The notes below the pieces were generated by a model that was given only the letters and a program-made list of their open reading frames with translations, was not told the DNA's origin and did no database searches. Source: Kribbella capetownensis (GTDB taxonomy: Bacteria > Actinomycetota > Actinomycetes > Propionibacteriales > Kribbellaceae). From it: a stretch of DNA of 64,000 bases. Location of the stretch: positions 248,001-312,000 of the forward strand of contig NZ_SJKD01000010.1 in the NCBI RefSeq assembly GCF_004331485.1, written 5' to 3'. The translations under genes were made by a program, and so were the position numbers. Shown piece after piece: positions 1-64,000 of this stretch (its first letter is position 1; each line of letters starts with the position of its first letter).

Positions 1-104
1 ACGATGAACCACATCGAGGCCTTCGCTCCAGCACGCCGATGCACCGTACCGAGCACCTGCTCGCTACGGCACAGGACCATCAGACACGACCTAGGGAGGC
101 GGCG

Positions 105-614
105 ATGAATCAAGGCCTGCTGAACTCGTTGACCGAGGCCGAGCGGCTGCTTGTGGCCGAGACGGAGCGGGACGCGTTGAAGAGCCTGGACGAGGACGAG
201 CTCCTCGAGCTGCACCAGCGGATCCGGCGGGCTCGCACGAAGTACGTGAAGAACTATCGGCGTGGCGCGAGTGCGAGTGTGGCGAAGGTGGGCGGGCGGG
301 GTCTGTCCTACCCGAAGAACCAGCGGGACCGTGACAAGGCGGAGCTGTTCGAGACGGTGCTGGCGCAGGTGAGCCGGGAAGTCGCGGCGGCTGCCAGGCG
401 ATCGTCGATGGAACTGCGCAGCGAACGGCTCGAAGCGGCACGCGCGGCGAAGTCTGCTGCTCCGGCGGCACGCGCCGCCGCCCAGCCTGCGTCCGCCGCT
501 CAACCCGAGTCGGTGGCTGCCAGACGGGCGACCAAGACCACGGGAGGGTTGAAGAAGGACGCGTCCACTCGTGCCGCCGGCGCCCGCCGGCAGGCCAAGC
601 GCGACGCACGCTGA
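105..614 (+). CDS. Conserved hypothetical protein, basic Ala/Arg-rich C-terminus
   Basis: A protein of 169 residues with no function I can assign. I chose the ATG at 105 because a GGGAGG ribosome site sits at 94-99; an upstream in-frame ATG at 39 lacks one. The N-terminal part is acidic and helical (ALKSLDEDELLELHQRIRRA). A basic segment KYVKNYRRGAS and then KNQRDRDKAELFE follow. The last 60 residues are a low-complexity Ala/Arg/Lys tail ending KRDAR. The basic tail would suit nucleic acid binding, but that is only inference. It resembles small conserved proteins I associate with actinomycetes. It stands alone, about 110 bases before the cytochrome gene on the same strand. Confidence 0.75.
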   Translation: MNQGLLNSLTEAERLLVAETERDALKSLDEDELLELHQRIRRARTKYVKNYRRGASASVAKVGGRGLSYPKNQRDRDKAELFETVLAQVSREVAAAARRSSMELRSERLEAARAAKSAAPAARAAAQPASAAQPESVAARRATKTTGGLKKDASTRAAGARRQAKRDAR

Positions 615-721
615 GGGCTCGAGACAGACAGACGTACGACCAGAAATCGCCCGAATCGGGTGATCCCAGCAGCCGCGGCATCGTGTCTGCTGGGTCGGGC
701 GGCAGCCGGGAGGAGCGGGAG

Positions 722-1555
722 ATGCGCGGTGCGGACAGCGCGAGCGCTCGGCCGGTGCGCCGAGGCCGACTCGCCAGGGTCTTGCTCATCGGTGCTGCGC
801 TGGTGACAGTCGGCCTGGCGTACGCCGTACTGGTGCCGAACGGCGCGATGGGCGCCGACGGAGCGCAGTCCCAGCAGATCGAGGAAGGCCAGAAGCTGTT
901 CGCGGTCGGTTGCGCGAGCTGTCACGGCATCCATGCCGAGGGCGGGAGCGACGGCGAGGGCAACTTCACCGGCCCGTCGCTGATCGGCGTCGGCGCGGCC
1001 GCGGTGGACTTCCAGGTCAGCACGGGGCGGATGCCCGCGACCCAGCCCGGCGCCCAGATCCCGGCGAAGCCTCCGGTCTACACCGAGGAGGAGATCGCGG
1101 CGCTGGCGGCGTACGTCGCCTCTCTCGGCCCGGGACCCGCGATACCGCCGGAGCAGTACTACGACGTCAGCAACGCGACGCAGGAGGAAGTCACCCGCGG
1201 CGGTGAGCTGTTCCGGACCAACTGCACGGCGTGTCACAACTTCGCCGGCCGCGGTGGCGCGCTGCCGAACGGCAAGTACGCGCCGTCGCTGATGGAGACG
1301 TCACCCAGGAACCTCTACCAGGCGATGCTGACCGGCCCGCAGCAGATGCCGGTCTTCTCCGACGCGGTCCTCCTCCCCGAGGACAAGCGGGCCATCATCG
1401 CGTACGTCGTCAGCCTGCAGCAGCAGCGCGACCCGGGCGGCTTCGGCCTGGGACGGCTCGGACCGGTCTCCGAGGGCCTGTGGGGATGGCTGGTCGGAAT
1501 CGGCCTGCTGGTGGTCGTGGCTGTGTGGATCGGGGCGAAAGTTCCTCGCGCCTGA
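722..1555 (+). CDS. qcrC: QcrC-like dihaem cytochrome c (menaquinol-cytochrome c reductase subunit)
   Basis: A membrane dihaem cytochrome c of the actinobacterial bc1-aa3 supercomplex type, 277 residues from the ATG at 722, which follows a GGGAGGAGCGGGAG ribosome site. Two haem c sites are visible: CASCH at residues 64-68 and CTACH at 168-172, each in its own cytochrome c fold. An N-terminal membrane segment follows an arginine-rich stretch. A C-terminal anchor (GLWGWLVGIGLLVVVAVWIG) completes the QcrC architecture. In this family QcrC passes electrons from the Rieske/cyt b part to the oxidase. The usual neighbours (ctaE, qcrA, qcrB) are absent here, so this may be a second copy or a separate dihaem carrier. 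Confidence 0.85.
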   Translation: MRGADSASARPVRRGRLARVLLIGAALVTVGLAYAVLVPNGAMGADGAQSQQIEEGQKLFAVGCASCHGIHAEGGSDGEGNFTGPSLIGVGAAAVDFQVSTGRMPATQPGAQIPAKPPVYTEEEIAALAAYVASLGPGPAIPPEQYYDVSNATQEEVTRGGELFRTNCTACHNFAGRGGALPNGKYAPSLMETSPRNLYQAMLTGPQQMPVFSDAVLLPEDKRAIIAYVVSLQQQRDPGGFGLGRLGPVSEGLWGWLVGIGLLVVVAVWIGAKVPRA

Positions 1556-1731
1556 GGTCCACCCGGTGCGCAGGCGAGCGATGCAAACGCTTGTGCGCGT
1601 CCAGAAACCGGACGACATGCGGCGCTCAGCATCTGCCGGAATCGTCGTAGACCGGTTAGTCTCGGTTTTTGGGAACGCAGGATCGAACAATCCAACTGCA
1701 GAGCCGCCCAGCCAGGGGGAGGGCGACGCGT

Positions 1732-4440
1732 GTGACGAGCCTGAAGCCCGACCGGGTGCACGAGCAGTCCCAGCACTCGGCATCGGGTCGCATCCCGCGG
1801 CCGCCGTTGACCCTGGTGGCCCGCGAGCGGTTGCACTCTGCCCTCGATCTCGGCGTACGGTCGCCGCTCACGATGCTGATCGCACCGGCCGGTACCGGCA
1901 AGACGGTGCTGCTGTCGGACTGGGTGGCGCGCCGCAGACGGTCGGGCCAGTCCGTGCTGTGGGTACCCGGGCAGGCGCCCGGTGCGCTCGCCGGAGCCCT
2001 CGAGCAGCTGGCCGGTCCCGACGCGGCGGCACCGCCGGATCCGATCGTCATCGACGACGCCCATTTGCTGCCTACGGCAACGGTGACTGGCCTGGCCCAG
2101 ATCCTGAAGAAGTCGCCGCACGCCGTCCGGCTGTTGCTGGCCAGCCGGTACGACCTGCCGCTGCCGGTGTCCGAGCTCGAACTGCGCGGGATGGCGCTGA
2201 CCCTGCGGTCACGGGATCTGCGCTTCACCGATGCCGAGGCCACCGAGCTGGTCCAGGCCCATGCCTCGAACGCCACCGCGGCGGACGTCCGGTTGTTCCA
2301 GGAGCGGACCGCAGGCTGGGCGGCCGCCCTGGTGCTCGCGGCGCGGACGCTCGCCGCCTCCGGGGACACCGGGTGGTCCTTTGCCAACCAGCAGCCGGTG
2401 CTCGACCTGCTCCTGGGCGAGACGTTGAGCACTGTCGACGAGCGGGTCCAGGCAGTCCTGCTGAGCACGTTCGGGGCCGCCTCGGTGACGGGACACCAGG
2501 CGGCCATGCTGAGCGGTGACGCGGACGCCGGCGCGATGCTGGGCGATCTCGCCGGCAGCGGGCTGCTGGTGACGGCGTACGCCGACGATCCGGGCAGCGA
2601 ACCGCTCTACCGATTCCACCCGCTCCTCGTCGAGTTGCTCCGGCGGCGGGTGGCCGGGCGCAGCGAGAACGCACAGATCGTCACCGCGGCGCAGCATCGG
2701 TCGGCGCTGTACTACGAGAACCGCGGCGATGGCTGCAATGCCCTCCGCGCCGCACTGGGCGCCGGCGACCCTGCGCTGGTCGCGCGGATCCTGCTCGGTC
2801 ACGGGCCGGCGATCCTGGCCGCCGGCGATCTGAGCCTCGTCGCGGACGGCTTCGAGAGCCTCCCGGAAGGCTATGTCGAGCAGCATCCACACCTCGTCGG
2901 CGTCCGTGGGCTGCTGCGGCGTGCCACCGGCGACGTGACCGGCGCGATCATGGATGCGGCATCGGCGAACGACCTCGCGTCCGCGGCAGATCCGCAGCCG
3001 GTGACACCGGACGACAACGCGCTGGAGGCGGACGCCGTACTGCTGCGGTTGTGGGAATCGCGCTATGGCTGGCACGACGTCCACGCCGCGATCGGACGGG
3101 CGAGGACCCTGCTGGCGCTCGACCCCACGGACGCCAATGGCCGGCCGCGCGCCGTACTCGGGCCCGAGCGGCTGGCCTGGTTGCTGATCGAGCTCGCGGC
3201 TGCGGAGACGTGGGCGGACGAGCTGGACGCCGCGCTCAGCCACCTCGACGAGGCGCTCGTCACCGCCCGGATGGCCGGCCATCAGCGGCTGATCGGCGGG
3301 GGATTGGCCCACCGTGCCGTCGTGCAGTACACCCGCGGCCAGATCGAGAACGCGGCCGGCTCAGCGCAGGCCGCTCTCGACGCCGCCGGCGAGCAAGGGC
3401 TTCCCCGGGAGTACGCCGTCCGCGCGCACGTCGTCCTGGGCTTCGCGGCGCTGGGTCATCTGGACCTGGACAGCGCGTGGCGCCAGCACGAGCTGGTGGT
3501 GGCGACGGACGTGGCCGGCTCCGACACGGTGGTCGCGGCCCTGCGCGCCATCCTGCGAGCCGTGCTCCTGCTCGAGGCGGGTCGCCTCGAAGAGGCGCTG
3601 ACTGAGCTCACCACCGATCCCGCGTCAGCCGGGCCGTTGCCGTCGTTCCTGTCGCGGGATCTGGCCCTGCTGCGGTTCCGGATGGCGACCATGGTGGGGG
3701 ACCACGCCGGTGCTGAGACCCAGTGCGACGTACTCGACCGGATCGGCAACACGTCCGAGGCCGAGCTGATCCGGGCCATCACGTCGATCGTCCGTGGCGA
3801 CGTCCAGACCACGCTGAAGTTGATGGATGAGGCTCTCAACCGGCCGGACGTCTACCCTCCGCTGGCGTCGGCAGCCGCCTCCTTCCGGACCGTCCTGCTG
3901 GCGCGGATGGGCGACGAGGCCGCCGCGGAAGCCGCGTTGGTGGACACGCTGAACCGGGCCACGCCGCAGCGGATGCTGTATGCGCTCACCCCAGTCGGCC
4001 GTGAGCCGGACTTCCTCGATCGGTTGCACCGGCATCTCGCCGGGCCCAACCCGCATCCGTTCGCCGCGGCCACGCTCGAGCAGCTGTCGTCGTACCGGGC
4101 CGCCTGGAGCGAGGTCGGCGGTACGTCGCTTCTGGCGCGAGTCCGGCCGGACGCGCAGGTGCCGCCACCCCGCCGCCTGGACGCGGTGATCGACGGTGCC
4201 CGGATCCGGTTGACGCCGCGGGAGGCCGACGTACTCGACCAGCTCGCACTCGGGAACTCCTACACCGAGATCGCCCGGGCCCTGTTCATCACCGAGAACA
4301 CGGTCAAGACCCATCTGATGTCGCTGTATCGCAAGCTGGGCGTGGAGAAGCGCTCCGCGGCCCTGCGAGTCGCGCGCGCCGTCGGCCTGACCCAACAGTC
4401 CCCGAACCAGGGCGGCGGATTCATCCCCCGGATCGGGTGA
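1732..4440 (+). CDS. LuxR-family transcriptional regulator, large ATP-binding (LAL/MalT-like)
   Basis: A large signal-transducing transcription factor of about 902 residues. I chose the GTG at 1732, which follows GGGGGAGGG at 1715-1723, over an unsupported TTG at 1669. A P-loop (APAGTGKT, GTGKT at about residues 54-58) and a Walker B-like IVIDDAHLL mark an N-terminal STAND/AAA-type ATPase. The middle is a long helical TPR-like region. The C-terminus is a LuxR helix-turn-helix starting LTPREADVLDQLALGNS and continuing through ITENTVKTHLMSLYRKLG. MalT-like proteins bind an inducer through the TPR part and activate a nearby operon. The target is not evident; the repeat/RDD pair downstream is a candidate. 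Confidence 0.9.
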   Translation: MTSLKPDRVHEQSQHSASGRIPRPPLTLVARERLHSALDLGVRSPLTMLIAPAGTGKTVLLSDWVARRRRSGQSVLWVPGQAPGALAGALEQLAGPDAAAPPDPIVIDDAHLLPTATVTGLAQILKKSPHAVRLLLASRYDLPLPVSELELRGMALTLRSRDLRFTDAEATELVQAHASNATAADVRLFQERTAGWAAALVLAARTLAASGDTGWSFANQQPVLDLLLGETLSTVDERVQAVLLSTFGAASVTGHQAAMLSGDADAGAMLGDLAGSGLLVTAYADDPGSEPLYRFHPLLVELLRRRVAGRSENAQIVTAAQHRSALYYENRGDGCNALRAALGAGDPALVARILLGHGPAILAAGDLSLVADGFESLPEGYVEQHPHLVGVRGLLRRATGDVTGAIMDAASANDLASAADPQPVTPDDNALEADAVLLRLWESRYGWHDVHAAIGRARTLLALDPTDANGRPRAVLGPERLAWLLIELAAAETWADELDAALSHLDEALVTARMAGHQRLIGGGLAHRAVVQYTRGQIENAAGSAQAALDAAGEQGLPREYAVRAHVVLGFAALGHLDLDSAWRQHELVVATDVAGSDTVVAALRAILRAVLLLEAGRLEEALTELTTDPASAGPLPSFLSRDLALLRFRMATMVGDHAGAETQCDVLDRIGNTSEAELIRAITSIVRGDVQTTLKLMDEALNRPDVYPPLASAAASFRTVLLARMGDEAAAEAALVDTLNRATPQRMLYALTPVGREPDFLDRLHRHLAGPNPHPFAAATLEQLSSYRAAWSEVGGTSLLARVRPDAQVPPPRRLDAVIDGARIRLTPREADVLDQLALGNSYTEIARALFITENTVKTHLMSLYRKLGVEKRSAALRVARAVGLTQQSPNQGGGFIPRIG

Positions 4441-4534
4441 TCCGAGCGCGTCGGCGGCAGACAAGGGTGTTGGCAGGCGGAGCAGACAGGGCGGACACCG
4501 GGATGCGTCACAGCGGCTGCGGGACCGGACCACG

Positions 4535-5056
4535 GTGACGACGCCGCGCCCTGTCGCAGCGCTCGGGCGGCTCGCCGGCAAGGTCACGGGCCGGGTTGTC
4601 GAGACCGTCCCGCCGGACCTGATCCTCGACCACATCGACGTCGACGCCCTGGTGGACCGGGTCGACATGAACCGGATTCTCGACCGCGTGGACCTGAACC
4701 GCGTGCTGGAACGCGTCGACGTCAACCACATCCTGGACCGGATCGACCCGGACCGCCTGATCGACCGGATCGATGTCGACCGGCTGGCCGGCCGGCTCGA
4801 CCTGCAGCGCCTGCTGGCCGGCGTCGACCTCGACGAACTGCTCCGGTCGGTGGATGTCGAGGCCCTCGTACGCCGGTCCGGCGTACCCGGCCTCGTGGTC
4901 GAGAGTCAGACCCAGCTGGCCGGCTCGCTGCTCGATCTCATCCGCCGGCAGCTCGCCGGGCTGGACGCCGTACTCGACCGGGTCGTCAACCGTCTGCTGC
5001 GCAGGGACATCGGATCGCAGCCGGCGGCCCCACGACTGCTCGAGGTGCAGGAATGA
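4535..5056 (+). CDS. Protein with nine tandem 9-residue repeats, upstream partner of RDD protein
   Basis: A protein of 173 residues starting at GTG 4535. Residues 31-111 are nine consecutive 9-residue repeats of the pattern [LVIA]-x-[RH]-[VIL]-D-x-[NDQE]-x-[ILV], for example LDRVDLNRV and IDRIDVDRL. The last three copies are more degenerate. A helical tail (GSLLDLIRRQLAGLDAVLDR) follows. No signal peptide or membrane span is visible. The stop overlaps the RDD gene start as ATGA, so the two are translationally coupled. I recall such repeats next to or fused with RDD-domain proteins in other actinomycetes, which suggests a shared structural role. Function unknown. Confidence 0.8.
   Translation: MTTPRPVAALGRLAGKVTGRVVETVPPDLILDHIDVDALVDRVDMNRILDRVDLNRVLERVDVNHILDRIDPDRLIDRIDVDRLAGRLDLQRLLAGVDLDELLRSVDVEALVRRSGVPGLVVESQTQLAGSLLDLIRRQLAGLDAVLDRVVNRLLRRDIGSQPAAPRLLEVQE
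4625..4867 (+). repeat. Nine in-frame 27-bp repeat units encoding a 9-residue repeat
   Basis: The units code for LDHIDVDAL, VDRVDMNRI, LDRVDLNRV, LERVDVNHI, LDRIDPDRL, IDRIDVDRL, AGRLDLQRL, LAGVDLDEL and LRSVDVEAL. The aspartate at position 5 and the hydrophobic residues at positions 1, 4 and 9 are conserved. The nucleotide units have diverged, so the repeat is conserved at the protein level rather than being recent slippage. Confidence 0.85.
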
Positions 5057-5565
5057 ACGTGCGGATGACCGTCACGGGTCACTACGCCGGCGCCGTGAGC
5101 AGGTTCGCCGCCGCCGTACTCGACGTACTGATCGTCTTCACGTCGTTCACGATCGGCTTCGCGGGACTCGATCTGCTGACCACCGCCTTCTGGGGAGTGT
5201 CGGTGCGGCGCCAGTCGACGGGGGCGACGATCGCGCTCGCGGTCCTGGCGTTCTGCTACGCGTTCGGGTTCCTCGCGGTCGCCGCGCGCACGCCGGGGCA
5301 GGGGATCGTCGGTCTCCGGGTGGTGCGGTCCGACGGCGGGACGATCCGGCCCGGCCGAGCCTTCGTGCGGGTGTGCGCGTACGCCGTGAGCGTGATCCTG
5401 GCCGGACTCGGGCTCGTCCTGATCGTGTTCCAGCGCGAACATCGCGCCCTGCACGACCTGATCGCCGGGACCGCGGTCGTCTACGACTGGGGGGAGCGGC
5501 CCGCCGAGCTCCCCGGCCCGCTGTCGGACTTCCTCAGCCGGGCCGGAGGCAAGTCACCCGAATAG
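5053..5565 (+). CDS. RDD-family membrane protein
   Basis: A small integral membrane protein of 170 residues. The opening GHYAGAVSRFAAAVLDVLIV carries the family's arginine/aspartate positions (R then D in the first helix). About three hydrophobic segments follow, at residues 18-45, 58-78 and 108-128. The TPGQGIVGLRVV segment between helices 2 and 3 and the ALHDLIAGTAVVYD end are typical of RDD proteins. Some RDD proteins act in ion or antiport stress responses, but most have no defined function. It overlaps the repeat protein by four bases and is about 80 bases before the aminopeptidase gene. Confidence 0.88.
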   Translation: MNVRMTVTGHYAGAVSRFAAAVLDVLIVFTSFTIGFAGLDLLTTAFWGVSVRRQSTGATIALAVLAFCYAFGFLAVAARTPGQGIVGLRVVRSDGGTIRPGRAFVRVCAYAVSVILAGLGLVLIVFQREHRALHDLIAGTAVVYDWGERPAELPGPLSDFLSRAGGKSPE

Positions 5566-5642
5566 GAGGAGGCCGCCGCCTCCCGCGATTGATGGGATTG
5601 CCAGCAGCCCTGCAGTCCCGATCAGGTGCCGGAGGAGATGTC

Positions 5643-7172
5643 GTGAACACCACCGCGGACGATTTCGACCCCATTCCTTCGACTCGGCATCGGATACCGG
5701 TCACCGTCGGCTCCTTGAAGCAGGCAGAGCAGGAAGCGGACGCGCTCGCGGTGCCAGTTGCCTCCGGCACCGAGCCGCCGGACGAACTCGGCACGGATGC
5801 GGCCGGGCTGGCCTCAGCGGGCTTCAGCGGCATGCGCGGCCAGACGCTGGTCCAGACCCGATCAGGCGGTCCGGTCCGGGTTGCCGTCGGGACCGGCGTA
5901 CCGGATCAGGTCGACGTCACGCTCGTGCGTGATCTGGCGGCCGAGTTCGCCCGCGCGGTGCCGTGGCACAAGCGCCTTGCGATCGAGGTGCCGTCCCGGA
6001 CGACCGGTATCTCCGCCGGGGACTTCGCCCAGGCGGTGACCGAAGGTGTGCTGCTGGCGCGCTGGCGGTACTTCGTCGGCCAGGGTGCGGACACCCCTCA
6101 GCTCGAATCGCTTCTGGTCGTCGCCTCCGACGAGCACGCGGCAGAAGTCGCGGCCGGCGTCGAGCGCGGCCGCATCATCGCCGAGGCGTGCTCCCTCGGC
6201 CGCGATCTTGCCAACTGCCCGGCGACCACACTGTCTGCTGTCCGAATGGCTGAGGTCGCGGTTGAGGTCGGTGCGCGGACCGGCCTGCAGGTGGAGGTCT
6301 TCGACAAGGACCAACTGATCGAGATGGGTTGTGGCGGCCTGCTCGGCGTCAACCGCGGCAGCGTCGAACCGCCTCGGATGGTCCGCCTGCGCTATGAGCC
6401 CGCCGAGCCCACCGGCCGGATCGCCTTTGTCGGCAAGGGGATCATGTACGACTCCGGCGGGATCAGCCTCAAGCCGAGCGACGAGTCGCACGCGCAGATG
6501 AAGAACGACATGACCGGAGCCGCGGCCGTGCTCGCCTCGATGACGGCCTTGCAGGCTCTCGGCTGTACGACGGCAGTGACCGGTTACCTGATGTGCACCG
6601 ACAACATGCCGTCCGGGTCCGCGATGAAGCTCGGTGACGTGCTCCGGATGCGCAACGGTACGACGGTCGAGGTACTGAACACCGACGCGGAGGGCCGGTT
6701 GGTGATGGCCGACGCCCTGGCCCTGGCGACCGAGGAGCCGGTTGATGCGATCATCGACATCGCCACGCTGACCGGTGCGTGCCTGCGGACGTTCGGTGTC
6801 GAGATTGCCGGTGTCATGGGCAACAACTCGGCCGTGGTCGAGCAGTTGCGGAGTGCGGGTGATCTTGTCGACGAGCCGGTGTGGGAGCTTCCACTGCATC
6901 GGTCCTACCGGACGCAACTCGACTCGCCGATCGCCGACCTCACCAACATGGGCGGGATCAACGCCGGCTCGATCACCGCGGGTCTGTTCCTGGAGGAGTT
7001 CGTCGACAGCAAGCCGTGGGCGCACGTCGACATCGCCGGGACGGCTCAACTGCCGGCGCCGAGGACGTGGCGGAACAAGGGCGCGAGCGGATTCGGCACC
7101 AAGTTGCTGATCGAGTTCGCCCGCGCGTTCGCCGTCCCCGCCGAGGACAGCCGTCAGGTGGTGCCGCGGTGA
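5643..7172 (+). CDS. pepA: M17-family leucyl aminopeptidase
   Basis: A dizinc/dimanganese cytosolic aminopeptidase of 509 residues that removes N-terminal amino acids from peptides. The start is GTG 5643 behind GGAGGAG; the nearer ATG at 5638 is out of frame and stops at once. The catalytic C-terminal half shows the M17 metal-ligand segments: VGKGIMYDSGG, MKNDMTGAA and the signature NTDAEGRL. The N-terminal half is the usual oligomerisation domain. The stop overlaps the GTG start of the AbgT gene (GTGA), so it lies in an operon with two transporters and a glutaminase. That context suggests processing of imported peptides or aminoacyl-glutamates. Confidence 0.93.
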   Translation: MNTTADDFDPIPSTRHRIPVTVGSLKQAEQEADALAVPVASGTEPPDELGTDAAGLASAGFSGMRGQTLVQTRSGGPVRVAVGTGVPDQVDVTLVRDLAAEFARAVPWHKRLAIEVPSRTTGISAGDFAQAVTEGVLLARWRYFVGQGADTPQLESLLVVASDEHAAEVAAGVERGRIIAEACSLGRDLANCPATTLSAVRMAEVAVEVGARTGLQVEVFDKDQLIEMGCGGLLGVNRGSVEPPRMVRLRYEPAEPTGRIAFVGKGIMYDSGGISLKPSDESHAQMKNDMTGAAAVLASMTALQALGCTTAVTGYLMCTDNMPSGSAMKLGDVLRMRNGTTVEVLNTDAEGRLVMADALALATEEPVDAIIDIATLTGACLRTFGVEIAGVMGNNSAVVEQLRSAGDLVDEPVWELPLHRSYRTQLDSPIADLTNMGGINAGSITAGLFLEEFVDSKPWAHVDIAGTAQLPAPRTWRNKGASGFGTKLLIEFARAFAVPAEDSRQVVPR

Positions 7173-8830
7173 GCGCGGTCGAGGAGGTGCCCGCCAAGAA
7201 GGGGGGTATGCAGAAAGTTCTCGACGGCATCGAACGCGTCGGCAACAAGGTGCCGCACCCGGCCATCATCTTCCTCGCCCTGATCTTCATCGTCATCGTG
7301 CTGTCGCAGATCCTGGCCTGGACCGGGGCGAGCGTCACCACCGAGGTGGCCGAGCCGCAGACCGTGCAGGTCATGCCCGAGTACCAGGCCGGGTCGAGCG
7401 TCGCCGGCTCGGACACGCCGCCGGCGCCGGCCGTGCCCGACTACGAGTTGCACACCGAGAAGATCACCGCCGAGAGCCTGCTGGACGGTGACGGCATCCG
7501 GTTCATCTTCACGACCGCCGTCCAGAACTTCAACGACTTCGGCGTCGTCGCGGTGATCCTGGTCGCGATGATCGGCGTCGGCGTGGCCGAGGAGGCCGGG
7601 CTGATCGCCGCGCTGATCCGCAAGATGGTCAAGGTGGCGCCCAAGGGTGCGATCACCTTCATCATCGTCCTGCTCGGCGGCATCTCCAGCGTCGCCTCCG
7701 ATGCGGGCTACCTCGTCCTGATCCCGCTCGGTGCGGCGGCGTTCGCCTCCCTCGGGCGACATCCGCTGGCCGGCATCGCCGCGGCGTACGCCGGGGTCAG
7801 CGCCGCGTTCTTCGTCAACATCCTGATCACGCCGGCCGACGGCATCATCACCGAGGTGACCAACGAGACGGTCGCGCTGGTCGCGCCCGACGTCGAGCTC
7901 AACGTCACGCAGAACCTCTTCTTCAGCATCGCCTCGACGATCTTCTGCGCGATCGTCATGACCATCATCACCGAGCGGCTGCTCGAGCCGCGCCTGGGCA
8001 AGTACGACGCTTCGGAGGCGCCGGCCGACGCGCCGGTCGACCACCAGCCCACCGACGAGGAGATGGCACTGGAGTCGCGCGGCCTGCGGTGGTCGGTGTA
8101 CTACCTGCTGGTGGCCGTGGCCATCGTCTCGCTGCTGACCTTCATCCCGGGTGCTCCGCTGCGCAACCCCGACACCGGCGAGATCTTCGGGTCGTCGCCG
8201 TTCATGAGCAGCCTGCTGTTCATCATCTCGATGCTGTTCCTGGCCGCCGGGCTCGGCTACGGCCGGGGCTCGCAGTCACTGACTGGCAGCACGAACGTGA
8301 TCAATGCGATCGTCAAGACGTTCAACGGCCTCGGCGGACTGATCTTCCTGATGCTGCTGATCGCCCAGTTCATTGCCTACTTCAACTACACGAACATGTC
8401 GACGCTGGCCGCGACCGGCCTGGCCGACCTGCTCGAGCGCGCCGACATCGGGGCGTTGCCGCTGCTGATCGGCTTCATCCTGCTGGTGCTGATCATCGAC
8501 CTGATCATGCCCGGCGTGATCCCCAAGTGGGCGATCCTGGCCCCGATCTTCGTGCCGCTGTTCTACCGGCTCGGCATCGCGCCGCAGACGGTGATCGCGG
8601 CGTACCGGGTCGGCGACGGACCGGCCAACGTGATCACCCCGCTGATGGTCTACCTGCCGTTCATCGTGCTCGTCTGCCAGAAGTACCGGAAGAAGGCCGG
8701 TATCGGCACAGTGGTGTCGATGATGCTGCCCTACACCATCATCGTCCTGGTCACCTGGACGCTGTTCTACGTGGTCTGGTACGCGATCGGCATTCCCTGG
8801 GGGCCGTCCGCCCCGGTACACCTCGGCTAG
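7169..8830 (+). CDS. abgT: AbgT-family transporter (aminobenzoyl-glutamate type)
   Basis: An inner-membrane transporter of 553 residues. GTG 7169 overlaps the aminopeptidase stop, and GAGGAGGTG lies just inside the gene. After a hydrophilic N-terminus the protein has a first helix (PAIIFLALIFIVIVLSQIL), a large external loop, then many helices. The conserved AbgT regions are visible: SSVASDAGYLVLIPLGAAA, and YRVGDGPANVITPLMVYLPF near the end. Family members import p-aminobenzoyl-glutamate, and some export sulfonamides, by cation coupling. Its position between a peptidase and a glutaminase favours import of a glutamyl compound. Confidence 0.92.
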   Translation: MSAVEEVPAKKGGMQKVLDGIERVGNKVPHPAIIFLALIFIVIVLSQILAWTGASVTTEVAEPQTVQVMPEYQAGSSVAGSDTPPAPAVPDYELHTEKITAESLLDGDGIRFIFTTAVQNFNDFGVVAVILVAMIGVGVAEEAGLIAALIRKMVKVAPKGAITFIIVLLGGISSVASDAGYLVLIPLGAAAFASLGRHPLAGIAAAYAGVSAAFFVNILITPADGIITEVTNETVALVAPDVELNVTQNLFFSIASTIFCAIVMTIITERLLEPRLGKYDASEAPADAPVDHQPTDEEMALESRGLRWSVYYLLVAVAIVSLLTFIPGAPLRNPDTGEIFGSSPFMSSLLFIISMLFLAAGLGYGRGSQSLTGSTNVINAIVKTFNGLGGLIFLMLLIAQFIAYFNYTNMSTLAATGLADLLERADIGALPLLIGFILLVLIIDLIMPGVIPKWAILAPIFVPLFYRLGIAPQTVIAAYRVGDGPANVITPLMVYLPFIVLVCQKYRKKAGIGTVVSMMLPYTIIVLVTWTLFYVVWYAIGIPWGPSAPVHLG

Positions 8831-8845
8831 GGCGGTACGAACGCT

Positions 8846-10642
8846 ATGGATGACGGCACGATCAGCCTGATCATCCTCGGGCTCACCGTCGCCGTGTTCG
8901 TGTGGAACCGGCTGCCGGTCGACCTGGTGGCGGTGCTGACCGCGTTGTCCCTGTGGGCGACGGGAGTCCTCGACTTCCCCGCCATCATCGCGGGCTTCGG
9001 GGATCCGGTCGTCATCTTCATCGCCTCGCTGTTCGTGGTCAGCGAGGGCATCGACTCCACCGGCGTCACCACCTGGGCCGGCCAGGCGATCGTCAAGTAC
9101 GCCGGAACGCAGCGGTCCCGGCTGCTCGTCGCGGTGACCGCACTGTGTGCGTTGCTGACAGCGCTGATCACCCTGAACGGCGCGGTCGCGGCGCTGCTTC
9201 CGCTGGTCGTGATGCTCGCCGTCCGGATCGGGGAACCGCCGTCGCGGATGCTGATGCCGCTCACCTTCGCGGGCAGCGCGGGGTCGCTGCTGATGCTGAC
9301 CGGTACGCCGGTCAACATCATCGTGTCCGAGGCGTCGAGCGATGCCGGTGCGGGCGCGTTTCCGTTCTTCTCCTTCGCGGTCGTCGGCGTACCGCTCGTC
9401 ATCGGGACGATCGCCATCTCGGTGTTCTTGGGTCCGCGGTTGCTGCCGGCCGCCCGCCCGGCGCACGCTCCGGCCGACCTGGCCAGGCATGCGCACACCC
9501 TCGATGTGCACTACGCGATGACCAACGGCTTCTACCGTTTGCGCGTCCGCGAACTCTCGCCACTGCTCGGCCGTGGCGTGGCCGACGTCGACCTCACGCC
9601 ATACCCGGGGGTGGAGATCGTCGGAGCCCAGGACGGGGACGGAGTGTCCCGGGTGAGCGAGTCTCTCAATGTTGGTGACGTGCTCGTGGTGACCGGTCCG
9701 TCGGAAGCGGTGGGCAGCCTGACCATTGACTCCCTGCTCGCGGTCTGTATGGCGCCGACGCCGGTCGACGATCTGCTGACGCGGGAGGCCGGCGTGGTCG
9801 AGGTCGTCATCCCGCCGCGGTCGTCACTGGTCGGGGAGTCGGTCTTCCCCGGGATGCATCGGGCGCACGACCTGGTGATCATCGCGGTACAGCGGATGGC
9901 GAAGGACCGCGGCAACCAGCCCACCGTGCTCGCCGAGGGCGACGCGCTTCTGGTGCACGGCACCTGGGCGGCTCTGGACGAACTGACGAGGGACCGGGAT
10001 GTCCTGCTGGTGGATTCGCCGGATCTCGTCCGGCGCCAGGCTGTGCCCTGGGGCGCCAAGGCGTCGATCGCCGTCGCGATCCTTGCCGGCATGGTGGTCC
10101 TGCTCTCGACCGGCGCGGTCCCGCCGGCGTTGGCTGGGCTGCTGGCCGCGACGGCGATGGTGGCGACCAGGGTGATCGGGCCACGGCAGGCGTACCGCGC
10201 GATCTCGTGGCAGATCGTCGTACTGATCGGTGCTCTGATCCCGTTGTCGACAGCGATCCAGACCAGCGGCGGCGCCGACCGGATCGCCGACCTGATCATC
10301 GACGCGGTCGGTCCCGGCCGCCCGTATTTGTTGCTGTTGGCACTCTTCTTGCTCACGGCCACGCTCGGGCAGGTGGTCAGCAACACCGCGACGGTGCTGA
10401 TCGTCACGCCGATCGCGGTGGCGGCCGCCCAGGGGACCGGGACGTCCGTGCAGCCGGTGCTCATGCTCACGGCCGTCGCCGGTGCGGCGTCGCTGCTGAC
10501 TCCGATCTCGACTCCCGCGAACATGATGGTCATGAATCCGGCGGGATACCGCTTCGGCGACTACTGGAAGCTCGGGCTCCCGGTGATGCTGTGGTGGTTG
10601 CTGACGGCCCTCGTGATCATCCCGCTGGTCTGGCCGTTCTGA
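8846..10642 (+). CDS. SLC13/DASS-family permease with central TrkA-C domains
   Basis: A membrane permease of 598 residues starting at ATG 8846, 15 bases after abgT. Two hydrophobic halves flank a soluble middle (about residues 200-385) that looks like two RCK/TrkA-C regulatory domains, for example EIVGAQDGDGVSRVSESLNVGDVLVV and VVIPPRSSLVGESVFPGM. The transport halves carry the SNTATVLIVTPIA and TGTPVNIIVSEAS hairpin-type motifs expected for anion-transporter (SLC13, ArsB-like) proteins. Known members carry dicarboxylates, sulfate or other anions, often with sodium. The substrate here is not fixed by sequence; a carboxylate or glutamate is plausible from the operon. It ends one base before the glutaminase start. 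Confidence 0.85.
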   Translation: MDDGTISLIILGLTVAVFVWNRLPVDLVAVLTALSLWATGVLDFPAIIAGFGDPVVIFIASLFVVSEGIDSTGVTTWAGQAIVKYAGTQRSRLLVAVTALCALLTALITLNGAVAALLPLVVMLAVRIGEPPSRMLMPLTFAGSAGSLLMLTGTPVNIIVSEASSDAGAGAFPFFSFAVVGVPLVIGTIAISVFLGPRLLPAARPAHAPADLARHAHTLDVHYAMTNGFYRLRVRELSPLLGRGVADVDLTPYPGVEIVGAQDGDGVSRVSESLNVGDVLVVTGPSEAVGSLTIDSLLAVCMAPTPVDDLLTREAGVVEVVIPPRSSLVGESVFPGMHRAHDLVIIAVQRMAKDRGNQPTVLAEGDALLVHGTWAALDELTRDRDVLLVDSPDLVRRQAVPWGAKASIAVAILAGMVVLLSTGAVPPALAGLLAATAMVATRVIGPRQAYRAISWQIVVLIGALIPLSTAIQTSGGADRIADLIIDAVGPGRPYLLLLALFLLTATLGQVVSNTATVLIVTPIAVAAAQGTGTSVQPVLMLTAVAGAASLLTPISTPANMMVMNPAGYRFGDYWKLGLPVMLWWLLTALVIIPLVWPF

Positions 10643-10643
10643 C

Positions 10644-11642
10644 ATGGCGGATGAGGACAGGTACGTCTCCACCGGCGGCCTTCCCGGAACGGTCGCAGTG
10701 GTCGAGCTGGTGCAGGCGGCGTACGAGCTGGGCCGCGGGATCGGCGACGGGACGGTGTCCGACGTATACCCGGCGTTGACCCGGGTCGACCCGGATGCGT
10801 TCGGCGTATGTGTCGCCGCCAGCGACGGCCGTCTGGCCGAGGCGGGCGACTCGCGGAGCCCGTTCACCATCATGAGCGTCGCGAAGCCGTTCGTGTTCGC
10901 GCTGGTCAGTCAGGCGATCGGTGTCGATGCGGTGCGCGACCTCGTCGGCGTCAACGCGACCGGTCTGCCGTTCAACTCGGTGCAGGCGGTCGAACAGCCC
11001 CCGGCCGGACGCACCAATCCGATGGTCAACCCCGGGGCGATCGCGACGACGAGTCTGACACCGGGTACGTCGCTGGAGGACCGCTGGGGGTTCATCGTCG
11101 ACGGCCTGTCGCGGTTCGCCGGTCATGAGCTCCCCCTGGACACGGAGGTGCTCGCGTCCGCACTGCAGACGAACCATCGCAACCGTGCCCTCGCCGAGTT
11201 GCTCCGCAGCGACGGCGGCCTGGTCGGTGATGCGGTCGAGGCGACCGTGCTCTACACCAGGCAGAGCTGCTTGAGCGTCACTGCGGTGGATCTGGCGGTG
11301 ATGGGCGCGACGCTGGCGGACGGCGGGGTGTGCCCGAGGACCGGCGTACGAGTGATCGACCCGGACGTCGCCCGGGTGACGCTGGCCGTGATGACGATCG
11401 CGGGCTTGTACGAGACCTCTGGTGACTGGCTGCTCGACGTCGGCGTTCCGGGCAAGAGCGGGATCGGCGGCGGCATCGTGACCGTTTCGCCGGGCAAGGG
11501 CGCGCTGGGCACGTTCGCGCCGCGGCTGGACCAGGCGGGCAACAGCGTCAAAGGCCAATGGACGGCACGCTTCCTGTCCCGCCACCTCGGTCTCGATCTG
11601 CTGGCCTCACAACCGGTCCCACCGGCCGCCGACGTGTCGTGA
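10644..11642 (+). CDS. glsA: Glutaminase (GlsA family)
   Basis: Converts L-glutamine to glutamate and ammonia with a serine-based active site. Length is 332 residues, normal for bacterial GlsA. The SxxK pair is visible as S78-V-A-K81 in FTIMSVAKPF. Other family segments are GRTNPMVNPGAIATTSL, the NHRNRALAELLR helix and the C-terminal GIGGGIVTVSPGKGALGTFAP. The ATG at 10644 follows the permease stop almost directly, so it is the last gene of the aminopeptidase/transporter operon. It ends four bases before the convergent protease gene. Confidence 0.94.
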   Translation: MADEDRYVSTGGLPGTVAVVELVQAAYELGRGIGDGTVSDVYPALTRVDPDAFGVCVAASDGRLAEAGDSRSPFTIMSVAKPFVFALVSQAIGVDAVRDLVGVNATGLPFNSVQAVEQPPAGRTNPMVNPGAIATTSLTPGTSLEDRWGFIVDGLSRFAGHELPLDTEVLASALQTNHRNRALAELLRSDGGLVGDAVEATVLYTRQSCLSVTAVDLAVMGATLADGGVCPRTGVRVIDPDVARVTLAVMTIAGLYETSGDWLLDVGVPGKSGIGGGIVTVSPGKGALGTFAPRLDQAGNSVKGQWTARFLSRHLGLDLLASQPVPPAADVS

Positions 11643-11646
11643 GTCC

Positions 11647-12792
11647 TCAGGGTTCGGCGAGTGTCAGCGTGGTAGTGGCCGTCTGACCTGCTCTGGAATA
11701 GGTCAGCTCGATGGTGTCGCCGACCTTGCGGGTCAGGGTGGCGACGACGATCTGTTCGCTGCTCTGAGCCGGCTGGCCGTCGATCTTGGTGATGATGTCG
11801 CCTGCTTTGAGACCGGCCTTCACCCCCGGACCGCCGGCGTCGACCGAGACGACGAAGAGTCCGGCCGGGTTGCCCGACGCATTCGCGAGGGCGGGCGGGA
11901 TCTCCTGGACCTGCAGGCCGGTCGTCGGATGCCCTGGCTCCCCGGTACGGACGAGTTCGTCGGCGATCGGGCGCGCCAGGTCCACCGGGATCGCGAAGCC
12001 GAGGCCGACGCTTCCGCCGCCGGCGACGCCGGACGCGTTCGGAACGGTGGCGATCGCGGCATTGACTCCGACGAGATGGCCGGAGCAGTCCACCAGGGCG
12101 CCGCCGCTGTTGCCGGGGTTGATGGCCGCGTCGGTCTGGATGGCGCCGATCAGGTGATGGGTCACTCCGTCACCGGGCACCGGCACGTAACGGTCCAGCG
12201 CGCTGACGATGCCGGAGGTGACCGTGCTGGCGAGTCCGAGCGGTGCGCCGAGGGCGACGACAGGCTGCCCGACCTGCAGCTCGGCCGACGACCCGAATTC
12301 GATCACTGGGCGATTCTTCGCGGCATCCGCGGCCTTGAGTACGGCGAGGTCGGTGCTGGGATCACGGCCGACGATCGTGGCGTCCGAACTCGTGCCGTCG
12401 CTGTACTGGACGGCGACCTTGCCGCCGTTGGCCGCGACCGAGATGACGTGGTCGTTGGTGAGGATGTAACCGCCGTCCTTGAAGATCTGCCCCGAACCGG
12501 TGCCGGCCGAGGCGCCACTGCTGGCCGAGATCGTCACGATCGACGGCAGGATCTGGTTCGCCACCGGGATCGCCGCGCACATCGCCGTACTGGGGTCCGT
12601 CGAGGCGGCTGATGAGGCGTCGGCGGATCCGCCGTTGCGATCCACCAGCACGAACACGAGGGAGGCGATCAACGCGCCCACGACGGCGCCGGCCAGGACC
12701 GCGATGGACAGACCGCGGGTGAGCCGGAAGCGACCCCGGCCGTCCGGTGGTGTCGCTGCCGGACCGGGCTGTCCGTTGTCGGCCTGGACCAT
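11647..12792 (-). CDS. HtrA-like S1C serine protease, membrane-anchored, with PDZ domain
   Basis: An envelope protease of 381 residues. AGGAGG precedes the ATG at 12792. A basic cytoplasmic N-terminus is followed by one membrane helix (about residues 28-50), and the rest is outside. The trypsin-type triad is H115 (TNDHV), D148 (PSTDLAVL) and S229 (PGNSGGAL). A PDZ domain occupies about residues 285-370 (GLFVVSVDAGGPGVKAGLKAGDIITKIDG). Such proteins degrade or refold damaged exported proteins, often under stress regulation. It lies just downstream of the Vps62-like gene on the same strand, with a 20-base gap. Confidence 0.92.
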   Translation of the reverse strand: MVQADNGQPGPAATPPDGRGRFRLTRGLSIAVLAGAVVGALIASLVFVLVDRNGGSADASSAASTDPSTAMCAAIPVANQILPSIVTISASSGASAGTGSGQIFKDGGYILTNDHVISVAANGGKVAVQYSDGTSSDATIVGRDPSTDLAVLKAADAAKNRPVIEFGSSAELQVGQPVVALGAPLGLASTVTSGIVSALDRYVPVPGDGVTHHLIGAIQTDAAINPGNSGGALVDCSGHLVGVNAAIATVPNASGVAGGGSVGLGFAIPVDLARPIADELVRTGEPGHPTTGLQVQEIPPALANASGNPAGLFVVSVDAGGPGVKAGLKAGDIITKIDGQPAQSSEQIVVATLTRKVGDTIELTYSRAGQTATTTLTLAEP

Positions 12793-12812
12793 CTGGACCT
12801 CCTCTGGCCCAC

Positions 12813-14813
12813 TCAGGAGTCGGAGCGCACCTCATGCTCGACGCTCCCGTCGCCCACCCGAGAATAGGTTCGCTGGGCGCCGGACATGTCACCCGATCCA
12901 GGTGAAGCCGGTACGGATGTGGCGCGGTCGAAGTACAGGTAGGCGACGGCCGATCCGGCGAGTGGCATCGCGAGCGCGAAGAGCAGCGATGAGATCACGT
13001 TGATCAGGACCGGCGAAAGGTCGGTGGCGAGGAGCAGGACGATCCCGGCGATCGGTCCGGCGGCCAGTCCCAGCCCGATGATGATCGCGAGCGGTACGGC
13101 GGTCCGCCACCAACGCCGCTGGACGAGCATCCGGCTGCGTCTCAGCGCAGTACCTCCGGAGCAGTGCTCCGCCACCACGACCGGGATGGCGAACGCCCGG
13201 CTGGCCGCGTAGTAGATGGCCACCGGGATCGTCGCCACGAAGAACGCCAGGACCGCGAGTACGACGAAGTACTGCAGGGCCACCCGGGTCAGCGGCCGCC
13301 GGCGCGAGAAGACGTGGCGTAGTACTCCCATCGCGGTCACGGTCTCGCCACGATCCAACTGGTCGAGCATCCTCGTCACGGCCGCGAGAAGTACGACGTA
13401 CGCCGCGATCGTGAGGATCGTGACGGCCAACGTGATCAAGGAGGCCCAGAAGCCCGGAGCGTTCTCGGTCGGTGCGCCGAGGTCGGTGGGAGCGTCGCGT
13501 TGGGCGACCTGGAACCTGGCCAGAGTCACGGTCGCCAGGCTCAGCACGATGAACGCCGCCGCGAAGCCCGTGAACAGGCCAGGCCGGTGCCGGAACAAGC
13601 GCAGCGCGGCCACCACGGTCTGACCCCAAGCTCGCCTTCTTCTGGCCGGCAAAGGGGCAGCGTTGCTCCACCGCGTACGGCTCGCCGCGAACCAGATCAG
13701 CCCGACGAGCGCCGCGAGAATCAGGCCCAGCAGCCAGGCTCGATCGAGGGTTTCGCGGACCAAGTTGGATCCGGTGCCGACCGCGGCGCAGAACGCGCCC
13801 GTGCTGCTCGGACCAAGCAACGTGCCGGCCGGCACCGTACCGCTGTCGTCCCGCCAGGTCTCCTCGGCGTCCTGGATCGGCGTGAGCCACGACGTTTTCA
13901 TGTTCGGGCCGGTCGGCCCGTCGAAGAACGAGCGCTGCCGTTCGCCCCATCTGCCTTCGAATCCAAGCCAGGGATACTCCTGCAGGTAGTCCGCGCGGGT
14001 CAGCGGTACGTAGGCGACCCGGGGCCTGATCGCGGCTTGCGGTCTGGTCGTGTCGTCGCAGCCCAGTCCTTCCGAGCCACGACCGAGGTACAGGCGCTGG
14101 CCGTACTTGTTGGCATGTGAGCCGGCCGCCGGGTAGACGACCGGATGGGTTCCGTCGACGACCTCGAGTTTCGCGTCGCCCCAGCGGGCTCGCTCGGCGC
14201 CTCCGTGCTGGCTGAATCCGACCGCGGTCGGTTCCTTGGCCAGCGCGGCCGCGGGGGTCGGCGCGTCGAAGATGAGCTGGATCGATTCCCAGTCGCCTTC
14301 GTGGGTGTTGTTGTAGTCGTTGAAGACGTAGAAGAACCAGTACTCCAGCGAGAGCTTGCCGGGGAACGCCGGATCCGCGACGACATGGGCGTAGACGGTG
14401 GCCGGGTGGACCGCGTTGATCAGCGCCGACCACTCGGCGTACGTGCAGCCAGGACGGAGCGGATCGCCCGGGAAGTCGAGGAAGTGTCCATGGAACCCGA
14501 GGCTGATGTCCTTGCCCTGCGGCTGCGTCTTGACCAGGTCCGGAGGCCGCCATGGGCCGCGCAGGGCAACCTGTTGATCGCCGAGCACGGCCTCGACGTC
14601 GGTGGGCTGGAACTGTTCGCCGTCCTCGCACCTCGGCGATGGCTCCTGCAGTTTGACGACGGGGGAATAGCGCTGGGCCAGTGCTTGCGCGGCGGGGTCG
14701 TCTGGCGAGGCGGTGGTGTCGGCTGCTGCCGAGTCCGGCAGCCAGAGGATCGTCATGGTGAGGAAGGCGAACAGCAGTGGCGGCAGGGATCGTCTCCAGT
14801 CGCGGGCCGTCAT
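12813..14813 (-). CDS. Exported Vps62-like domain protein with C-terminal membrane region
   Basis: About 666 residues if started at the ATG at 14813, which gives a clean signal peptide (MTARDWRRSLPPLLFAFLTM then an AAAD cleavage zone); an upstream ATG at 14852 is possible. The exported part resembles Vps62-type domains: SLEYWFFYVFNDYNNTHEGD, WESIQLIFD, FSQHGGAERARW and VVYPAAGSHANKYG. From about residue 370 there are at least five hydrophobic helices with an intervening LDRGETVTAMGVLRHVFSRRRP loop, like the six-helix repeats of other actinobacterial membrane proteins. Function unknown. The HtrA gene follows within 20 bases. Confidence 0.8.
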   Translation of the reverse strand: MTARDWRRSLPPLLFAFLTMTILWLPDSAAADTTASPDDPAAQALAQRYSPVVKLQEPSPRCEDGEQFQPTDVEAVLGDQQVALRGPWRPPDLVKTQPQGKDISLGFHGHFLDFPGDPLRPGCTYAEWSALINAVHPATVYAHVVADPAFPGKLSLEYWFFYVFNDYNNTHEGDWESIQLIFDAPTPAAALAKEPTAVGFSQHGGAERARWGDAKLEVVDGTHPVVYPAAGSHANKYGQRLYLGRGSEGLGCDDTTRPQAAIRPRVAYVPLTRADYLQEYPWLGFEGRWGERQRSFFDGPTGPNMKTSWLTPIQDAEETWRDDSGTVPAGTLLGPSSTGAFCAAVGTGSNLVRETLDRAWLLGLILAALVGLIWFAASRTRWSNAAPLPARRRRAWGQTVVAALRLFRHRPGLFTGFAAAFIVLSLATVTLARFQVAQRDAPTDLGAPTENAPGFWASLITLAVTILTIAAYVVLLAAVTRMLDQLDRGETVTAMGVLRHVFSRRRPLTRVALQYFVVLAVLAFFVATIPVAIYYAASRAFAIPVVVAEHCSGGTALRRSRMLVQRRWWRTAVPLAIIIGLGLAAGPIAGIVLLLATDLSPVLINVISSLLFALAMPLAGSAVAYLYFDRATSVPASPGSGDMSGAQRTYSRVGDGSVEHEVRSDS
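12889..12905. repeat. 17-bp direct repeat TCACCCGATCCAGGTGA, copy 1
   Basis: Exact copy of the 17-mer at 14883-14899. It lies inside the 3' coding end of the Vps62-like gene. The outer five bases are inverted (TCACC/GGTGA), so it could be a protein-binding site. The core GGATCGGGTGA, read on the other strand, recurs on the plus strand at 4433-4443 at the end of the LuxR gene. Confidence 0.5.
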
Positions 14814-14882
14814 TTCCACAGCATGCGCACGACGTACCGGTCTCCACACCATCCGGCTCTGGCGTAACTTCGGCGGCCGAGG

Positions 14883-14899
14883 TCACCCGATCCAGGTGA
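14883..14899. repeat. 17-bp direct repeat TCACCCGATCCAGGTGA, copy 2
   Basis: Second exact copy, 1994 bases from the first, in the divergent interval between the Vps62-like gene (minus) and the 80-residue gene (plus). This position would suit an operator. Whether the repeat is functional cannot be told from sequence alone. Confidence 0.5.
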
Positions 14900-15060
14900 T
14901 CCATGCGTCGGTCTGTGATCTCGTCGACGCAGAGCGCACCCGGATCCGAGCTGCCGCGACAAGACGCGCGTACCCGCAGCCGGTCTCCCCCTGTCCGGGG
15001 GAGGCCGAAGGACCCCGCCGGCAGCAGAGTCGTTTCGACGGGACGCGAAAGGGGCTTCCC

Positions 15061-15303
15061 ATGGGCCATTACGTCATCAGGGTGAAGGGCGAACTGTCGC
15101 GCGACCTCACCGATGCCTTTCCCTCGATGACCGCCGATCCCGAACCGGCGCAGACGGTGCTGCACGGGTTCCTCGACGATCAGGCGGCACTGGCCGGCAT
15201 CCTCAACCACCTCGACATGCTCGGCATCAACATCATCGAGGTCCTGCAAGTCCCCTCGACCCGCCCACCCGACGACGACCCCTCACCCACGACCGCTCAG
15301 TGA
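15061..15303 (+). CDS. Small conserved protein of unknown function
   Basis: An 80-residue soluble protein. The ATG at 15061 follows GAAAGGGG. It reads as alpha/beta: HYVIRVKGEL, an acidic helix, TVLHGFLDDQAALAGILNHLDM, then GINIIEVLQV and a Pro/Asp-rich tail. The fold hint (beta-helix-helix-beta) is reminiscent of a half ACT-like domain, but this is weak. It overlaps the convergent VOC gene by seven bases. Confidence 0.65.
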   Translation: MGHYVIRVKGELSRDLTDAFPSMTADPEPAQTVLHGFLDDQAALAGILNHLDMLGINIIEVLQVPSTRPPDDDPSPTTAQ

Positions 15304-15695
15304 TTACTCCAGCCCCGGGTACACAGGACCAGGCGGTAGGAGTCCGGATCCGCGATGGTGACGCCCCAGGTATCCCAGTACGGGTTGCGCGACGGAACCA
15401 CCTGCCCGCCGGCGGCGACCAGACGTTCGACCAGCTCGTCCGGCACCGGCCCCTCCAGGTAGACGACCAGGAGGTCTTCCTCGGTCGGCTGCGGTTGCAC
15501 CGGATCGCCGTCGATCTGCACCAGTTCGAGGTGCCAGCCCGCCTCGGGCCAACCGACCATCAGGAGGTGGTGGCCGTCCTCGGACTTCCGGTAGATCACA
15601 CTCAGCCCGAGACCGTCGACCCAGAACCGCTCGACGGCGGTCAGATCCTTGCTGGGACGGGCTATCCGCACGTGGGCCTGCTGTTCGATCGCCAT
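15297..15695 (-). CDS. VOC-family (glyoxalase/bleomycin resistance-like) protein
   Basis: A 132-residue metal-fold protein with two beta-alpha-beta-beta-beta halves. The first opens HVRIARPSKDLTAVERFWVD with LGLSVIYR; the second contains LVVYLEGPVPDELVERLVAA and ends WGVTIADPDSYRLVLCTR. This is the vicinal oxygen chelate family, which includes lyases, dioxygenases and drug-binding proteins; the exact reaction cannot be read. Start ATG at 15695. Tail-to-tail with the 80-residue gene. Confidence 0.85.
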   Translation of the reverse strand: MAIEQQAHVRIARPSKDLTAVERFWVDGLGLSVIYRKSEDGHHLLMVGWPEAGWHLELVQIDGDPVQPQPTEEDLLVVYLEGPVPDELVERLVAAGGQVVPSRNPYWDTWGVTIADPDSYRLVLCTRGWSNH

Positions 15696-15815
15696 GGGGC
15701 GAGGCTAGGCAGTCGCCGGATCACGTCACCGCGGCCCCGGTGAGGGCCTGCTGTTGTGGGGGTGTATTGGCCGCCGATTGATTTGTTCGGACGTGTCGGC
15801 GAGGTCACAGGGATC

Positions 15816-15837
15816 TGACTGACTGATCAGTCAGTCA
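15816..15837. promoter_or_regulatory. Perfect 22-bp palindrome, probable TetR operator
   Basis: Each half reads TGACTGACTGA on its own strand, giving a perfect dyad with no mismatch. It lies 63-84 bases upstream of the ATG of the di-iron gene that is coupled to a TetR gene. Repeated TGAC/GTCA elements are typical of TetR operators. I infer autoregulation of this two-gene unit. Confidence 0.75.
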
Positions 15838-15899
15838 TCTTGCTAGGCTCGGCAGTGCTGCACTTGGGGCATTCCTGTCGATGGAGTGAGGTGCCGACC

Positions 15900-16826
15900 A
15901 TGGCGCTTGCGGATGTGTCTGTGTCTCGCCGGAGAAAGGCCCGGCGAGAGGAGTCGAGGCTGGCCGACCATGTCGACCGGCTGGGGGAGGAACACCCACC
16001 GATCCCGCTCGACAGTGTCGACTACACGATGAAGCGGCCCGGCCTGCTCGCCGAGCGGTTCGGGTCGGTCCTGGCCTACATGTCGCGGGTCGAGCTCGAG
16101 GTCGAACGGAACGTGATCGAGCTGAACATCCTGCTGCCTGATCCACCCGAGGTCGATCAGCACTTCTACGCCGACGTGTGGATGCCGCAGGAGACGCACC
16201 ACGGCCTGATCCTCGACCGGCTCCAGGTCCTGGCCGGTCTCGAGGCCACCACCCCCAACCTCACCGAGGTGTCGTTCCGGCTCAAGCTGCTCGGGGCGCT
16301 CGGCCGGGTGGGCGCCGTACAGGACGTCAGCCGGATGCTCTACTACCTGACCGGGCTGGCCACCGAGCGATCGGCGGTGCTTGCCTACAACAAGCTTCAC
16401 GCCGGCATGCTCGAGCTGGGGGAGCGGGCCGTCGCGAGGACCGTGGTCGCGCCGATCCGCCGCCAGGAGCCGGGGCACTTCGCCTACTACCAGATCGCCG
16501 CGCGTGGTCTCTGGTCGCAGTTGGGCGGCTGGCAGAAGTGGCTGGTGCGCACGCTGCGGCGGAAGACGTTCGGCCCGGTCGGTGCCGAGAACAAGCAGCA
16601 GCGGCTGGAGTTCGGCAAGGCGATCCGCTCGCTGGGCATCGTCACCGGTGACGACGCGGATCTTCAGCACTATGCCGATCAGGTCGGGCGGGTCGAGCAC
16701 GAGTTGCTCTGGGCCCACCGGCGCGGTCTGCGGGTCCCGAAGTACGTGTTCGAGTCGTTCCGCCGTGCCGCCCACGCGACCGCGGACCTGGACGGTGATC
16801 ACCAGCCCGCCCGGGGTCGGGCCTGA
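15900..16826 (+). CDS. Ferritin-like di-iron protein (oxygenase/desaturase-like), unknown substrate
   Basis: A 308-residue helical protein starting at ATG 15900 behind GGAGTGAGGTG. It shows the spacing of a di-iron carboxylate four-helix bundle: Glu in VELEVERN (about residues 65-69), E98-T-H-H101, E156 in ATERSAVL, and E190-P-G-H193. Those two ExxH elements plus single glutamates resemble acyl-ACP desaturase and AurF-like enzymes. No membrane span is evident, and it is not a normal ferritin. It sits behind a TetR-type palindrome and its stop overlaps the TetR start (TGATG). A stress-induced oxygenase acting on a lipid or xenobiotic is a reasonable inference, not shown. Confidence 0.75.
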   Translation: MALADVSVSRRRKARREESRLADHVDRLGEEHPPIPLDSVDYTMKRPGLLAERFGSVLAYMSRVELEVERNVIELNILLPDPPEVDQHFYADVWMPQETHHGLILDRLQVLAGLEATTPNLTEVSFRLKLLGALGRVGAVQDVSRMLYYLTGLATERSAVLAYNKLHAGMLELGERAVARTVVAPIRRQEPGHFAYYQIAARGLWSQLGGWQKWLVRTLRRKTFGPVGAENKQQRLEFGKAIRSLGIVTGDDADLQHYADQVGRVEHELLWAHRRGLRVPKYVFESFRRAAHATADLDGDHQPARGRA

Positions 16827-17410
16827 TGATGACCGCCGCCGCCTCCGGCCGCCCCTCGAAACGTGAAGCCATCATCGACACGGCCGAGCGCCTGTTCGCC
16901 GACCGCGGGTACGACGCGACGTCGACAGCGCTGATCGCGCACGAGGCCGGCGTACCGACCGGCCTGGTGTTCTACCACTTCGCGACCAAGCTGGATCTCC
17001 TGCTGGCCATCGTGCACGAGCGGCCGACACCGGGTGAGGTGCTGCGGACCGCAGCACGTGGGCGGTCGGTGCACCGCCGGTTGCGGGCCGTCGTGTCGTC
17101 GATGGCCGAGGAACTGGAACGCAATCGGGCGGCGCGGATCATCGTCTTCCGGGAGGCGCAGGCCCGTCCCGAGATCGCCGAGCGGGCGGCGGAGTTGTTC
17201 GACGAAGCCACCACCACGGTCGCGGAGATCCTCAGCGGCGCCGACGATGTGGTGGCCGAACCGGACCGGGTCCGGACGGCCGCGGATCTCATCGTCAGCC
17301 GCGTCTTCCTCGACATCATCGCGTTGGGCCAGGCCGACACCGCAACCAAACGCCACGCCGCCATGATCGACCTCATCGAAGAGTCACTCACCACACCACA
17401 CGCCGAGTGA
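16826..17410 (+). CDS. TetR-family transcriptional regulator
   Basis: A 194-residue repressor. The N-terminal helix-turn-helix covers about residues 10-58 (REAIIDTAERLFADRGYDAT ... VFYHFATKLDLL), the classic TetR pattern with the YHF recognition end. The C-terminal helical domain should bind the ligand. ATG 16826 overlaps the stop of the di-iron gene by one base. It most likely binds the 22-bp palindrome at 15816-15837 and represses its own operon until a ligand, possibly the di-iron enzyme's substrate, appears. Confidence 0.92.
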   Translation: MMTAAASGRPSKREAIIDTAERLFADRGYDATSTALIAHEAGVPTGLVFYHFATKLDLLLAIVHERPTPGEVLRTAARGRSVHRRLRAVVSSMAEELERNRAARIIVFREAQARPEIAERAAELFDEATTTVAEILSGADDVVAEPDRVRTAADLIVSRVFLDIIALGQADTATKRHAAMIDLIEESLTTPHAE

Positions 17411-17417
17411 CGTCGCG

Positions 17418-17903
17418 TCAGACGCCGTCCGGCTCGCGGGTTTGGCGGACGTAGGCCGGGATCACGAACCAGAAGGTGACGAACCAGGCCAGTACGGCGA
17501 TGACGACGCCGACGGCTACCGGGCGGGACGCCACGACGTCGAGCGCGAGCAGCAGTCCACCGCAGACCGCGGCGACGAGGAAGACCAGCCCGGCGCGCAG
17601 GAAGTAGTCCGCGATCGTCACCAGCCGGTCGCGCAGACCCTGCCGGTACACGATGCGGTGCAGCGAGATCGGTGCGAGGAACAGTGCGACGGCGAGCGCT
17701 GAGGCGATCAGCGTGCAGGCGTAGACGAAATGGGTGAAGTTGTCGGCGTCCTGGAACCGGTTCTGGAAGGCGATGCTCAGCAGGAAGGCGAACAAGATCT
17801 GCGTACCGGTCTGGGCCAGGCGCAGTTCCTGCAGCAACTCGTTCCAATGCCGGTCGAGCCGCCGGCCGGAGCTCTCGTCCTCGCGCCGGTAGTGCTGGGT
17901 CAT
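17418..17903 (-). CDS. DUF6328-type four-helix membrane protein
   Basis: A 161-residue membrane protein from the ATG at 17903; an in-frame start at 17948 would add 15 residues. A charged N-terminus (HYRREDESSGRRLDRHWNEL) leads into LLQELRLAQTGTQILFAFLL and three further hydrophobic helices. The LRLAQTGTQ segment and layout match the family I know as DUF6328, which has no defined role. It is convergent with the TetR gene (seven-base gap). Confidence 0.8.
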   Translation of the reverse strand: MTQHYRREDESSGRRLDRHWNELLQELRLAQTGTQILFAFLLSIAFQNRFQDADNFTHFVYACTLIASALAVALFLAPISLHRIVYRQGLRDRLVTIADYFLRAGLVFLVAAVCGGLLLALDVVASRPVAVGVVIAVLAWFVTFWFVIPAYVRQTREPDGV

Positions 17904-17976
17904 CACATCTACCCGATCGTCCGGTGGTTTCCGGGTCCGGTACCCCACGTCACCGGCGCGTATGCGGCGTCGAGTA

Positions 17977-18678
17977 CTACGGGAGTTTGCGGGTGTCGAT
18001 GAGTTGCTGAGCGACGTCGCGGAGTTTGGTGTTGGTGTCCTGGGAGTAGCGCTTGAGGATGGCGAAGGCCCGGTCGCCGTCGACGTCGAAGCGTTCCATC
18101 AGGATGCCCATCGCCTGGCCGACGAGTTTGCGGGCGTCGACGGCCTGCGCCATCGATTCCTCGTGCCGCGCGGAGGCGAGAGCAACGGATGCGTGCCGGG
18201 CGAGGATGTGGGCGATCGCCTCGTCGTCCTCCGTGAACGCATCCGGGAACGGGCTGTAGAGCCCGAGTACGCCGACCGTCGCACGAGCCGCACCACCAGT
18301 CGCCAGCGGTACGTCGAGCACGCTGCGCACCCCGAGAGCGGCAACCTTCGCGGCCCACTCCGGCCAGCGGTCGTCGGTTGTGGTGTCACGGATCAGGACG
18401 GTGGTGCGTTCACGGAGCGCGGTCACCAGCGGGCCACACTCGGAGGTGAGTTGCAGGTCGTACACGTCCGCGACGACCGGGTCGGTGACCGCGGCGATCT
18501 CCGGGTGTGATCCACGGGAATAGAGCGCCACGCCGGCGTACGTGCAGTTGAGGGCCTGCAGGGCGAACTGGACGACGGCGTCGACCGTCTCGTCCACGCC
18601 CGACGCGTCGTGCAACTCGACCGCCAGGCGGGCGAAGGCCATCGCCGCGTCGTTGGCGTCCGAGTCGATCATGGCCAC
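17977..18678 (-). CDS. GAF and ANTAR domain signalling protein
   Basis: A 233-residue soluble sensor/RNA-binding regulator. The GAF domain is about residues 20-165 (TVDAVVQFALQALNCTYAGV ... VRSVLDVPLA). The ANTAR domain is the last 60 residues, with the characteristic ARKLVGQAMGILMERFDVDG and AFAILKRYSQDTNTKLRDVA. ANTAR proteins bind paired stem-loops in mRNA and act as antiterminators. GTG 18678 follows AGGAG with six bases between; an ATG two codons inside is an alternative. No clear ANTAR target hairpins were found nearby. Confidence 0.9.
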   Translation of the reverse strand: MAMIDSDANDAAMAFARLAVELHDASGVDETVDAVVQFALQALNCTYAGVALYSRGSHPEIAAVTDPVVADVYDLQLTSECGPLVTALRERTTVLIRDTTTDDRWPEWAAKVAALGVRSVLDVPLATGGAARATVGVLGLYSPFPDAFTEDDEAIAHILARHASVALASARHEESMAQAVDARKLVGQAMGILMERFDVDGDRAFAILKRYSQDTNTKLRDVAQQLIDTRKLP

Positions 18679-19041
18679 ACGCAGCTCCTGGGGGTCACCA
18701 GGGCGCCCGCGGGTGAGCGCCCGTGGTCATCATGCCGGTCCTATGACCGATCCCGCGCTCACTCCGGGGTAACAACTCAGTGACCCGCCAGGATTGTCGT
18801 TCTGCGGCCGTCGGAGGGTGCGTTCTCCGGATTGTGCCGCTCGAACGGGCGTCTGGTGCGGTCTGGGCCCGCTGCGCCACTGAACGGGTCCAGACCTCGA
18901 GGCTTCCCACCGCCCGAGCGTTGAGCAACCTCTCACCCCTCCCAGTGCCCCGAACCCCCAGATGGATGCATGAAACTTCATCCAGTACCCGGTGGGTGGC
19001 ACTGGTCGTTTCTGGGCGGGGGACAGGGGCACCGGGGCATC
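18679..19041. other. Non-coding interval with one strong hairpin
   Basis: No convincing gene lies between the GAF-ANTAR gene (minus) and the small membrane protein (plus). The interval must hold divergent promoters. The one marked structure is the hairpin at 18860-18896. An in-frame ATG at 18970 could extend the downstream small gene. Confidence 0.5.
18860..18896. repeat. Inverted repeat, 12-bp arms
   Basis: Arms GGTCTGGGCCCG (18860-18871) and CGGGTCCAGACC (18885-18896) pair with one mismatch around a 13-base loop. There is no T-run, so it is not a classical terminator. It could be an operator or an RNA structure in the leader of the downstream small gene. Confidence 0.5.
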
Positions 19042-19299
19042 ATGAACAGGAAAGGATTCGTGCGTGCGCTGGCCGGCGTGCAGGTGGTGGTGACGGGTCT
19101 CCTGAACCCACTCAGCGCGGGGGACGGCGACCCGAACGACTACGGTGGCGCAATCTGGGTGATCGTGGCCGTCGCTGTCGTCGCAGTGATCGTCGGGGCC
19201 GGAACCTTCTATCTGGTCCGTTCCCGGCGCATCGACCTCAGTCAGGGCAGTACGCCCGAGGGCAAGGACGACTCGGCGAACACACATCGCGACGGCTAG
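19042..19299 (+). CDS. Small single-span membrane protein, unknown function
   Basis: 85 residues from the ATG at 19042; an in-frame ATG at 18970 would add 24 residues. After a short N-terminus (MNRKGFVRALAGVQVVVTGL) comes an acidic DGDPNDYGG linker. One membrane helix (AIWVIVAVAVVAVIVGAGTF) and a hydrophilic tail rich in Ser/Asp/Lys follow. It resembles nothing I can name. Coding is supported by codon use and a sensible membrane topology. Confidence 0.5.
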   Translation: MNRKGFVRALAGVQVVVTGLLNPLSAGDGDPNDYGGAIWVIVAVAVVAVIVGAGTFYLVRSRRIDLSQGSTPEGKDDSANTHRDG

Positions 19300-19386
19300 G
19301 CCGGGTCTGCTCCGTAGTACCCCGGTGGCGTACCTTGGGGCCGGCTGAAGAAGTCGGCCGCTCGGGACTGTTCGCAGGATGGGTGC

Positions 19387-20334
19387 ATGGAGTCCCTGAC
19401 ATTCGAGAGTCGCGATCTGGCGCGCACCGAGGAGTTCCTCAACCGCGCGTACACCAAGATGCGGATCGGCGGCGGCACGGACGACGTGAGCGCGCGGATC
19501 ACCCGCGAGGCGGTGGGCTCGATCAGTATCGACCGGCTCGACATCGGCTTCGAGATGAAGTACGACGCCGACCCGCTCGGCAAGATCTGTCTCTGCGTGG
19601 TCGAGGCCGGAACCGTGCAGGACCACGCCACCGACGGCTGGCAGGACGCGTTCGGTCCGGGCGATGTCGTCTCGTTCGCCCCGCCGGATCGTCCGTACGC
19701 CGGCAAGGTCTGCCGGTCGCGCTACAGCATCACCATGTTCGATCCCGCGCTGCTCACCCGGGCCGCAGGCGTTGACAACCGAACCGGTGGGCCGGTCCGG
19801 CTGCTCGACCATCGCCCACACTCGGCCGCGGCCGCCCGCCATCTGGTCAGCACGATCAACTATCTGGGCGATCAGGTGCTGCCGGACTCGACGGTACGGA
19901 CGTCGACGCTGCTGCAGTCCTCGGTCTCGCGCCTGCTCGCGTCGAGTGTCCTGGCCGCGTTCCCGAACACGGCGCTGATCGCGCAGGACCGTGCCGACGG
20001 GCGGGACGCGCATCCGCGGACAGTGCAGCGGGCGATCGCCTTTCTGGAGTCCAGCGTCGACCAGGACGTCGCTGTCGGCGACGTTGCCGCCGCCGCCGGC
20101 GTGACTGTGCGGGCGGTTCAGACCGCCTTCCAGCGGCATCTCGGAACCACCCCGATGGCGTACCTGCGCCAGTTGCGCCTGGCCGAGGTCTGCACCGAAC
20201 TCCTGGTAGGCGATCCGGCCAAGCTCTCCGTCACAGCCGTGGCGGCGCGCTGGGGTTTCCACCACCTGGGTCGCTTCGCCGCCGCCTACCGGGAGCGGTA
20301 CGGCGAGTTGCCGAGCACAACGCTGGGTCGCTGA
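19387..20334 (+). CDS. AraC-family transcriptional regulator
   Basis: A 315-residue regulator. The N-terminal two-thirds is an AraC-binding type sensor domain (start MESLTFESRDLARTEEFLNR, later FGPGDVVSFAPPDRPYAG). The C-terminal 100 residues form two helix-turn-helix units: VAVGDVAAAAGVTVRAVQTA then a second with VTAVAARWGFHHLGRFAAAY and the end YRERYGELPSTTL. Family members are usually activators of catabolic or stress genes. It is convergent with the second GAF-ANTAR gene, so its target is not obvious. Confidence 0.92.
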   Translation: MESLTFESRDLARTEEFLNRAYTKMRIGGGTDDVSARITREAVGSISIDRLDIGFEMKYDADPLGKICLCVVEAGTVQDHATDGWQDAFGPGDVVSFAPPDRPYAGKVCRSRYSITMFDPALLTRAAGVDNRTGGPVRLLDHRPHSAAAARHLVSTINYLGDQVLPDSTVRTSTLLQSSVSRLLASSVLAAFPNTALIAQDRADGRDAHPRTVQRAIAFLESSVDQDVAVGDVAAAAGVTVRAVQTAFQRHLGTTPMAYLRQLRLAEVCTELLVGDPAKLSVTAVAARWGFHHLGRFAAAYRERYGELPSTTLGR

Positions 20335-20359
20335 ACCCGATCGTTGCCCTGGGCGACGT

Positions 20360-21040
20360 TCAGCCGTCGAGTTGCAGCCGGCGACTGACGATGAGCTGGG
20401 CCACCCGCGCCAGCGTCTCGTCGCGGGCGTAGGCGCGGGCGCGGAGAAGCGCCGAGGCATCGTCGATCGCCAGGCCCAGATGGCCGGCGATCATGCCGGT
20501 CGCCTGATGGACCACAGCCCGCGACATCCACGGGCTGTGGTCGTCGGGTTCGTCGCCGGTGGGTGGTGGATCGTTGAGCAGCGCGACACCGAGTGCGTCG
20601 GCGAGGAACTGCGAGGTCTGCGGACTCTCCGTGAACTTCCGGCCGTCGGTGACGTACGCGCTGAGCACGCCGAACGGGCGTCCACCCGGACGGATCGGGA
20701 AGCAGCGGATGGTCAGCGGTCCGACCGCGGCCAGCGCCGAGCGGACGAACTCCGGCCAGCGCCTGTCGGTCTCCAGGTGCGCCGCGACCGGCTCGCCCGC
20801 GCCGTACGCCGCATGGCCCGGCCCCTCACCGAGGACGTCCTGCAGATCCTCGAGCCGCGCGGCCGTCGAGTCGGTGGCGGTCAGCGTGACGCGGTTGGTG
20901 ACCGAGTTCTCGATCGTGATCGCCGTACCGTCCGCACCGAGGAGGTCACGACAGGTGCGCCCCAGCTCGTCGGGGCGACTGCGCGCGGGCGTCGCTGTGA
21001 TCGCCTCGATCAATCGGGTGAGGATCGCACCGCGCTTCAT
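20360..21040 (-). CDS. GAF and ANTAR domain signalling protein (second)
   Basis: 226 residues from the ATG at 21040 (MKRGAILTRLIEAI); an upstream start at 21130 would only add a low-complexity arginine-rich leader. A GAF-like domain fills about residues 20-150 (GADGTAITIENSVTNRVTLT ... IRCFPIRPGGRPFGVLSAYV). A C-terminal ANTAR helix bundle includes VVHQATGMIAGHLGLAIDDA and ALLRARAYARDETLARVAQL. Role as for other ANTAR proteins: RNA binding and antitermination in response to a signal. It is only distantly similar to the one at 17977-18678. Confidence 0.87.
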   Translation of the reverse strand: MKRGAILTRLIEAITATPARSRPDELGRTCRDLLGADGTAITIENSVTNRVTLTATDSTAARLEDLQDVLGEGPGHAAYGAGEPVAAHLETDRRWPEFVRSALAAVGPLTIRCFPIRPGGRPFGVLSAYVTDGRKFTESPQTSQFLADALGVALLNDPPPTGDEPDDHSPWMSRAVVHQATGMIAGHLGLAIDDASALLRARAYARDETLARVAQLIVSRRLQLDG

Positions 21041-21180
21041 GTCAGGCCCGGTACCCGCCCGGCCGCCGGCCATTCCCGCTCGAGATCGCCCGTTTGTGCG
21101 GCGTTGGGGGCGGGCACCGGATGAAGGCACGGGGAGTTCAGTCGCCGGGTGTCCGCCCGGCTCGTCAGATGGGAAGGGCC

Positions 21181-21324
21181 ATGGCTCTCATTCTGTGGAT
21201 CATCGCCGTGATCCTCGTCGTCGCCGGGATCGTCTCCCTGTTCCGCGGCCAGGTGCTGTGGGGCGCGGCGCTGATCGTGATCGGACTGCTGGTCGGTCCG
21301 GGTGGTGTCAGCATCTTCACCTGA
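21181..21324 (+). CDS. GPGG-motif small membrane protein
   Basis: 47 residues. I chose the ATG at 21181 behind GGAAGGGCC. Two short hydrophobic helices (LILWIIAVILVVAGIVSLF and LWGAALIVIGLLVG) are separated by RGQV, and the protein ends GPGGVSIFT. The GPGG end is the hallmark of a family of tiny actinobacterial membrane proteins of unknown role. It is well below usual gene-calling length but very typical. Confidence 0.8.
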   Translation: MALILWIIAVILVVAGIVSLFRGQVLWGAALIVIGLLVGPGGVSIFT

Positions 21325-21406
21325 TCGTCTCTACCGGGAAACCGGTCGCCTGCCCCCACGTCGCCTCGGCGTGGGGGCAGGCGTCGTTCGCCCTGTAGTC
21401 GGGGGT

Positions 21407-21812
21407 ATGTGCGCGGAGATCGTGCTTGCCGAGGACGACGAGAAGCAGGCCGAGCTGGTCCGCAGGTAGCCGTACCAAGGTGGTTGCCCCGGCCAACGAC
21501 GCGGATCGCTCGACCCTCCGCGCCGGTGGTATCGAGGTCGATGTCGAGAGCCACGAACTGTTTGCGGACGGCGACAAGATCGACTGTACGGCGGGGGGAG
21601 TTCCGGCTGATGGCGACGATGGCGGCACGGCCGCACCGGGTCTTCACCCGGGCGCAGCTGCTCGAGACCCTGCACGGGATCGACACCTACATCACCAGCC
21701 GGACGATCGACACGCGCGTACTGAATCTGCGCAAGAAGATCGAGCCGGCCCACGGCGACCGGTCCGGCTCGTCACCGTCTACGGCGTCGGCTACAAGCTG
21801 ACCGAAGGGTGA
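21407..21812 (+). pseudogene. Broken OmpR/PhoB-type response regulator
   Basis: The start encodes MCAEIVLAEDDEKQAELVRR, the beginning of a receiver domain with its acidic pocket, then hits TAG at 21467. Most of the receiver is missing. A winged-helix DNA-binding domain follows in pieces: GIEVDVESHELFADGDKID in one frame, EFRLMATMAARPHRVFTRAQ and LLETLHGIDTYITSRTID in another, and the end RLVTVYGVGYKLTEG back in the first. So there is at least one internal deletion and two frame changes. The order matches a normal response regulator, and the sensor remnant follows directly. Confidence 0.8.
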
Positions 21813-21813
21813 C

Positions 21814-22480
21814 ATGACGCCTCGGCGGAGTGTGCTCGTCCGGTTGCTGGTCGCTGCGGTGCTGGTCTCGCTGTGCTCGATCGCCGCGACGGCGTGGCTG
21901 GCGACCCGCAGTACGACGGTCGCGATCCAGCAGCAACGGGGTCGTGCGCTGGCAGACGGACAGCAAGAGCTACGACACGTTGCTCGGGTACGCCGCCACG
22001 CACCCGCAATGGGCCGGCGTCGGGCAACTGATCGACCAGCTGAGCCGGTCGGCAGCTCACCTTGACCACCAAGGATCGCAAGGCGATCGCGGGTCCGGCC
22101 AACGATCTGTCCAGTGCGTCGTCCGTCGTGATCGATCGGTTCGCCGTGAATCCGGACCTCGACTGCGTTCGCGGCCGGACCGGCGCGGGGTCCCTGCGCC
22201 GATCCGAGCGCCGGATCTACGGCCGGCTGCAAAGCTGATCAACCGATGCCTCGCCGATCGCGTGCGCAACACGGTGACGCTGCAATCGGATCTGAGCTGG
22301 CAAGTCGACTCCGGACCCGCCGAAGTAGGTCCACGGACTGTGCTACCGGCCGAGGCGATCGACACCTGCGTGACAACCTCCCGGCGACTGCAGCTCGATC
22401 CGTACGTCGCCCCGGCGGCACTGCTCTTCGTCAGTACGCCGAGCCGCATGCTCGCCGCCACTTGTCAGAAACCTGTCAGC
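21814..22480 (+). pseudogene. Broken sensor histidine kinase (input region only)
   Basis: ATG 21814 follows the regulator remnant by one base. The N-terminal membrane helix is intact (VLVRLLVAAVLVSLCSIAAT, then WLATRSTTVAIQQQRGRAL). A frameshift then moves the extracytoplasmic part to another frame (TLLGYAATHPQWAGVGQLID), and another moves it again (TTKDRKAIAGPANDLSSASS). The recognisable part ends near DPYVAPAALLFVS. No HisKA or ATPase domain is present, so the kinase half has been lost. The end point is approximate. Confidence 0.7.
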
Positions 22481-22497
22481 ACGCCGTCCGGATCTGA

Positions 22498-24078
<1,581 letters not shown>

Positions 24079-24115
24079 GCGATAACTTGTACGGGGCGTT
24101 CAACGAGGAGGCTGT

Positions 24116-25048
24116 ATGCGGATCGCGGTGATGGGGACCGGCGGGATCGGCGGGTACTTCGGAGGCCGGCTGGCGCTGGCCGGGCACGATGTCGCGTTCA
24201 TAGCGCGGGGCCGCCAGCTCGAGGCGCTGCGTACCCATGGCCTCCGCCTGGAGAGCCAACTCGGCGATGCGCTCCTGCCCACGGTCACGGTCACCGACGA
24301 TCCCGCGCAGCTGGAGCCGGTCGACATGGTGTTGTTCGGCGTGAAGCTGTGGGACACCGAGGCCTCGGCCAAGGTGATCGAGCCGCTGCTCACCGAGCGT
24401 ACCGGCGTGGTGTCGTTCCAGAACGGCGTGGTCAAGGACGACATCCTGCGCAGCGTTCTCGGACCGGAGCACGTCATCGGTGGTGTCGCCTACATCGCGG
24501 CCACGATCGCCGAGCCCGGCGTCATCCGCCACTCCGGTCCATTGCAGAGGCTGGTCTTCGGCGAGTACGACGGCAGCACCTCGGCGCGGGTGCAGGAGTT
24601 CTACGACGCCTGCGTGGCCAGTGGCATCGATGCCGAGATCAGCGGCCAGATCGAGCAGACCATCTGGGAGAAGTTCGTCTTCCTGGTCGGCCTGTCCGGT
24701 ACGACGACCACCGCCCGGACGCCGATCGGACCGATCCGCAGCCACCCGCGGGCTCGCGCCTTCCTGCACGACGTGATGGACGAGGTCGTGCAGGTCGCGC
24801 AAGCCCAGGGTGTGCCGCTGCCGGCCGACTTCGCCGACGGACGACTCGCGTTCGTCGACACGGTGCCCGCCGACATGACGTCGTCGATGCACCACGATCT
24901 CGACCGCGGCAACCGGCTCGAGGTGCCGTGGCTGAGCGGCGACGTGGTTGCCCGGGGCAACACCCTCGGCATCCCGACGCCGTGCAACCGGGCGATCACG
25001 GACATCCTCTCGGTGCACAGCGACGGCCGGCCGGCCGGACCGAGCTAG
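24116..25048 (+). CDS. Ketopantoate reductase-like protein (PanE/ApbA family)
   Basis: A 310-residue NADPH-dependent dehydrogenase. ATG 24116 follows GAGGAGG. The N-terminal Rossmann motif is MGTGGIGGYFGGRLALAGHD, and VDMVLFGVKLWDTE and TGVVSFQNGVVKDD follow. The C-terminal helical domain has EKFVFLVGLSGTTTTARTPI and SSMHHDLDRGNRLEVPWLSG, where the catalytic Lys and the Ser/Asp binding residues lie. PanE makes pantoate for coenzyme A; many paralogues act on other 2-keto acids, and with no pan genes nearby the true substrate is open. About 37 bases after rox. Confidence 0.85.
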   Translation: MRIAVMGTGGIGGYFGGRLALAGHDVAFIARGRQLEALRTHGLRLESQLGDALLPTVTVTDDPAQLEPVDMVLFGVKLWDTEASAKVIEPLLTERTGVVSFQNGVVKDDILRSVLGPEHVIGGVAYIAATIAEPGVIRHSGPLQRLVFGEYDGSTSARVQEFYDACVASGIDAEISGQIEQTIWEKFVFLVGLSGTTTTARTPIGPIRSHPRARAFLHDVMDEVVQVAQAQGVPLPADFADGRLAFVDTVPADMTSSMHHDLDRGNRLEVPWLSGDVVARGNTLGIPTPCNRAITDILSVHSDGRPAGPS

Positions 25049-25057
25049 GGTCGGGGG

Positions 25058-26053
25058 GTGAGTTCGGGGCAGGAGGCTGCGGCTTCAGGGAACGGGGAGA
25101 GCTTCGTCACCGTACTGGTGGCGTTGACAGCCAATCTGCTGATCGCGACGGCCAAGTCGGTGGTGGCCGCGATCACCGGGTCGGCGTCGATGCTCGCAGA
25201 GGCCGCGCACTCGTGGGCGGACACCGGGAACGAGATCTTCCTGCTGATCGGCGAGCGCCGCGGTCAGAAGCCGGCCGACGCGACGCACCCGCTCGGGTAC
25301 GGCCGGGTCGGCTACATCTGGTCGATGTTCGCCGCCTTCGGCCTGTTCGTGGTCGGTGCGGCGGTCTCGGTCTGGCACGGCATCCAGTCGCTGCACGAGG
25401 GCGAGGGCGGGACGTCGTACGGCTGGGCGTACGCCGTACTCGGGATCTCGTTCGTGCTGGAAGGGATCTCGTTCGCGCAGGCGCTGCGGCAGACGAAGGC
25501 CGGTGCGTTCGAGCGGATGTTGCGGCCGCTGCGGTACGTGCGGCTGACCTCGAACCCGGTGCTGCGCGCGGTGTTCGTCGAGGACCTGTCGGCGCTGATC
25601 GGCATCGTGATCGCGGCGCTGGCCATCCTGCTGCACCAGCTCACCGGCGACCCGGTCTGGGACGCGATCGGTTCGATCGTGGTCGGTCTGGTGCTCGGTG
25701 GCGTCGCGCTGTTCCTGATCAGCCGGAACATGGACTTCCTGACCGGCGAAGCGGTCTCGCCGCTGGGCCGCAACCGGGTCCTGCGCGCCCTGCTGGAGCA
25801 CGACGCCATCGAGCGGGTCAGCTTCCTGCACATGGAGTGGGTCGGCGCGGACAAGGTCTTCCTGGTCGCCGCGGTCGATGTCACCGGCAACGATCGCGAG
25901 TCCGACGTCGCCGTCCGGCTGACCGCGGTCGAGGACGCCCTGAACGCGCGGCCCGAGATCCAGCGCGCGGTCCTCACCCTGAGTCGCCCCGGCGATCTCA
26001 CCGACCTGCGCCCGGTCCAGCTCCCCGCCTGGTACGTCGACCCGTCGGCCTGA
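25058..26053 (+). CDS. Cation diffusion facilitator (CDF) family transporter
   Basis: A 331-residue metal/proton antiporter starting at GTG 25058, ten bases after the reductase gene. Six membrane helices are visible. The CDF signature region is [20 protein letters not shown], carrying the His/Asp metal ligands of helix 2, and the helix-5 region is [21 protein letters not shown] cytoplasmic ferredoxin-like domain ([20 protein letters not shown]) ends the protein. Family members export Zn, Co, Fe or Mn; the specificity is not clear. No His-rich loop is seen. Confidence 0.9.
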
Positions 26054-26096
26054 ACGCGCTCAACCAGCTGGTCGTTCCGGAAGGTAGTCGTCCGGA

Positions 26097-26411
26097 ATGA
26101 CGGCTAGCATCTGGCGCGTGGACCTTCTTGAGTTGCACTTCGAGGGCGAGATCTGGGAGTGGCGTGGGCCGGCGCCGTACTACTTCGTCACGGTGCCGGA
26201 GGACGAGGCTGCGGAACTCCACGAGGTCGCCGCGGCGGTCACCTACGGCTGGGGGGTGGTGCCGGTCCGCGTGACGATCGGCGGCACCGAATGGACGACC
26301 TCGCTGTTCCCGAAGGACGGCGGCTACGTGCTCCCGCTCAAGGACCGCGTCCGCAAGGCCGAGGGCATCGGGGAAGGCGACACCATCTCGGTCACGATGA
26401 CTCTTGCCTGA
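26097..26411 (+). CDS. DUF1905 domain protein
   Basis: A 104-residue single-domain protein. LLELHFEGEIWEWRGPAPYY, FVTVPEDEAAELHEVAAAV and WGVVPVRVTIGGTEWTTSLF match the DUF1905 beta-barrel-like family, which has no known activity. The start at 26097 lies on one arm of a short inverted repeat (TTCCGGA at 26075-26081 and TCCGGAA at 26091-26097), with GGTAG in the loop as ribosome site. GTG 26118 is an alternative start. Confidence 0.82.
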   Translation: MTASIWRVDLLELHFEGEIWEWRGPAPYYFVTVPEDEAAELHEVAAAVTYGWGVVPVRVTIGGTEWTTSLFPKDGGYVLPLKDRVRKAEGIGEGDTISVTMTLA

Positions 26412-26422
26412 CTGGAGCCTGA

Positions 26423-26797
26423 TTACGGCCAGATGGCCTGGCTGATCGCGACGCCGAGGAAGACGCTGCCGAGGCCCGCGACGATGCTGACGGCCACGTT
26501 CGCGACGGCGAGGAACCGGCCGCCGTCCTCGTAGAGCCGCAACGTCTCGTAGGAGAAGGTCGAGTACGTCGTGAGCGCGCCGCAGAGCCCGGTCCCGACG
26601 ACGAGTTGGACCTGATGCGGCAGTGCGGACGCCGTGCTCGCGCCTGCCACCACGCCGAGGATCAGTGAGCCGACGACGTTCACCGAGATCGTGCCCCACG
26701 GGAACGCGGAGTCGTGGCGCTTCTGGACGGCGCGATCGGTGAGGTACCGCAGCGGCGCGCCGATCACAGCGCCGGCGATCACCAGGAGGACGCTCAT
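26423..26797 (-). CDS. crcB: Fluoride exporter subunit CrcB (second copy)
   Basis: A 124-residue four-helix Fluc channel half. GAPLRYLTDRAV in helix 1, FPWGTISVNVVGSLILGVVA (helix 2) and GLCGALTTYSTFSYETLRL (the break in helix 3 with the Thr/Ser/Phe fluoride and sodium site) are diagnostic. Its ATG at 26797 overlaps the stop of the first crcB gene by four bases. Paired crcB genes normally make a heterodimeric fluoride channel. Confidence 0.93.
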   Translation of the reverse strand: MSVLLVIAGAVIGAPLRYLTDRAVQKRHDSAFPWGTISVNVVGSLILGVVAGASTASALPHQVQLVVGTGLCGALTTYSTFSYETLRLYEDGGRFLAVANVAVSIVAGLGSVFLGVAISQAIWP

Positions 26798-27267
26798 CGG
26801 GCCACCAGGGCACGGGTTGTGGTGGCGGTCGCCCAGACGGCGATCAGCGCTCCGGCGACCGTGGCGCCCAGGTAGAGGAGCGCCGTTCCGGGATGCCGGT
26901 TGGCGATCAGTTGCTGGATGTCGAGCGCGTACGTCGAGAACGTCGTGAACCCGCCGAGTACGCCGGTGCCGAGAAAGGGCCGGATCAGCCGTTGCTGGGT
27001 CAGGACCTCGCTGACCACGACCATCAGGATCCCGATCAGGCCGCAGCCGACGACGTTGATGACCAGCGTCGCCCAGGGGAAGCTGCCGGTTGGCGTCGGC
27101 CACGCTTGCCCGACCAGATACCGGGCCACCGCGCCGATGGCACCGCCGGCCGCGATGACGGTCAGGACTGCGGTGTCCCCGGTACGGCGTACCGGGCGGT
27201 CGTGGCGCAGGTCGACATCGGGGTCGACGGGTTCCCAGGGTGCTGGGTCCGTCCGCTCGTGCTGCAT
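26794..27267 (-). CDS. crcB: Fluoride exporter subunit CrcB (first copy)
   Basis: 157 residues, with a hydrophilic N-terminal extension of about 30 residues before the four helices. Diagnostic parts are GGAIGAVARYLVGQ, FPWATLVINVVGCGLIGILM and GVLGGFTTFSTYALDIQQL. It is followed immediately by the second crcB copy, consistent with a two-subunit Fluc channel. I found no fluoride riboswitch signature in the 420 bases upstream, unlike many bacterial crcB genes. Confidence 0.92.
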   Translation of the reverse strand: MQHERTDPAPWEPVDPDVDLRHDRPVRRTGDTAVLTVIAAGGAIGAVARYLVGQAWPTPTGSFPWATLVINVVGCGLIGILMVVVSEVLTQQRLIRPFLGTGVLGGFTTFSTYALDIQQLIANRHPGTALLYLGATVAGALIAVWATATTTRALVAR

Positions 27268-27687
27268 CCGATCGATCTCCTACCTGGACATGCGTCGGCG
27301 CCTCGTGCTGCGCGTCGCGCGGTTCGACAGGTAGGGACTGTTGGCCGCCGGGTGGCGACGGTTCGGTCCGGCGAGCCCCACCGCCGGTCAAGCCCCGCCA
27401 GCATACCGGCCCCCTGGCCGTGCCGACCGCCCAGTCCGCTGACCGGCCGGTCGGCAGGTCAGAACCGCTCGAACGGGAATTCCCGCGACTGGACGCCGAA
27501 ATGGGTGTCCAGCAGTACGTCGTCGTCCGCCGCCGTGGACTGTGAGCGCTCTCCCTCCAGAAGCCGCAGTAACGCCACCATCCTGCGGGTCGCCTCGCAC
27601 ATACCGGATCACCCCCTCCTGAGACCTATCGTCCCCAGCCCCCGAAACGTTTCGCCGAGCTTGGTTGCAATTGGCAACAGGACCGAG
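27268..27687. other. 420-bp intergenic region with three 12-bp palindromes
   Basis: No supported gene. It must carry the crcB promoter, read leftwards. It contains GACCGGCCGGTC (27441-27452), CGGGAATTCCCG (27474-27485) and CGAAACGTTTCG (27643-27654), all perfect. A GTTGC-AATTG-GCAAC hairpin (27664-27678) lies just past the XRE stop but has no T-run. Short open frames here have atypical composition, and I do not believe them. Confidence 0.5.
27643..27654. promoter_or_regulatory. LacI-type palindrome CGAAACGTTTCG
   Basis: A perfect dyad with the central CG and AAACGTTT core typical of LacI-family operators. No LacI gene is in the window, and the nearest downstream gene on either strand is several hundred bases away, so any role is uncertain. 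Confidence 0.35.
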
Positions 27688-28548
27688 TCAGGAGGTGATC
27701 TCCGCGGCGCCGTGGTCGAGGAGGTTGAAGGCGGCAGCTGAGGGGGAGTCGGGTTGGGCGGTGTACATGAGGAGGCGGTGGGCAGAGGTGTCGGGGAACT
27801 GTACGGCCTCGTAGCCGAGCTCCAGGCGGCCGACCGTCGGGTGCTGGAAGAGCTTCAGGCCGAAGGAGCAGTTGAGGACGGAGTGGCTCGACCAGAGCCG
27901 GGCGAACTCAGGGCTCTTCATTGAGAGCTCACCGATCAGCTCGGCCAGGTAGCGGTCGTCCGGGTGCCGTCCGGCGACCAGCCGCAGCGACGCCACGGAC
28001 CGCTCCGCCTCCAGCTCCCACTCCACGTACAGCTCGCGGGTGTGGGGATCCAGGAACAGCATCCGGGTCAGGTTCGGCCGGGTGTCGGGCGAGTCGGGGC
28101 TGTGCTCGTCGTAGTGGCCGGCCAGCAGGCGGTGGGCCGTGGAGTTCCAGGCCAGTACGTCGCTGCGCCGGTCCATCGCGACCGCGGCGACACCGCTCAT
28201 CGCGGTGACCAGGCGGCGCGCGCCGTCCCGGGCCGCCTCGGGCTCCGGTGCCTGTGGGCGGCGGTGGTTGGACGGGCGGGCCAGGTTGCGCAGGTGGGCC
28301 GTCTCGTCGTCGTCCAGTCGGAGCGCCCGGGCGATGGCGAGCAGGATCTCGTCGGAGGCCTGTTCGCTGTGGCCCTGCTCCAGCCGGGTGTAGTAGGTCA
28401 TGCTGACCCCGGCCAGCTGGGCCAGTTCCTCCCGGCGCAGTCCGGGCACCCGGCGGGCGCCGTACGAGACCATGCCGACGTCCTGAGGCTGCAGCCGGGC
28501 GCGCCGGCTGCGCAGGAAGTGTCCGAGGTCGGTCTCCACGAAGTCCAT
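27688..28548 (-). CDS. XRE-family regulator with MmyB-like ligand domain
   Basis: 286 residues from the ATG at 28548. The N-terminal helix-turn-helix (LGHFLRSRRARLQPQDVGM ... RREELAQLAGVSMTYYTRLE, then QGHSEQASDEILLAIARALR) is the conserved start of this group. The C-terminal PAS-like MmyB domain contains AMDRRSDVLAWNSTAHRLLA, RPNLTRMLFLDPHTRELYV and LELGYEAVQFPDTSAHRLLM. Members usually control an adjacent oxidoreductase or efflux gene. Here it follows the MFS exporter gene on the same strand with a 47-base gap. Confidence 0.92.
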   Translation of the reverse strand: MDFVETDLGHFLRSRRARLQPQDVGMVSYGARRVPGLRREELAQLAGVSMTYYTRLEQGHSEQASDEILLAIARALRLDDDETAHLRNLARPSNHRRPQAPEPEAARDGARRLVTAMSGVAAVAMDRRSDVLAWNSTAHRLLAGHYDEHSPDSPDTRPNLTRMLFLDPHTRELYVEWELEAERSVASLRLVAGRHPDDRYLAELIGELSMKSPEFARLWSSHSVLNCSFGLKLFQHPTVGRLELGYEAVQFPDTSAHRLLMYTAQPDSPSAAAFNLLDHGAAEITS

Positions 28549-28595
28549 CGTAGATCGGGTGCCTGGGTCCCACTCGGCACAATTCCGGCACATGG

Positions 28596-30008
28596 TCACT
28601 CGCCGCCCTTCGCCGGCCGCAGCAGAAGACCAGTCAGTACGGCGCCCAGCACGCAGAGCCCGGCGTTCACCCAGATGGCCGTGGTGACCCCGTTGATCAC
28701 CTGATCCGGGCCGTCCGCGCCGTGCATGGCAGCCGTGGCGATGGCGCTCATGACCGGGATGCCCATCGTGATACCGACCTGCTGGCTCATCGTGGTCAGA
28801 CCGGTCGCGAGGCCTTGCTCTTCGTTCGGCAGGTTGGACGTCGCGGTGACCATGAAGCCGACGATGGCGATCAGGTTGGCCACGCCGCCGACGAACGTGG
28901 TGATGAGCAGCAGAACCATCCAGCTGCTGGAGGTGCCCAGCAGCACCAGCGGGACGGTGGCCGCAGCCTGGAGCACAAAGCCGGTCACGATCGTCTTCCG
29001 CGAGCCGATCCGGCTCAGCACCTTCGATGCAACGAGGCCGCCGAGGACTGTGCCGATGCCGAGGACCGCAAACGACAGACCGGTCGTCAGAGGGGAGTAG
29101 CCGAGCACCTTCTGCAGATAGAGGGTCAGCAGGAAGACCAGCGAGGTCTCGGTGGCGAACGCGAGCAGACCGGCCACGTTGCCCCACCGGACCGACGGAC
29201 GACGCAGTACCGGCAGCGGGACCAGCGCGTCCTGAACCCGCCGCTCGACCAGGAGGAAGCTGACCAGCAGTACGACGGCCGCCGCCAGCGCGATCAGAGC
29301 GTGGGCATCGGTCCAGGAGGTCTCACCGACCCGGGTCAGGCCGTACACGAGGGCCAGCAGGCCGCCGGTCGCGGTCAGTGCGCCCCAGACGTCCAGCCGC
29401 AGCCTGTCCTTGGGCCGGCCCTCGACCAAAGTGTGCGGGCCGAGCAGCAGCACCATCGCTGCGACCGGGATGTTGATGAAGAACGCCCAGCGCCAGCTCA
29501 GGATGTCGGTCAGCAGACCGCCGAGGATGGCGCCGGTGGTGAAGCCCGCAGCCATCAGAGCGCCGTTCAGGCTGAGCGCGCGCTCCCGGAGCGGTCCTTC
29601 GGGGAACGAGGTGGTCAGCAGCGACAAAGCGGCCGGCGTGACCGCGGCGGTGGCGAGGCCCTGGGCGATCCGGGCGGCGATCAGGATCGTCGGCGTGGTG
29701 GCGAGTCCGCCGGCCAGCGAGGCGATCCCGAGGACGGCCATGCCGATCAGGAAGAGACGCTTGCGGCCGAACAGGTCGGCGACGCGGCCGAACAGCAGCG
29801 TGAAGCCGGCGGCGCAGAGTGCGAACGCGGTGGCGATCCACTGCAGGTGCGCGAGCGGCAGCCCGACGTCCTGGCCGATGGTCGGCAGCGCGACGTTCAG
29901 GATGGAGAAGTCGACCGCGAGGGTGAACCCGGCGGTCAGCAGCACCAGCAACACCAGTCGCTGCCGCGAGGGGCTGACCGTGGGGGTGGTCAGGCCGACG
30001 ACACTCAT
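28596..30008 (-). CDS. MFS drug-efflux transporter (DHA2, 14-helix type)
   Basis: A 470-residue proton-coupled exporter with about 14 hydrophobic segments. It carries LAVDFSILNVALPTIGQDVG (helix 1, motif D1 type), GRVADLFGRKRLFLIG (motif A between helices 2 and 3) and GAILGGLLTDILSWRWAFFI (motif C in helix 5). ATG 30008 lies downstream of AAGGAC. It is probably regulated by the XRE protein encoded next. An 11-bp palindrome at 30087-30097 overlaps its likely promoter. Substrate unknown; homologues export quaternary compounds and antibiotics. Confidence 0.92.
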   Translation of the reverse strand: MSVVGLTTPTVSPSRQRLVLLVLLTAGFTLAVDFSILNVALPTIGQDVGLPLAHLQWIATAFALCAAGFTLLFGRVADLFGRKRLFLIGMAVLGIASLAGGLATTPTILIAARIAQGLATAAVTPAALSLLTTSFPEGPLRERALSLNGALMAAGFTTGAILGGLLTDILSWRWAFFINIPVAAMVLLLGPHTLVEGRPKDRLRLDVWGALTATGGLLALVYGLTRVGETSWTDAHALIALAAAVVLLVSFLLVERRVQDALVPLPVLRRPSVRWGNVAGLLAFATETSLVFLLTLYLQKVLGYSPLTTGLSFAVLGIGTVLGGLVASKVLSRIGSRKTIVTGFVLQAAATVPLVLLGTSSSWMVLLLITTFVGGVANLIAIVGFMVTATSNLPNEEQGLATGLTTMSQQVGITMGIPVMSAIATAAMHGADGPDQVINGVTTAIWVNAGLCVLGAVLTGLLLRPAKGGE

Positions 30009-30086
30009 GGGAGAAAGTCCTTTCGGAGGTTGGTTTCTCCACTGTCGTGAATCCGGACCCGCCGTACCTCACTCCCTTCTGCCTAG

Positions 30087-30097
30087 CACTGACAGTG
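30087..30097. promoter_or_regulatory. 11-bp palindrome CACTGACAGTG in the MFS promoter region
   Basis: It lies about 80 bases upstream of the MFS start, in the divergent gap. Read leftwards, it is followed by TAGGCA, a plausible -10. Dyads of the form CACTGNCAGTG recur, in my recollection, upstream of genes run by MmyB-type XRE regulators. Confidence 0.45.
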
Positions 30098-30122
30098 ACA
30101 GGCACAGGCATGGCGAGACGGC

Positions 30123-30833
30123 ATGATGGGCGGCATGACTGCGATCCGTGAGCTGCCGAGAGTGGTGCCGGCCGATCCCGGCAAGCCGGTCCGCAAGGAG
30201 GCAGCAGCCAGCCAGCAGGCGTCACTCAACCTCGCGGTACACCCGGCGTCGTGGTCGCAGGACCAGGCCGACGAGGTCGTACGGCGCTACACCGAGTTGG
30301 CACCGGAGTGGGACGGCGAGCGTGGTGGCTACCGGCCGGTGCCCTTGGCGGACGCGCTGCAGCGAGGCGGGCCGTGGCCCGATGGAGTCTGTCTGGAGGT
30401 CGGCTGCGGTACGGGTCTGCTGACCGGTCTGATCGAGGACGTGTGGCCGCGGGTCGTGAGCATGGACTTGACCTGGGAGATGCTGCGCCGGTCGTCAGCG
30501 CAGCAGCGGCTGCAGGGTGACGCGTCGCGGTTGCCGGTCCGGGACGGTTGCGCGCAGGCCGTCGTACTGGCTGATGTGCCCCTGTTCGCGGACGAGGTGG
30601 TGCGGGCGCTGGCACCAGGCGGTGTGGTCGTGTGGTCGAACGCGCTGGGCGTGGACGCACCACATCACGTGCCGATCATCACTGTGCTGGGCGTGCTCGA
30701 GGATGCGTCGGGCCGATCCTGGTCTGCGGTGACCTCTCACGCCGGTTGGGGACTCTGGGCCGTACTGCGAGTCAATGCGAGTGCGACTGCGGAGACCAGG
30801 CAGGTCACGGCGGAGCCGAGGATCAGCGGCTGA
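30123..30833 (+). CDS. SAM-dependent methyltransferase, class I
   Basis: 236 residues from ATG 30123; the ATG at 30135 is an equal choice. Motif I is CLEVGCGTGLLTGLIEDVW, followed by VVSMDLTWEMLRRSSAQQRL, GDASRLPVRDGCAQAVVLAD (motif II region) and RALAPGGVVVWSNALG (motif III), so the fold is complete. The natural domain end is near GWGLWAVLRV. The last 97 bases overlap the convergent MFS gene, so about 25 C-terminal residues are likely just read-through of that gene. Substrate unknown. Confidence 0.82.
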   Translation: MMGGMTAIRELPRVVPADPGKPVRKEAAASQQASLNLAVHPASWSQDQADEVVRRYTELAPEWDGERGGYRPVPLADALQRGGPWPDGVCLEVGCGTGLLTGLIEDVWPRVVSMDLTWEMLRRSSAQQRLQGDASRLPVRDGCAQAVVLADVPLFADEVVRALAPGGVVVWSNALGVDAPHHVPIITVLGVLEDASGRSWSAVTSHAGWGLWAVLRVNASATAETRQVTAEPRISG

Positions 30834-31900
30834 TAGCCGACGGCAACGGCCAGTGCGGCCGCGATGAGCGGTGCCGTCGCGCGGCCGACGGTGGTGGGAG
30901 TTCCGAGGATGCCGGAGATGGTGGCGTAGCCGTCGTCGCCGTACCGGTCGAGCAGGATCGCCGGAGTGGCGACCGAGGCGACGCCGAAGCCCAGCCCGAA
31001 CAGGATCAGGCTGATCGCGGCCCCGATGACGCTGCGCCCGATGAACGGCAGCAGTCCGATCGCGATGCCCTGCAACGTCATCACCGCTGCGGTGATGAGC
31101 GTGATGGACAGCCATCGCTTCGCCACGGTGGTGACGATCCGGCCGGTGACGGACAGTACGCCGAGCAGTCCGGTGAGGCCGGCGGCCACAGTGGGCTTGT
31201 GACCCAACTGCACCAGGTACGTGACCAGGTGCACGGCTATGACGGCCAGCGCGGCGTTGTGCAGGACGAAGGCGCAGGCGATCAGCCAGAAGCCGGGATC
31301 ACGCAGTACCCGGGCCGGTGAGCGCGTGCTGCCCTGATGTGTGACCGCTGCTGTCGGCCTCGTCCCGCGCAGGCTGATCCCGTGCAGCGGAATGGTCAGC
31401 CCGACGAACACGGCCAGCACCATGACCGCGTGCCGCCAGCCGAGTGCATGGATGAGTTGACCGGCGAGCGGGATGAAGATCGAGCTTGCGAACCCGGCCA
31501 CCAGAGTGATGCTGAGGATCGCGTTCGCTCGGCGGGCCGGTGCGGTGATGGCGACGATGACCGCGAACGCCGGTTGATACAGGACCATCGCCGAGGCAGC
31601 GCCGATGAGGACGAAGACGCCGTACAGCTGCGTGGCCGTCTGGACCTGCGACCACGCGAGTACGGCGACTGTCGCGAGCGCCGACCCGACGGTCATCACG
31701 CCGTACCCGCCGCGAGTGTCGAGCCAGCGTCCGACCGGCACGGCCATCGCCGCACTGACCAGCACCGCCGTGGTGAGTGCGCCGGTCGCTGTGGTGGTGC
31801 TGAGGCGTAGATCGGTGCGCATCGGTTCGAGCAGCGCGCTGAAGGCGTAGTACAGGATCCCGTAGCCGATGGTCGTGGTGACCGCGAGCGTAGCGATCAC
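30737..31900 (-). CDS. MFS transporter (12-helix type)
   Basis: 387 residues from GTG 31900, with about 12 hydrophobic segments. Helix 1 is VTTTIGYGILYYAFSALL, and GRWLDTRGGYGVMTVGS is a motif A variant. The pattern resembles monocarboxylate/oxalate-type MFS carriers. There is no ribosome site before 31900. A CTG at 31933 sits just after AAGGGAGTGAGGACCG, so the true start may be that rare codon, adding LRLSERPRGPA. Convergent overlap with the methyltransferase gene. Confidence 0.85.
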   Translation of the reverse strand: MIATLAVTTTIGYGILYYAFSALLEPMRTDLRLSTTTATGALTTAVLVSAAMAVPVGRWLDTRGGYGVMTVGSALATVAVLAWSQVQTATQLYGVFVLIGAASAMVLYQPAFAVIVAITAPARRANAILSITLVAGFASSIFIPLAGQLIHALGWRHAVMVLAVFVGLTIPLHGISLRGTRPTAAVTHQGSTRSPARVLRDPGFWLIACAFVLHNAALAVIAVHLVTYLVQLGHKPTVAAGLTGLLGVLSVTGRIVTTVAKRWLSITLITAAVMTLQGIAIGLLPFIGRSVIGAAISLILFGLGFGVASVATPAILLDRYGDDGYATISGILGTPTTVGRATAPLIAAALAVAVGYQPLILGSAVTCLVSAVALALTRSTAQSPQPA

Positions 31901-32027
31901 CGCCGGACCGCGTGGCCGTTCGCTGAGTCGCAGCGGTCCTCACTCCCTTCCACCGAGCCCTTCGACTCTAGGCCGACGACGCGCCTCTCGCATCCGCCGC
32001 CGGGCCGGTCGGACGTAGGGTTCCAGG

Positions 32028-33104
32028 GTGACTCTCTCCCGGCATGTGGTCAGCTCCGTCACGACCGCCGAGGTCGGCTCGCGCTATCTGCGGCCCGTCG
32101 GACGAAACTCCTTCCGCGGTCATCACGGCAGCGGCAACACCGCGACGGCGTACGTCGTCGAGACCGATCGCGGTGCCGGCGGCTGGGGACTTCCGCTGTA
32201 CGGCGGCGATCCGGCGCGGCTGATCGGCAAGAACCTGGCCGAGCTGATCGATCCGGAGCGGGGCGTGGTCGATCCGGCCGCGGAGTTCCTCGACTATCCG
32301 CTGCACGATCTGGCTGCGCGCATCCTCGACGTACCCGTGTACTCGATGCTCGGCGGTGCCGGGTCGCCGCGGGTGCGGAGCTACAGCGGCGGGATCTACT
32401 TCGACGACCTGGACCCGGAGGATGCGCCGGCCGGGACGGAGGCGATCCGGACGAACCTGGCGCAGGACTACGAGTTCGGCTTCCGCGACTTCAAGCTGAA
32501 GCTCGGCCGCGGCTACCGCTGGATGGACCCGCAGGAAGGCCTCGAGCGCGACATCGAGGTGACGCTGCTGACCCGCGAGCTGTACCCGGACGCCCACATC
32601 CTGGTCGACCCGAACGACGGCTACACCGCGAACGCGCTGACCGCCTACCTGGCCGCCGTGTCCACCTGCCACCTGTACTGGGTCGAGGAGCCGTTCGCCG
32701 AACGCTGGGAGGACTTCCGCTTTCTCCGCGAGCACCTCGCGACGCTCTCGTGGCAGCCGAAGATCGCCGACGGTGAGTTCGATCCGGACGAGGACCACAT
32801 CCTCCGGCTCGCGCAGGAAGGCCTCGTCGACGTCGCGCTGATGGACGTCGTCGGCCACGGCCTGACCGCCTGGCGCCGCACCATGCCACGCCTCGCCGAG
32901 ACCTCGGCCGAGGCATCCCCGCACGCCTGGGGCATGCCGCTCAAGTCCTTGTACGCCGCCCACATCGCGGCCGGACTCGGCAACGTCCCCATCATCGAAG
33001 GCGTCCCCGGCGACACGTTGGGCACCGACGGCAACGGCTACACCCTCGCCGACGGCCACCTCACCCTGTCCGACGAGCCCGGCTTCGGCATCACGTTGAA
33101 GTAG
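32028..33104 (+). CDS. Enolase-superfamily enzyme (mandelate racemase/muconate lactonizing type)
   Basis: 358 residues from GTG 32028. The barrel shows likely catalytic residues: K156-L-K158 in FKLKLG, the metal ligands D194 (LVDPND), E220/E221 (WVEEPF) and E250 (ADGEF), and a possible general base H299 (SPHAWG). The N-terminal capping domain is shortened but recognisable, with YPLHDLAARILDVPVYSMLG. Members abstract the proton alpha to a carboxylate; many are sugar-acid dehydratases. No sugar-acid pathway neighbours are present, so the substrate is open. It overlaps the convergent nhaA stop by 14 bases. Confidence 0.88.
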   Translation: MTLSRHVVSSVTTAEVGSRYLRPVGRNSFRGHHGSGNTATAYVVETDRGAGGWGLPLYGGDPARLIGKNLAELIDPERGVVDPAAEFLDYPLHDLAARILDVPVYSMLGGAGSPRVRSYSGGIYFDDLDPEDAPAGTEAIRTNLAQDYEFGFRDFKLKLGRGYRWMDPQEGLERDIEVTLLTRELYPDAHILVDPNDGYTANALTAYLAAVSTCHLYWVEEPFAERWEDFRFLREHLATLSWQPKIADGEFDPDEDHILRLAQEGLVDVALMDVVGHGLTAWRRTMPRLAETSAEASPHAWGMPLKSLYAAHIAAGLGNVPIIEGVPGDTLGTDGNGYTLADGHLTLSDEPGFGITLK

Positions 33105-34974
33105 CCAACTGCTGGTCGTACGCCAACTGGATGGCCTGGTTGAGGACGGGCAGGTCTTGCGGGCCGTCGTGGCGATGGTCGTTGATGAAGAACGTCGGCG
33201 TGCCGGCCACGCCACTGCGGTCGGCGGAGTCGACGTCCTGCGCGACGCGCGTGGTGTGGTCGTGCTGGATGAGGTCCTCGCGGAAGCGGTCGACGTCGAG
33301 ACCGAGGTCGGCGGCGTACCCGAGCAGATCGTCGAGCTCGAGCTTCTCCTGATTGGTGAGCAGCACGTCGTGCATCTGCCAGAACTTGCCCTGCCGGCCC
33401 GCGGCCTCGGCGGCCTCGGCGGCGAGCTGGGCGTGCGGGTGGACGTCGGGCAGCGGCAGGTGCCGCCAGACGTAGCGGATGTGGCTGTTCTCGGCGAGCA
33501 GCTCGCGGGCCGTCGGTGCGGCCATCTGCGTCCATGGGCACTCGAAGTCGCCGTACTCGACGACCGTCACGGTCGCCTCGGCCGGACCGCGGATGTGGTC
33601 GCGGGACGGGTCGACGGGCGGGGCGAGATCGATGGGCAGAGTGGCGGTCCCGAGCAGCGCGCGGGTGCGAGTGCGGACCGGCAGCAGTCCGATCAGCCGG
33701 TAGAAGCTCACGCTCAGCACTGCCGCTCCGATGGCGGCCACGAGCACGCCGAGCTTCGCTTCCTCCAGCGTCGGGCCGGTGAAGGCGAGGTCCGCGATCA
33801 GGAAGGAGACGGTGAAAGGGACGCCGGAGATCATGCCGCTGCCGAGTACGCCGGCCCAGCCGACCGACGGACGTACGGCGCCATGCGTCGACCGAGTGAG
33901 GATCCACGAAGTGCCCGCCACGGCGATCGGCTTACCGACCACGAAGGCGACGAAGATCCCGACCGTCACCGGCGCGGTCAACGCTGCCTTCAGCAGGTCC
34001 GCGTCGACCACGATCCCCGCGTTGGCCAACGCGAACAGCGGCACGATCACATAGCTGGTCAGTCGGTGAAGGGCATGCTGCAGCCGCGCGTTCGCCGACA
34101 GCGTCCCGGTGAGCTCACGCGTCGCCTCGCGGGCGAGCTCCGGCGTCGGCTGCTCGCGGAACAGCCGGACCAGGGTGGTCGCCTGCTCCAACGCGTCCCG
34201 GCGAGGTACGTACGCCGACGTGGCCAGGCCGACCGCGAGTCCTGCGACGACGGGGTCGATGCCGCTGGCAAGCAATCCCGCCCAGACCACCAGCGCGAGC
34301 AGGGTGAAGACCGGCCGGCGGTAGCGGTAGCCCAACCGCGTGCTGGCGAGGACTCCGGCGTACGCCGCGATCGCGATCAGTAGCCCGGTCAGGTGGATCT
34401 CGCTCGTGTACGCGACCGCGATGACGAGGAGGGCTACGACGTCGTCGACGACGAACACGGTGAGCAGGAACGTCCGGATCCGATCAGGCACGTGCTGCCC
34501 GGCCACCGCGAAGACCCCGAGTGCCAAGGCGGTGTCGGTCGACATCGCCGCGCCCCAGCCGTGGGCGCCGGTGCCGGAGCGGTTGATCGCCAGGTAGATC
34601 AGGACCGGGATGAGCATGCCGGCCAGGCCGGCCGTGACCGGGAGGATCATCCGGCGTCGCTCGCGCAGCTCACCGAGATCGAATTCGCGCCGCGCCTCCA
34701 GGCCGACGACCAGGAAGAACAACGCCATCAGCCCGCTGTTCACCCAGGTGCGCAGGTCCAGTTCGGCCGACCAAGGGCCGATCCGGACCGCGAGAGCCCA
34801 GTCCCAGAAGGCGTCGTACTGGTCGGTGGCGACGTTCGCCCAGATCAGTGCGAGCACGATCGCGGCGGCCAGGATCGCGGCGCTGGCCGCCTCGGTTCGC
34901 AGGAACGCGCGCAGCGGGCTGCTGGCCGGGCCGACCATGGACATCGGCAGGTCGGCCGGGTCCTTCGGTTTCAT
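33091..34974 (-). CDS. nhaA: Na+/H+ antiporter NhaA fused to a DsbA-like thioredoxin domain
   Basis: 627 residues. Residues 1-430 are NhaA: FFLVVGLEARREFDLGELRE, GWGAAMSTDTALALGVFAVA, and the ion-binding Asp pair in TVFVVDDVVALLVIAVAY. Residues about 450-627 form a DsbA/thioredoxin domain with a cis-proline loop (GVAGTPTFFIN). The active-site motif is CPWT at 479-482, so the second cysteine of CxxC is missing and a dithiol-disulfide cycle is not possible. Such fusions are known in actinobacteria. The ATG overlaps the stop of the VOC gene (ATGA); it is the last gene of a four-gene operon. Confidence 0.93.
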   Translation of the reverse strand: MKPKDPADLPMSMVGPASSPLRAFLRTEAASAAILAAAIVLALIWANVATDQYDAFWDWALAVRIGPWSAELDLRTWVNSGLMALFFLVVGLEARREFDLGELRERRRMILPVTAGLAGMLIPVLIYLAINRSGTGAHGWGAAMSTDTALALGVFAVAGQHVPDRIRTFLLTVFVVDDVVALLVIAVAYTSEIHLTGLLIAIAAYAGVLASTRLGYRYRRPVFTLLALVVWAGLLASGIDPVVAGLAVGLATSAYVPRRDALEQATTLVRLFREQPTPELAREATRELTGTLSANARLQHALHRLTSYVIVPLFALANAGIVVDADLLKAALTAPVTVGIFVAFVVGKPIAVAGTSWILTRSTHGAVRPSVGWAGVLGSGMISGVPFTVSFLIADLAFTGPTLEEAKLGVLVAAIGAAVLSVSFYRLIGLLPVRTRTRALLGTATLPIDLAPPVDPSRDHIRGPAEATVTVVEYGDFECPWTQMAAPTARELLAENSHIRYVWRHLPLPDVHPHAQLAAEAAEAAGRQGKFWQMHDVLLTNQEKLELDDLLGYAADLGLDVDRFREDLIQHDHTTRVAQDVDSADRSGVAGTPTFFINDHRHDGPQDLPVLNQAIQLAYDQQLATST

Positions 34975-35396
34975 GAGCGCCTGATCTCCTGCAGCGTCCA
35001 GGTGTTGCCATCGGGGTCGGCGAAATCGGCCAGGCTGGCGTAACTACGGCGTTCGGGGTCCACACCGGGTGCGAACCCGCCGTCCCAGGTGTCCACCGGC
35101 GACTTGTGCCGGAGGTCGGAGACTTTGATGCCGCGGGCAATCAGTTCGCCATGTGCGGCGGCCAGATCGGCGACGACGAGGTAGTTCGCGCGCGCCGATC
35201 CGGGCGCCGCGTCGGTCAGTCCCTCACCGAACTGAATCGAGCAGGCCGAGCCCGGCGGCGTCACCTGGACGACCCGGAAGCCGTCGCGCGGGTGGTAGTC
35301 GACGTCGAGGGCGAAGCCGAGCTTCTCGGTGTAGAAGGCCTTGGTCTCGTCGACGTCGCGGACGGCCAGGGTGACGACTTCCAGTGAAAAATCCAT
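34971..35396 (-). CDS. VOC-family protein
   Basis: 141 residues from the ATG at 35396, which overlaps the stop of the fusion gene before it by one base (TGATG). The glyoxalase fold is visible: LEVVTLAVRDVDETKAFYTE, LGFALDVDYHP, FRVVQVTPPGSACSIQFGEG and the end LADFADPDGNTWTLQEI. It is a clear paralogue of the VOC protein at 53799-54212, sharing the VVQ-TPPGSACSI core. Enzymatic role unknown. It also overlaps the nhaA start by four bases. Confidence 0.88.
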   Translation of the reverse strand: MDFSLEVVTLAVRDVDETKAFYTEKLGFALDVDYHPRDGFRVVQVTPPGSACSIQFGEGLTDAAPGSARANYLVVADLAAAHGELIARGIKVSDLRHKSPVDTWDGGFAPGVDPERRSYASLADFADPDGNTWTLQEIRRS

Positions 35397-37078
35397 CACA
35401 TGTCCAGAACTAGATCGGTGGTCGGTCGGGCGCAGCAGACCAGCGTCTGACCTTCGGGCGGTGGCTCCAGCGGCGTGGGGGAGTAGGTGACCTCACCGGA
35501 CAGCAGTGGAGTGATGCAGTTGTGGCAGACGCCGGTGCGGCAGCTCCAGCGCGTCGGTACGTCGCAGGCCTCGGCGAGCTCGAGCACACTGCCGTCCCGG
35601 AACGGTGTGGAGATGCCACTGCGGGCAAAGGTCACCAGAGGTCCGTTGCCAGGCGGTCCTGGTGGCTGGTGCGGCGGTCGCGTGGTCTGGTCGGTGATGC
35701 CGGGGTTCGCCGGTGGCAGTGCGCCGAACAGTTCGGTCCGGATACCGGCCGGATCGATGCCGACCGCGGTGAGCGCGTCGCGCATGTCCGCCATGAACCC
35801 AGCCGGTCCGCAGATATACGCCGCCGCATCGACCGGGAGGTTCAGGTCGACCAGCTGGTCCTTGGTGAGGCGACCCGCGGTCGCGGTGTAGCAGATGTAC
35901 TCGTGCGTGTTCGGCAGAGACCCGAGCAGCTCCCGCGCCTCAGCGGCCAGCGGATGCTCGTCCGGCCCCCGAGCGCAGTGGATCCACCAGACCTCGCGCG
36001 TACTGCGCTGTGCGGCGAGGTCGTGCAGCATCGACAGCACCGGCGTCAGGCCGATCCCAGCGGACAGCAGCACGATCGGACCGGTCGACTCCTCGAGCAC
36101 GAACTCGCCCCGCGGCGCGGCAACCTCCAGTACGGCGCCCGGCCGCAGCTTGGTGGTCAGGTAGCCGCTCCCGACCCCGTGCGGTTCGTGCTTCACGCTG
36201 ATCCGGTACGAGCCGGTCCCGGGCGAGGAGGACAGCGAGTAGCTCCGCACCGGGACCGGCAGACCGGCATCCGCGAGTTTGAACGTCAGGTACTGGCCGG
36301 CGCGTGCGGCCGGCAGCCGGCTCCCGTCCGCCGCGGTCAGGCGGATCGAGGAGACGGTCGCGGTCTCGGGGATCACCTCGGTCACTCGCAACGGACGGAA
36401 GCCGTCCCAGGCCGGCTTGGGGGTGGTGGTCTCTGCCAGCAGATCGCGGAACGAGTCGAGCCAGCCGGGGCTGAGGGCCGGGATCTGTGTCGCGATGCGC
36501 AGCTTCGCGACGTCCCGGTTCGGAAGGTAGAGCAGTGCGTCGATGTCGGCGACGCTCAGGGCACCCGGACCGGTCTTGGTCTTGACGATCTGGTCGCCGG
36601 CCACGATGTGACCTTCGGTGATCACCCGGCAGTAGAAGCCGGGCCGGTGGTGACTGACCAGGAGTGCGGGCAGTTCGGGTTCGCCCATGCGCATGCCGAC
36701 GCGGTAGCAGGTGACCCGCGGCTGGGTCACCTCGAACTCGGCCTCGCCGATCCGGTACCGGTCGCCGATGCACACCTCGTCGTCGGGCAGCCCGTCGACG
36801 GTGAGATTCTCGCCGAACTGCCCGTAGACGAAGTCGTCTCGCCCGAAGTGCTGCTCCCAGTACCGGTAGGAGTCGAGCTGATAGACCAGTACGGCGCGCA
36901 TCTCGCCGCCGTGCCCGGCGGTGTCGCCCTGCCCGTCGCCGTCGATGTTCAGCCGCCGCACCATCACCGGGCCGTCGACCGGCTCTTTCCACACGCCGGT
37001 GTAGACGGTCTTGCCGTTCCAGCCGACGTCCTTCGGCAGGCCGACGTTCACCGCCAGTACCGTTGCCGCCTCGCTCAT
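35396..37078 (-). CDS. MOSC domain - flavin reductase - 2Fe-2S ferredoxin fusion
   Basis: 560 residues in one chain. Residues 1-205 are a MOSC domain of YiiM type (VNVGLPKDVGWNGKTVYTGV, FGENLTVDGLPDDEVCIGDR). Residues about 235-335 are a ferredoxin-reductase FAD barrel (PVRSYSLSSSPGTGSYRISV). The NAD domain follows (IVLLSAGIGLTPVLSMLHDL ... YICGPAGFMADMRDAL). The C-terminal plant-type 2Fe-2S domain has C513-x4-C518-x2-C521 and C548/C549. MOSC proteins reduce N-hydroxylated or other molybdenum-cofactor substrates, so this looks like a self-contained NAD(P)H-driven reductase. It overlaps the genes on both sides. Confidence 0.9.
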   Translation of the reverse strand: MSEAATVLAVNVGLPKDVGWNGKTVYTGVWKEPVDGPVMVRRLNIDGDGQGDTAGHGGEMRAVLVYQLDSYRYWEQHFGRDDFVYGQFGENLTVDGLPDDEVCIGDRYRIGEAEFEVTQPRVTCYRVGMRMGEPELPALLVSHHRPGFYCRVITEGHIVAGDQIVKTKTGPGALSVADIDALLYLPNRDVAKLRIATQIPALSPGWLDSFRDLLAETTTPKPAWDGFRPLRVTEVIPETATVSSIRLTAADGSRLPAARAGQYLTFKLADAGLPVPVRSYSLSSSPGTGSYRISVKHEPHGVGSGYLTTKLRPGAVLEVAAPRGEFVLEESTGPIVLLSAGIGLTPVLSMLHDLAAQRSTREVWWIHCARGPDEHPLAAEARELLGSLPNTHEYICYTATAGRLTKDQLVDLNLPVDAAAYICGPAGFMADMRDALTAVGIDPAGIRTELFGALPPANPGITDQTTRPPHQPPGPPGNGPLVTFARSGISTPFRDGSVLELAEACDVPTRWSCRTGVCHNCITPLLSGEVTYSPTPLEPPPEGQTLVCCARPTTDLVLDM

Positions 37079-37932
37079 CCGGACAGTTCCTCCACGGTCA
37101 GATCGCGGTCGACCCCGTGCGAGACCACGCTCTGTCCGGGCTCCAGCCGCAGCCGCGTGCCGTCCAGTTCCACCTCCACCTTGTCCGGCTCGAACGAGAT
37201 CATCCCGGAGATCCGCCGTACCTCGGTCCAGGCGTCCTCGTAACCCCAGGCCGCACCGCGGGCGTCGCCGATGTCCCAGTAGCTGCACAGACCCTTGTAC
37301 GGGCAGAAGGTCTGGCCTTCGACCGTGGTCAGTGCCGAGTCGTCCACATCCTCGCGAGGCACGTACCACCGTGGTGCGAAGCCCGATTCGTAGAGGGCGA
37401 GCGGCCGGGTGGACTCGGCGACGATCCGGTCGCCGTCACGCACGATGAGGTGGCGGCTGGTCTGCCGGATGTCGATCCGGTGGTACGCGTCGGCGGCGTG
37501 GCCGACGATCCGTTCGTCCTCCTCGTAGAAGGCATCCATCGCGCGCCACGCGAACGCGACGCGCCCCTTCAGGTCGCCCGCGTGATCGGGCAGTGCGGTG
37601 TGCTGCCACGCCGAGCGGGCCTTGCTGCTGTCGCCTGCGGACACGGTGTACCAGGTCGTCTCGCCGAGATCGCGATGCTGCGTGGTCCGCTCGGCGGCCT
37701 CCAGGACACCGGTCACGATGTCGCCGATCGGGAAGTAGGCCACCGGATACCGCGCCGGCTCGTGCAGCAGTACGACGTCCGCACTGTCGGCGATCCACCG
37801 GTCGCCGAACTTGACCCGCATCCGCCGGCGCAGCGGCTCGGCGAACAGCAGTCGCTCGGGCAGCGGATCGGGGACCAGGAATCGGCCGATCGTCGCGGTG
37901 GCGAGCGGTCCCTGTTGCCAGGAAAGCCCCAT
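37075..37932 (-). CDS. DUF427 protein, two tandem domains
   Basis: 285 residues carrying two DUF427 repeats. The first has RWIADSADVVLLHEPARYPV and YFPIGDIVTGVLEAAERTTQ; the second has IRQTSRHLIVRDGDRIVAES, YESGFAPRWYVPREDVD and FCPYKGLCSYWDI. The family is a small beta-barrel of unknown function, common in actinobacteria. It is the first gene of the operon that continues with the MOSC fusion (four-base overlap), and is divergent from the LuxR regulator gene at 38132. Confidence 0.88.
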   Translation of the reverse strand: MGLSWQQGPLATATIGRFLVPDPLPERLLFAEPLRRRMRVKFGDRWIADSADVVLLHEPARYPVAYFPIGDIVTGVLEAAERTTQHRDLGETTWYTVSAGDSSKARSAWQHTALPDHAGDLKGRVAFAWRAMDAFYEEDERIVGHAADAYHRIDIRQTSRHLIVRDGDRIVAESTRPLALYESGFAPRWYVPREDVDDSALTTVEGQTFCPYKGLCSYWDIGDARGAAWGYEDAWTEVRRISGMISFEPDKVEVELDGTRLRLEPGQSVVSHGVDRDLTVEELSG

Positions 37933-38131
37933 GGTTCAGCTCCTCTCAACTCAGCGGTTCGCCACCGTCGATGCGCGGCGATTACCGGACGCGAACGAAT
38001 TGCTGCGGTGATCCGCTGCTCGGGGTGCAGGTTCGCGCGCCAGGGATGAGCCTGCGGGACGGGGGTCCGCGTCCGCATCCGCCACTGGCCAGCCAGGTCC
38101 GCTCCTGCTCGCCAGCCGCTAGCGTGATGAC

Positions 38132-40879
38132 GTGCATGGGCAGGCCGAGTCGCCGGGCTGGCGGCGTGCGATCGAGTTGACGGGCCGCGATCTGGAGTGC
38201 GACGTGCTCGACCGGCTGGTCGGCGCTGTCCGGGCCGGAGAGAGTCGTGCCTTGGTGCTGCACGGCGAGGCCGGCGTCGGCAAGAGCGCACTGCTCGACT
38301 ACCTCGAGACGCAGTCGGCCGGATGCCGCGTGACGCGTGCCTCGGGAGTGCAGTCGGAGATGGAGCTGGCGTTCTCCGGTCTGCACCAGCTCTGTGCACC
38401 GGTGCTGGACCGGATCGCTGTGCTGCCGCCACCACAGCGTGAAGCGCTACGGACGGTGTTCGGCATCAGTACGGGCCCCGCACCGGACCTGTTTCTGATC
38501 GGACTGGCCGTGCTCGGTCTGCTGTCCGAGGCGGCCGAGCACGAGCCGCTCGTCTGTCTGGTCGACGACCAGCAGTGGCTCGACCGGTGTTCGGCGCAGA
38601 TCCTCGCGTTCGTCGCCCGCCGGCTGGACGCCGAGTCGGTGGCGATGGTCTTCGCGACCCGTGCGGTCGCCGGTGACCTGGCCGGCGTACCCGGGTATCC
38701 GATCGGTGGTCTGCACGACACGGAGGCGCGCCGGCTGCTGGACGCCGTACTGACCGGGCCGATCGATGCGCAGGTGCGGGACCAGTTGGTCGCCGAGGCG
38801 CACGGGAATCCGCTGGCCCTGCTCGAGCTGCCGCGCGGGCTGACCTCGGCCCAGCTGGCCGGTGGATTCGGTCTGCCGGGTGCGGGGACGATCGAGCAGA
38901 GCTTCGTCCGGCGGGTGAACGCCGTACCGGACGAGACCCGGCGGTTGCTCGTGCTGGCCGCCGCCGATCCGTCCGGCGACGATGTCCTGGTACGACGTGC
39001 AGCCGAGCGACTGGGGATCGGTGCAGAAGCAGCGGCTGCGGCGGCCGACGCCGGGCTGGCGGAGTTCGGGACGCGGATCCGGTTCCGGCATCCGCTGGTG
39101 CGATCTGCGGCGTACCGGTCGGCGTCGGCCGCGGAGCGGCGTCAGGTGCACGGAGTACTGGCCGAGCTGACCGATGCCGAGGCCGATCCGGATCGGCGGG
39201 CGTGGCACCGGGCGCAGGCCACTTCCGGACCCGACGAAGAGGTTGCGGCCGAGCTCGAACTGTCGGCCGGGCGGGCGAGTGCACGCGGTGGACTGGCCGC
39301 GACCGCTGCTTTCCTGCAGCGGGCGGCCGCGCTGACGATCGATCCAGCGAAGCGCTCGGATCGGGCGCTGGCGGCCGCGCACGCGGAGCTGGGGACCGGC
39401 GCCTTCGACTCGGCGGCGGACCTGCTCGCGATGGCCGAGGCAGAGCCTCTGAGCGACCTGCAGCAGGCCCGGGCTGACCTCGTCCGGGCGCAGCTGGCCT
39501 TCTTCACCAACCGCGGCAACGACGCACCGCAGCTGATGCTCAAGGCGGCCAAGCGCCTCGAGACCATCGACGTGGTGTTGTCGCGGGCGACGTACCTGGA
39601 CGCCCTGTCGGCCGCGATCTTCGCCAGCCGGCTCGCAACCCCGGGCGGCGACGTGATCGACGTGGCCCGCGAGGCAGCCACCGCACCGCGGCCGGCTGTG
39701 ATGCGGTCGGCGGATCTGCTCCTGGACGGCACCGCGATGTACTACCGGGACGGGTACGCCGCTGGAGCGCCGACACTGCACAAGGCGTTGGCGGCGTTCG
39801 GCACCGATGTGACCGTTGAGGAGGAGTTGCAACTGCTGTGGATGGCAACAACCACCGCACTGCGGCTGTGGGATGCGGACCGGTGGGAGCAACTGTCCAG
39901 GCGGCACCTGCAGCTCGCTCGCGAGACCGGTGTGGTCATCGATCGGGCGCTTGCGCTGACCTCACTCGCCTATGTGTCGTTGTTCGCCGGCGATCTGGAC
40001 GCGGCGGCGTTGCTGACCGACGAGGTCCAGGCGGCCAACGAGGCGACCGGCGGGAACCTCGCGCCGTACGGGCGGCTGGCACTGGCCGCGTTCCGTGGCG
40101 ACCGGACCGAGACGCTGGCACTGGGTGAGGCCACCAAGAAGGACGGGTCGCGGCGTGGCGAGGGGATCGGGATCGCCTTCGCCGAGTGGTCGGCCGCGGT
40201 CCTCGACAACGGACTCGGCCGGTACCAGGACGCGGCTGAGGCGGCGGAGCGGGCCTGTGAGGATGCGCGCGACGCCTTGTCGGTGATGCTCGTACCGAGC
40301 GAGCTCGTCGAGGCCGCTGTCCGCAGTGGGTCGATCGACACGGCGAACCGCGCCTGCGAGCGGCTCGGCGAGATGGCAACGGCGACCGGCACCGACTGGG
40401 CGCTCGGAGTCCACGCCCGATCGCTGGCACTGGTGAGTGCGGGCGATACCGCCGAACGGCTGTACCGGGAGGCGATCGCGCACCTGGACAAGACCCGGCT
40501 GCGGGTCGAGCTGGCCCGCGCCCATCTCCTGTACGGCGAATGGCTGCGGCGCGAGCGTCGCCGTACCGATGCCCGGGAGTCTCTGCGCACGGCACACGGG
40601 ATGTTCGACGCGATGGGGATGGCCGGCTTCACCGAGCGGGCCCGCCGGGAACTTCAAGCCGCGGGGGCTGCCGCGCGCAAACGCGTCGTACCGGCTCAGA
40701 GCGAGTTGACCGCGCAGGAGGCGCAGATCGCGCGGATGGCCCGCGACGGTCTGTCCAACCCGGAGATCGCCACCCGCCTGTTCATCAGCGCCCGCACGGT
40801 CCAGTACCACCTGCGCAAGGTCTTCACCAAGCTCGAAATCACCTCCCGCAGCCAGCTCGACCGGGTGCTGCCGCCCTAG
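38132..40879 (+). CDS. LuxR-family regulator, large ATP-binding (LAL), second
   Basis: 915 residues from GTG 38132. The N-terminal AAA/STAND ATPase has its P-loop at 45-52 (GEAGVGKS) and a Walker B-type PLVCLVDDQQWLDR. A long TPR-like middle follows. The C-terminal LuxR helix-turn-helix is LTAQEAQIARMARDGLSNPE then RLFISARTVQYHLRKVFTKL. The AVRAGESRALVLHGEAGVGK start is typical of the AAA-16/cyclase-like LAL group, distinct from the MalT-like one at 1732. The divergent DUF427 operon or the sulfatase locus could be its target. It overlaps the convergent phosphotransferase by four bases. Confidence 0.92.
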   Translation: MHGQAESPGWRRAIELTGRDLECDVLDRLVGAVRAGESRALVLHGEAGVGKSALLDYLETQSAGCRVTRASGVQSEMELAFSGLHQLCAPVLDRIAVLPPPQREALRTVFGISTGPAPDLFLIGLAVLGLLSEAAEHEPLVCLVDDQQWLDRCSAQILAFVARRLDAESVAMVFATRAVAGDLAGVPGYPIGGLHDTEARRLLDAVLTGPIDAQVRDQLVAEAHGNPLALLELPRGLTSAQLAGGFGLPGAGTIEQSFVRRVNAVPDETRRLLVLAAADPSGDDVLVRRAAERLGIGAEAAAAAADAGLAEFGTRIRFRHPLVRSAAYRSASAAERRQVHGVLAELTDAEADPDRRAWHRAQATSGPDEEVAAELELSAGRASARGGLAATAAFLQRAAALTIDPAKRSDRALAAAHAELGTGAFDSAADLLAMAEAEPLSDLQQARADLVRAQLAFFTNRGNDAPQLMLKAAKRLETIDVVLSRATYLDALSAAIFASRLATPGGDVIDVAREAATAPRPAVMRSADLLLDGTAMYYRDGYAAGAPTLHKALAAFGTDVTVEEELQLLWMATTTALRLWDADRWEQLSRRHLQLARETGVVIDRALALTSLAYVSLFAGDLDAAALLTDEVQAANEATGGNLAPYGRLALAAFRGDRTETLALGEATKKDGSRRGEGIGIAFAEWSAAVLDNGLGRYQDAAEAAERACEDARDALSVMLVPSELVEAAVRSGSIDTANRACERLGEMATATGTDWALGVHARSLALVSAGDTAERLYREAIAHLDKTRLRVELARAHLLYGEWLRRERRRTDARESLRTAHGMFDAMGMAGFTERARRELQAAGAAARKRVVPAQSELTAQEAQIARMARDGLSNPEIATRLFISARTVQYHLRKVFTKLEITSRSQLDRVLPP

Positions 40880-41883
40880 ATGGGCGGCTTCTCGATCAGG
40901 GTCGCACGCGCGTCGAGAGCGTCGATCGCGGCCAGCGACATCCGGTACCACCGCACGCTGCGCTGGAAGACGGACTGGAACAGATTGCTGATCACCGAGA
41001 ACCGGAAGTCCCACTCGCAGAGCTCCCAGCTGTAGTCGTCCAGACCCGCGGCACGCAACGCCTCCCAGTAGCGCCGCAGCAGTTCACGATCGCGGGCGAG
41101 CCTGTCGCCGGTGGGCACCACCGACAGGCAGTAGGCCAGATCGTGCGGCCCGAGCCCTGGCTTCAGCTCCGACCAGTCGATCACCTTCGGCCGCGGGTCG
41201 TCCGCGCTGAAGAACACGTTGCCGAGGAAGTGGAAGTCGCCGTGGATCAGCGTGATCGACCGGCCGTCGGCGACCCGGGTCTGGAACTGCCGCTCCCACC
41301 GGTCGATGAGCTCGCCGAGGACCGCGCGTTCGCCGTCCTCGAGCTCTCGGGTCGTCGCGAGGAACTCGGAGGCCTCGCGGCGCACGGCCGTGGCGTTCCG
41401 GGTGATCACCTCGGGCGACCAGGCCTGCGCCGTGCAAGTCACCGACGGCTCGCCGGGCTCGGTCAGGTAGGCCGGCACGTCGTCCCAGAAGTGCGCGTGC
41501 AATCCGGCCAGTATGTCGACCGCGCCCTGCAGTTGCGTCTCGGACACGTCCGTACCCACGACGCGATAACCAGCCGCCTCCAGGTCTTCGGTCAGCAGGA
41601 GGACATCGTCGCCGGCGTCCGTGGCGCCCAGCAGCTGAGGCGCCGGATGATCCCACTGCGATGCGAGTTGCTCGAAGAAGCGGATCTCGCGCCGTGCCGC
41701 GGCGGCTCCCGCACCCGTCGCGTACTTCGCGATGACGGTGGTGCCGGCGCCGCCCGGCGAGTTCAGTCGCAGCCGGGCTACCTCGGCCTCCGACGCCTCG
41801 AACCTGGCGAGCTCCTCGACGCGGTCAACCGGCGTACCCAGCGCCGTGCCAACGGCTCGGAGCGAGAACGGTGTGTGGCCCAT
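40876..41883 (-). CDS. APH-like phosphotransferase
   Basis: 335 residues with the aminoglycoside-phosphotransferase/choline-kinase fold. The catalytic loop ITLIHGDFHFLGNVFFSADD fits HxDxxxxN, and the metal-binding Asp is in VIDWSEL. The N-lobe has TTVIAKYATGAG and REIRFFEQL. It follows the last sulfatase gene by 27 bases on the same strand, so it is probably the last gene of the sulfatase/transporter operon. Phosphorylation of an imported hydroxyl compound is then more likely than drug resistance. Substrate not determinable. Confidence 0.82.
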   Translation of the reverse strand: MGHTPFSLRAVGTALGTPVDRVEELARFEASEAEVARLRLNSPGGAGTTVIAKYATGAGAAAARREIRFFEQLASQWDHPAPQLLGATDAGDDVLLLTEDLEAAGYRVVGTDVSETQLQGAVDILAGLHAHFWDDVPAYLTEPGEPSVTCTAQAWSPEVITRNATAVRREASEFLATTRELEDGERAVLGELIDRWERQFQTRVADGRSITLIHGDFHFLGNVFFSADDPRPKVIDWSELKPGLGPHDLAYCLSVVPTGDRLARDRELLRRYWEALRAAGLDDYSWELCEWDFRFSVISNLFQSVFQRSVRWYRMSLAAIDALDARATLIEKPPI

Positions 41884-41910
41884 CGGAGCATCCCATCACA
41901 CCGCACTCCG

Positions 41911-43419
41911 TCACTCCTGGCGGTTTAAGCGCTTGGTGTACTCCGCCACCTGCCGCAGCGACTTCTCGTCCGCCCATGACCAGTCCGGCCGCGGCGTCGC
42001 CGTACCGTCGTACGGCGCGTCCCGGTAGTGCCGCTGCAACTCGGCGAGGCGATCGGTGAGCGCGGCCCGGACCTCGGCGTACGCCGGATCGTCCGCGACG
42101 TTCACCAGCTCGTCCGGGTCCCGGGTGAGGTCGTACAGCTCCCACTCCGGCTGGAACAGCCGCTCCGACGACCCCGGTACGCCGAGTCCGGCGCCGTAGT
42201 AGTGGATGAGCTTGTGCTGCTTCGTCCGTACGCCGTAGTGCGCCGGCGCATGGTGGATCGGGTCGTCGTGCTCCCAGTACCGGTAGTAGACGGCGTCCGG
42301 CCAGTCCTCGACCTCCTCGCCACGGACCAGCGGCAGGAAGCTTCGGCCCTGCGATGTGGGCAGCGCGGTGGCGGCATCCAGTCCGGCCATGTCGAGGAAC
42401 GTGGCGGCGAAGTCGACGTTCGTGATCATCGCGTCGCACGTGCTGCCGGGCGGGATCTGTGCGGGCCAGCGGATCATCATCGGCATCTGCAACGACTCGT
42501 CGAACATCAGCCGCTTGTCGAACCAGCCGTGGTCGCCTAGGAAGAACCCTTGGTCGGACGTGTAGACGACCACCGTGTCCTCGGCCAGCCCTTCGGACTC
42601 CAGTACGTCGAGCAGCCGACCGACGTTGTCGTCGATCGACTGGACACACTGCAGGTAGTCGCGCAGGTAGCGCTGGTACTTCCACCGCATCCGCCCCGCC
42701 CGGTTCTCCGGTCCGCGCAGTTCCGCCGGCAACTCCTCGCCCAGCTCGTCCGCGCCCAGGTCGTCCGCGACGGACATCCGTACGCCGCGGACCGCGCGGC
42801 TGCGGGTGGAGTGGTCGTCGAACAACGTGCTCGGCTCCGGGATCGAACCGATCGGGTACAGCTCCTTGTGCTTCTCGTCCGGCACCCACGGCCGGTGCGG
42901 GGCCTTGTGGTGCACCAGCAGCAGGAACGGCCGGTCCGGGTCGCGCTGCCGCAGCCAGTCGATGCTCTGGTCGGTCACGATGTCGGTGGCGTACCCGGGC
43001 ACGGTCTTCGCGCCGTCCGGCCCGAGCATCAGCGGATCCACGTAGTCGCCCTGACCGGGGAACACCTGCCAGGAGTCGAAGTGGCGCGGCGCAGACTCCG
43101 CCCGCTCGCCGAGGTGCCACTTCCCGAACAGCGCCGTCTGGTAGCCGGCCCCGTGCAGCACCTCCGCGAACGTCGGCACCCGGTAGTCGATCTCGGTGAA
43201 GATCGAGGCGACGCCGTTCACGTGGCTGTAGGTGCCGGTCAGGATCGACGCGCGCGAGGGCGAACAGATCGAGTTCGTGCAGTAGGTGGCGTCCATCCGT
43301 ACGCCGTCCTGGGCCAGCCGGTCCAGGTGCGGAGTCTGGTTGACCTTGCTGCCGTACGCCGAGATGGCGTGCGCCGCGTGGTCGTCGGACATGATGAACA
43401 CGATGTTGGGCGAAGGCAT
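41911..43419 (-). CDS. Sulfatase (formylglycine type), C
   Basis: 502 residues of the alkaline-phosphatase/type I sulfatase fold. The modified cysteine is C52 in C-S-P-S-R56, followed by SILTG. Metal ligands are in VFIMSDDHAAH (DD) and the later VYTSDQGFFLGDHGWFDKRL. ATFLDMAGLD and WELYDLTRDPDELVNVAD are normal C-terminal features. There is no signal peptide, so it acts inside the cell after import, if the cysteine is converted to formylglycine in the cytosol. It lies ten bases after the second sulfatase gene. The overall pattern resembles S1 sulfatases acting on sulfated sugars. Confidence 0.93.
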   Translation of the reverse strand: MPSPNIVFIMSDDHAAHAISAYGSKVNQTPHLDRLAQDGVRMDATYCTNSICSPSRASILTGTYSHVNGVASIFTEIDYRVPTFAEVLHGAGYQTALFGKWHLGERAESAPRHFDSWQVFPGQGDYVDPLMLGPDGAKTVPGYATDIVTDQSIDWLRQRDPDRPFLLLVHHKAPHRPWVPDEKHKELYPIGSIPEPSTLFDDHSTRSRAVRGVRMSVADDLGADELGEELPAELRGPENRAGRMRWKYQRYLRDYLQCVQSIDDNVGRLLDVLESEGLAEDTVVVYTSDQGFFLGDHGWFDKRLMFDESLQMPMMIRWPAQIPPGSTCDAMITNVDFAATFLDMAGLDAATALPTSQGRSFLPLVRGEEVEDWPDAVYYRYWEHDDPIHHAPAHYGVRTKQHKLIHYYGAGLGVPGSSERLFQPEWELYDLTRDPDELVNVADDPAYAEVRAALTDRLAELQRHYRDAPYDGTATPRPDWSWADEKSLRQVAEYTKRLNRQE

Positions 43420-43429
43420 GAAGTGCAGC

Positions 43430-45211
43430 TCACCTGACCTGGAGTGGAAGGGGATCGCCGGCGAGGGCGGTGTCGATCTGAACCATCATCTCGCCGGTCA
43501 CGCCGGGATGCCCGGCCAGCACCTCGAGCAGCGTCGCGGCGGGGTTGAGCCGGCGCATCCCGCTCAACCCGGCGAGGATGTCCTCGGGCAGTGCTCGGCG
43601 GTACTGCTCTTCCTCGAGCACTTCGGTCAGCGTCAGCCGGCCGATCGGTGCGTCCGGCCCCAGCTGATCACGTCGTACGGCGGGTTGGAGCGCGCGCTGG
43701 GCCTGGTCGCACTGGCGCCGGACGAGCAGATGTGCGGACGTGACCGGGCCTTCGACGGGAAGACCGAGCCGGACGTACTGGTCCTCCGGGGCGTCGTTGG
43801 CCCGCATCAGCTCGACCATCAGTGTCGCCAGTTCGAGCTCGAGATCGTCGTCCAGCAAGGGAGTGCGCTGGTGCGGATCGTTCTCCAGGTCGAACAGCAA
43901 CGAGCCATGCCACCACGGGTTCCCCATCGGCTGCGCCGCGACTCGCAGGACCGGAGCCCCCTGGGTGAAGGTGAAACCCGGGACCAGTTCGGCATCGTGC
44001 AACTCGTCGGGCGCGAACCGGGATCGCATGTGCGTCGGCATCAACGTGTAGTCGAACAGGGGAGTGTTCGACGGATCGGCACACGCCCGCAGGTAGACGT
44101 ACCGTCCGTCGGTCACGTTCACATGGCCGCCGTGCGCACCGAAGAGCGCTCCCTTCCGCGTCGTTCCCCCGGACAGGACGCCGGCCACGCTGCGGCCTTG
44201 CATGTCCGGCGGCGTACCGACGTCGAAGAAGTCGAGCAACGTCGGCCCGAGGTCGATCGTCTGGACCAGAGCGTCCCGCCGCTGCCCGGCCTGGCCAGCG
44301 CGCGGATCCCAGACGAACAAGGGCGTATGGATCGTCTCGTCGAACCAGGGCTGGACGCTCTTGCCCCACCACCCGCGCTCGCCGAGCAGGAACCCGTGGT
44401 CGGTGCACACGATCAGCATCGTGTCCGCCCACAGGTCGTGCTGGTCGAACACGTCGAGGACCCGGCCCAGCGACCGATCGCACATCGCCAGCAGCGCCAG
44501 GTACTCACCGCGTGCCCGCTCGACCTCGTCCGGGGTCTCGACCACGCGCCGGTACGACGGCCAGTCGAAGACCGGAGCGTCGGTGTCGACGCCGAGCAGC
44601 CGGCGGTAGTTGTCATAGCTGAAGAACGGCTCGTGGGGATCGAAGGTCTCGATCTGGACGAACCACCGGTCCTCGGCGAGGTTGGTGTGGATGAACTCCA
44701 GACCGGCGTCGAAGGTCAGCGTCTGACTGTGCTGCGCTTCGTCGGTCAGGTACTGCCGGTTGACCCAGTCCTGCCGGCTGAGGAAGTTGTTCCCGTTCAG
44801 CGTCGACGGCGGCTCGGGGTCACGCACGTGCCCCTTCCACCGGTCGCCCTCCTGGCCGCGGAAGAACTCGTACGTCGAGAAGCGGTTGTGGTACGTCGCT
44901 CCGCCGTCCTCCCAGTAGTGCTGATGGTCGGTGGCGAGATGGGTGTGGATCCCGTTCCTGCCCAGGAGTTCCGGGACCGAGTCGTCGAAGGGTTCGAGTG
45001 GCCCCCAGGACCGGTGCAGGAAGTTGTACCGGCCGGTGTGGAGCTCACGGCGGGCCGGCATGCACGGCATGCTGCCCGCGTAGCAGTTGTCGAACGTGAC
45101 CGTCTGCTCGGCCAGCCGGCTGAAGTTCGGTGCGTGCACGTTCTGGGCGCCGTACGGCGGGAGCAGCCGCCGGTTGAGCGAGTCGTACATGACCATCACC
45201 GCGCGGTTCAT
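43430..45211 (-). CDS. Sulfatase (formylglycine type), B
   Basis: 593 residues from the ATG at 45211. The active site is C50-M-P-A-R54 followed by RELHTGR, matching the C-x-[PA]-x-R rule. The usual N-terminal Asp-Asp pair is reduced to a single Asp in VMYDSLNRR, a variation of one sulfatase subgroup. Other parts are WFVQIETFDPHEPFF, MLIVCTDHGFLLGERGWWGK and DLGPTLLDFFDVGTPPDMQG. The C-terminus is longer than average. No signal peptide. The start overlaps the stop of the ABC ATPase gene by four bases, so transporter and sulfatase are translationally coupled. Confidence 0.93.
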   Translation of the reverse strand: MNRAVMVMYDSLNRRLLPPYGAQNVHAPNFSRLAEQTVTFDNCYAGSMPCMPARRELHTGRYNFLHRSWGPLEPFDDSVPELLGRNGIHTHLATDHQHYWEDGGATYHNRFSTYEFFRGQEGDRWKGHVRDPEPPSTLNGNNFLSRQDWVNRQYLTDEAQHSQTLTFDAGLEFIHTNLAEDRWFVQIETFDPHEPFFSYDNYRRLLGVDTDAPVFDWPSYRRVVETPDEVERARGEYLALLAMCDRSLGRVLDVFDQHDLWADTMLIVCTDHGFLLGERGWWGKSVQPWFDETIHTPLFVWDPRAGQAGQRRDALVQTIDLGPTLLDFFDVGTPPDMQGRSVAGVLSGGTTRKGALFGAHGGHVNVTDGRYVYLRACADPSNTPLFDYTLMPTHMRSRFAPDELHDAELVPGFTFTQGAPVLRVAAQPMGNPWWHGSLLFDLENDPHQRTPLLDDDLELELATLMVELMRANDAPEDQYVRLGLPVEGPVTSAHLLVRRQCDQAQRALQPAVRRDQLGPDAPIGRLTLTEVLEEEQYRRALPEDILAGLSGMRRLNPAATLLEVLAGHPGVTGEMMVQIDTALAGDPLPLQVR

Positions 45212-46038
45212 GCCACCGCCTCGCTCGCGAGCAGCGCACGCCGTTCCTGCCGGCGGGCGGCCTGCCGATCCGGGTCGGGGATCGGCGCGGCCATCAACAG
45301 CCGTTGGGTGTAGGGATGCTCCGGCCGCTCGGTGACCTTCGCCGCGTCGCCGTACTCGACGATGCCGCCGCGGTGGAGCACCGCGACGCGGTGACTGATG
45401 TGCCGTACGACGGCGAGGTCGTGCGAGATGAAGAGGTAGGCCACTCCGGTCTCCTCCTGGATCGAGATGAACAGGTCGAGCACGCGTGCCTGCGTGGACA
45501 GGTCCAGCGCGGACACGGGTTCGTCGCACACGATGAGCTTGGGCCGCAGCGCGAGCGCCCGGGCGATGGCGATGCGTTGCCGCTGGCCGCCGGAGAACTC
45601 GCGTGGCAACCGGTGGACGGCGTCGTGCGGCAGACCGACCTGGTCGAGCAGGGTGCGCACGCGCTGCGACGCCGCCGTGCGGTCGCCGGCACGACGTGCC
45701 ACCAGCGGTTCGACCAGGATGTCCTCGACCGTCATCGACGGATTGAGCGAGCTGTACGGATCCTGGAAGACGACCTGGATGTCGTCGCTCAGCCCGCGTC
45801 GCTGCCGGCGCGGCATCCCGACCAGTTCCCGGCCGTCGAAACGGATCGAGCCGGAGCTGACCGGGACCAGCCCGAGGACGGCGCGGCCGATCGTCGTCTT
45901 GCCCGAGCCGGACTCGCCGACCAGGCCGAGCGTCTCGTGCGGCCGGATGCCGAACGAGACCTCGTGCAGGGCCTTGAAGCCCTTCGAGCGCCAGCCGCGA
46001 CCGGCGTACTCGACCACCACATTCGTTGCCTCAAGCAT
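45208..46038 (-). CDS. Oligopeptide-type ABC transporter ATPase (DppF/OppF-like)
   Basis: 276 residues. Walker A is GLVGESGSGKTTIGRAVLGL, the Q-loop VVFQDPYSSLNP, the signature FSGGQRQRIAIARALAL, Walker B LIVCDEPVSALDL and the switch FISHDLAVVRHI. The C-terminal HPYTQRLLMAAPIPDPD is typical of the oligopeptide/nickel family. It energises uptake together with the ATPase half of the fusion protein, whose stop it overlaps by eight bases. Confidence 0.95.
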   Translation of the reverse strand: MLEATNVVVEYAGRGWRSKGFKALHEVSFGIRPHETLGLVGESGSGKTTIGRAVLGLVPVSSGSIRFDGRELVGMPRRQRRGLSDDIQVVFQDPYSSLNPSMTVEDILVEPLVARRAGDRTAASQRVRTLLDQVGLPHDAVHRLPREFSGGQRQRIAIARALALRPKLIVCDEPVSALDLSTQARVLDLFISIQEETGVAYLFISHDLAVVRHISHRVAVLHRGGIVEYGDAAKVTERPEHPYTQRLLMAAPIPDPDRQAARRQERRALLASEAVA

Positions 46039-47779
46039 GGTTCACTTCCAGCCTGGTCCGGGGCGTGCTGTCCTCGAGGGTCGATTCGAGCAGGGACTTG
46101 GTGTACGGGTGCCGCGGGTCGGCGAACAGCGGCCGGACGTCGCCGGTCTCGACGATCCGTCCGTCCTGCATCACGGCGACGCGGTCACAGATGTCCGCGA
46201 CCACCCCGAAGTTGTGCGTGACCAGCAGCATCGCCATCCCGAACTCGGTCTGCAGGTCGCGCAGCAGTTCGAGGACATCGGCCTGCACGGTGACGTCGAG
46301 GGCCGTGGTCGGCTCGTCGGCGATGAGCAGGTCGGGCTTGCCGGAGACGGCGCCCGCGATCAGCACACGCTGCGCCATCCCGCCGGAGATCTCGTGTGGG
46401 TACGCCGCGAACGTCCGGCGCGGCTCCGGGATGCCGACCCGCTCGAGCAGGCTCAGCGCCTCCGCGATCGCCGCGCGCTTGGACAGACCGGCGACCGCTC
46501 GCAACGGCTCGACCAGCTGTTGACCGACCCGGAAACACGGGTCGAGGTTCGACATCGGTTCCTGCGGGATGTACCCGATCCGGCGGCCGCGCAGAACCCG
46601 CCGCTCGTTCTCCGGCAACCGGGCCAGCTCGGCGCCGTCGAACTGGATGCTGCTCGAACCGAGCAGGGTCCCGCCCGGTGGCAGCAGACCGAGGACCGAG
46701 AACGCTGTCTGGGTCTTGCCCGAGCCCGACTCGCCAACCAGCCCGAGGACCTCACCCCGTCGTACGTCGAGATCCACGCCGTGCACCACCTCGGCGCCGC
46801 TGGGGTAGCCGACGGACAGGTTGCGGATCCGCAGTAGTGCGGACTCCCGATCGTCGAGGACAGGCGGGAGCGCGACGACAGGCTGAGGCTTCGGCAGGCG
46901 GGTGCTGGACGAAGTGGTGCGCTGGATGACGTCCCGGATCGCGTTGCCCAGTAGGACCAGGGACGCGACCGTCAGCGCGATCGTCATTCCGGGCCACCAG
47001 ATCGCGATCGGCGAGGTGTAGATGTTCGTGAACGCGTCCTGCAGCATGCCACCCCAGGTGGGGGTCGCCGGGTCGCCCAGCCCGAGGAACTCCAGGCCGG
47101 ACTGGACGACGATCGCGATACCGGCCACGACCGAGGCCTGGATGACGACCGGTGCCCGGACCACGAGCAGGATGTGGCGGCCGATGATGCGGGGATCGCT
47201 CAACCCCGAGACGCGGGCGGCGTCGACGTACAGCTCGTGCTTGACGGCCATCACCTGGCCGCGGACGAGCCGGTAGAAGCCCGGGGAGAGCATCACGCCG
47301 AACGCGACCATGGACAGGTAGATCGACGAGCCGAGGGCCTGGAACAGGGCCAGCAGCACGATCATCGTCGGCAACGCCATCAGCAGGTTCGCACCCCAGC
47401 CGAAGATCCCGTCCAGGAACCCGCCGTAGTACCCGCTGAGCAGCCCGGACAGCACGCCGAGGGCGAGCGCGACCGACAGCGCGATCGCCGCGCCCAGGAG
47501 CGTGTTGCGTCCGGCGTACAGGAGCCGGCTGAAGATGTCGCGGCCGGCGCCGTCCCCGCCGAGCAGGTAGCCGTCGCCCGGGCCGGCGTTGATCTGGTCG
47601 AGTCGCAGCGACGTCGGGCTGTGCGGTGCGATCAGCGGTGCCAGCAGACTGGCGAGCACGATCACCGACAAGACGGCGAGCGCCCCGATCGCGAGCGGGT
47701 TGCGCAGAACGGGCCGGAGCAGGCCGCGCCGGACCGGCAGGTTCTCCACGCCGACCGGCTGGGTGACTGGCTGGGTCAT
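46031..47779 (-). CDS. ABC importer permease fused to ATPase (DppC-DppD fusion)
   Basis: 582 residues from the ATG at 47779. Residues 1-295 are a DppC-type permease with about six helices and the EAA-like AARVSGLSDPRIIGRHILLV. Residues about 320-582 are a DppD-type ATPase: Walker A GLVGESGSGKTQTAFSVLGL, signature ISGGMAQRVLIAGAVSG, Walker B LLIADEPTTALDV, and the end HPYTKSLLESTL. Fusion fixes a 1:1 ratio of these parts. Such fusions are known in actinobacteria. The start overlaps the DppB gene stop (ATGA). Confidence 0.94.
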   Translation of the reverse strand: MTQPVTQPVGVENLPVRRGLLRPVLRNPLAIGALAVLSVIVLASLLAPLIAPHSPTSLRLDQINAGPGDGYLLGGDGAGRDIFSRLLYAGRNTLLGAAIALSVALALGVLSGLLSGYYGGFLDGIFGWGANLLMALPTMIVLLALFQALGSSIYLSMVAFGVMLSPGFYRLVRGQVMAVKHELYVDAARVSGLSDPRIIGRHILLVVRAPVVIQASVVAGIAIVVQSGLEFLGLGDPATPTWGGMLQDAFTNIYTSPIAIWWPGMTIALTVASLVLLGNAIRDVIQRTTSSSTRLPKPQPVVALPPVLDDRESALLRIRNLSVGYPSGAEVVHGVDLDVRRGEVLGLVGESGSGKTQTAFSVLGLLPPGGTLLGSSSIQFDGAELARLPENERRVLRGRRIGYIPQEPMSNLDPCFRVGQQLVEPLRAVAGLSKRAAIAEALSLLERVGIPEPRRTFAAYPHEISGGMAQRVLIAGAVSGKPDLLIADEPTTALDVTVQADVLELLRDLQTEFGMAMLLVTHNFGVVADICDRVAVMQDGRIVETGDVRPLFADPRHPYTKSLLESTLEDSTPRTRLEVNHA

Positions 47780-48717
47780 CGGACACGCACCTTGGGGTTG
47801 ACCCAGCCACTGACAACGTCGATGGCCAGGTTGACGATGACGACGAGCACGACCAGCGTCACGACGACGCCCATCAGGACCGGTACGTCGCCTTGCAGCG
47901 CCGCGTTGATGGTGAGCGTGCCGAGGCCGGGGATGGCGAAGACCTTCTCGATCACCACCGCGCCGCCGAGCAGCGCGATGAACTGCAGGGACAAGACGGT
48001 GAGCGCCGGACTCGCCGCGTTGCGCAGCGCGTGCCGGAACAGGACCGACCGGGGACTGAGGCCCCGCGCCCGCAGGGTGCGGACGAAGTCCTGACGCAGT
48101 ACGTCGATCACGGCGCCGCGGACCTGCTGGGCGGCCGACGCGGTGCTCCCGATCACCAGGGACGCCACCGGCAGCACCAGGGCCGAGGCCCAGCCACCCG
48201 GTGACTCCGAGAGCCGCACGTAGCCGGTCGCCGGCAGCACGCCGAGGCTGACCGAGAAGAACACGACCAGGACCAGCGCCACCCAGAAGTTCGGCAGTGC
48301 GAACCCGAGCACGCTCAAGACCTGGATGCTGCGGTCCAGCCACCCGCCGCGGACCGCGGCGGCCACGCCCAGGCAGACGCTGATCAGAGCCGTGCAGGCC
48401 ACCGCCAGGACGACCATCGACAACGTGACCGGGAGCCGGTTGGCGATCGCCTGCGACACCGGTTCGTTGGTGAACCAGGAGATGCCGAGGTCACCACGCA
48501 GCGCGTGGCCGGCCCACGACCCGAGCTGTGCGAGCAGTGGCTGGTCCAGCCCGAGCTCGGCGTTCTTCGCGGCGAGCTGGTCGGCGGTCGCGTTCTCGCC
48601 GAGCAGGTTGCGGGCGACGTTGCCGGTGGCGGAGAAGGCGAGCAGGAAGGTGACGACCGCGATCATCACCACGAGGACGGCGCAGGCCATCAGCCGGCGC
48701 CCGACGAATCCGATCAT
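47776..48717 (-). CDS. ABC importer permease (DppB-like)
   Basis: 313 residues from the ATG at 48717. The first helix (RRLMACAVLVVMIAVVTFLL) and the external loop with AELGLDQPLLAQLGSWAGHA and LRGDLGISWFTNEPVSQAIA are standard for DppB/OppB. The cytoplasmic EAA loop is FVRTLRARGLSPRSVLFRHA. It pairs with the DppC part of the fusion to form the channel. It begins four bases after the binding-lipoprotein gene. Confidence 0.94.
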   Translation of the reverse strand: MIGFVGRRLMACAVLVVMIAVVTFLLAFSATGNVARNLLGENATADQLAAKNAELGLDQPLLAQLGSWAGHALRGDLGISWFTNEPVSQAIANRLPVTLSMVVLAVACTALISVCLGVAAAVRGGWLDRSIQVLSVLGFALPNFWVALVLVVFFSVSLGVLPATGYVRLSESPGGWASALVLPVASLVIGSTASAAQQVRGAVIDVLRQDFVRTLRARGLSPRSVLFRHALRNAASPALTVLSLQFIALLGGAVVIEKVFAIPGLGTLTINAALQGDVPVLMGVVVTLVVLVVIVNLAIDVVSGWVNPKVRVR

Positions 48718-48721
48718 GGCG

Positions 48722-50251
48722 TCATTCCTTCGGGGAGAACGAGCTGATGCCGGGGGCAACGTTGTAGGCCTGCATGGCCACCGCGGTCCTGGAGTCACTC
48801 AGGAAGACGCTGTTCTCGCGGTACCACGGTGCGAACCACGCCTGGTCCACGAGCCACTTGCTGACCGCCTTCATCGCGGCCGGCAGCTGGGCTTCCGGCG
48901 CGGTCTGCGCGGCGGCCAGGAGCTTGTCGAGCCGCGGGTCGCCCGCCTTCAGCGGATTCCACGGAGACTTGCGGGTCACGGCCTTCTGGATGTCCTGCCA
49001 GGCGGACTGGCTGCCCAGTGTCATGAACGCGACCGGATACTTGCCGGACAGGATCTCCGGGATGACGGCGTTCGCCGGGACCTTGACCCACTTCACCGTG
49101 ATCGCGATCGCGGCGAGTTGCTGGGTGATGATCGCGTTGTACTGCGCGAAGTTCGCGGCCTCGGGCATCGTGATCGTGAACCCGTCGCCGTAGCCGGCCT
49201 CGGTGAGCAACTGCTTGGCCTTGGCCACGTCGTAGTTGTAGCGGCCGTCGAGGGACTTGTCGTAGCCGTCGCCGGCGACGTTGAAGATCTGCGTGGTGAG
49301 CGCGCCCTCGCTGTGCGAGACGTTCTTCAGGATCGCCTCCCGGTCGAAGGCGTAGTTGATCGCCTGGCGGACCCGGACGTCCTTCAGCGCCGGCACGAGC
49401 TTGCCGTCGCGGTCCATCAGCAGCAGGCCGTTCCAGTTGACCGGGGTGGTGTTCACGGTCAGGCCGGTGCGCTTGGCGTCGGCCAGCGAGTTGGTGTCGG
49501 TGAGCGCCGCGTTCAGCTGACCGGACTTGAGCGCGTTCAGCCGCGCGGTCAGATCCGTCATGGGCTTGATCACGATCTTGTCGTACGGGAAGGCGGCCGC
49601 GTTCCAGTAGCCGGTGTTGCGGGTGTAGGTGTACGTGCTGCCGACCACCGTGCCGGCCTTGTCCAGGACGTACGGCCCGCTGCCGACCGGGGTGGTCGCG
49701 ACCGTCGGCGACTTCAGCGACTTCGGCGAGGCCATCACGCCGCCGACGCTGGCCAGGTAGTCGATCAGGCCCGGGTCGGGTGTCTTCAGCTTCAGGTTGA
49801 TCTCGGTCGGGCTGACGATCTGGTACGTCGTGACCGACTGCGACATGTACGAGTTCTGACCGGTCCCGGCGGCCAGGTTGGTCAGGTTCGCCCGGACCAC
49901 CGAGGCGTCGAACGGGGTCCCGTCGGTGAACTTCACGCCGCTCTTCAGCTTGAGGTTCAGCACGGTCCGGGTGGGGTCGTACTTCCAGGCCGTGGCCAGC
50001 GACGGCTGCAGCTTGTTGCTCTTGTCCCGGGTCAGCAGCGTGTCGACCACCGGCGACCAGTACTGCATCTGGTTGCCGATGTTGAGCTGGGTCGGGTCGA
50101 AGGAGTTGTTGTCGAGGACGTTGGCGATCGTCAGCGTCTTGGCGGCCGACGAGCTGCCGGCACCGGCGCCGGAACAGGCGCCGAGGCCTGCCACGAGGGC
50201 GGCGGCCGCGACGACGGCACCGCCGCGGCGGATGAGCCGGGGGATGAGCAT
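48722..50251 (-). CDS. Substrate-binding lipoprotein of oligopeptide-type ABC importer
   Basis: 509 residues from the ATG at 50251 behind AAGGAG. A lipoprotein signal ends at C26 (VAGLGAC), so it is anchored outside the cell. It is a solute-binding family 5 protein: LKLKSGVKFTDGTPFDASVV, GSGPYVLDKA, RLNALKSGQLNAAL and VRVRQAINYAFDREAILKNV are conserved parts. The ligand cannot be read; with three sulfatases in the operon it may be a sulfated saccharide or conjugate rather than a plain peptide. Confidence 0.94.
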   Translation of the reverse strand: MLIPRLIRRGGAVVAAAALVAGLGACSGAGAGSSSAAKTLTIANVLDNNSFDPTQLNIGNQMQYWSPVVDTLLTRDKSNKLQPSLATAWKYDPTRTVLNLKLKSGVKFTDGTPFDASVVRANLTNLAAGTGQNSYMSQSVTTYQIVSPTEINLKLKTPDPGLIDYLASVGGVMASPKSLKSPTVATTPVGSGPYVLDKAGTVVGSTYTYTRNTGYWNAAAFPYDKIVIKPMTDLTARLNALKSGQLNAALTDTNSLADAKRTGLTVNTTPVNWNGLLLMDRDGKLVPALKDVRVRQAINYAFDREAILKNVSHSEGALTTQIFNVAGDGYDKSLDGRYNYDVAKAKQLLTEAGYGDGFTITMPEAANFAQYNAIITQQLAAIAITVKWVKVPANAVIPEILSGKYPVAFMTLGSQSAWQDIQKAVTRKSPWNPLKAGDPRLDKLLAAAQTAPEAQLPAAMKAVSKWLVDQAWFAPWYRENSVFLSDSRTAVAMQAYNVAPGISSFSPKE

Positions 50252-50261
50252 GCTGGGCTCC

Positions 50262-51905
50262 TTAGGGTGCGGTGGGCACCGCGGGACGAGGGGCGGCAAC
50301 GGGGATGTCGGCGCCGGGGACGAAGCCGATGCGCCAGCTCTTGACCCAGATCGGGCCGGGTGGGGTGAAGGGTCCGGTGCAGAGACGCCAGGTGCGGCCG
50401 TCGTCGGCGTACCCCTGGAAGGGCTGTCGGTCCGCGACGCAGTCCTGGGGTGGGTCCGTGGTCCAGGCGACGATCGAGCCGGCGGTCGGGCAGGTCGCCT
50501 CGATCAGCTCGCCGTGCTGCTCGACCACTGCATCGGCGCAGTGTGGCCGCTGCCCGCCGGGCTGCCACTCGGCGAGCAGTTCGCGTTCGGGTTTTTGGCC
50601 GAGATCGCCGGTGGCCGCCAGCCGGCCGTCCAGCGCGTCGGACAGTCGCTGCCGGACGTCGGCGTACTCGGGCCGGCCGGCGAGGTTGTGCTCCTCGTGC
50701 GGATCGGCCTCGACGTCGTACAGCTCCTCGGCCGAACGTTTGCTTGCGGCAACGATCGAGCGCTGTAGGTCGGTCAGGATCGACGGCTGTTGCCCGAACG
50801 CCAACTGTTGCTGGGCTTCCCGGGAGAACAAGCGGCGCAGCTCGGTCCACGTGGCCAGATGGTCGGGGTACTCGCAGTGCCCCATCGGCGACCGGTCGGG
50901 ATGGAGATGCCGCGTGTAGCGGTAGCGCCGGTCGCGGATCGAGCGGGAGGTGTCCTCCTGCTCGCCCATCCGGTCCCGGGCGCTGACGACGTACTCCTCG
51001 CGGCGTGCTCGCGGCGCACCGTCCGGACCGAGCACTACCTCGCCGTGCATGTGCCCTGGTACGTCGAGGCCGCACATCGCGAGCATGGTCGGCGCGAGGT
51101 CCATCAGCCCGACCGGAGCGTCGTACGCCGAGCCGTGCGCGATCCGGTTCGGCCAACGCACGATCAGTGGTTCGCGGAAGCCGAGCTCGCTCGCCCAGCG
51201 TTTGCCTCGCGGCATGCCGAGGCCGTGGTCACTCCAGAACACGACGATCGTGTCGTCCGCCAGGCCGTCCTCCTCGAGCTCGTCGAGGATGGTCCCGACC
51301 CAGTGGTCCATCTGGGAGACCAGCTCGAGATATCGCTTCCACGCCTTGCGGTACACCGGAGTGTCCGGGTGGTACGGCGGCAGCTCGACCTCGTCCACGC
51401 GCCGGGCCTCCGGCGTACGGCGGGCGAACTCGTCGTCGTCCAGGTAGAGCTGCGACTCGTGCGTGATCAGGCTGTGCACTGCCAGGAAGAACGGCTGGTC
51501 CGGGTCGTCGCGCAGCCGCCAGTGGGCGTGGTCGCCGACCACGTCGTAGACCGGGTTCGGGATCTCCAGCTGGAAGTCGGTGAACGACGTGTTGCCGGTC
51601 CAGTACCCGGCCTCCCGGAAGTACTGCGACAGCAGCCGGACCTCAGGTGGTGGCGTGGCCCTGGTCCGCATGTGCATCGTGCCGATGGCCGGTGGGAAGC
51701 ACCCGGTGACGATCGCGCTGCGGGACGGGCCGCACACCGGCGCAGCGGCGAACGCCCGGTCGAACCGGACCCCCTCGGCCGCGAGGGCGTCCAGGCGCGG
51801 GGTGCACGCCTGCTCGGCGCCGGGCCAGACACCGGCGTAGCAGCCGAGGTGCGGATTGATGTCGTGCGTGCTGATCCACAGCACGTTCGGCCGGGAAAAG
51901 GGCAT
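50262..51905 (-). CDS. Sulfatase (formylglycine type), A
   Basis: 547 residues. The active site is C58-G-P-S-R62 followed by SAIVTG. The first metal region is WISTHDINPHLGCY, with His-Asp in place of Asp-Asp, and the second is VVFWSDHGLGMPRGKRWASE. A beta-rich tail of about 110 residues after the sulfatase core (from ATCPTAGSIVAWTTD) is an unusual extra domain. There is no signal peptide. It is the first enzyme gene after the PadR regulator, 69 bases from it and ten before the lipoprotein gene. The three sulfatases differ enough to suggest different sulfate positions. Confidence 0.93.
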   Translation of the reverse strand: MPFSRPNVLWISTHDINPHLGCYAGVWPGAEQACTPRLDALAAEGVRFDRAFAAAPVCGPSRSAIVTGCFPPAIGTMHMRTRATPPPEVRLLSQYFREAGYWTGNTSFTDFQLEIPNPVYDVVGDHAHWRLRDDPDQPFFLAVHSLITHESQLYLDDDEFARRTPEARRVDEVELPPYHPDTPVYRKAWKRYLELVSQMDHWVGTILDELEEDGLADDTIVVFWSDHGLGMPRGKRWASELGFREPLIVRWPNRIAHGSAYDAPVGLMDLAPTMLAMCGLDVPGHMHGEVVLGPDGAPRARREEYVVSARDRMGEQEDTSRSIRDRRYRYTRHLHPDRSPMGHCEYPDHLATWTELRRLFSREAQQQLAFGQQPSILTDLQRSIVAASKRSAEELYDVEADPHEEHNLAGRPEYADVRQRLSDALDGRLAATGDLGQKPERELLAEWQPGGQRPHCADAVVEQHGELIEATCPTAGSIVAWTTDPPQDCVADRQPFQGYADDGRTWRLCTGPFTPPGPIWVKSWRIGFVPGADIPVAAPRPAVPTAP

Positions 51906-51974
51906 GGCGATGCTCCTGAACGGGTGACCGGCTCTGGTCGCGAGCCGGGTGGGAGTGCGGGGGTGCGGGTGTGG

Positions 51975-52562
51975 TCAGTCGACGGCGCGGATGGTCCGTT
52001 GGCGAGAGCGGTCCTGCAGTTCGTCGCGCAGCTCGATGCACCAGGCGACATGGGCGTCCATCGACCGGGCGCCGTGCTCGTGGTTGCGCTCCGCGACCAG
52101 CGCGGCCAGGTCGGTGTCGAACGGGATCTGCGGGTCCTGCGGCAGGGCGCGGTCCCGCTCCCGGAACCGCTTGATCTGCAGCTGCCGGGCGTGGATCTCA
52201 CGCTCCAGCAGCTCGATCACCTGGTCGGCCTGCAGGAAGCCGCTGAACGCGAGCCGGCCGAAGAAGCCGGGATCCTGCGAGCGCGTGGTGGTCGGCGTGT
52301 ACGGCGTGGTCAGCCAGTCCATGAACACGGTCACGCCCTCGTCGGTGACTCGGTAGGTCTTGGCGTCCTGGGCGCCCGGCCGCGGTTCGACCGTGTGCCA
52401 GACCCAGCCGCGCTCCTCCATCGACGACAGCACCCGGTACACCTGGCTCATCTGGGTGTTGGGCCGCTGGAACCGCCCGTGGGTGTCCATGTAGCGCTTC
52501 AGGTCGTACCCGGTGCTGGGCCGCGTCAGCAGGACGCCGAGAAGGATGTGCTCGAGCTTCAT
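51975..52562 (-). CDS. PadR-family transcriptional regulator
   Basis: 195 residues from the ATG at 52562. The winged helix is LEHILLGVLLTRPSTGYDLK then TQMSQVYRVLSSMEERGWVW and DAKTYRVTDEGVTVFMDWLT. The C-terminal helical dimer domain (Vir_act_alpha_C type) follows. It is the first gene of the nine-gene sulfatase/importer operon and divergent from the esterase. It is likely an autorepressor acting through the two CACAAGTGGAAT sites just upstream. Confidence 0.93.
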   Translation of the reverse strand: MKLEHILLGVLLTRPSTGYDLKRYMDTHGRFQRPNTQMSQVYRVLSSMEERGWVWHTVEPRPGAQDAKTYRVTDEGVTVFMDWLTTPYTPTTTRSQDPGFFGRLAFSGFLQADQVIELLEREIHARQLQIKRFRERDRALPQDPQIPFDTDLAALVAERNHEHGARSMDAHVAWCIELRDELQDRSRQRTIRAVD

Positions 52563-52589
52563 GGCTGCCGCCGTCCCTTCGGGGTATGA

Positions 52590-52627
52590 CACAAGTGGAA
52601 TGCTCTTGAGGACACCACAAGTGGAAT
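52590..52627. promoter_or_regulatory. Two direct repeats CACAAGTGGAAT, probable PadR operator
   Basis: Exact copies at 52590-52601 and 52616-52627, 26 bases apart start to start (two to three helical turns). They lie 28-65 bases upstream of padR and about 80-120 bases upstream of the divergent esterase. The position fits control of both directions. Confidence 0.65.
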
Positions 52628-52708
52628 ACCCCGTCAAGAGTTCGGCACCCTGTCCAGGATTGGACATCGCTTTCCGGCGGATCGCGCGGTGACCTAGATT
52701 GATTGCCC

Positions 52709-53722
52709 ATGGCCATGTTCGATTTCTCCCTCGACAAGCTCCGCGCGTACCGGCCCGAGGTGGCCGCGCCCGCCGACCTGATCGATTTCTGGCGCCGCTC
52801 CCTGGACAAGGCGCGTACCGACGACCTCGACGCGATGTTCACCGAGGTGGACAACAAGCTCGCGGTGATCGACACCTACGACGTGACGTACGCCGGCTTC
52901 GGCGGCGCCCCGATCAAGGGCTGGCTGCACGTGCCGGCCGGGGCGACCGGACCACTGCCGACGGTCGTACAGTACTTCGGCTACTCCGGCGGCCGCGGGT
53001 TCCCGCACGCGACCAACCTGTGGGCACAGGCCGGCTACGCCCACTTCGTGATGGACACCCGCGGTCAGGGCTACAGCGCCGGCGGCGGCAGCGGTACGGC
53101 GGACGACAGCGCGTACGCCGGTCTCAACCACACTCCCGGGTTCATGACCGCAGGCATCACCGACCCGGAGACCTACTACTACCGGCGGGTCTTCATCGAC
53201 GCGATCCGGGCACTGGAGGCGGCCCGGACGTCACCCTTCGTGGACCCGGACCGGATCATCGTCACCGGCAGCAGCCAGGGCGGAGGCATCGCGATCGCGG
53301 CCGCCGGGCTCGCGGGTCTGGCCGGGATCGAGTTGCTCGGCTGTGCTCCCGACGTACCGTTCCTGTGCCATTTCCAGCGTGCGCTGCAGATTACCGACAA
53401 GGACCCGTACGGCGAGATCACCCGGTTCCTGAAGGGATTCCGCGAGCACGTCGAACCGGCGTTGCGGACGCTGAGCTACTTCGACGCCGTCAACCTCGGC
53501 CGCCTGGCCACCGCCCCGGCGTTGTTCTCGGTCGCGCTGATGGACGCGACCTGCCCGCCGTCGACGGTGTTCGCGGCGTACAACCACTACGGCAGCGCGC
53601 AGAAGGACATCGAGGTCTACCAGTACAACGAGCACGAGGGCGGGCAGACGTACCAGCAGCTCGCGCAGCTGAACTGGTTCGCGCAGATCTTCGCCGCGAA
53701 GGAGTCATCGGTGGACCGATGA
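52709..53722 (+). CDS. Acetyl esterase (CE7, acetylxylan esterase/cephalosporin-C deacetylase-like)
   Basis: 337 residues from ATG 52709. The alpha/beta-hydrolase nucleophile is S189 in GSSQGGG; the acid Asp is in SVALMDATCPPST and the His in YNEHEGGQTYQQ, all as in CE7. FGGYSGGRGFPH-type oxyanion and DTRGQGYSAGG segments are also standard. There is no signal peptide, so it acts inside on acetylated oligosaccharides or similar. No ribosome site is visible. TAGATT at 52695-52700 could be a -10 for a leaderless transcript. It is divergent from the sulfatase operon, which suggests a shared substrate that is both sulfated and acetylated. Confidence 0.9.
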   Translation: MAMFDFSLDKLRAYRPEVAAPADLIDFWRRSLDKARTDDLDAMFTEVDNKLAVIDTYDVTYAGFGGAPIKGWLHVPAGATGPLPTVVQYFGYSGGRGFPHATNLWAQAGYAHFVMDTRGQGYSAGGGSGTADDSAYAGLNHTPGFMTAGITDPETYYYRRVFIDAIRALEAARTSPFVDPDRIIVTGSSQGGGIAIAAAGLAGLAGIELLGCAPDVPFLCHFQRALQITDKDPYGEITRFLKGFREHVEPALRTLSYFDAVNLGRLATAPALFSVALMDATCPPSTVFAAYNHYGSAQKDIEVYQYNEHEGGQTYQQLAQLNWFAQIFAAKESSVDR

Positions 53723-53798
53723 GTTTCCGCCGCGGCTGTCGTTACACGGTCAACAGCGTCGGTCAGACTGTGACCGACCCGACCGCAGGAGGCAGCAG

Positions 53799-54212
53799 AT
53801 GGACTGGAAGCTCGAACTCGTGATCGTGCCGGTGTCGGACGTGGACCGGGCCAAGAAGTTCTACACCGAGCAGCTCGGTTTCACCGAGGACGTCGACCAC
53901 CGGGCCGGTGACGACTTCCGGGTCGTGCAGCTCACGCCGCCCGGATCCGCATGCTCGATCACCATCGGCACCGGACTGACCAAGGCCGAGCCGGGCACGT
54001 ACGAGGGCACGCACCTGGTGGTGAACGACGTCGAGGCGGCCCGGGCCGAGTTGGTGGAGCGCGGTGTCGAGGTCAGCGAGCCGTTCCACTTCACCGCGGC
54101 GGGCAAGCAGGACGGAGTGCACCCGGACCGCAGCGACTACGGCACCTTCCTCAGCTTCCAGGACCCGGACGGCAACGGCTGGACGGTCCAGGAGGTGGGC
54201 AAGGCCTCATGA
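53799..54212 (+). CDS. VOC-family protein
   Basis: 137 residues with GGAGG upstream of ATG 53799. LELVIVPVSDVDRAKKFYTE, LGFTEDVDH, FRVVQLTPPGSACSITIGTG and FLSFQDPDGNGWTVQEV show both halves of the glyoxalase fold. It is closely related to the VOC protein at 34971-35396. The stop overlaps the sigma factor start (ATGA), so the two are coupled, perhaps as effector and regulator. Reaction unknown. Confidence 0.9.
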   Translation: MDWKLELVIVPVSDVDRAKKFYTEQLGFTEDVDHRAGDDFRVVQLTPPGSACSITIGTGLTKAEPGTYEGTHLVVNDVEAARAELVERGVEVSEPFHFTAAGKQDGVHPDRSDYGTFLSFQDPDGNGWTVQEVGKAS

Positions 54213-55180
54213 GCACGCTCGAGGAGGCGGCGTTCGCGGGTGACGAGACCGCGTTCGCCGACCTCGCGGGCCGGTACCGGCGCGAGCTGCATGTGCACTG
54301 CTACCGGATGCTGGCGTCCTTCGACGATGCGGAGGACGCCGTACAAGAGACGTTGCTGCGGGCCTGGCGCGGCCGGGACTCCTACGACGGCCGCACGTAC
54401 TTCCGGGCGTGGTTGTACCGGATCGCGACCAACGTGTGCCTGGACGAGACCCGGCGGCACGCGCGCAGACAGAACGCGTCGCCGGGGGAGATGGTGTGGC
54501 TCCAGCCGTACCCGGACCGGTTGCTGGACGAGATCGCTCCGTCCGCCGACCAGCCGGACGCGGTCGCAGTGGACCGGGAGACGATCGAGCTGGCCTTCCT
54601 GGTCGCACTCCAGGCGTTGCCGCCGCGACAGCGGGCCGCACTGATCGCCCGGGATGTGCTGGGCTGGCCCGCCACCGACACCGCCACACTGCTCGAGACC
54701 AGTGTGGCGGCCGCGAACAGTGCTCTGCAGCGGGCCCGGGCGACGATGCAGCAGCAGTTGCCTGCTCGCCGTACCGACTGGACCGCGCCACGCCCGACCG
54801 CCGCCGAGCGGGAGCTCCTCGATCGCTTCATCGACGCGCACGAGCGGTGCGACACGGCGGCCGCGGTCGCCATCGCGGCCGAGGACCTGCGCGTCTCGAT
54901 GCCGCCGGACCTGCTGTCGTTCGAGGGTCTGGACGCGTGCCTGCCGTTGTTCGAGCGGGCGTTCGGCCCGGACCGCGACGGCGACTGGCGGCTGGTGCCC
55001 ACCGTGGCGAACCGGCAGCCGGCCGCGGCGTCGTACCTGCGCCGGCCGGGGGACACGGAGTTCCGTGCGTTCAAGCTCGACGTTCTCCGCGTCACCGCGG
55101 ACGGTCTGATCGGTGAGATCACCACCTTCGGCTACTCCCGCTTCCCGGCCTTCGGTCTGCCGCTCCTGTGGTCTGTCTAA
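54209..55180 (+). CDS. ECF-type RNA polymerase sigma factor with C-terminal SnoaL-like domain
   Basis: 323 residues. Sigma region 2 is [36 protein letters not shown], then [20 protein letters not shown]. Region 4 is [20 protein letters not shown] then [20 protein letters not shown]. Residues about 200-320 form a SnoaL-like fold ([20 protein letters not shown] ... [16 protein letters not shown]), as in ECF groups that carry their own regulatory domain instead of an anti-sigma factor. No anti-sigma gene is adjacent. Coupled to the VOC gene upstream. Confidence 0.9.
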
Positions 55181-55217
55181 TCTGGAGGCACGCTCACCGG
55201 ACACGAGAAGGTGGAAG

Positions 55218-55961
55218 ATGCTGGGACTCCCCACGGGGATCAGGGCTTGTCTGTTCGACCTCGACGGTGTGCTCACCGACACCGCGGCCGTGCACGCCGC
55301 GGCCTGGAAAGAGATGTTCGACAAGTTCCTCCAGGCGTACGCCGACGAGCACGGCCAGCCGTTCACTCCCTTCGACGCCCGCGAGGAGTACGACGCCTAC
55401 GTCGACGGCAAGCCGCGTGTCGACGGAGTCCGGGACTTCCTCACGTCGCGGGGGATCAGCCTGCCGGACGGGACCCCCGACGACCCGCCGGACGCTGTGA
55501 CCGTCAACGGTCTCGGCAACCGGAAGAACGAGGCAGTCCAGCGCCGGATCCGGACCGAGGGCGTGCACGTCTTCGAGGGCTCCCGGCAGTATCTGAAGGC
55601 CGTCGAGGCGATCGGACTCCGCCGGGCGGTGGTGTCGTCGAGCGCCAACACCCGCGAGGTCCTCGCCGTCACCGAGCTGGCGCAGTACGTCGAAGAGGTT
55701 GTCGACGGCATCACCATCCGGACCGAGGGGCTGCGCGGGAAACCGGCGCCGGACACGTTCCTGGCCGCGGCGAAGAGGTTCGGGCTGGATCCGTCCGAGG
55801 CCGCGGTGTTCGAGGACGCGTTGGCCGGCGTGTCCGCCGGCCGATCCGGGCATTTCGGGCATGTGATTGGTGTTGACCGGGTCGGACAGGCCGATCAGCT
55901 CAAGGTCCACGGTGCCGACGTCGTGGTCCGCGACCTGGCCGAGCTTCTGGAGGGTCGATGA
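55218..55961 (+). CDS. pgmB: Beta-phosphoglucomutase family HAD hydrolase
   Basis: 247 residues with GAAGGTGG before ATG 55218. The HAD nucleophile and acid are D14 and D16 in [10 protein letters not shown]. Motif II/III region: [35 protein letters not shown] and the Asp in [12 protein letters not shown]. It should convert beta-glucose-1-phosphate, made by the GH65 enzyme encoded next, to glucose-6-phosphate. The stop overlaps the GH65 start (ATGA). Confidence 0.92.
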
Positions 55962-58324
55962 TCGATCGCGGGCACCATCCGATCGAGCCGTGGCGGCTGC
56001 GCGAGACGCGGCTGCAGATGGACCGGCTGGCCCAGTCCGAGTCGCTGTTCGCGCTGTCCAACGGGCACATCGGACTGCGCGGCAATCTGGACGAGGGCGA
56101 GCCGTACGCGATCCCGGGCACCTATCTGAACTCGTTCTACGAGCAGCGCCCGCTGCCGTACGCCGAAGCCGGGTACGGCTACCCCGAGTCGGGGCAGACG
56201 CTGGTGGACGTGACCAACGGCAAGCTGATCCGGCTGCTGGTGGACGACTCGCCGTTCGACATCCGCTACGGCTACCTGACCCAGCACGAGCGTTCACTGG
56301 ACTTCCGCTCCGGCATCCTGCAGCGCGACGTGGACTGGACGTCACCCGGCGGCAAGCGGATCCGGGTTCGCAGCCGCCGACTGGTGTCGCTGACCCAGCG
56401 TGCGATCGCCGCGATCGAGTACGTCGTCGAGCCGGTGGACCAGCCGGCCCGGTTCGTGGTCCAGTCCGAACTGGTCGCGAACGAGAGCCAGCCGAAGCTG
56501 TCCGACGATCCGCGGGTGGCCGCCGTACTGGACAACCCGTTGAAGCCGGTCAGCCACGACGGTGGTGAGAACGGCGTCGTGCTGATCCACCGGACCACGC
56601 GGAGCCGGCAGCTGATGGCGGCTGCGATGACGCACGAGGTCGAGGCACCCGCGCGGTACGCGATGGACCTGGATGTGCGGGAGAACTGGGCCCGGTCCAC
56701 GGTGATCTGCCAACTGCAGCCGGGGGAGAGTCTGCGCGTGGTGAAGTACCTCGCGTACGGCTGGTCGAGCCTGCGCTCGGAGACGGCGATCCGCGACCAG
56801 GTCGCCGCCGCACTGTCCAGCGCTCGCTTCTCGGGCTGGGACGGTCTGGTCAAGCAGCAGGCCGATTTCCTGGACGACTTCTGGGACGGCGCCGACGTCG
56901 AGGTGCACGGCCACTCCGAGTTGCAGCAGGCCGTCCGGTTCGCGCTCTTCCATGTCCTGCAGGCGGGTGCACGCGCGGAGCGGCGTGCGATCCCGTCGAA
57001 GGGCCTGACCGGCGCCGGGTACGACGGCCACACGTTCTGGGACACCGAGGGCTTCGTGCTGCCGGTGCTCAACTACACGCTGCCCGATGCGGCGGCCGAC
57101 GCACTCCGTTGGCGCCACTCCACCCTCGGCATGGCCAAGGAGCGGGCAGCGGTGCTGGGGCTGCGCGGTGCGTCGTTCCCGTGGCGGACCATCCGTGGCC
57201 AGGAGTGTTCCGGCTACTGGCCGGCGGGGACGGCGGCGTTCCACATCAACGCCGACATCGCCGACGCGGTGATGCGGCACCACACCGTCACCGGCGACGA
57301 CGAGTTCCTCGAGGAGGTCGGGCTGGAGTTGCTGGTGGAGACGGCCCGGTTGTGGATGTCGCTGGGCCACCACGACCGGCACGGCCGGTGGCATCTGCCC
57401 GGCGTGACCGGACCGGACGAGTACAGCGCTGTTGCCGACGACAACGTTTTCACCAACCTGATGGCGGCGCGCAACCTCCGGTCGGCGGCCGAGGTGGCGG
57501 TCAAGCACCCGGCCAAGGCCCGTGAGCTCGGCGTCGACAGCGAGGAGGAGGCGTGCTGGCGCGACGCGGCCGCCGCCGTGCATGTGCCGTACGACGAGGA
57601 CCTCGGCGTCCACCCGCAGTCCGAGGGCTTCACCGGGTACGCCGAGTGGGACTTCGAGGCGTACAAGGACAAGTACCCGCTGCTGCTGCACGCGGCGTAC
57701 TTCGAGCTGTACCGCAAGCAGGTGATCAAGCAGGCCGACCTGATGCTCGCGACGTTCTGGTGCGGCGACGCGTTCACGCCGGAGGAGAAGGCGCGCAACT
57801 TCGACTACTACGAGCGGCTGACGGTGCGGGACTCGTCGTTGTCGGCCTGCGTCCAGGCGGTGATGGCGGCCGAGGTGGGCCATCTGGACCTGGCCTACGA
57901 CTACGCCTACGAGGCCGCGCTGATCGACATGCGGAACCTGCACCACAACACCGGCGACGGCCTGCACATGGCCTCACTCGCCGGTGCGTGGACCGCGCTG
58001 GTTGCCGGCTTCGGCGGACTGCGTCAGGTGGAGGGCGGCCTGTGCTTCGATCCGGCCCTGCCCGAAGGCCTGCCCCGGCTGGTGTTCACGATTCGGTGGC
58101 GCGGCGTCCGGCTGAAGGTGGACATCAACTCGGTCGACGTGACCTACAGCGTCCATGACGGTCCGGGGGCGAGCATGACGTTGCGCCATGCAGGAGAGCG
58201 GATCACCGTGACGACGGATTCGCCGGTGACCCGCTCCCTGGAGAAACGTCAGCCGTTGCTACCGCGGCCGACCCAGCCGGTGGGCCGGGAGCCGCGGTCG
58301 GCCATTGCGCACAACGACCACTGA
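55958..58324 (+). CDS. GH65 disaccharide phosphorylase (maltose/trehalose/kojibiose type)
   Basis: 788 residues. It has the usual N-terminal beta-sandwich ([20 protein letters not shown]), a helical linker and an alpha/alpha barrel. The catalytic acid Glu lies in VTGPDEYS near 57412-57427, with [20 protein letters not shown] and [20 protein letters not shown] typical of GH65. It phosphorolyses an alpha-glucobiose to beta-glucose-1-phosphate, which pgmB consumes. Substrate (maltose, trehalose or kojibiose) is not decided by motifs. The stop codon lies at the end of a 16-bp tandem duplication. Confidence 0.94.
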
Positions 58325-58340
58325 GCACAACGACCCCTGA
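58309..58340. repeat. 16-bp tandem duplication across the GH65 stop codon
   Basis: GCACAACGACCACTGA (58309-58324, ending in the stop) is followed directly by GCACAACGACCCCTGA (58325-58340), 15 of 16 identical. It looks like a small slippage duplication with no likely effect on the protein. Confidence 0.7.
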
Positions 58341-58365
58341 GCGTCGGACTGACTGCTCGGTTGGG

Positions 58366-58635
58366 TCAGCGCTGGCTGATCGAGTGCTTGCGGCGGGCGG
58401 ACAGCGACTCCGCGGTGCCGACCAGCAGGACCGAGGAGATGACCGCGACGACGAAGCCGAGGACATTCAGCTCGAAGATGCCGCCGGTACCGAGAATGCC
58501 GGCGATCGTGCCGCCGATGACGGATCCGGCCAGGCCGAGTAGCAGGGTGGCGAGCAGGCCGAGCTTCTGCTTGCCGGGCGTGAAGAGTCGGGCGAGCGCG
58601 CCGATGATGAGTCCGGCAACGATGAAGCCGATCAT
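58366..58635 (-). CDS. GlsB/YeaQ/YmgE-family stress membrane protein
   Basis: 89 residues; GGAGGA precedes the ATG at 58635. Three hydrophobic helices: MIGFIVAGLIIGALARLFTP with the family's conserved GK turn (PGKQKLG), GLLATLLLGLAGSVIGGTIA, and LNVLGFVVAVISSVLLVGTA. This is the transglycosylase-associated family (Pfam name), in fact a small glycine-rich membrane protein induced by acid or osmotic stress in other bacteria. Convergent with the GH65 gene. Confidence 0.9.
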   Translation of the reverse strand: MIGFIVAGLIIGALARLFTPGKQKLGLLATLLLGLAGSVIGGTIAGILGTGGIFELNVLGFVVAVISSVLLVGTAESLSARRKHSISQR

Positions 58636-58739
58636 GGTCTGATTCCTCCGGGTGCGAACGATTCTGTCTCCAGTGTCCGGCAGACAGGGTCGCCGCGCAG
58701 TTGGAGTTGACCCTGATCGCACCCGGAGCCGACCCTGGG

Positions 58740-59576
58740 TCAGCCGCGCGCCAGCGCCGCGAACAGCCTGGTCGTCTCCAGCAGTTGCGGAGTTCGTTCC
58801 AGCCAGTTCAGCACCGTGGTGCTGGTTCGCTCGGCGGCTCGCTCGTCGTTGGAGAGCAGGGCCTTGTAGCTCGCGCGGCAGGTGGACTCGGCGCCGAGCA
58901 CCTCCGCGTAGAGCTGGATGTCTCCCAGGTCCGGCCGCTCCTTGAGCAGTTGCAACGTGCTCTTCGCGCACTCCAGCAGCGTGGTTCCAGGCTTCTTCGT
59001 GTGCGAGACCAACTGGTCTGCCAGTCCCTTCACGACGAAGTACTCCGCGCTGGACGCCTTGTCCCTCAGATAGCGCACGCTCGCCGGCTCACGGACGTCG
59101 TCGGACAGGGCACACACCGCCCAGCCGGGTGGCACGATGACCGCCTGGCTGGACGGAAACCCCGTCGGCAACTCGGTCACCGCGCTGAGACCGCCGCTAC
59201 CGGTCACGGCTGCCAAGGCTGCCACCGAGGCCGGATCGGTCGGGTTGGCGTGCCGCGCGGCCGTGAGGCGCGTGGTCCACCGCTCGTCCGGTATGACGAC
59301 GACCGACAGGAGTCCCGTGTTCTTGAGCAGCAGTGACGTCTGGGTCGCATCGGTGCTGGCGTCCAGCCGTACGCCGTCCATCGCCGACGCCGGCTCCACC
59401 GGTACGTCGGACTTGAAGCAGTTGGCCGCCGGCCGCAGTGGAGCCGCCTTGCTCGGCGGTGGAACCGACGGAGTGACCGTGTCTCCACTCGATTGATCGG
59501 CCCCCGCGGCGCTCGAACATCCCGCGACCAGGCCGAGTACAGCGACACATGCCAACGTCCACGCACGAACCACCAC
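58740..59576 (-). CDS. Putative lipoprotein, unknown function
   Basis: 278 residues from GTG 59576, chosen because AGGGGGG lies just upstream and the lipobox then falls in a normal signal peptide (ACVAVLGLVAGC). After the lipid-bearing Cys comes a Ser/Thr/Pro linker and a soluble domain with several cysteines (ANCFKSDV, WAVCALSDD, LLECAKST, ESTCRASY) that could form two disulfides. I recognise no domain. Followed across an intergenic gap by the divergent YcaQ-like gene. Confidence 0.75.
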   Translation of the reverse strand: MVVRAWTLACVAVLGLVAGCSSAAGADQSSGDTVTPSVPPPSKAAPLRPAANCFKSDVPVEPASAMDGVRLDASTDATQTSLLLKNTGLLSVVVIPDERWTTRLTAARHANPTDPASVAALAAVTGSGGLSAVTELPTGFPSSQAVIVPPGWAVCALSDDVREPASVRYLRDKASSAEYFVVKGLADQLVSHTKKPGTTLLECAKSTLQLLKERPDLGDIQLYAEVLGAESTCRASYKALLSNDERAAERTSTTVLNWLERTPQLLETTRLFAALARG

Positions 59577-59760
59577 GATGCCCCCCTGCGACCACGCCTC
59601 CGAGCTCACCAGGTCCCCACCTGCTCGGGCGTGTACCAGACCAGTTTGGCATCGCACCGGGGTTATCGCCAACGCCCTGCGCGGCGGGTTGTCGATGGAC
59701 CGGGCAGTGTCGAAATCGGCTCGGCCGGAACTTGTCCGCGGGGTGGATTAGCCTCGGGGC

Positions 59761-60864
59761 GTGACTGTCCACCAGCTGTCCCGGCGGGACGCGCGGCGCC
59801 TTGCCGTGCGTGCGCAACTGCTCGGACGCGAACGGCCGGCCGGACTGATGGAGATGGTTCGTGGCCTGACCGCGGTGCAGCTCGATCAGACGGCTGCCGT
59901 CGCACCCAACGCCGACCTCGTGGCCTGGAGCCGGCTCGGCTCGTCGTACTCGCCGGCGGAGCTGGCCGAGGCGCTCGCGACGCTGGAGCTGCTGGAGTTG
60001 CGGGGGTTCGCCCGCCCGAGCGAGAGCCTGGTGCTGTTCCGCGCCGAGATGGAGGCGTGGCCGGGGACGGGTCCGCTGCTCGACTGGCAGGAGTACCGGC
60101 GCGACTGGGTGAAGGCCAACGAGGGTTGCCGGCTGGACATCCTCGAGCGGCTGCGGCAGGACGGTCCGCTGGTCATGCGCGAGCTGCCGGACACCTGTGT
60201 GGTGCCGTGGAAGTCGAGCGGATGGACCAACAACCGCAACGTCTCGCAGCTGCTGGAGTTCATGATCCAGCGCGGCGAGGTGGCGATCGCGGGCCGGGAC
60301 GGGCGCGACAAGCTCTGGGATCTGGCCACGCGGGTGTATCCGGACGAGCCGGCGATCCCGATCGAGGAGGCGCGGCGGATCAGGGACGGACAGCGGCTGC
60401 GCTCGCACGGCATCCTGCGCGTCAAAGGTGAATCGTGCCCGGGCGAGCCGCTCGACGCCGGCGTTGCGGGGGAGCGGGCCGTGGTCGATGGTGTCCGGGG
60501 CGAGTGGCGCGTCGACCCGGAGCTGCTGGGTCAGCCCTTCGCCGGACGGACGGCGTTGCTGTCGCCGCTGGACCGATTGGTCTACGACCGGAAGCGGATC
60601 CTGGAGCTGTTCGAGTTCGACTACCAGTTGGAGATGTACAAACCGGTCGCCAAGCGCCGCTGGGGGTACTTCGCGCTGCCGATCCTGCACGGCGATCGGC
60701 TGGTCGGGAAGGTCGACGCGACCTCGGACCGCAAGGCCGGTGTGTTCCGGGTCGACGCCATTCACGAGGACGCACCGTTCTCCAAGGCATTGAGTACGGC
60801 GGTGCATCGCGAGCTGCAGGATCTGGCCAAGTGGCTCCAGCTGCACCTCGTCGTGAAGTCTTGA
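59761..60864 (+). CDS. YcaQ/AlkZ-family winged-helix DNA glycosylase-like protein
   Basis: 367 residues from GTG 59761. The family's tandem winged helices start with LSRRDARRLAVRAQLLGRER. The QLD in TAVQLDQTAAV sits where AlkX/YcaQ proteins have their Q-x-D/Q catalytic motif. The C-terminal YQLEMYKPVAKRRWGYFALP and ILHGDRLVGKVDATSDRKAG are diagnostic. Characterised members unhook interstrand crosslinks or remove bulky alkylated bases; some protect producers from their own genotoxins. No genotoxin cluster is nearby. Confidence 0.85.
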   Translation: MTVHQLSRRDARRLAVRAQLLGRERPAGLMEMVRGLTAVQLDQTAAVAPNADLVAWSRLGSSYSPAELAEALATLELLELRGFARPSESLVLFRAEMEAWPGTGPLLDWQEYRRDWVKANEGCRLDILERLRQDGPLVMRELPDTCVVPWKSSGWTNNRNVSQLLEFMIQRGEVAIAGRDGRDKLWDLATRVYPDEPAIPIEEARRIRDGQRLRSHGILRVKGESCPGEPLDAGVAGERAVVDGVRGEWRVDPELLGQPFAGRTALLSPLDRLVYDRKRILELFEFDYQLEMYKPVAKRRWGYFALPILHGDRLVGKVDATSDRKAGVFRVDAIHEDAPFSKALSTAVHRELQDLAKWLQLHLVVKS

Positions 60865-60873
60865 CGAGGACGC

Positions 60874-60889
60874 ATGTTTACGTGAACAT
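60874..60889. promoter_or_regulatory. LacI-type near-palindrome ATGTTTACGTGAACAT
   Basis: A 16-bp dyad with one mismatched pair and a central CG, like operators of actinobacterial LacI regulators of sugar genes. It ends six bases before the glycosidase GTG, so a bound repressor would block transcription or translation. No LacI gene is in the window. Confidence 0.6.
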
Positions 60890-60895
60890 CGCAGC

Positions 60896-62308
60896 GTGAG
60901 AGCAACCGCCCGCCGTATCGCAGCCGTCACCCTCAGCCTCGTCGCGCTTGGTACCGCGCTGGCCGTTCCCGCCGTCGCGGCCCCGCCGCCGCCGACGACG
61001 AACGACTTCCGCGGGGTCAACTGGGCCGATCCACGGGACAACTACGCCGACGACGAGGTGGTCCCGTCCGGACTGAGCACGGCCGACGACTACAAGACGA
61101 CGTACCGGAAGGCGACCGGCATCGTCGGTGAGTTCCGCCACGAGCTGAAGGCCAACACGATCCGGCTGCCGATCAACCCGTCGAGCGTCGGCACGGCCTG
61201 GTGGAACTCGTACCGCGCCGCCATCGACGCGTCCGTCGCGAGCGGCTTCAAGGTGATCCTGAGTTACTGGGAGGCCGACAACGCCAAGGACGGCCGGGTC
61301 GACGACCTCGCGAAGTTCGACGCGATGTGGGACACCGTGTTCAACGCCTACGGCAAGAACCCGCGGGTGTACTTCGAGCCGATGAACGAGCCGTTCGGCT
61401 ACTCGCTGCCCGAATGGGTCTCGCTCACCTCGTCCTGGATCCAGCGCCACCTCAGCGTTCCGCGCGGGCGGTTCGTGATCTCGGGCACCGGCTACAACGA
61501 CAACGTCACCGGAGTCGGCGCGGCGCCCGAACTCGAGGGCACGCTGCTGTCCCTGCATTTCTACGGCTTCTGGGCCTCCGACACGACCGAGGCCGCGTGG
61601 CTGGCGAACCTGCGGCCGCGGATCGGTTCGTACGGCTGGCGCACGGTCATCGACGAGGCCGGCTCACCGATGACCATCGGCCTGAACTACGGCAACCACG
61701 AAGGCAACGTCTACACGGCGTACCTCGGTGCACTCACCCAGGTCGCGCGCGAGAACAAGATGGGCATCGTCTACTGGCCCGGTCTGCGGACCGGCGACTC
61801 GTACTCGATGACCACGCAGGTCGGCCCGGCGGACCTGGCGGTGAACAGCCAGAGCGGTCGCGCGCAGCTGTGGTGGGGCTGGGGGCTGCTCAAGAAGGAG
61901 CCGACGAACAACCTGCCGCCCGCGCCTCCGGGCGAACCGCTGCGTGGAGTCGCCAGCGGCCGGTGCGTCGACGTACCCGGCTTCTCGACCAGCCCTGGTA
62001 CGGCGCTCGACCTGTGGGACTGCAACAACGGCGGCAACCAGTCGTGGAACTACACCGCGGACAAGCAGCTGACGGTCTACACCGACAAGTGCATGACTGC
62101 CGGGGCAGCAGCCGGGAGTGCGGTCACCATCGAGAACTGCACCGGAGCAGCCACCCAGGCCTGGAAGCTGAACGCCGACCAGACCGTCACCAGCGTGGCC
62201 GATCCCGGCCTCTGCCTGGACGCCGCCGGCGCCGGGACGGACAACGGCACAGCGGTCGACCTGTGGAACTGCAACGGCGCGGACAATCAGAAATGGACCC
62301 GCTCCTGA
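60896..62308 (+). CDS. Secreted GH5-like glycoside hydrolase with ricin-B lectin (CBM13) domain
   Basis: 470 residues from GTG 60896. Signal peptide 1-29 ends AVA/AP. The catalytic barrel has acid/base E165 in YFEPMNEPFG and nucleophile E254 in VIDEAG, as in family-5 cellulases and relatives (clan GH-A). Residues about 345-470 are a ricin-B beta-trefoil with three repeats ending in NQSW, TQAW and NQKW. It likely hydrolyses a plant or microbial polysaccharide outside the cell; the exact bond is not readable. No ribosome site; it begins just after the LacI-type palindrome, and may be leaderless. Confidence 0.92.
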   Translation: MRATARRIAAVTLSLVALGTALAVPAVAAPPPPTTNDFRGVNWADPRDNYADDEVVPSGLSTADDYKTTYRKATGIVGEFRHELKANTIRLPINPSSVGTAWWNSYRAAIDASVASGFKVILSYWEADNAKDGRVDDLAKFDAMWDTVFNAYGKNPRVYFEPMNEPFGYSLPEWVSLTSSWIQRHLSVPRGRFVISGTGYNDNVTGVGAAPELEGTLLSLHFYGFWASDTTEAAWLANLRPRIGSYGWRTVIDEAGSPMTIGLNYGNHEGNVYTAYLGALTQVARENKMGIVYWPGLRTGDSYSMTTQVGPADLAVNSQSGRAQLWWGWGLLKKEPTNNLPPAPPGEPLRGVASGRCVDVPGFSTSPGTALDLWDCNNGGNQSWNYTADKQLTVYTDKCMTAGAAAGSAVTIENCTGAATQAWKLNADQTVTSVADPGLCLDAAGAGTDNGTAVDLWNCNGADNQKWTRS

Positions 62309-62823
62309 CTACAGTCCAGCGGGTGGATCTGTTTGATGAAGACCTTGCCCGGACCGCGGGCGAGCGCGAGGTGCTCGAGGCGTTCCTCGACGCGCACCGC
62401 CGCGTCACGGTCGACAAGCTCCGCGGCCTGTCCGAGGCGGACGCCCGGCGCCGGCTGGTGCCGTCGCTGACCACGCCGATCGGGTTGGTGAACCATCTCG
62501 CCGGCGTGGAGCGCAACTGGTTCCAGCACAGCATCGCGCAGCGGCCCCGCCAGGAGATCGCGGGGGACGCACGCGGCGGCGAGGACAGCTGGACGGTCGC
62601 CGACCACGTGACCATCGACGACGTCATCGCCGCCTTCGAGGAGGCATGCGCCGAGTCTCGGCGGATCGCGGCCGACCTGCCGCTGGACCACGTCGTACCG
62701 CACGAGCGGCTCCGCGAGGTCTCGCTGCGCTGGGTCTACGTGCACATGATCCGCGAGCACGCCCGCCACGGCGGGCACGCCGACATCCTGCGCGAACAGA
62801 TCGACGGCGCGACCGGGGCTTAG
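62293..62823 (+). CDS. DinB/DUF664-family protein
   Basis: 176 residues from ATG 62293, overlapping the glycosidase end by 16 bases; GTG 62323 is an alternative. The four-helix bundle has GEREVLEAFLDAHRRVTVDK and the metal-site histidines in IGLVNHLAGVERNWF and MIREHARHGGHADILREQI, the last also being the DUF664 signature. Relatives are mycothiol- or bacillithiol-dependent transferases. The stop TAG forms the end of a long palindrome shared with the convergent SDR gene. Confidence 0.87.
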   Translation: MDPLLTTVQRVDLFDEDLARTAGEREVLEAFLDAHRRVTVDKLRGLSEADARRRLVPSLTTPIGLVNHLAGVERNWFQHSIAQRPRQEIAGDARGGEDSWTVADHVTIDDVIAAFEEACAESRRIAADLPLDHVVPHERLREVSLRWVYVHMIREHARHGGHADILREQIDGATGA

Positions 62824-62867
62824 TGTCCTGAGTCGGGGGTTCGACGAACCCCCGACTCAGAACACTA
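62821..62867. terminator. 47-bp palindrome, bidirectional terminator spanning both stop codons
   Basis: Arms TAGTGTCCTGAGTCGGGGG (62821-62839) and CCCCCGACTCAGAACACTA (62849-62867) pair with one mismatch; the inner TTCG/CGAA bases also pair. Each end is the TAG stop of one of the two converging genes. There is no T-tract, but hairpins of this strength work as terminators in actinomycetes. Confidence 0.75.
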
Positions 62868-63632
62868 GGCGAAGCCGCCGTTGCTCAGCAGGAGCTGTCC
62901 GTTGATCCACTGGCCTCGCGGGGAGCAGAGGAAGTCGATCAGGTTGGCCGTGTCCTGCGGCGTACCGAGCCGGCCGAGCGGGGTCTGGCGGATGCCGCTC
63001 GCGCGGATGTCGTCGGTCATCCAGCCGGTGTCGATCGGGCCGGGGTTGACCACGTTCGAGCTGACACCGAGGTGGGCCAGTTCCTCGGCCGCGGCCAGGG
63101 TGATCCGGTCCAGCGCGCCCTTGCTCGCGCCGTACGGGAGATTGCCGACGGTGTGATCGCTGGTCAGCGCGATGATCCGGCCGGTGCCCGGCGTGCCCTT
63201 GAACCGTAGGCCGTACTCACGGATCAGCAGCCAGGTCGCCCGCGCGTTCACGGCGAAGTGCCGGTCGAAGCTCTCGAGCGTGGTGTCGAGGATGCCGGAG
63301 TTGACCGACTCGGTGTGGCACATCACCAGCGCGGTCACGCCGCCCAGCCGCTCCTCGGCCGCGGCGAAGATCCGCTCGGGAGCCGCCGGGTCGACCAGGT
63401 CCGCCTCGATCGGGACCGCGGTCGCCCCGAGGCCGGTGAGTTCCTTGGTGATCTCCTCGGTCGCGCCCGACTGCACGCCCCACGTCATCCGCTCGTCGTA
63501 CGCCGTCCAGTAGGTGAACGCGATGTCCCATCCCGAGGCGGCGAGTTGGCGGGCGATGCCCGCGCCGATGCCGACGGTGCGGCCGACGCCGGTGACGAGC
63601 GCGACAGGACGGTCCGAGGTGGGGAGAGTCAT
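62865..63632 (-). CDS. SDR-family oxidoreductase
   Basis: 255 residues from the ATG at 63632. The cofactor motif is VTGVGRTVGIGAGIARQLAA, and the catalytic Tyr and Lys are in LPYGASKGALDRI with the serine in IIALTSDH. The C-terminus (PLGRLGTPQDTANLIDFLCS then GQWINGQLLLSNGGF) is typical of FabG-like reductases. The WTAYDERMTWGVQSG stretch after beta-2 is an insertion common to a subgroup. Substrate unknown. Convergent with the DinB gene. Confidence 0.92.
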   Translation of the reverse strand: MTLPTSDRPVALVTGVGRTVGIGAGIARQLAASGWDIAFTYWTAYDERMTWGVQSGATEEITKELTGLGATAVPIEADLVDPAAPERIFAAAEERLGGVTALVMCHTESVNSGILDTTLESFDRHFAVNARATWLLIREYGLRFKGTPGTGRIIALTSDHTVGNLPYGASKGALDRITLAAAEELAHLGVSSNVVNPGPIDTGWMTDDIRASGIRQTPLGRLGTPQDTANLIDFLCSPRGQWINGQLLLSNGGFA

Positions 63633-63675
63633 GCGGCGATTCTGCCGGTCCGGGCTTCTGGATGAGAAATCTGTA

Positions 63676-64000
63676 ATGTTCGGCTCATGCGGTTCACCGG
63701 GAGGGATCGCAGGCTGTGAGCATGCGATCTCCACGTCTGATCTACGGGCTTGTCGCCGGCGGAGCACGTTGGTCGATCCGGTGGAGCATGCGCGGATGAC
63801 CTGTGACGTCGGGCTCCGGTTCCTCGACGCGGGGAAGTCGATCGACGTACTGCCGGACACCGTGCTGGTGGAGAGCAAGACGGCCGGGCGTGCGGGAGTC
63901 GCGGATCGCGTCCTGCGCGAGCTTCAGGTCCGGCCGATCCACGTCAGCAAGTACTGCGTCGCCCCCGCGCTGCTCAATCCCGATCTGCGGTCCAATCCGT
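63676..64000 (+). pseudogene. 5'-truncated VTC (polyphosphate polymerase-like) domain, runs off the window
   Basis: An open frame from ATG 63676 to the window end. From about RRRSTLVDPVEHARMTCDVG it reads like the later part of a VTC domain: LPDTVLVESKTAGRAGVADR, then VLRELQVRPIHVSKYCVAPA, the conserved SKY strand. The first 150 or so residues of a normal VTC domain are absent, since only 43 bases separate this ATG from the divergent SDR gene. The first 25 residues look unrelated. I infer a 5' deletion, with the C-terminal part continuing beyond the window. Confidence 0.6.

Follow-up and report, generated by a model that had tools for sequence, protein, structure and literature searches.

What do a perfect palindrome, an enzyme gene with no named family and an adjoining TetR-type regulator gene do together, and on what compound does the enzyme act? 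This question is raised by a locus in a stretch of 64,000 nucleotides from the soil bacterium Kribbella capetownensis (the window), which sits on contig 1 of an 8.83-Mb draft genome. Our analysis points to a simple unit of one operator, one regulator and one enzyme, whose probable role is to sense a fatty or oily compound and to oxidise it.

Gene pair, operator and their distribution in Kribbella

The first gene (15900-16826, forward strand; ATG at 15900, stop codon at 16824-16826) encodes a 308-amino-acid di-iron protein resembling acyl-ACP desaturases, and the second (16826-17410, forward strand; ATG at 16826) encodes a 194-amino-acid TetR family regulator. A preliminary description of this DNA reported that the genes overlap by one base, and indeed the enzyme stop codon and the TetR start codon share base 16826 (TGATG). 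Comparison of this junction in 20 Kribbella loci revealed a four-base ATGA overlap in 15, a one-base overlap in two (one being the window locus) and a 10-base gap in three, i.e. overlapping start and stop codons in 17 of the 20. The ATGA and TGATG overlaps suggest, at the level of sequence, translational coupling of the two genes. Two papers (PMC3511530, PMC4482099) take a gap of 35 bp or less as a sign that a TetR gene is co-transcribed with its neighbours. Searches of the open-licence literature gave no paper on the enzyme-TetR pair among the matches listed and no paper related to the operator sequence.

Analysis of the regulator identified the TetR_N domain (PF00440) at an E-value of 2.6e-16 (59.6 bits, cut-off 24), while the best C-terminal Pfam models stayed under their cut-offs. 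The predicted structure (pLDDT 86.7) has the all-helical TetR fold, with Z-scores of up to 17.6. Because the scores of EthR, PfmR, DesT, FasR and FadR span no more than about 2 Z units (15.6-17.4), the effector class is not settled by the fold, and the fold search favoured no single class. Sequence relatives of the regulator with known structures include FasR (6o6p, 2e-9).

The predicted TetR operator, TGACTGACTGATCAGTCAGTCA, occupies positions 15816-15837 (no strand assigned) and reads TGAC, TGAC and TGA, mirrored by TCA, GTCA and GTCA. It had been called flawless, and its symmetry is perfect at 11 of 11 pairs. At 22 bp it exceeds every other perfect palindrome in the window, the runners-up measuring 16 bp. 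As 0.067 perfect palindromes of 22 bp are expected per window from base composition, the palindrome alone is only moderately unlikely. The 16-bp perfect palindrome at 16639-16654, inside the enzyme gene, belongs to a length class (16 bp or more) of which about 2.9 are expected per window. The operator sequence had no match at three or fewer mismatches in 100 shuffles, and at the same threshold no second copy was found in the window or in the genome. The reversed control of the genome scan gave one match per strand, each being the same site two bases out of register, because TGAC repeats within the operator. A larger TetR regulon was considered and rejected, since there is only one site in the genome.

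What composition alone cannot settle is settled by conservation across Kribbella loci, which indicates that the operator is real. Among 20 aligned Kribbella upstream regions the mean column conservation was 0.98 for the operator versus 0.64 for the other upstream columns. Of 21 Kribbella loci, 20 have a perfect 18-bp core, whereas only six are symmetric over all 22 bp; the ends carry TTA instead of TCA in 13 of the 21, TTG in one and GTA in one. What is conserved is therefore, in essence, the 20-bp TGACTGACTGATCAGTCAGT, and perfect outermost pairs can be dispensed with. The operator centre lies 68-81 bp 5' of the enzyme start in all 20 loci measured (73 bp in the window). Repeat loci of a genome (L018, L020, L021, L027, L028, L033 and L035) were left out of these counts of 20 and 21 loci, and an operator-only locus (L037) was dropped from the locus sets searched by tblastn.

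A putative -10-like element, GCTAGGCT (15842-15849, forward strand), was picked out visually in the alignment directly 3' of the operator, and a TTGYTAGGCT-like stretch occurs a few bases 3' of the operator in many orthologues, again by eye. Scans of the locus for sigma-70 consensus promoters and for terminators called nothing, the -10-like element included. If the TTGYTAGGCT-like stretch is a -10 region, the operator would cover the -35 region and TetR would repress. Preceding the -10-like element by a few bases, the operator would thus be placed for a steric repressor.

A total of 38 genomes of the genus Kribbella were used for the analysis of distribution. The 20-bp operator, allowing one mismatch, was found once each in 21 of these genomes (reversed control, 0), and a TetR orthologue (E-value of 1e-25 or lower) was found once each in the same 21. 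The operator is hence present in every one of the 21 genomes that have the TetR gene and in none of the 17 that lack it; the TetR search scored 86 of the 90 to 168 initial candidates in each genome, so that a very weak orthologue could be missed. In the twenty-first genome (G343) the operator (182689), the enzyme gene (182782) and the TetR gene (183675) are consecutive on one contig. The shared distribution and the conserved operator columns bear out the earlier proposal that the operator is a real element tied to the adjoining TetR gene.

In a tree of 60 enzyme rows one branch (support 99/94) separates all 21 TetR-linked rows from the rest. This topology is consistent with operator and TetR gene having been gained jointly and once, so the co-occurrences in 21 genomes amount to one evolutionary event, and the idea of 21 independent co-occurrences was rejected. 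Some TetR-bearing genomes possess a second enzyme copy, about 48% identical, without a TetR gene. The nearest named relative of the window enzyme comes from Kribbella pittospori (98% identical).

Family, ligand residues and fold of the enzyme

No obvious family had been assigned to the enzyme, and four libraries agree with that observation: Pfam and NCBIfam gave no match at E-values up to 10, and PHROGs and PADLOC none at E-values up to 0.01. A match to models of known defence systems was rejected on the PADLOC result. A sequence search of the PDB and a tblastn search against plasmids also gave no match for the enzyme. The curated model of acyl-ACP desaturases, PF03405 (FA_desaturase_2), left the window enzyme unmatched at E-values up to 10 and matched two of 30 aligned members of its family (best E-value 0.0022); the AurF model, PF11583, left it unmatched as well and matched two of the 30 (best E-value 0.035). 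The protein points to an unannotated di-iron family missed by the four libraries searched. In a sample of 118 genomes of the class, 63 encode a PF03405 protein that scores over the cut-off. Since the window genome has no PF03405 desaturase of its own, Kribbella might make oxidised or unsaturated lipids through this enzyme, by a route not recognised so far.

Two ExxH motifs and further glutamates had been noted in the protein, and both were recovered, as E98xxH101 and E190xxH193 together with E65 and E156. All six residues are among the invariant positions in a 30-row alignment of the enzyme family. In a 60-row alignment, which represents 56 distinct sequences, none of these putative iron ligands varies in any of the 56, even in relatives of about 24% identity. 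Glutamine at position 189 is likewise found in 56 of 56, and alanine at position 159 in 49, with threonine in the remaining seven.

Analysis of the AlphaFold model of the enzyme (pLDDT 89.5, pTM 0.87) placed the six putative ligands on four separate long helices. Foldseek ranked plant acyl-ACP desaturases first to eighth, all with probability 1.00, at E-values of 0.0044 to 0.014, rmsd of 9-15 Å and TM-scores of 0.36-0.54 by query; no match reached an E-value of 0.001. VIA-align also ranked plant desaturases first to ninth (Z 17.2-18.1, 253-266 residues), the best match having Z 18.1 and 3.6 Å over 255 residues, and the desaturase fold spans nearly the whole enzyme chain. As judged from the model, the ferritin-like di-iron fold proposed in the preliminary description is supported, and the closest structure is an acyl-ACP desaturase, as it had suggested. 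The other comparison suggested there, AurF, fits less well: AurF and CmlI are ferritin-like di-iron proteins, but among the matches listed their Foldseek E-values were 0.22 or worse and their probabilities at most 0.72 (3chu 0.44, 3chh 0.72, 5hyh 0.47). An AurF-type N-oxygenase as best fit was rejected on these scores, which are weaker than those of the desaturases. AurF was absent from the best 50 VIA-align matches listed, an absence not counted as exclusion.

Comparison of sequence profiles (without L095, read in a wrong frame, and L106, which gave no ORF) connected the enzyme to the desaturases by way of an unnamed intermediate actinobacterial family (L047, L048 and the L068-L087 type). The enzyme family matched the intermediate family at an E-value of 8e-12, and the intermediate family matched the bacterial PF03405 set at 1.4e-4 (hhalign probability 52%; reversed control 0.044). 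The merged profile matched the PF03405 set at 0.0029 (reversed control 0.03), and the direct comparison of enzyme family and PF03405 set was not significant (E-value 0.061; reversed control 0.18). The intermediate family has the same six ligands as the enzyme but is only 23-24% identical to it and has a shorter C-terminus. One of its members, L086, scores 21.9 with FA_desaturase_2, just under the cut-off of 22.7. A further member is encoded by the window genome itself (L116:6073-6657, contig 28 of G000); as called, it starts at the MW...E..H motif, without the N-terminal part that holds the first glutamate, and its FA_desaturase_2 score is under the cut-off.

Likeness to the acyl-ACP desaturases, such as those of castor (stearoyl-ACP desaturase, 1afr) and Thunbergia (7pp7), extends over the fold of the whole chain. 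The spacing of ligands is E65-33-E98xxH101-55-E156-34-E190xxH193 in the window enzyme and, for the desaturases, E76-31-E107xxH110-57-E167-30-E197xxH200 in L088. The WxxxExxHG and ExxH motifs align with those of 7pp7, and the 7pp7 alignment, at an hmmsearch E-value of 0.78, pairs five of the six ligands (E98, H101, E156, E190 and H193) with desaturase E/H positions. In contrast, identity to the plant enzymes is about 12-14% in structural alignments, the aspartic acid that precedes the second ExxH in the desaturases is replaced by Q189, and 7pp7 has threonine where the window enzyme has A159. This aspartic acid and threonine matter in plant desaturases. Overall, the best reading of the model is that the enzyme is a distant relative of acyl-ACP desaturases, a soluble ferritin-like di-iron protein.

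Neighbourhoods of relatives and proposed function

A total of 35 distinct loci with enzyme relatives from the Nocardioides genus group, which includes named Nocardioides species, were used for the comparison of neighbourhoods (L109 repeats L012 and is counted once; L113, L114 and L115, family f43, are outside the 35). An alkB-like gene, found with a query that carries a rubredoxin domain, lies downstream of the enzyme relative in 18 of the 35 loci, with 2.8 to 5.1 kb between the aligned enzyme start and the start of the alkB-like gene. It is accompanied by an AlkX-like TetR gene in 18 of 18 loci and by a detectable ferredoxin in 10. The alkB cluster is convergent with the enzyme relative in 17 of the 18 and there does not form one operon with it; L164 has the same orientation. 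An MFS gene divergent from the enzyme relative, with aligned starts within 237 bp, was found in 19 of the 35 loci. Domains of neighbours were checked on examples, namely alkB and ferredoxin of L011 and TetR_C_35 and MFS of L038 (MFS_1 at 5.7e-54). No palindrome common to the MFS/enzyme gap and the region upstream of alkB was found in this genus group. In several of its loci (L108, L111, L152-L160 and others) a TAGGAT-like element was seen by eye about 6-10 bases before the enzyme start, and a divergent promoter may give leaderless transcripts there.

In Kribbella, none of the 21 TetR-linked loci has an alkB-like, AlkX-like, ferredoxin, MFS or flavin monooxygenase gene in its flanks (about 1.5 to 5 kb). 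Among the 17 distinct TetR-less Kribbella copies (L184 repeats L010 in the neighbourhood set and the tree), a flavin monooxygenase gene adjoins three (L008, L057 and L178; Pfam for L057) and not the other 14, and alkB is near none. The distant relatives L047-L049 have a similar MFS gene (33-34% identical) nearby, and L047 and L048 a TetR-like gene; L049 gave no tblastn match in one locus search and a weak match in an earlier one. The annotated region around a plasmid-borne Streptomyces relative of the intermediate family contained no features.

The gene pair resembles AlkB-rubredoxin-AlkX/AlkU operons in that a TetR regulator would control an O2-dependent di-iron enzyme. It differs from them in that the window TetR has no TetR_C_35 match at E-values up to 0.05, such as is present in the neighbour of L038, and in that no alkB-like gene is near the Kribbella pair. 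AlkB is, moreover, a membrane enzyme of another fold. In the presence of palmitate, AlkX of mycobacteria no longer binds DNA (PMC9430723), and AlkU of Rhodococcus acts as a repressor (PMC6921075). Through the neighbourhood of the Nocardioides-group cousins only, the substrate is narrowed towards hydrocarbon or acyl-lipid chemistry. A second likeness concerns the operator sequence and not homology of the regulators: the consensus of Thermus SbtR (TTHA0167; PMC7022988), TGACYrnnyRGTCA, fits the central 14 bases, TGACTGATCAGTCA, exactly. Sites of the Thermus TetR regulator TTHB023 are reported to map to promoters of fatty-acid biosynthesis. Unlike the SbtR and TTHB023 operators, the Kribbella site carries an additional TGAC or GTCA on each side, which brings it to 20-22 bp.

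We favour, with somewhat better than even confidence, an autoregulated two-gene operon in which TetR is the repressor and the di-iron enzyme acts on an acyl or hydrocarbon-like substrate by oxidation or desaturation. A TetR dimer would bind the 22-bp palindrome beside the -10-like element, possibly as two dimers on one operator because each half-site repeats TGAC, and the bound regulator would block transcription of both genes, its own included. A small lipophilic effector would free TetR from the operator; the likeliest candidate is an acyl compound or hydrocarbon that the enzyme takes as substrate or releases as product. The first gene, once derepressed, would yield a soluble di-iron enzyme by which the compound is desaturated or hydroxylated with O2 and two electrons.

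The main rival is that the enzyme serves detoxification or resistance by oxidising an antibiotic, solvent or other xenobiotic sensed by TetR, as in many pairs of TetR and drug resistance. The MFS neighbours of the cousins favour it, namely the divergent MFS genes in 19 of 35 Nocardioides-group loci and the MFS gene near L047-L049, with the TetR-like gene near two of these. It would also agree with the flavin monooxygenase gene beside three TetR-less Kribbella copies and with a TetR model as close to the ethionamide regulator EthR as to the fatty-acid regulators. Such an exporter is, however, in the flanks of none of the 21 TetR-linked Kribbella loci, and the structurally closest family works on acyl-ACP; we regard this reading as rather unlikely.

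Considerably less probable is a ferritin-like protein without organic substrate, such as an R2-like protein, a sensor of metals or a scavenger of peroxide, in which case TetR would respond to the redox or metal state. Ribonucleotide reductase R2 and R2-like oxidases have a ligand order similar to that of the enzyme. They form the next VIA-align rows after the plant desaturases among the matches listed (Z 13.8-14.9), and DesA2 (1za0), the sole bacterial acyl-ACP desaturase among those matches, scores no higher than R2, at Z 14.5. Nevertheless, the plant desaturases lie about 3 Z units higher and match almost the whole chain, and by the caution of VIA-align itself helical bundles can reach Z of about 13 without meaning. 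Lastly, a palindrome that arose by chance or is unrelated to the pair (e.g. the site of another regulator), with TetR acting elsewhere, would draw on the 0.067 expected per window but is strongly disfavoured and hardly credible, given a site unique in its genome that accompanies the TetR gene in 21 of 21 genomes and is missing from all 17 others.

Beyond the autoregulated operon, we put forward only tentatively that the unnamed soluble di-iron family is a cytosolic partner of membrane alkane hydroxylation, acting on hydrocarbon chains or acyl carriers, and that one Kribbella lineage captured a TetR gene and operator to form a stand-alone lipid or alkane sensor-effector unit. With the effector in hand, the operator, single-copy and nearly invariant, would serve as a clean part for a biosensor.

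Analysis of the genes around the pair in the window gave three further observations. An open reading frame of 679 amino acids (12813-14852, minus strand) has no Pfam match at E-values up to 1e-5. A YycE-like protein of the glyoxalase fold (15297-15695, minus strand) is encoded divergently from the enzyme gene; it seems not to be a conserved partner, since tblastn of the locus flanks (about 1.5 to 4 kb) found it only in the window locus (L017). On the other side, near the operon, two ANTAR-domain proteins (17977-18678 and 20360-21130, minus strand), one of them a GAF-ANTAR protein, flank an AraC-type regulator (19387-20334).
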